This document shows positions 1-21,141 of a stretch of DNA of 21,141 bases, piece by piece. The notes under the pieces are model-generated. The model did not search any database, was not told where the DNA came from, and saw nothing but the letters and a program-made list of their open reading frames with translations. The translations under genes and the position numbers were made by a program. The DNA is taken from positions 1-21,141 of IMG/VR virus record IMGVR_UViG_3300021961_000756. One strand, 5' to 3'. The stretch's first letter is position 1. Every line of letters starts with the position of its first letter. This stretch comes from a virus.

Positions 1-1568
1 CCAGGATCTTTCTCAGTTACGGCAGTCTTTAGTTTAGAACCAGGATTCTCACGACGATAAGCATTAACTGCTTTCTGACTCATACCATCAGTTTTGTCTT
101 GCTTATTAACTTTCTGCCAATCCTCACTGAGTTCTTCTCTCCAGTTGGAGTATCCTTCCTTCACGCAGTTGGGAACCATTTTCCCACCCTTCTTTTTCAT
201 ACCAACTTGCTTATAACCATCCCAGCAAGGATCTTTTGCTTCTGGCAATTCAAATTCTGGCATCTCTTTTTTAAATGCCTGCTGTCCATACTTTTCTCCA
301 GCAGTTTTAACTGCTGCCCTCATTTTTTGTCTTGGGGATTTTGTTGCAGATGCTGGAATAGTATCTCCAACTTTATATTGACTACCTTCATTAACAAGTG
401 GTTCTGCTTTAATTAAATCAATAGTTTCAATTTCAAGTGCTTTGAAATCTTCTCTCCAGTTAGAATACTGGAAGCTCTCACTCTTAGTGCCCCAGTTAGC
501 AGCACCAACTTTACGACACTTGACTAATGCGCCAGATGCATATGCACTTGGCCAAACATCATATCTTGATCTTACCTTATGATAGCAAGCATCTTTCTTA
601 CCACTACCCTTTCCTTTTATATCTCTTGCTTCTTGCATTTCAAAACCCTCTGCAGAATAATCTCCTGACTTGTGCTTTTTGTAATCTTTCTTGTCTGTGA
701 AAGTTCTTACCATCGTTGGTGCAGCACCACCACTCTTTTGTTGTTGACCAGGATCTCTTCTACTCTTGCGTGCATCAGCACTTCTAATCTTCTTCTTACC
801 TTCTTCAGTCTTCTTCAGACCAGCAAGTCTTCTGGATGAATAGCACTTAGGTGTCTTTGTTTCTCCAGGCTCATTAGCACATGGAGACCCATCAGACTGC
901 ACCCAACCTGGTTTGCCATCTTTTGATTTTGACTTACCAAACCAGTTATGAAGAGTGCCACCTCTTTTCTTCTCATCAAGTAATTCACCTTCTACTTCAT
1001 ATGAATTGGCGAGAGGCAATTTTTTTTCTCCAGGTCTATCAAGCACCTGCTCAGGTTTTCCACCATACTTTGGATTATTCTTTAAAATCTGTCTGAGTGT
1101 ATTTGATGCTGTTGGTGTGCCAGGAACACCAACATTTTGCTCAGATACATCACCGCCTTCATCATGCTCACTATCCTTCATTAAATCACCACTACCCATT
1201 ACATGGTAACCCTTAGGGATTTTTTTACACTTTTCATCAGTTTTACACCTATACCTACCTTCACCACACTTCTTCTTTTCTTCCCCCATATAAGAAGCAG
1301 CAGCATCAGTGTTGTGCTCAGTATCAGTCAATTTTGCCTGCACCCATGCAGGAAGATTGTCCGCATCAGTTTTCTTTGCAAGAATTCTTGCTACTTTTTG
1401 AAGATTGTCAATAGACTTTTTAACTTGTGTCTTTGCCATTGACACTTCATGATCTTTTTCTTTTGCTTCGTTCATTTTCTTTTTACGACCTTGACAATGA
1501 GCACGCTGAGAAAACCCTTTTGGGTTGTCACAGTTAATCGACTTTTTATATTTCTCAGACCAACCCAT
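1..1568 (-). CDS. Modular Cys-containing phage protein, C-terminus beyond left edge
   Basis: An open frame without stops runs from the ATG at 1568 to the left edge (522 whole codons, no stop reached). I do not know its function. It is a chain of short blocks that I recall from uncharacterised marine-phage and large-virus proteins (DUF5872/DUF6321-like; names from memory). They are SINCDNPKGFSQRAHC (residues 10-25); a segment with LPAWVQAKLT and HNTDAAASYM (about 72-94); a Cys block with C101, C108, C114 and IPKGYHVMG; a basic block from LHNWFGKS to RDPGQQQKSGGAAP (about 204-285); a block with VWPSAYASGALVKC (about 326-361); DPCWDGYKQVG...VPNC (about 446-467); and a final block with DGMSQKAVNAYRRENPG. 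YSNWRE occurs twice, at residues 368 and 473. The protein is very rich in Lys. It starts 14 bp after gp16, where T4-like phages carry the large terminase gene 17, so it looks like an insertion into that order. It could be a virion-associated or DNA-binding protein; no catalytic motif is visible. Confidence 0.8.
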   Translation of the reverse strand, partial: MGWSEKYKKSINCDNPKGFSQRAHCQGRKKKMNEAKEKDHEVSMAKTQVKKSIDNLQKVARILAKKTDADNLPAWVQAKLTDTEHNTDAAASYMGEEKKKCGEGRYRCKTDEKCKKIPKGYHVMGSGDLMKDSEHDEGGDVSEQNVGVPGTPTASNTLRQILKNNPKYGGKPEQVLDRPGEKKLPLANSYEVEGELLDEKKRGGTLHNWFGKSKSKDGKPGWVQSDGSPCANEPGETKTPKCYSSRRLAGLKKTEEGKKKIRSADARKSRRDPGQQQKSGGAAPTMVRTFTDKKDYKKHKSGDYSAEGFEMQEARDIKGKGSGKKDACYHKVRSRYDVWPSAYASGALVKCRKVGAANWGTKSESFQYSNWREDFKALEIETIDLIKAEPLVNEGSQYKVGDTIPASATKSPRQKMRAAVKTAGEKYGQQAFKKEMPEFELPEAKDPCWDGYKQVGMKKKGGKMVPNCVKEGYSNWREELSEDWQKVNKQDKTDGMSQKAVNAYRRENPGSKLKTAVTEKDP

Positions 1569-1582
1569 TTTGAGGTTATAAA

Positions 1583-2002
1583 CTATTCCTTATTATTTAG
1601 AAAACCTTGCTTGAGTAGTTTCTGCAGCTCTGATGTAGACCCAACAAATACTGCATTGTTTGTAACAGTGTTTGGTCCTTTATTGACTACTTCTTCCTCT
1701 ACATCTTTGAGTTTTTTCTGCAAGTCAATCAACTTATCTGTCGTATCTGCAACACTTTTAATTAATTGACCTGCAACTTCATATGCTCTTGGACTTCCTC
1801 CTTCGCCAGCAAGTTCCATAATGCCATTAATTGCTTCCTGCCCCTTTTCAATTAATGAATACAAATTAGCTCTTGTGTATTCATAATCTTTCTTGATATC
1901 AGTCTTCTGCTCAGGTTTTTGAATGCTACCTGGAGCATCATCAACCTCAACAATACTACTCTCAACATTTAGAGCATTATCAATAGCATCAAATTCAGAC
2001 AT
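1583..2002 (-). CDS. gp16: Small terminase subunit gp16
   Basis: 139 residues, somewhat shorter than T4 gp16 (164). In T4 the small terminase forms a ring that recognises the DNA and stimulates the large subunit (gp17) during headful packaging. The match to T4 gp16 lies in the central and C-terminal parts: an acidic N-terminus, then DYEYTRANLYSLIEKGQEA, a helical stretch with GGSPRAYEVAGQLIKSVAD (T4: DSPRHMEVFATLMGQM), a coiled-coil-like LIDLQKKLKDVEEE, and a C-terminal NNAVFVGSTSELQKLL (T4: NATVFMGSPTELMDEI). It sits directly after gp15, as in T4. Its TAG stop lies 14 bp before the next start. No strong Shine-Dalgarno sequence precedes the ATG, so translation may be coupled to gp15, whose stop is 6 bp away. 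Confidence 0.9.
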   Translation of the reverse strand: MSEFDAIDNALNVESSIVEVDDAPGSIQKPEQKTDIKKDYEYTRANLYSLIEKGQEAINGIMELAGEGGSPRAYEVAGQLIKSVADTTDKLIDLQKKLKDVEEEVVNKGPNTVTNNAVFVGSTSELQKLLKQGFLNNKE

Positions 2003-2008
2003 AAGTTA

Positions 2009-2809
2009 TTAAATATCAGTTTGTTGTGTAGGACTATAAGACTTGGAATCTCCAAGATATTCCCAAGTCTCGCTAAATCCAAAGTCATCACCAGGATCTG
2101 CATCAACAGGATCTGGAACAACTGTGTATCTCATTTCCCTCTTAGCAGTAGTCCTATCAGTATCCGTATAATTATCAACGATAACTTTACGAATCAGACC
2201 TTCTGGATTATCTGCAATAGGACCAAAGAGATAAGTTTTTGCCGTAAACTGTAATCTATATATCAATGCTCTTCTGGTGGAGAAATCCCCTTCATAATCG
2301 TCTTGAAATGAGACGCTATTTAAGACGATTGGAATATCTCTTTTTTCTCCAATTGATTCGACTAAATCAACTGTTAAATTAAATGCTGGTTGAAAATTTG
2401 GAAGAATCTGCTCAACAATCTGCAGAGCATCATCATTCAACTTACATAAGATTGATAACTCAAATCCAATGTTATATGGAACAGGCATGAAAACTTTTTT
2501 CATCCTATCATTACCATCAACTGCTCTAAAAGTTTGGGTTACGCCAGCCTTTCTTGTTGAGTCATAATCAATTGATGTCATTTCAAATGACATTCTTGGT
2601 AATGTAATTTGCACAGGTTTATTCAAATCTGCCTGCTGCTCAAGTTTTGCCAGGAACTTTTGAGTAGGTCCATATGCCAATGGAACTCTCATGTCACTTA
2701 TTACTGCATCTGATCCATTTTTATGCTTGATATGAATATCATTAAAAAGAGTGCCAAAGGAAATAATCGTCTTTCTAATAATTTCGTGATAGTGATAAGT
2801 TCCTAACAT
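2009..2809 (-). CDS. gp15: Proximal tail sheath stabilisation protein gp15
   Basis: 266 residues, close to T4 gp15 (272). In T4, gp15 forms a hexameric ring at the head-proximal end of the tail; it stabilises the extended sheath and provides the surface that joins the neck (gp13/gp14). The N-terminus follows the family pattern: MLGTYHYHEIIRKTIISFG, then LFNDIHIKH and VPLAYGPTQKFLAKLEQQ (T4: LFSNIQIKR, VPITYASKEHFMMKL), ITLPRMSFEM and PVPYNIGFELSILCK. The C-terminal half has the ILPNFQPAFNLTV segment typical of sheath terminators. The ATG overlaps the gp14 stop by one base (TAATG), so the two genes are probably translationally coupled; no convincing ribosome binding site is seen. The position between gp14 and gp16 supports the call. 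Confidence 0.92.
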   Translation of the reverse strand: MLGTYHYHEIIRKTIISFGTLFNDIHIKHKNGSDAVISDMRVPLAYGPTQKFLAKLEQQADLNKPVQITLPRMSFEMTSIDYDSTRKAGVTQTFRAVDGNDRMKKVFMPVPYNIGFELSILCKLNDDALQIVEQILPNFQPAFNLTVDLVESIGEKRDIPIVLNSVSFQDDYEGDFSTRRALIYRLQFTAKTYLFGPIADNPEGLIRKVIVDNYTDTDRTTAKREMRYTVVPDPVDADPGDDFGFSETWEYLGDSKSYSPTQQTDI

Positions 2810-4182
2810 TAATAGCTACCAAAAGGATTTGATTCTGAAAAATCTAAAATTGAATCTGCAGCAAATTCAATTTCATCGTTCTGCTCATATTTATCAGTAG
2901 TTGTGTTTGCGGATGATACTCTAACAACATATGTTGCACCAGATTTAGCACCAACAATCAACTCACCTGGAGTAAAGTTACCAGTTATATTCGAAATTTG
3001 TAATGTATTAGCATCTTTATCCCATCTCTTGACCCTAGCAGTTGTGCTGGAAGCAGATCCTGTTATAACTTCATTTTTCCAGAATGTGCCAATGCCAGTT
3101 GTAGAAGCAGCACCGACTGTAATAGTTGGTGTAGATGTATATCCTTCTCCTGGATTTATTACATAGATATTTGATATTGTTCCAGCGGCACTAACAACAG
3201 CTCTTCCAATAGCAGTTGTTCCGGTGCCAGGAGCACCAACAGTAATGGAAGGTGCTGTTGAATATCCTGCACCACCACCAGGAACAGTAAAGGAAATGAC
3301 TCCATTAGATGCAGTGTTGATTCCACAAGTAGCAGCAGCTCCACTTCCTCCACCACCAGTAATTGTAATAGTTGGTGCTACCGTATAACCAGCACCAGCA
3401 TTTGTTAGAAGAATTTCTTTAATTGAAGTTATATTGTTTCTTGTGGTCGTTATTGCAACAGCGGTTGCATTTACTCCACCAGATGGTGCTGTAGAAATTG
3501 CAACAGTTGGAGTTCCAGTGTATCCTGATCCATCATCATTTAAAGTAATAGATCTTATATAACCACTATTAATAGTCGCTGAAGCATTTGCAGTTGTGCC
3601 ACCTGAAAATAGAGTAAGATCTACAATATATCCAGTCTGATCTAAAACATCACTAATTTCATCAACAGTAGTATCAATGACCTCATCTTCATATTCAAAG
3701 AGCTCACACTTTAATTCATAAACATAATTTTTGCCCAACTGGTAAAATGGTTGCTCATGCTCTACAAACTTTACCTCAAAAATTCTCTGACCCAATGGGA
3801 AGTAGATTAAATCACCTTCTCTTGGTCTAGTTGCTACTTCAATTTCATTATCATCCATAGCGTCAAGAAATGGAGCAATAAAATCTTCAAATCTTTCTTT
3901 TGAAATAGTTAATGATAACTCATCTCTGATACTTACACCAAATTTGGTCATAATATCTCCAGCACCACCATAACCATCGAAGTTATTAATATATGCTTCT
4001 AACAAGAAGTTATCATCAAAAGTAGAAGATTGTATTTCCTCAATAACAGTTTGTTTTCTTACAAACTTTCTTGGTATATAAGTTACCTCTACACCATAAA
4101 TTTTGAGTTGCTCATTAATCAACTCTTGTACAAGTCTTTGCTCTCCGTAAGAGCCTTGTAGAAAAAAGGGATTTAGTGCCAT
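2809..4182 (-). CDS. gp14: Neck protein gp14 with a large repeat insertion
   Basis: 457 residues against 256 for T4 gp14. The T4 neck protein works with gp13 to close the portal after packaging and to accept the tail. Residues 1-170 carry the family core: VEVTYIPRKFV, ELSLTISKERF, REGDLIYFP, RIFEVKFVEHEQPFYQLG, KCELFEYEDE. The short C-terminus (about 425-457, ending SESNPFGSY) resembles the T4 tail ending (SFEDSPFDNDF). Between them lies an insertion: four GxGY repeat units at residues about 206-365 (GSGY 218, GAGY 263, GAGY 304, GEGY 345, spaced 41-45), followed by a GE-SGA module (residues 368-422). The insert is rich in Gly, Thr, Ala and Ser and probably forms beta structure. The gene shares TAATG junctions with gp13 and gp15. 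The identity of the core is firm; the role of the insert is unknown. Confidence 0.92.
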   Translation of the reverse strand: MALNPFFLQGSYGEQRLVQELINEQLKIYGVEVTYIPRKFVRKQTVIEEIQSSTFDDNFLLEAYINNFDGYGGAGDIMTKFGVSIRDELSLTISKERFEDFIAPFLDAMDDNEIEVATRPREGDLIYFPLGQRIFEVKFVEHEQPFYQLGKNYVYELKCELFEYEDEVIDTTVDEISDVLDQTGYIVDLTLFSGGTTANASATINSGYIRSITLNDDGSGYTGTPTVAISTAPSGGVNATAVAITTTRNNITSIKEILLTNAGAGYTVAPTITITGGGGSGAAATCGINTASNGVISFTVPGGGAGYSTAPSITVGAPGTGTTAIGRAVVSAAGTISNIYVINPGEGYTSTPTITVGAASTTGIGTFWKNEVITGSASSTTARVKRWDKDANTLQISNITGNFTPGELIVGAKSGATYVVRVSSANTTTDKYEQNDEIEFAADSILDFSESNPFGSY

Positions 4183-5027
4183 TATCCAATAAAGTCGTAA
4201 GGAGGAAGTTCATAATCCATAGCCATTCTTGATTGAATGTCTGCTAACTCTTTTTCTGCATCATCATATAATTGTCTTCCATTTAACTCAATTCCACCAG
4301 GAAGTTTAACACCATTAAATTTAATTAAGTTTTGACCCCATTGTCTCTTGATGAGTGCAGTCAAATATTTCTTCAAGAAACTATCATTATAAACACCAGT
4401 AAATGTATTTGGATCCAAAATTCTATAACAATCAATAACGATGTAATCACCTACATTTTGTGCTCCCCAATCAATATCCAAATACAGTCTATCTTGTCTT
4501 TTATTAAATCTAACTTGCTTATCCGTTGTTAAAAGAAAATCAATATCTTCTAAGTATGATTTAACCATAGCATACTGTAGAAGTTCTACAGAATTAAAGT
4601 AATATAAGTCATTTAAGAATAATTGATATTTGATACTAAACATTCCACCAGATATTGCACTGGTATCAAATCTAAAAATCTTTTCAATCCCTATTACAGA
4701 ATCTGGAATCTGAATAAAATTTGAAGTTTCATAGAAACTTGAAGTTGTTGTCCCGTATCCAGCGATAGATGTTGAAGTTGCTGTTGTAGTTACAATACCA
4801 ACACCATTTGTATTTTTTGCTCTTCCTCTATCAATATCTGCCTGAGTAAGTTGATACTTTAAATACATCCTTTCGACACCATCAAAGTGTCTTTCTTGGA
4901 AATACTGAAGAGCATCATCAACCAAATCATCAATTTGGTCGTCGTCTACGTTAATTTCCAATACTGGAGCACCTAAACGCCTAAGACAGTAGTCAATTAG
5001 TTCTTGGCGTGTTGATGGTTTTGCCAT
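4182..5027 (-). CDS. gp13: Neck protein gp13
   Basis: 281 residues, near the size of T4 gp13 (309). With gp14 it forms the neck ring under the portal, keeping packaged DNA inside and binding the tail. The N-terminus (STRQELIDYCLRRLGAPV, then INVDDDQIDDLVDDALQYF) is the pattern I recall for cyanomyovirus gp13. A conserved C-terminal region follows, with IPDSVIGIEKIFRF, DRLYLDIDW, FLKKYLTALIKRQWGQNL and KLPGGIELNGRQLYDDAEKEL. A short Thr/Ser/Gly-rich loop (residues about 76-95) is probably a surface linker. A good ribosome binding site, GAGGAA, lies about five bases before the ATG. The start overlaps the stop of the upstream small gene by one base (TAATG). Confidence 0.88.
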   Translation of the reverse strand: MAKPSTRQELIDYCLRRLGAPVLEINVDDDQIDDLVDDALQYFQERHFDGVERMYLKYQLTQADIDRGRAKNTNGVGIVTTTATSTSIAGYGTTTSSFYETSNFIQIPDSVIGIEKIFRFDTSAISGGMFSIKYQLFLNDLYYFNSVELLQYAMVKSYLEDIDFLLTTDKQVRFNKRQDRLYLDIDWGAQNVGDYIVIDCYRILDPNTFTGVYNDSFLKKYLTALIKRQWGQNLIKFNGVKLPGGIELNGRQLYDDAEKELADIQSRMAMDYELPPYDFIG

Positions 5028-5251
5028 TAGAATTCCTCAGAAGATGAATTATCTGTTTTTGTAGTTTTTCTTGTATTCTTTGCTGTTAATTTTCCAATCT
5101 CCTCTTTTTGCTCATTAACCTTATTTGTCAATGCTTCAATTAATTGATTTGAACTCATTAATCTTGCCTCAAGAGCAATAACTTGATTAAACAAATCTGA
5201 TGATTTTTGTTGATATATTGCAATAAAATTTTTATAATCGTTTTCAGTCAT
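5027..5251 (-). CDS. Small coiled-coil protein upstream of gp13, unknown function
   Basis: 74 residues beginning MTENDYKNFIAIYQQKSS. The ATG at 5251 is preferred over the TTG four codons upstream (5263), because that TTG sits at the edge of the terminator hairpin's T-tract. From about residue 15 to 55 the sequence has heptad-like hydrophobic spacing (LFNQVIALEARLM..NQLIEALTNKVNEQKEEIGKL), which suggests a coiled coil. The C-terminus is a Lys/Thr/Ser-rich tail. I recall similar short proteins next to gp13 in marine T4-like phages but know no function. It is the first gene after the terminator and late promoter, and its stop overlaps the gp13 start (TAATG), so it is co-expressed with the neck proteins and may help neck assembly. 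No strong ribosome binding site is seen. Confidence 0.75.
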   Translation of the reverse strand: MTENDYKNFIAIYQQKSSDLFNQVIALEARLMSSNQLIEALTNKVNEQKEEIGKLTAKNTRKTTKTDNSSSEEF

Positions 5252-5261
5252 TTTATGATAC

Positions 5262-5286
5262 AAAAAGAGGTAGGATTGCTCCTACC
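5262..5286 (-). terminator. Rho-independent terminator after the fibre-like gene
   Basis: On the minus strand a perfect 7-bp stem, GGTAGGA/TCCTACC, closes a GCAA (GNRA-type) tetraloop and is followed by TCTTTTT. It lies 27 bases past the stop of the fibre-like gene (5313) and just before the small coiled-coil gene. The form is that of a classic intrinsic terminator on the transcribed strand. It may be partly read through, since the genes continue in the same direction. Confidence 0.8.
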
Positions 5287-5288
5287 CA

Positions 5289-5296
5289 TATTTATA
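5289..5296 (-). promoter_or_regulatory. T4-type late promoter TATAAATA before the neck block
   Basis: The minus strand reads TATAAATA, the exact T4 late-promoter -10 element, which is recognised by the phage sigma factor gp55 with the sliding clamp. It lies between the fibre-like gene stop and the terminator hairpin, two bases from the stem. It would drive the coiled-coil gene, gp13, gp14, gp15 and gp16. Initiation about 5-7 bases downstream would fall inside the hairpin, so the new transcript should lack most of its left arm and not form the terminator. Confidence 0.6.
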
Positions 5297-5312
5297 AGTT
5301 ATAGGTTATTTA

Positions 5313-7178
5313 TCAGAATGTGCCAGCGTCAATAGTGATATTCTCAAGGAATCTTTCAGATCCTGTGCAAGAGATAACTTGCGATTGACCAGCACAATCA
5401 TTAACCCAAAGAGATCCAATTTCAAGAGCAGCATATGCTGCAGCAGTTAATACACTTGAAGTTTCTGATACTTGAGAAGCAACAGCAACTCTTGTTACTG
5501 AATCATCCCAATAAACTGCAGCTTTTCTAGCAGCACTATCAAAATAGTGGAAAATAACACCAACATCAATATTCGCATCTGAAGTTGGTGGTATAAGACT
5601 TCCACCGCTGTTAATAAGACCAACTTCAATCAGACTATCTTCAACAAGAAGTGTTTCTGTATTTACTTCCGTCTGAGAACCAAGAACTGTTAAGTTACCA
5701 TTAACTGTTAAGTTAGTTGCAATTCCAACGGCACCAGTAACATCACTGATTGTAATTGAGGTTGTGCCATCTTTTGCTTTAAGATTGGTTGCCTCAAGAG
5801 TTGTAACATCAATTGTGTTAACAACAGTAAGGACATTGCTATTAAATGTTAAGTTTCCACCACTGTCATTAACCGCACCAGATGCACCTGCAACGAGGAC
5901 ATCAAACTGAGTTAAATCTGCCTGTGATAATGTATTTCCTGAAGTAACATTCAGATTATCATCAACTGTAACTGTGCCACCTGCAGAGTCAAGTGTTAAG
6001 TTTCCAGATGTGGTATCAATTTCATTATCACCAGTAATTCCAATTTGAATATTGTCAATTGTAGCGCCACCATTTGCATCAATAGCGCCAGTAAATGTGG
6101 ATACACCAGTAACACTTAATTGGTCATCGACAATGACTGTGCCACCAGCAGAGTCTAATGTCAGATTGCCAGTTGAAGTGTCAATTTCGTTGTTATCACT
6201 TACACCAATCTGGACATTATCAATTGTAGCACTACCATTGGCATCAATAGCGCCAGTAAATGTGGATACGCCAATAACACTTAATTGGTCATCAATGATA
6301 ACTGTGCCACCAGCAGAGTCTAATGTGAGATCTCCTGAGGATGTATCAATCTCAGATGCTCCAGAAATTCCAATTTGAACAGCATCTACAACAGCGCCTG
6401 TAGCAAATGTGCCTATTCCAGAGAAGTTTGCGTGTCTCCATCTCTTGTCTGGACCTCGACCAATATCATATGAATTATCATCATTTGCAAGTAAGTCCGA
6501 TATAAATTCACCGCCAATGTTAATATCATCAGTATTTGCATCACCAAGATTAATTGTGCCACCTCTGAAGGTTACAACACCAATAAACTCTGAAGTTCCG
6601 CCAACAAACAGGTTTCCAGTAATGGTAGTGGCACCACCAACACTTAAATTCTTCTCAATGCCAACTCCACCTTCTACTACAACAGCACCGGTGTCTTTAT
6701 CAGTAGATTGAGTTGTATTGCTAAACGTGACAATACCAGCAAAATCAACTGCACTAGCATTGACATCTAAATTTGTTTCGCCAATGGTAGTGATACCAGT
6801 CAGATTGGCATTGTTAAATGTAGGATTATCAATTTGGGTGGACCAACTCAGAGTTCCTGTTGAGTTAGTCTTTAAAAATGCTCCGTCAGTTGGAGTTGCT
6901 GGAAAAGTATATGTAGTAATTCCAGTTAATGATGCTGGAGAAGCAAGTGTTATGAAATCACTGCCACTAGTGCTTTCTACAAGATTGACACCACTTCCTA
7001 AGGATGCTGTTTCTCTTGTCCAGTATCTATGAGATCCAACAAACTTATTATTTGCTAATACGTTATCTAAACCAACATATAAGTCAAACTTGTCAGTCGT
7101 AAAACCAGGCTCACCTGCTTTCAACGCTGGCAGATTATTAAAGGCACCTCTTTTAAACTGTAATACAGGAGTCGCCAT
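5313..7178 (-). CDS. Fibre-like virion protein with tandem 55-residue repeats
   Basis: 621 residues. The N-terminus (VLQFKRGAFNNLPALKAGEPGFTTDKFDLYVGL) is the attachment-type segment common to cyanophage fibre and appendage proteins. The middle is a long Thr/Ser/Gly/Asp-rich beta region with repeated phrases such as GVSTFTGAIDANG, NLTLDSAGGTV and NEIDT. Three tandem 55-residue units begin at residues 267, 322 and 377, the last incomplete. The C-terminal part contains LLVEDSLIEVGLINSGG, DVGVIFHYFD, AAVYWDDSV, LWVNDCAGQSQVISCTGS and ends ENITIDAGTF; I recall this tail as conserved in cyanomyovirus structural proteins. It sits just before the neck genes, where T4 has gp12 and fibritin (wac), so a short fibre or whisker-like role fits, but I see no sequence match to either. 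A possible AAGGA lies about 14 bases before the ATG. Confidence 0.8.
   Translation of the reverse strand: MATPVLQFKRGAFNNLPALKAGEPGFTTDKFDLYVGLDNVLANNKFVGSHRYWTRETASLGSGVNLVESTSGSDFITLASPASLTGITTYTFPATPTDGAFLKTNSTGTLSWSTQIDNPTFNNANLTGITTIGETNLDVNASAVDFAGIVTFSNTTQSTDKDTGAVVVEGGVGIEKNLSVGGATTITGNLFVGGTSEFIGVVTFRGGTINLGDANTDDINIGGEFISDLLANDDNSYDIGRGPDKRWRHANFSGIGTFATGAVVDAVQIGISGASEIDTSSGDLTLDSAGGTVIIDDQLSVIGVSTFTGAIDANGSATIDNVQIGVSDNNEIDTSTGNLTLDSAGGTVIVDDQLSVTGVSTFTGAIDANGGATIDNIQIGITGDNEIDTTSGNLTLDSAGGTVTVDDNLNVTSGNTLSQADLTQFDVLVAGASGAVNDSGGNLTFNSNVLTVVNTIDVTTLEATNLKAKDGTTSITISDVTGAVGIATNLTVNGNLTVLGSQTEVNTETLLVEDSLIEVGLINSGGSLIPPTSDANIDVGVIFHYFDSAARKAAVYWDDSVTRVAVASQVSETSSVLTAAAYAALEIGSLWVNDCAGQSQVISCTGSERFLENITIDAGTF
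5936..6380 (-). repeat. Tandem 165-bp coding repeats in the fibre-like gene
   Basis: Two complete 165-bp units (6380-6216 and 6215-6051) and a third that diverges after about 110 bp encode 55-residue repeats starting V/I-QIG. Shared phrases are EIDT, LTLDSAGGTV, DDQLSV, GVSTFTGAIDANG and ATIDN. The unit length is an exact multiple of three, so gain or loss of units would keep the frame and change fibre length. Confidence 0.9.
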
Positions 7179-7237
7179 TTCTAACTACTTTTCCTTTTAT
7201 ACTTATTTAGTTGATTTATTTCTTTCTATTATCATTA

Positions 7238-7474
7238 TTACCATTGACCAAAATCAATCTCATCATCATCTACACCATCAACTAAATCAGCAATATCTGC
7301 AGGGGTTACATGAATATAATTCCCAGATACAGAATCAAACATTAACAAAGTGTTGTTAGCTCTAGAAGTACTATCAACATCAGTTCCTGCTGCAATAGAA
7401 AATGCTCCAGCTTTGTTTGATGCTACTACTTTAACAGCTTGTCTTTGACCTACTCTTACTCTAATGTTTGCCAT
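7238..7474 (-). CDS. Small virion-associated protein, unknown function
   Basis: 78 residues (start MANIRVRVGQRQAVKVV, end DDDEIDFGQW). The sequence looks like a compact beta domain: NTLLMFDSVSGNYIHVTPADIADLVDG, with an acidic C-terminal tail. I recall similar short proteins annotated as virion structural proteins in T4-like cyanophages, directly upstream of the repetitive fibre gene, but no mechanism is known to me. The ATG overlaps the stop of the preceding gene by one base (TAATG), and AAGGAG lies about ten bases upstream, so it is translated with the 113-residue protein. A fibre-attachment or accessory appendage role is inferred from context only. Confidence 0.75.
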   Translation of the reverse strand: MANIRVRVGQRQAVKVVASNKAGAFSIAAGTDVDSTSRANNTLLMFDSVSGNYIHVTPADIADLVDGVDDDEIDFGQW

Positions 7475-7815
7475 TAGCGAGTTGCTCCTTGACTTACGAT
7501 TACCATACCTTCAACAACACGATCTCTAACACCAGAATTATCAGTCAATAAAACATCATATACATAACGTCCAGGTTTAAGTGTTGCTGTTTGTGTTGTG
7601 GTAAGTCCAATTGTTACCACACCACCAGCAGCAGATGCTATAGTGCTAGTAAATGTTGTAACACCAGTTGTACTTCCTGGATGTTTTCTCATTTCAGATT
7701 TGATTGTATAATTAGACAAATCCATAACAGAATCTGTATTCACATTTTCCAAAGTAAAACTCTGGTTGAAAGTAGTTCCAGTGTTAATAATAATATTACT
7801 AACGTAGACCGCCAT
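7474..7815 (-). CDS. Small virion protein with Ig/BppU-like beta domain
   Basis: 113 residues. The order of segments (FNQSFTLENVNTDSVMDLSNYTIKSEMRKHP, then GGVVTIGL, LKPGRYVYDVLLTDNSGVRDRVVEGMVIV) resembles the short N-terminal beta-sandwich of phage baseplate or fibre proteins (BppU type), where a strand-rich domain links an appendage to the baseplate. The ending PGRYVYD...V.EG...V is typical of these domains. It is followed with a one-base overlap by the 78-residue protein and then the fibre-like gene, which fits an adaptor for that appendage. A late-promoter match lies 23 bases upstream. The fold assignment is from pattern memory, not a search. Confidence 0.75.
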   Translation of the reverse strand: MAVYVSNIIINTGTTFNQSFTLENVNTDSVMDLSNYTIKSEMRKHPGSTTGVTTFTSTIASAAGGVVTIGLTTTQTATLKPGRYVYDVLLTDNSGVRDRVVEGMVIVSQGATR

Positions 7816-7837
7816 TTTATAAGGGTATCTTTAAAAT

Positions 7838-7845
7838 TATTTATG
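7838..7845 (-). promoter_or_regulatory. Late promoter candidate CATAAATA
   Basis: The minus strand reads CATAAATA, matching the NATAAATA late-promoter core of T4-like phages. It lies in the 34-bp gap between the 58-residue protein stop (7850) and the start at 7815, about 23 bases before the ATG. It would serve the small virion proteins and the fibre-like gene. Confidence 0.5.
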
Positions 7846-7849
7846 CTAA

Positions 7850-8026
7850 TCAAGAATCAGTCAATGCAAGATTGGTGATTACTTCCTGCTGTTTCAGATA
7901 AAGTTTGAAATAAGACTTAGCAAAGATTTTTAATTCATTAAAATCTAATTCGTCGATTAATCTTGAGTGCTTTTCATACTCAAACATCTTATTCATCGAC
8001 TCTAGTTGGATTTTGTCTGGGTCCAT
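7850..8026 (-). CDS. Small helical protein, unknown function
   Basis: 58 residues from the ATG at 8026 (MDPDKIQLESMNKMFEYEK). This start is preferred over one at 8059, because GGAG lies seven bases upstream and the shorter form overlaps the preceding gene less (38 bp). The sequence is almost wholly helix-compatible and charged, with a hydrophobic repeat through SRLIDELDFNELKIFAKSYFKLYLKQQEVI. No signal peptide or membrane segment is seen. I recall similar 55-65 residue proteins next to baseplate genes in T4-like cyanophages, without a function. Expression with the structural genes suggests an assembly helper or minor virion component. Confidence 0.7.
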   Translation of the reverse strand: MDPDKIQLESMNKMFEYEKHSRLIDELDFNELKIFAKSYFKLYLKQQEVITNLALTDS

Positions 8027-8210
8027 TGATGATCTCCATAAGTAGGGACTTAATTTCACTAATATCGTTTTTTAGACCTTCTATTTCTTCTCTTTGCTTT
8101 TTTCTTTCAGACCTCATTCTAATATATTCATTATATTGTTGTGTATCAGTATTAACAATAGCACCTGAATCTTCACGAAACAGGTGCTTATGACCTTCAA
8201 CTCTTATCAT
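7989..8210 (-). CDS. Small predicted coiled-coil protein, unknown function
   Basis: 73 residues. The N-terminal part (MIRVEGHKHLFREDSGAIVNTDTQQYNEYI) has the short 'H..L.RD...GAI.N.D...Y..Y' pattern I recall from small cyanophage proteins. The rest is a charged helix with heptad spacing (RKKQREEIEGLKNDISEIKSLLMEII), which suggests a coiled-coil oligomer. The ATG overlaps the stop of the 2355-residue gene as ATGA, a typical coupling junction. Its 3' end overlaps the next small gene by 38 bp in another frame. Function is unknown; the context suggests a minor tail or baseplate factor. Confidence 0.75.
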   Translation of the reverse strand: MIRVEGHKHLFREDSGAIVNTDTQQYNEYIRMRSERKKQREEIEGLKNDISEIKSLLMEIINGPRQNPTRVDE

Positions 8211-11200
8211 GCCAATGCAATCACTCTAAGATCTTTGAATACTGGAGCATAAGCTTCATTACTTCCACTTGCCACAATTTTAATTCTGAATCCAGTGAAT
8301 TGCTCTAATTCATCAGCACTAAACTGATATTCTGAGAATTCGCCATCCTTATTTGGTGAAACAAAAGCATCAGCTCTACCACTATTCTTGGTTACATCTA
8401 TGATTGTATCGCCATAACCGTCACCATTAGTATCGCGCAGATTATCATAGCCAGGGAATAATTCAAATGCCTGCTCAACGCCAGTTGAATCGACTCTATA
8501 GAGTTGATAAAGAACTCTAAAGTCTGCTGATGAATGTCTATATGCAGAAAGCAATACCTTAAGAGATGTTGCTGGTTGCTTAAGCGAAACGACTCTAGAC
8601 ACATAGATTGCTGAATGTGGATCTCCCTCAACAAGATTTACATCTCCATCAACTGCATAATCACTAATTGGAGAATTCAATCTGTTTCTACCATAGATTA
8701 TGGTAGAATTTTGAGTATCGATAACTGGTGAAAGATTTGAATCTAAAGAATTCAGATTGATACCAATTGTAAATGACTTATTCTTTGGAAGATCGGTCAG
8801 TCTTGTAGTTTCATTTCTTTCTGAAGCAACGATTCTAGTTGAGGACAATACATTTTGACTGTTAATTTCAACAGACTCATATCCTTGATCTATAAATGAA
8901 ACTTCAGATCCTCCAGCACTAGTACCAGAAACAGATCTGATTTGTGCAGAAACTGTTGTAGATTCTCCTGGAGTGATAACATTAAACTGTGGTAAAATTG
9001 TATTATATTGAATATTTCTAGAAGCAGAAATATTATTTCCACCAACAGAATTTTCATCAGTGAAACTTAATTGAGTATCACCTGTTTCTCTAGATGTGCG
9101 GGAAACTTGAATATAATACTTATCAAGGTCAGTTGCCGCTTTAAGTGTTGCATCAGTTGGGAGACTATGATTAGCATTAATTCTAGTCAGAGAGACGCCA
9201 TTTAATTCATATGGATAAACTCTGTCACCAATGCTATGTGCTCTAGTAATAGAACTATCGACTCCTCTAGTGCCAATTCCTAAAGTTCCAGCACCTCCAC
9301 TTCCAGCAGTAATGCTATTATAGAAAATAATTTCATTATTGACTTTAAGATATCCAGTAGATGTAGAAATTCCTTCAAATGTTGCAAACAGTGAAGTATT
9401 TGCTACTGATACTGTAGTATCATTAATGCCAAGAGCAGCATCTAATGTTGTTGGAATTGTGTTAGGCTCAATGTTTGCAAGAGTGATAACATTATTATCT
9501 GCGTGCATTCCATGATTATACTGAGTAACTTCAATTACTCTACCATCATATAGAGAACTAGTAGTTGTTGATGATGTAATATCAGTATTTGCAAAGGAAA
9601 CTGCAGTAGCTCCATTGTAAACAACTAAATCTTGTCCAGCCGTTAACTCTTCACCTTGAACGTTTGTAAGATACAGTGTATCGAATCCATTGAGAGTTGC
9701 TACTGAAATCTGAGCTCCAGTACCTTTTACAACACTGCTGGTAGTAATTCCAAGAATATCACCGACGACATATCCATTACCAGAAGTAGTGACTGTTGGT
9801 GTGCCAGACAGTGCTCCTCCAGAGAATGTTACTGTTGCCTGAGCACCTGTTCCAGATCCAGTGATTGCATAAAGTGGGACATTAGTGAAAGTACCATTAC
9901 TATATCCAGCACCAACTCTAGAGTTAGTTACAGTATTTACTCTACCACCAACCTGCTCAATGTAACCGTAAGGACCAGTTGCAGAAGTTGTATCGCTAAC
10001 TTTTCTACCAACAACTAAAGTTGAATTTAAGGTAGTTGTAGTGGTGATGCCAATCTTTAACTTTCTTGGTAAAGTTCTAATTGCATCATTGCTAAGTTTA
10101 GAAGATGCATCATTAGTATCAAGAGTTGGGTTATAGAAGTAAGCAGTGCCAGAAGTGCTTGTGAAGTTTGCTTTGTAAAGCTTAAACTTCAGATCTTCAA
10201 ACTGGTTTGGTGTCCAGATTGTGCCATTCTGAGACTTAAATAGACTTCCACCAACATACTGCTTAGTAACGATTACGCTTTCAGCGTCTGGAAGTGTAGT
10301 TGTATTTACAGTCTTTTCACCCATTCTAGCAATCCAAGTTTCATAATTATTAGATGCTGGTGACAGAATTACCAATGCATACTCAGTATCTGGTTGCAGA
10401 TAAATGGGTGATGGGAAAGTAACTCTAGTTGCGGTAGATCCATCTGTAGATACATTAACCTGAGATGGGTCAAGAGTAACTCTCGCATAATCTTCTACCA
10501 GTTGACTGGTTGGTGTGCCCAACTCAACAGTTCTCAATTCTACGGTTACTTTTTCATTCTCATCCTTACTTGCAAAATACAAGTCAACGGATGTTAAGAA
10601 TGCTCCCGTCTCATCAACAGTAAATGTCTGAGCCAGTGGGTCCTTTCCTCCCCCACGAGCAGGTGCTGGTGGCGGTGGTGGTGGGGGTGGTCTTCTTACA
10701 ACTACTCTAGTCTGTCTGTAAGTATCTACTACACCACTTGTACTGTAGGTAGTTTCACCACTGCTAATCAGAAGACTTCCTGGAAGAGGAGAAGCATTCG
10801 TTGAGCTTGAAGTCAATTTAAAGGTCTTAGACCCAGTTGTAAACCTCAGAGGTGGTAATGGAGTAGCAAGTGGGTCTCTGAAGAAGATTGAACCTCCAAC
10901 ATCGCCAAAAGTATCTGAGATAATTCTAATATTAGATACTGTTGCTTGAGCACCACTAGTTTCGCCAAGTAAAACCATACCAATGGTAATATATCCATTG
11001 TATCTACCAACAACTTCGTCAGAAAGTGCTTGAGTATCGATATTCAATACTGTTGAAGAAGCAGAATATGAGGTTGGGAGAGTTAATGATTTATTGTATG
11101 GGTTGAGTGAGAAAGTGGTTGCTGGACTATTATATGTGCCTGTCTTATGGTTTGGTTGGACAACTCTAGCACTGAAAAGATTATTGGACCCGATATATCC

Positions 11201-14200
11201 TTTTACTGTTTCACCAGCTTGGAATACACCAGATGTCATTGAGATTTCAATCAGTTTTGGAATAATATCAATTCCACTAGTACCATCAAAGAATGGATAG
11301 TATCTTGTGAGTGGTTTTAATCCACCAGCAATAAATGTAACATTTCGCGAACGAATATGAGTATCTGGTGCGCTAGAAATCTTAACAGTCTCAATATAAG
11401 ACCCATCAAAATCACCAGTTATAGTTCTTTCTCCACCGTTGACATAGATATTTCTTACCCAGTTGTCTGATGCTGGAGAAAGATTTATTCTTCCAATAAA
11501 TTCAACCATGTTGAATGGATTTACATTCTCTACCCTAGATGCTAAGGGTTGCTCAATCCAAGACTTCTCAGAATACTTAAGTGTAATTAAATCTCCAGTC
11601 TTTTGGACATTAGAATCTAAGAGTGACAGATTAGAACTAAAATCTGCAGTCTCAGTATTGATTGATGGCTCTAATGCTATTTGTGGTTTGATTGAATAGA
11701 AATCAATCGGAGTCAACATCTCACCATTTTCAGTGTCAATGTTAACCTCTGAAAGATCTGCATCCAGTCTTTGGACATCTCTAAAGTCATCTACAAAGAA
11801 ACCAGACTTAAATCTATCAAATCCATCAATGTCTCTGACTTGGAAAGTCTTTGTATCCAACTCTAAGAGAGAAAGTGAAGTGATAGTTTCTAAATTAGTA
11901 ACTCTATCATCAATCTTTCCAATATCTCTCATAGTATATCTTCTATTATCTACGAGAGTAATCTTTGCATCCTCTGGATTGTAAAGATATGCTGGATATT
12001 GAATAGTTGCAATATCCATTGCCTCTTCTACATTCACCGGTGGTTTAGGATCGAGTGAAGAGACGCCCTTGATTACACTGAAATTGCCAGACTTATCTAA
12101 TACTACTCTGTCAATTCTTGGCAGATAGAAGTCGTAACCAATCAGAGAATTTTCTAATGGTGTTACTACTAAAGTTGGATTGATACCTGAGGTGCCAAAA
12201 GTTCTACTTGCAAATGCAAATGGAGAAGAAGTAGTTGAAGAGAAGCTTGCAACTCTTGGTCTGAAATCCAGAGTATCTGAAGATCTTACACCATTTGGTA
12301 GATATGGAATATCAGAAGTAAATCTTTCTTCATCGTAAGAATTTACTGTATAAACATCACCAACATCATTTGTAGGAATGCTATAATAATCAAAGATTAC
12401 AAGCAATTGATGTGATGGAATGTATCCATCACTCTTTCTTACAATTCTTGAGTAGTCATAATAATGCTCTCTCTGACCTTTATCAAGATAGAATTTATTA
12501 GTAATATCTTGATAGTTGCCATTATTAACTACTTGCACTGTTGAAGTAATTGCAGACTCTTGGAAATCTACAACTTCACCAACAGTAAATCTATTTGAAT
12601 TCAGATATACGATTTCAACTTTAGTTGCAGAAGAGCGAGTTACAACTTGAGCAATTGCACCATTGTCTCTACCAACTATTTTTTCTCCAAGAATAGAATT
12701 AGTATCTAATCCAAGACCAGATGGGAATTCTAAAGAATCTAAAGTTGGAGCACTGCTATTATATGATTCATAAACAGCAATAACCTTTACAGCATCTGGA
12801 AGATTGAGAGAAATTTCTTTATCTTCAACTCTTAATCCATAGAAATTATTCTGTGTAAGACCAGAAGTGCTAGTAGATACACCAGTAACTGTTCTGGTTA
12901 CAGATACTTTTTGACTTCTTGTATATTCTTTCTTTTTATTCCTAATATTATTCTTCTTAACAGTGGCATTTACAACGACATTACTTTGAGATACCGTAAG
13001 TCCAGTAATAGTAACACTATCACCACCAGATGCTAATGTAAACTGGTCTGATCTGAGATCTTCAATTGTGCCGTTGGAATAGAAAATTCCATATCTCTCT
13101 GCGTCAAATGATTCAAAGAAAGCACTAGTAATCCCAACAGAAGAAATTGGAATTGTCATACTTCCATTAGAATCTGTTGTTTCTCCAGTAATTTGTTTGG
13201 TAACAATCAAATTAGAATTTGATAGACTTACTGAAGCAACATCATTAGATCCAATGGTTGCATAAAGACCACCATTTTCTCTAACTACTGGACTACCAAT
13301 AGAGAAAGTAACATCCTGATTTGATCCTGGAAGATCACCATCACAAACACCAAATACATCATTAACTGCAACAACAGTCATCGATGAACCATCTGCTGCT
13401 ACTGCAGAAACTCTATTGAAAGTCTCTGTTGTAACGCCAGCAATTTGATATCTAATGATTGTATCAGTCTTAATGCCAGTAAAGAACTTTCCTGGAGAAG
13501 TTACTGCACCACCAGTAGTAATTCTGATTCTATCGGCAACACCAAAATTCTTTGGTAATGTTTTTTGAAGAACTGTATCTGCAACAAAGTCTACACTGAG
13601 ACCAGAGAATGAAGATGAGTCTTGCCATATAGACTTAACATCTTGAATTCCATAAACCTTAGAAGATTTTACAGATCTAGAAACCTCTGTTGTTTCATTA
13701 ATCAGAAGTTGCTCACCATCAATAAATGTTCCAGAAGTTTGAGTAAGAGTAATCTCTGACCCTGAAGCAGCGGTGGTAACATAACCAGATGCTCCACTAC
13801 TTACACCACGAACAAAAGATGTTGCTGGGCATTGTGATCCTGATAAAGACTCATTTACAGTCAGTTTTACATATGTCTGGACATCAAAAAGATATAAATC
13901 CCACTCAGTTGAGTCATTTGAATATGCAGCATCAGTAACACTGAATGAATAAATTCTTGCCTCACCAATTTCAACACCAGTGCCAGAAGTTGTTGAATTT
14001 CTTCTTTGGCTAAAGAGTTTTACTGTATTAGTATTATTATTGACACCAATGAAGGGTGTGCCAAATACATTATTGACTCTTAAAAGAGTACCAAACTCAA
14101 ATGGAACTAAAGATTGTGAAATAGACTTCTTATCTCTTGGTTTTTCTACGTCTAAAACTGTAGTGGAAGAAGTTTCAATATCATAACCCCTTACATATGC

Positions 14201-15274
14201 CTTACCTGCAGATACCTTAACAGATAACAGGTCTTCTGTTGGAGTATTGCCTTGATCAGTTTTTTGTGATGAGGTAAATACGCCTTCATTTGAAAGACCA
14301 TTATTTAAAGATTCTTTTACTTCAATATTAAATCTACCTACTGAATAGTCACCAGACTCCTCATAAGTTCTTTTTGCAAAATAATCTCTAATTATGCTAT
14401 ATTCAGACTTATTCTGTAATTTTTTGATTTCACCATCTTCAACTCTAAGTAATTCTACGAAGGTCTTATCATTATAATCATTTAAATTCTTCTTTGATAA
14501 AACTGTGGAAATTTTTAGTCTATCAGCACCTGGTGCTGCATAGTTTGAAAATCCCTTTGCATTATCATAAAGTGATGCATCATCCTTTGCTGTAACTAAC
14601 TCCTCAGAGATAGTTAAACCAACTCTATATGAAGGAGTAGCGGTATACGCATCTAAGATTAACTTATCAGCAGCAACGTCTACAAAAGTGCCTCTGATAA
14701 AATAAACACCCGCACCAATTGAAACTGCTGTACCTCTTGCACATGCATTTTGAGATACCAGAGTCGCAACAGTATCTCCTTCACTTACTGGTGTATTCCC
14801 ATAGGTGAAGGCATCATCTGTGATTAAAATTTCGCCATCAGTAAAATATGAAATCTCATTATCTGTTCCAGAAGACAAGTACTTAACAAATAATGTTAAG
14901 TCAGTAATTCCATCAACTTCAGAAACAGGAAGATATTTATCTACTACTGCAACGATGTCAGAAGTTTCTCCTCTAAGTCTCTTGCCAACTAATTTACTAG
15001 CGTATGCTTCAACATCAATACCAAGATGTTCTTGATTAATTCTGACAGAGTAGTATTCGGCGTCATAACTAATATTTCCTGGGATCACCATTGATCCCTC
15101 TTTGAAAATATGACTTCCGAATGCTTCTACTTGATTTTGTAGAATCGATTGTAAAGTCGTTAACTCCCTAGCTTGAATAGGGAATCCTGGTTTAAATAAG
15201 ACCCTGTAGAAATTATCATATTTGTCAAAATCATCATAGTAAGGGCTTATATTGAGATTCGTTTTCTGTGGCAT
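8207..15274 (-). CDS. Giant baseplate/tail structural protein with DUF4815-type N-terminus
   Basis: 2355 residues. The N-terminus (NLNISPYYDDFD, FYRVLFKPGFPIQARELTTLQ, LQNQVEAFGSHIFKEGSMVIPG) is the conserved start of DUF4815-type phage tail proteins. The body is a long Ser/Thr/Gly-rich beta region. A run of eight prolines (residues 1529-1536) and a Gly run divide it from the next block, which starts DPLAQTFTVDETGAFLTSVDLYF and contains YLQPDTEYALVILSPASNNYE. After this come GxGY-type segments (about 1788 and 1833), a DNEY-type module (about 1970-2020), and a conserved C-terminus with ELFPGYDNLRDTNGDGYGD, FTGFRIKIV and the ending DLRVIALA. The gene lies right after gp8, where T4 has gp9/gp10, so it may replace the wedge pin and fibre connector, but I see no direct match to gp9-gp12. 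It starts 3 bp after the gp8 stop, with only a weak GGA ribosome binding site. Confidence 0.88.
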   Translation of the reverse strand: MPQKTNLNISPYYDDFDKYDNFYRVLFKPGFPIQARELTTLQSILQNQVEAFGSHIFKEGSMVIPGNISYDAEYYSVRINQEHLGIDVEAYASKLVGKRLRGETSDIVAVVDKYLPVSEVDGITDLTLFVKYLSSGTDNEISYFTDGEILITDDAFTYGNTPVSEGDTVATLVSQNACARGTAVSIGAGVYFIRGTFVDVAADKLILDAYTATPSYRVGLTISEELVTAKDDASLYDNAKGFSNYAAPGADRLKISTVLSKKNLNDYNDKTFVELLRVEDGEIKKLQNKSEYSIIRDYFAKRTYEESGDYSVGRFNIEVKESLNNGLSNEGVFTSSQKTDQGNTPTEDLLSVKVSAGKAYVRGYDIETSSTTVLDVEKPRDKKSISQSLVPFEFGTLLRVNNVFGTPFIGVNNNTNTVKLFSQRRNSTTSGTGVEIGEARIYSFSVTDAAYSNDSTEWDLYLFDVQTYVKLTVNESLSGSQCPATSFVRGVSSGASGYVTTAASGSEITLTQTSGTFIDGEQLLINETTEVSRSVKSSKVYGIQDVKSIWQDSSSFSGLSVDFVADTVLQKTLPKNFGVADRIRITTGGAVTSPGKFFTGIKTDTIIRYQIAGVTTETFNRVSAVAADGSSMTVVAVNDVFGVCDGDLPGSNQDVTFSIGSPVVRENGGLYATIGSNDVASVSLSNSNLIVTKQITGETTDSNGSMTIPISSVGITSAFFESFDAERYGIFYSNGTIEDLRSDQFTLASGGDSVTITGLTVSQSNVVVNATVKKNNIRNKKKEYTRSQKVSVTRTVTGVSTSTSGLTQNNFYGLRVEDKEISLNLPDAVKVIAVYESYNSSAPTLDSLEFPSGLGLDTNSILGEKIVGRDNGAIAQVVTRSSATKVEIVYLNSNRFTVGEVVDFQESAITSTVQVVNNGNYQDITNKFYLDKGQREHYYDYSRIVRKSDGYIPSHQLLVIFDYYSIPTNDVGDVYTVNSYDEERFTSDIPYLPNGVRSSDTLDFRPRVASFSSTTSSPFAFASRTFGTSGINPTLVVTPLENSLIGYDFYLPRIDRVVLDKSGNFSVIKGVSSLDPKPPVNVEEAMDIATIQYPAYLYNPEDAKITLVDNRRYTMRDIGKIDDRVTNLETITSLSLLELDTKTFQVRDIDGFDRFKSGFFVDDFRDVQRLDADLSEVNIDTENGEMLTPIDFYSIKPQIALEPSINTETADFSSNLSLLDSNVQKTGDLITLKYSEKSWIEQPLASRVENVNPFNMVEFIGRINLSPASDNWVRNIYVNGGERTITGDFDGSYIETVKISSAPDTHIRSRNVTFIAGGLKPLTRYYPFFDGTSGIDIIPKLIEISMTSGVFQAGETVKGYIGSNNLFSARVVQPNHKTGTYNSPATTFSLNPYNKSLTLPTSYSASSTVLNIDTQALSDEVVGRYNGYITIGMVLLGETSGAQATVSNIRIISDTFGDVGGSIFFRDPLATPLPPLRFTTGSKTFKLTSSSTNASPLPGSLLISSGETTYSTSGVVDTYRQTRVVVRRPPPPPPPPAPARGGGKDPLAQTFTVDETGAFLTSVDLYFASKDENEKVTVELRTVELGTPTSQLVEDYARVTLDPSQVNVSTDGSTATRVTFPSPIYLQPDTEYALVILSPASNNYETWIARMGEKTVNTTTLPDAESVIVTKQYVGGSLFKSQNGTIWTPNQFEDLKFKLYKANFTSTSGTAYFYNPTLDTNDASSKLSNDAIRTLPRKLKIGITTTTTLNSTLVVGRKVSDTTSATGPYGYIEQVGGRVNTVTNSRVGAGYSNGTFTNVPLYAITGSGTGAQATVTFSGGALSGTPTVTTSGNGYVVGDILGITTSSVVKGTGAQISVATLNGFDTLYLTNVQGEELTAGQDLVVYNGATAVSFANTDITSSTTTSSLYDGRVIEVTQYNHGMHADNNVITLANIEPNTIPTTLDAALGINDTTVSVANTSLFATFEGISTSTGYLKVNNEIIFYNSITAGSGGAGTLGIGTRGVDSSITRAHSIGDRVYPYELNGVSLTRINANHSLPTDATLKAATDLDKYYIQVSRTSRETGDTQLSFTDENSVGGNNISASRNIQYNTILPQFNVITPGESTTVSAQIRSVSGTSAGGSEVSFIDQGYESVEINSQNVLSSTRIVASERNETTRLTDLPKNKSFTIGINLNSLDSNLSPVIDTQNSTIIYGRNRLNSPISDYAVDGDVNLVEGDPHSAIYVSRVVSLKQPATSLKVLLSAYRHSSADFRVLYQLYRVDSTGVEQAFELFPGYDNLRDTNGDGYGDTIIDVTKNSGRADAFVSPNKDGEFSEYQFSADELEQFTGFRIKIVASGSNEAYAPVFKDLRVIALA

Positions 15275-15277
15275 TTT

Positions 15278-16825
15278 TTAAAATTCCAGGATAATTTTAA
15301 CGTCTTCTTTTTGTCTAGAATTTCTTGAAATCACTGGGCGGTTATCAAGATAAATTACATCTCCCGACCCTTTATTTATCTCAGAGGACGAAAGTCCATT
15401 TGTAAATTGAGTTCCTAAAGAAACAATTTTAGACCCAGTTGGATTTGTAGTGATACCAGTGAATGTAGTATCAACAGACCCAGAGAATCCTCCAGTAGTT
15501 GTTACAGCATTTCCAGAAGATTCAAAACTTAAAACTTTTGATAAAGTAGAGATACCAACATAATCTGTGGTATCAAAACTAGTCTGGTTTAAGAATAATG
15601 ACCTGTCTTGGAAATATTTAATAACCATAGTTTCAGTATCATATGATGCAACAAATCCCTTTGCCGTACCACCGGTTACTGATTGACTGATTCGGTCACC
15701 AATAGAAACTGTGCCAGAAGTTGATGAAAACTTAATTGCACCTAAAGATGAGAATTGATTTTCAGTAAATAAAGATGTTGATCCAATTGAAGTTGGGTTT
15801 TTAACAATTCCAATCTGTGCAAAATTTGTATCTATTGGGAAGTCTTTTGTAGAATCATCAAATCTTGCATAAACTAATACTTTATCAGCACCCAATTCCT
15901 TGTAGATATCATATCCATGACCTTTAGAAGGTGGAATGACTGGAATCAATTTTGCTTTTGTAGAAGAGCTTGTATTAATAGATCCAAGATCTACGACACC
16001 ATAAGTATAACCCTTACCACCAGAAGAAACTACAGTATTTGTAATTTGACCAGAACTATTAACTTCAACAACAACTTTTGCTCCAGATCCGTCACCAATG
16101 ATACTTAATTCATGTGACCCTTGAGAATATCCAGCTCCACGATTATCAATATAAACTTTCTTTATTTGATTCTCATTTATATCAGAATTTGCATTTCCTC
16201 TTACTGCAGATATTTGGGCATTGGTAGAAGTTGACCAATCACCAGGAAGTGAAATGTATTCTGTTGAATCAAACTTGATAATATCACTTGGAGAAATTGT
16301 AAACAGATACTTCCAAACATACCCATCACCACTTACACCTGCTTTAGATGGCTCTAAATCTGTAAATGTTGGCTCATCTAAAGAAGCATTACCTGTGGTA
16401 TTGATACCAGAAGAACCATTATCAATGCAAATATAAACTTTATATTCACTATTGATTACATAATAATTTGCATTATATAATCTGGATGATCTAGTAATGG
16501 GTGATAGATTTGTCAAGCTATAATCATGGCGATACATTTCATATTTTGTACCTCTCGCCCATTCAATCTTTCTAGCCAGTCTCCTAACATTGGTAGAGGT
16601 TACCCTCTTACCATACATCATACTATCTCCAACAAAACTTTCATAATCAAAATTATCAGTTGGTGTAGGAGTATCAGTATCCCAGTCTGAATCTCTACCG
16701 AATCCAGATGCAGTTGGATTTGATAATCCTACAAAAACATAATATGAGTTAGAATTGCTACTGACAGAATCTACAAAATTTCCAGCATTTAATATTCTAA
16801 ACTGATCTGTTACAATTGCCGCCAT
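15278..16825 (-). CDS. gp8: Baseplate wedge protein gp8
   Basis: 515 residues (T4 gp8: 334). In T4, gp8 dimers are part of each baseplate wedge, next to gp6, gp7 and gp10. The N-terminus AIVTDQFRILNAGNFVDS matches T4 AIVTSKFRTEKMLNFYNS. GDGYVWKYLFTISPSD (T4: GDGYVWEYLFEIPPDV) followed by STEYISLP, FAQIGIVKNP (T4: FRQISIITNP), and the C-terminus VIYLDNRPVI...KEDVKIILEF (T4: MIYMENRPPI...TEEINILFTF) make the call firm. The extra length holds two GxGY segments (GAGY 230-233, GKGY 270-273) at the position where the T4 chain runs straight on, and a GTV.IGDRI...GGTAKGFV module at about 371-392. A late promoter lies 19 bases upstream of the ATG; no clear Shine-Dalgarno sequence is seen. Confidence 0.93.
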   Translation of the reverse strand: MAAIVTDQFRILNAGNFVDSVSSNSNSYYVFVGLSNPTASGFGRDSDWDTDTPTPTDNFDYESFVGDSMMYGKRVTSTNVRRLARKIEWARGTKYEMYRHDYSLTNLSPITRSSRLYNANYYVINSEYKVYICIDNGSSGINTTGNASLDEPTFTDLEPSKAGVSGDGYVWKYLFTISPSDIIKFDSTEYISLPGDWSTSTNAQISAVRGNANSDINENQIKKVYIDNRGAGYSQGSHELSIIGDGSGAKVVVEVNSSGQITNTVVSSGGKGYTYGVVDLGSINTSSSTKAKLIPVIPPSKGHGYDIYKELGADKVLVYARFDDSTKDFPIDTNFAQIGIVKNPTSIGSTSLFTENQFSSLGAIKFSSTSGTVSIGDRISQSVTGGTAKGFVASYDTETMVIKYFQDRSLFLNQTSFDTTDYVGISTLSKVLSFESSGNAVTTTGGFSGSVDTTFTGITTNPTGSKIVSLGTQFTNGLSSSEINKGSGDVIYLDNRPVISRNSRQKEDVKIILEF

Positions 16826-16843
16826 CTTAATAGCTTTTTTCTA

Positions 16844-16851
16844 TATTTATA
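16844..16851 (-). promoter_or_regulatory. T4-type late promoter TATAAATA before gp8
   Basis: The minus strand reads TATAAATA, identical to the T4 late-promoter core, in the 27-bp gap between the stop of the large upstream gene (16853) and the gp8 start (16825). A start site 5-7 bases downstream would give a leader of about ten bases. It would drive gp8 and the giant gene after it. Confidence 0.6.
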
Positions 16852-16852
16852 A

Positions 16853-19800
16853 CTATCCCAGATCTTTTCTCAAACTTCCAGTATCTCTCAGTCCATATCC
16901 TCTTCTTTGGATAGTTGGGAATGTTGTCAAACCAGCATCAATTGTAAGACCAGTTACACCAATTGAGATTGGCGAGGATGCTCTAGTAAATCCAGAAAGT
17001 CTACCCCAAGAGAATCTTCCTACAGGTAAAGTAGTAGATCCAGTAGTTGATAATCCAGCAATGTTAGTGCCAGAATCAACGTTAACAATAATGTTTGCAT
17101 TAGTTCCACCTGGAGCATTCAAGGTGTGGATGATATAAACATTATCACAGAAGGTTGTTCCAATTCCTACAACTGCTGAGTTGCTATTATCAATAGAAGT
17201 TACTCCTGAGCCAACTCCAGTACCAGAGATATGAATTGGATATCCAGTAGTAAGACCAGTAAATGATGTTGCATTTAAGAAGAATTGAATTGCGAGAGGA
17301 TTGCCTGCAGTTCCAGTTGTAGTAGAAATACCAGTTATAATTCCAGAGAATCCTTCTACATTAGTAATCTGAATAATATTTTCATATGATACATTTGGTG
17401 TTGGAGCAAGGACTAATGGTGGATTTGAAGTAGTGTAACCAAATCCAGGGCTAGTGACCGATACAGTGGTGATAATTCCTGCAGTAATAGATCCTGTTGC
17501 AGTTGCTGTTGTGCCAACTCCAACTCCTATAGACTTAGGAGCAGCGATAGAAAGTGTAACTGAAGAACCAGTATATCCAGATCCACCATCAACAATAGAC
17601 AGAGAACTGATTGTGCCAGCAGCAGAAACAACCGCAGTTATAGCAGCTGCTACAGGGTCATTACTAGAAACAATAAGAGCATCAAAATCAGTAATTACAA
17701 TCGACGACTCATTTTCTTCATAATTGAAGAATTGTGCATCATCTACAAATATTTCAGTATCTGATGCTGAAACATCGCTAATAATTTTTGCCGTTGGATA
17801 TACTTGTGTTTCGATAGAATCTCTAGACTTGTAAATGGATTCACCATTGATGTTGATATCAACCTTTTGTTTTGTCCAATCGAATGGTTTGTAATTTACT
17901 TCATCAATTCCAAGTCCAGAATATGTATTAGTTTCAATTACGTCAGAAGCAGTAATCTTGAAAACTGTTCTATTAGTTTGACTGGTTGTGAATCCAACAT
18001 TATCATTCTTATTAACTTTTAAAGTATCACCAATCTTTATTGATTCATTAACAGTGACAGTTAAACTATCAGTATTACGTGTTCCTCTATAGAAGAAAAT
18101 ATCAATATTATCATCTTCTTCTGGTGGAGTTGTGAAACTAAACGATGTGCCTCCCTCAAAGGTATAATTCACTCCAGGCTCTTGAATGACACCATTTGCA
18201 AATATGAGTAAAACATAACTTAAATCAATTTGTGAAGAAGATGCGTCATTGCTGTCTATTTCAAAACTGAGGAGTTGACCATTGTAATAGAGTGGGAATC
18301 TAGTTCTTACACCATTTTGCAGTGTAGTGATTGGGTCAATAAAGTCCAACTCACCAAACTGCCAGGAGGAGAATGAATCAGTAAATGTATCAAGAACAGT
18401 TACTTCAAATTGCTCAACAGGAGAAGAAAGATTTCTATCTGTTACAAGACCAACAGGTGTGAATACATCACCGACTCTAAATCCATATCCAGGTCTTGTA
18501 ATCTTGAATGAAGATACTTCAAACAGAGTTGATCCAATTCCTGTTCTAGAGCTAGCACCAACATCAACCGACATTAATAATCCAGTTCCTGTGTCTGTTG
18601 TAGCACCAAATCCTATTCTGGAGACTCCAGTAACACTCAGATTTTCATATGATGGCTCAGATACCAATATCTGTGGATTGCTATATCCAGTGCCTCCAGC
18701 ACCGACTGAGAATGATAATGTGCCACCAACACCAACAGTTGCTGTAATGGAAGCAACATCTCCAACATGACCACTCTCATATACGGAGATTCCGATGGAA
18801 ACTAAACCATTATATCCAGATCCAGTTATATCAGTTGTGCCAAGTCCAACCGATACAATAGACCCTCCAGCTCCAACAACGGCGGTTACAGAAGCACCTA
18901 CAAGAGGAGCATAACCAAGACCAGGAGTTGATCCAAGTGAAACAATAATTCCACCTCTTGGAAGTTGATTTGCATTAACATCATAATCAGAAATCAGCAA
19001 CCCTCCAGAAGTTGTAATTCCAGTGAATACGACAGTAGAAATTCCAGCACTTTCGGTGAAACTATAATTATTTCCTACATTGTTTTGAGTTGTTGGTGTC
19101 TGGAAGATATCGTTGATAAACAATACTCCACTTCCAGTTTCAATTCCTGTAGTATTTGCTCCACCAACAGTTAAAGTATATGTAGAGCTAATACCAGTAA
19201 ATGACTTGGAAATATTATCATAAATTTGGTTTGTTGAATAATCATTTCTTAAATATACCCTACCACTGAAAGAAGATCTTGGAGTAGGAATATTGCTGCT
19301 ATCTACAGCATCAGTGCTATTTCCTTGTGGTGCTTCAGTGAAGTATACCTTATTATTGACTATATTGAAAGATCCAAGATAAACTCTTGCGGTAGTGCCA
19401 TCTGTATGAGAAGATGCCGAAGATCCAACAAATCCCCTTACAGTTTTGACAACGTTGAAAGATCCAGTTCCAGTGATAGGTCCTACAGAAGTTGTGCCAA
19501 GACCAACAGCACTTACCTTTAGATATTCGTTATCAATCTTAAGAAGATCTCCAGGAAGTATTGAGGAAATACCAGAAACTGCAAAGTAAGTATTTGCAAC
19601 TCCAATCGAACCACCGTTATCGGTCAAGGTGCATGTATTTGGTGTAAATGCAATAGGACTCTGGACAACACCGTCTATAAGTATGATGGATTTTTCCATT
19701 CTCTTATACATTTCAAGAGTATGTGCATTTCCATCTCCTGCAGAACTGAATGTTACAGCAGTGCCAGCAATTGCATTTGTTCTTGTTGTCGCAAGTCTAA

Positions 19801-21141
19801 ATTGGTCACTATTAACTCTAATTGCATAGATTTCATTTGGAAGACTACTTGCACCAGATACTTGAATATCACTAAATGATACACCACTGAATGAAGATCC
19901 TGAGAGATAATTCAATCTTTCGCCAGTGCTAAAGAAGTGGTCTTTAACAGTGAATAGTCCAGTGCCAAGATTCAATACAGATGTATCTGATGGATTAAAA
20001 CTCTTACGGAAAATAGGTGTGCCGTTAGTCTTAAGGTCAAAGTCTAACTTATTGACTCTATTTCCATTTCTTCCATTATATGCAGAAACTGAGAGAGATT
20101 CTGAAACTGTGCCATAAGTTAAATCTAATGGAATATTGACCAAATCTCTTTCAGTCTGAATAATTTCACTATAAGTTTGAATATTGACAGTATCAGTTAC
20201 TGATGCATCAGGATAGAATTTAACTATCAGGTTAGATCCACTAATTTCAGACCCAAAAGTTCCAATTCCAGTTACACTATCGTCAGATAGGAATGGATAT
20301 TGTGTTTGATATGTGTCGGTATCATCATGAATCGTCAATACCTGATGCAACGAAGTTGTGTTACCATATCCAATTCTTGCAATAGTTTTAATTGAGGTAA
20401 CATCATTCTTAGAAACTGACAATATTGTAGAGATTCCTGTTGCATTAATAAACCCACTTTCCAGTCTTGCACTCTTTTCAGATCCATCTGGTTGCCCAGA
20501 GCTCTTAAATCTGTAAGTTCCGATGCCAGATGCTGTAGTCCCAAACCCAACTACTCTAGTTCTTACGAATACATCATTGGAATCTGTATTGTTATACTTG
20601 ATAGAAACAACGCCAGAATCTATGTTGGCACTGAAAGAACCAATAAATCTTCCAGTTAATCCTGTTGAAGATATGTTGTCAAAATAGTATTCTGAAACAT
20701 AAGTATCGGTATTGTTATGGCTTACATAAATTTCAACATAATTAATCTCATCTGTTGTTCTATTTTCAACTTCAGCATTGATAAAGAATGCCTTTGCTGA
20801 TGCAGTGTCTGCACTGAGTAAGGTTTGTGTGGTTGCACTTCCAACTGAAACATTTGATCCAGTAAGATTGATGAATCCGATAGTTTGTGTGCCAATTCCA
20901 GCAATATTACTAGAGAAATTATTCTTTAAAATTTTAATATCATAATCTGAAGTAAATTTCTCATTTGGAATAAATCTGAGAGAAAGATCATCAGAGTCAT
21001 TAATAAATCCAGTTAATTCACCAACTTCGTTTGTAGTGTTATATACAGATCCTTTTTCAACTGTGATGATATCACCAGATGGTGAGGGAAGAGTAATTAC
21101 CTCTGTAGTCTGCCTTTCAGTATTATCTGGATTTATAATCT
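16853..21141 (-). CDS. Very large virion structural protein at the gp7 position, N-terminus beyond right edge
   Basis: The frame is open to the right edge without a stop: 1428 residues are visible and the true start lies outside. A TTG at 20422 is not the start, because coding-like sequence continues upstream (SARLESGFINATGISTILSV, and further up KGSVYNTTNEVGELTGFIN and RTRVVGFGTTASGIGTYRF). The visible part is Ser/Thr/Gly-rich with many 'GIGTT' phrases. It has a DNEYLKV...RGFVGSSASSHTDG module at about residues 530-590, several GxGY segments (+ strand about 17400-17620 and 18450-18930), TTLQNGVRTRFPLYYNGQ, LIFANGVIQEPGVNYTFEGG (a motif I know from phage fibre and baseplate proteins), and the ending RRGYGLRDTGSLRKDLG. 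By order it takes the place of T4 gp7 (1032 residues), the wedge initiator before gp8, but I see no direct sequence match to gp7. The call as a structural protein is firm; the gp7 role is inference. Confidence 0.85.
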   Translation of the reverse strand, partial: IINPDNTERQTTEVITLPSPSGDIITVEKGSVYNTTNEVGELTGFINDSDDLSLRFIPNEKFTSDYDIKILKNNFSSNIAGIGTQTIGFINLTGSNVSVGSATTQTLLSADTASAKAFFINAEVENRTTDEINYVEIYVSHNNTDTYVSEYYFDNISSTGLTGRFIGSFSANIDSGVVSIKYNNTDSNDVFVRTRVVGFGTTASGIGTYRFKSSGQPDGSEKSARLESGFINATGISTILSVSKNDVTSIKTIARIGYGNTTSLHQVLTIHDDTDTYQTQYPFLSDDSVTGIGTFGSEISGSNLIVKFYPDASVTDTVNIQTYSEIIQTERDLVNIPLDLTYGTVSESLSVSAYNGRNGNRVNKLDFDLKTNGTPIFRKSFNPSDTSVLNLGTGLFTVKDHFFSTGERLNYLSGSSFSGVSFSDIQVSGASSLPNEIYAIRVNSDQFRLATTRTNAIAGTAVTFSSAGDGNAHTLEMYKRMEKSIILIDGVVQSPIAFTPNTCTLTDNGGSIGVANTYFAVSGISSILPGDLLKIDNEYLKVSAVGLGTTSVGPITGTGSFNVVKTVRGFVGSSASSHTDGTTARVYLGSFNIVNNKVYFTEAPQGNSTDAVDSSNIPTPRSSFSGRVYLRNDYSTNQIYDNISKSFTGISSTYTLTVGGANTTGIETGSGVLFINDIFQTPTTQNNVGNNYSFTESAGISTVVFTGITTSGGLLISDYDVNANQLPRGGIIVSLGSTPGLGYAPLVGASVTAVVGAGGSIVSVGLGTTDITGSGYNGLVSIGISVYESGHVGDVASITATVGVGGTLSFSVGAGGTGYSNPQILVSEPSYENLSVTGVSRIGFGATTDTGTGLLMSVDVGASSRTGIGSTLFEVSSFKITRPGYGFRVGDVFTPVGLVTDRNLSSPVEQFEVTVLDTFTDSFSSWQFGELDFIDPITTLQNGVRTRFPLYYNGQLLSFEIDSNDASSSQIDLSYVLLIFANGVIQEPGVNYTFEGGTSFSFTTPPEEDDNIDIFFYRGTRNTDSLTVTVNESIKIGDTLKVNKNDNVGFTTSQTNRTVFKITASDVIETNTYSGLGIDEVNYKPFDWTKQKVDININGESIYKSRDSIETQVYPTAKIISDVSASDTEIFVDDAQFFNYEENESSIVITDFDALIVSSNDPVAAAITAVVSAAGTISSLSIVDGGSGYTGSSVTLSIAAPKSIGVGVGTTATATGSITAGIITTVSVTSPGFGYTTSNPPLVLAPTPNVSYENIIQITNVEGFSGIITGISTTTGTAGNPLAIQFFLNATSFTGLTTGYPIHISGTGVGSGVTSIDNSNSAVVGIGTTFCDNVYIIHTLNAPGGTNANIIVNVDSGTNIAGLSTTGSTTLPVGRFSWGRLSGFTRASSPISIGVTGLTIDAGLTTFPTIQRRGYGLRDTGSLRKDLG

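Follow-up and report, generated by a model that had tools for sequence, protein, structure and literature searches.

A modular open reading frame downstream of gp16

The window analysed here is an entire viral record of 21,141 bases and represents a genome fragment. T4-type virion genes lie on its minus strand in the order gp8, a large structural protein, gp13, gp14, gp15 and gp16, and these are followed, after a gap of 14 bases, by a modular frame. The modular frame opens with an ATG at 1566-1568, runs for 522 codons without interruption, and is still open at the left contig edge. A preliminary description of this DNA had reported an open frame of at least 522 codons after gp16, and we confirm it on the minus strand. 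The genes at this end of the window are:

3..1568, minus strand: modular protein of the T4-GC119 type, 522 codons within the contig and the 3' end beyond it; phrog_727, E=6.7e-70
1583..2002, minus strand: gp16, terminase small subunit; PF11053, E=1e-8; phrog_445, E=9.8e-55
2009..2809, minus strand: gp15, tail sheath stabiliser; PF16724, E=1.3e-89

The modular protein is basic (pI 9.45) and carries 11 cysteines, at residues 13, 25, 101, 108, 114, 230, 242, 328, 351, 448 and 468. The cysteines listed previously were correct to within one residue, and the pair at 230 and 242 had been overlooked. The frame had also been described as something other than a terminase, which our searches bear out: Pfam, PHROGs and NCBIfam revealed no terminase family in the protein, and gp17 queries matched no ORF of the window. 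Elsewhere in the window, the gp14 neck protein (2809-4182, minus strand) bears a long Gly-rich repeat extension, at about residues 190-360, that resembles repeats of baseplate and tail-fibre proteins.

The window protein matches phrog_727 in three stretches and the GC119 region of S-SM2 in four pieces, so that its homology to T4-GC119 extends across several modules. A translated search placed homologues in 371 phage records, nearly all of them named for Synechococcus, Prochlorococcus or "cyanophage"; for scale, gp15 of the window has matches in 377 Synechococcus and 61 "Cyanophage" records. Cultured Kyanoviridae encode the homologue between gp16 and gp17 (S-SM2, S-SM1, Syn19, ACG-2014f, S-SRM01, DSL-LC02 and S-SCSM1), and it is labelled T4-GC 119 in the records of S-SM2 (SSM2_109), S-SM1 (SSM1_115) and Syn19. 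P-SSM2 carries it between gp15 and gp16, and P-SSM4 at another place. Among the environmental loci, nearly every contig with enough sequence on that side has gp16 immediately upstream, and gp17 follows downstream, on the same strand, in all contigs of sufficient length. The window holds the gp16 side of this usual interval, the gp17 side lying past the contig end. What had been taken for an unusual insertion between gp16 and gp17 thus occupies an ordinary place, the one in which cultured relatives carry it, and its position is not novel. Family members (phrog_727; SSM2_109, SSM1_115, S-SCSM1 gp029) share the same modules and, in most genomes, the same interval, but differ from the window in module set and order. 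The window gene is an ordinary member of the widespread cyanomyovirus T4-GC119 family, which lacks an explained function. Our literature search found no paper on T4-GC 119 or on DUF6321, the Pfam domain of its last module, and no published mechanism for the family.

Because the frame runs off the end of the fragment, it could be an artefact of chimeric assembly or of a frameshift at the contig edge, as the preliminary description had also considered. Four close relatives (L007-L010) show an identical succession of modules behind gp16, each in one frame, and such an artefact is therefore excluded in practice; we regard it as vanishingly improbable.

Seven module families and their cysteine pairs

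We modelled seven module families and searched for them in all fetched loci. Every family recurs in dozens of relatives, which places the modular pattern far beyond chance. The protein had been described as a string of at least six short blocks; the modularity stands, with seven module families in place of six blocks:

1476..1565, minus strand: M1 (GWSEKYKKSINC..PKGFSQRAHC), residues 2-31, Cys13 and Cys25; phmmer 2.3e-15
1284..1454, minus strand: M2 (DHEVSMA...AWVQ), residues 39-95, helical, no Cys; helices in the AlphaFold2 model
1167..1271, minus strand: M3 (CGEGRYRCKTDEKC), residues 100-134, Cys101/108/114
702..959, minus strand: M4 (GTLHNWFGKSKSKDGKPGWV..C..C), residues 204-289, Cys230/242; phmmer 2.4e-19
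477..611, minus strand: M5 (KDACYHKVRSRYDVWPSAYASGALVKCRKVGAANWG), residues 320-364, Cys328/351; phmmer 2.3e-26
159..230, minus strand: M6 (CWDGYKQVGMKKKGGKMVPNC), residues 447-470, beta hairpin, Cys448/468; pLDDT 84
3..128, minus strand: M7, first half only (contig end); phmmer 3e-19

The order in the window is M1-M2-M3-M4-M5-M6-M7. Relatives show M3-M1-M2-M4-M5-M6-M7, M4-M1-M5-M2-M6-M7, M3-M4-M5-M6-M6-M7, M4-M5-M7 and others, and M7 is the final module wherever it is present. The complete M7 of relatives is Pfam DUF6321 (PF19846; E=9.1e-12 in L003 and 4.3e-23 in P-SSM2), a domain of unknown function; the window protein, which holds only the first half of M7, gives no DUF6321 match. M5 is present in 366 phage records. 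AlphaFold2 gave modules of modest confidence with disordered linkers between them and no confident overall fold: pLDDT was about 70-87 for M3, M5 and M6 (81-87 over residues 101-130 of M3) and below 50 in most linkers. No sequence relative of the protein was found in the PDB, and Foldseek matches to the model, whose mean pLDDT is 51.9, were short defensin hairpins with E above 3, which we set aside as meaningless. Pfam, PADLOC and PDB searches detected no enzymatic domain in the protein, and a search for anti-defence families found nothing.

The blocks had been said to occur singly in other marine-phage proteins, and single occurrence elsewhere proved to be the case for stand-alone M1 genes (see below) and for tiny M7 and M5 genes. 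In Roseobacter phage CRP-7, which is not T4-like, the C-terminal half of M7 (M7b) and M5 form the adjacent tiny genes gp65 and gp64 (L093:2940-3342), just upstream of the large terminase gene. In the T7-like Prochlorococcus phage P-SCSP1d, a small M7-like gene (L098:4866-5120) is situated between the major capsid and adaptor genes, and Vibrio and Pelagibacter phages also hold small M7-like genes.

Distinct copies have exactly two cysteines in M1 (22/22, each with one His), M4 (65/65), M5 (50/50) and M6, three in M3, none in M2, and two or four in M7, where the two cysteines of the inner pair are each found, or missing, in an equal proportion of copies. One His is conserved in M1 and none above 60% in M4-M6. 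These counts bear on the proposal, made in the preliminary description, of a zinc-finger-like DNA-binding protein that serves the packaging motor. The protein is indeed basic and adjoins gp16, and T4 internal proteins touch DNA via lysines (PMC3012670). A zinc finger would, however, have four conserved Cys/His ligands per domain, and with two cysteines and at most one conserved His in each of M1, M4, M5 and M6, a zinc site within a module is unsupported. Nor is the place beside gp16 constant, as P-SSM2 and P-SSM4 illustrate, and we consider a role of this kind very improbable. Judged by the cysteine counts, the pairs would fit disulfides better than zinc.

Module-bearing relatives are found in virions

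Relatives of the window protein are present in two virion proteomes. S-SCSM1 gp029 (M3-M4-M5-M6-M7) lies between terS and terL and is a "virion protein" in its GenBank record; the S-SCSM1 paper describes a mass-spectrometry virion proteome of 45 virion proteins. In S-CREM2, ORF136 and ORF137 are both of the genes between the terminase subunits, ORF137 carries M7, and ORF160 carries M4-M6-M5. The virion proteome of that phage contains ORF136 (8 peptides, 24.1%), ORF137 (4 peptides, 4.1%) and ORF160 (7 peptides, 13.1%), and both terminase subunits are missing from it (PMC10665884 Table 3). The module-bearing proteins of these two fully read genomes are thus virion proteins in 3/3 cases.

A further line of evidence comes from the genome records of Sullivan et al. 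(L004, L005, L096), in which GC119 carries the note "similar to Synechococcus phage S-SM1 protein". The genes gp16, gp17 and petE lack this note although S-SM1 has them. The corresponding paper reports 41 S-SM1 virion proteins, and because GC190, which is one of them, bears the same note, we infer it to be a label for S-SM1 virion proteins. The idea that the window protein is carried in the virion had been raised from its sequence; given the mass spectrometry of S-SCSM1 gp029 and of S-CREM2 ORF137 and ORF160, we consider it very probable.

The N-terminus of S-CREM2 ORF160 (L088:18343-19236) copies the N-arm of the mature major capsid protein (GFTGAAAPEGPVAGYDPLM), with 18/24 residues identical to gp23 residues 61-84. 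This copy is possibly a capsid-binding mimic or element.

Candidate prohead-protease sites lie in the linkers

The recognition motif of T4 gp21 is L/I-X-E, with the cut after the Glu; in the T4 IPIII targeting sequence, an Asp in that last position has an inhibitory effect on processing (PMC9026906). The window protein contains 11 [LIVMF]xE motifs, nearly all of which fall in linkers, and at least one is found at each of the six module boundaries. They follow a hydrophobic-x-E pattern, only some being strictly L/I-x-E. The candidate sites, with a slash at the putative cut, are:

1464..1475, minus strand: MNE/A, M1/M2 boundary, after Glu34
1278..1289, minus strand: MGE/E, M2/M3 boundary, after Glu96
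after Glu143, minus strand: VSE/Q, additional candidate upstream of M4
969..980, minus strand: LDE/K, precedes M4, after Glu199
627..638, minus strand: MQE/A, precedes M5, after Glu313
after Glu394 (VNE/G) and after Glu438, minus strand: additional candidates ahead of M6
237..248, minus strand: LPE/A, precedes M6, after Glu443
153..164, minus strand: VKE/G, M6/M7 boundary, after Glu471
120..131, minus strand: LSE/D, M7 start, after Glu482, preceded by SNWREE

When compared with the MKTYQEFIAE of ipII and ipIII, the SNWREE ahead of LSE/D partially resembles a T4 capsid-targeting sequence.

In relatives, [LIVMF]xE was found in 199/224 distinct boundary contexts, against about 87 expected from shuffling. 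The motif [LIVM]xE[AG] was counted 210 times in 17,380 linker residues, vs 49.6 +- 6.8 in shuffles, whereas the count within module cores is 12 in 21,957 residues. Over 230 distinct linkers it was enriched 3.66-fold (z 19.9), and the Asp version, [LIVM]xD[AG], shows no enrichment there (0.90). These counts are not independent, as the linkers are related by descent, and part of the evidence is drawn from relatives at 40-80% identity. Read backwards, as [AG]Ex[LIVM], the motif is likewise raised 2.5-fold, since both forms are embedded in a linker phrase that recurs, EGE[VLI]..E; part of the enrichment is therefore shared linker sequence. At M3 boundaries the strict [AG] form occurs in 0/10 cases. 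Taken over all S-CREM2 genes, the motif occurs about as often as expected (131 vs 114; non-virion genes, 52 vs 52.0). Motif z-scores computed for every S-CREM2 protein do not set the module proteins apart (ORF137, z 1.3; ORF160, z 2.1), because few modules occur there; it is the test at module boundaries that is informative. Both S-CREM2 and S-SCSM1 have an annotated gp21 homologue, and another is found on the contig of the relative L030 (E=3e-80).

Alternatively, the gene could encode an uncut structural protein of the head or neck, in which small modules that adhere or bind scaffold, strung on flexible linkers, form a multivalent tether in assembly. The Glu motifs would then be linker sequence with no protease role, as the enrichment of the reversed motif allows. 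The presence of relatives in virions and the long disordered linkers of the AlphaFold2 model would also be expected of such a tether, for which the N-arm copy of ORF160 might provide a capsid-binding element. It would not explain, however, why the boundaries strongly prefer Glu over Asp and have Ala or Gly next, nor why modules occur as separate genes behind targeting sequences, and we hold it to be rather unlikely.

Linker phrases of the type SYEVEGELLDE or SFEPEGEVIDE precede several module types, as at residues 190-199 of the window protein, and could serve as a more extended signal for processing or core binding.

Genes beside the family begin with targeting-like sequences

In the T4 record, ipII and ipIII start MKTYQEFIAE/A. 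At 45 loci, a gene adjoining GC119, almost always the next one, starts MKSFQQFLSE/SITINGDFNG or a close variant; these genes have about 100 codons, or fewer where the contig ends inside them. The stand-alone M1 gene of L066 starts MKTFKQFQE/SWSNKYKKS (MKTFKQFQE/SWSNKYKKSIDC). Those of L077 and L082 have a start of the same type, with D after the Glu, and the cultured isolate Bellamy has a full-length match, gene 122. The window protein itself starts MGWSEKYKKSINC, which is not a capsid targeting sequence.

Tail-fibre-like genes occupy the same gp16-gp17 interval in some relatives, and invariant Cys pairs would suit disulfides in an extracellular particle. Both facts could be reconciled with a tail-associated or surface protein whose disulfide-stabilised modules act on the host envelope. 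The adjoining targeting-sequence genes and the gp21-type sites point instead to the head, as do the positions of the free modules, next to terL in CRP-7 and between the capsid and adaptor genes in P-SCSP1d. A tail or surface role is accordingly improbable.

A possible head-internal polyprotein

The explanation that we prefer, and judge about evenly balanced between right and wrong, is that the GC119 protein is a polyprotein inside the head, which gp21 cuts up into mini-proteins. The protein would be made late and taken into the prohead core, where a gp21-type prohead protease would cut the linkers after hydrophobic-x-Glu. Cutting would yield mini-proteins some 30-115 residues long, the majority of them basic and most with one Cys pair. 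These would remain associated with the DNA and perhaps enter the host by ejection, as T4 internal proteins do. The modularity, module shuffling, virion presence of relatives, adjoining targeting starts and boundary motif enrichment are observations; the location inside the head, the cutting, the ejection and any host function of each module are inferred. The free tiny genes of CRP-7, the gp21 homologue of L030 and the AlphaFold2 picture of modules on disordered linkers also count in favour of a polyprotein. The window protein probably resides inside the head; whether it is cut at its linkers could go either way, and delivery of the protein or its modules to the host is somewhat doubtful. The enrichment of the reversed motif, the M3 boundaries without the strict form and the lack of an N-terminal targeting sequence on the window protein all speak against a polyprotein. 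The preliminary description had overlooked both the linkers that resemble protease sites and the capsid-targeting surroundings, and these give a more specific mechanism than the one it offered. As a reading of the GC119 gene the polyprotein appears to be new, the gene itself being common in cyanobacterial viruses.

The GC119 protein resembles T4 IPI, IPII and IPIII with their capsid targeting sequences and gp21: like them it would be basic virion cargo with hydrophobic-x-Glu sites, and in relatives of the window the adjoining gene opens with a targeting sequence of the T4 type and M1 can stand behind one. T4 internal proteins, however, are single domains with one N-terminal propeptide, whereas GC119 has many modules per chain and, in the window, no N-terminal targeting sequence. 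One T4 internal protein inhibits a host restriction enzyme (PMC3012670), and these proteins would be the natural analogy for a host role of the modules. The polyvalent proteins of phages and plasmids (PMC5512222) likewise have many domains per chain and are predicted to be injected with DNA, but their domains are mainly enzymatic, and some include their own peptidase, in contrast to the tiny Cys-pair modules of GC119, which are devoid of enzymatic motifs. The inner-body and ejection proteins of phiKZ and SPN3US are head proteins cut after Glu by the prohead protease, often at several sites (PMC9026906); those cuts remove propeptides, and release of many separate domains is not described in the literature consulted. 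GC119-type proteins occur in most T4-like cyanophages, which are among the most abundant viruses of the sea, and have hitherto been without a function; if they are indeed polyproteins, they would show how a phage can deliver many small proteins from one gene.

Targeting starts on virion enzymes

The strict start pattern is rare by chance, with about 0.04 matches per genome when N-termini are shuffled. Five S-CREM2 genes carry it, and 5/5 encode virion proteins (Fisher p=5e-4): the SAM hydrolase, the APH-like kinase, the cytidylyltransferase, ORF13 and ORF136. In numerical order these five genes are gp6, gp13, gp14, gp136 and gp154 (L089, L087, L088). In S-SCSM1 it is found on the virion enzyme NMNAT (L103:38819-40048) and on gp030. 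The latter is not labelled a virion protein and counts against the polyprotein reading, and in S-SCSM1 alone the link between targeting start and virion protein is not significant (1/2, p=0.30).

Starts of the form MKxFxxFLxE may explain how NMNAT/cytidylyltransferase, SAM hydrolase and kinase enter cyanophage virions. The S-CREM2 authors, like those of S-SCSM1, left open whether their virion-associated enzymes are cargo or contamination; the pattern of starts favours cargo and offers a sequence rule with which to predict cyanophage head cargo. Our literature search found no paper that names capsid targeting sequences in cyanophages. We tentatively suggest a combined picture in which a cargo polyprotein of Cys-pair mini-proteins is cut by the prohead protease in the head and ejected into the cyanobacterium, while the same phages load NMNAT/cytidylyltransferase, SAM hydrolase and kinase by means of T4-type targeting sequences.

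Two other proteins bear similar sequences. P-SSM4 GC190 (L096:4391-5542) has a T4-like capsid targeting start (MKxFxxFLxE), and S-SCSM1 gp279 (L103:41626-41835) is a 69-residue virion protein that ends in KRTFKEFLEYIE, a C-terminus whose sequence looks like a capsid targeting sequence.
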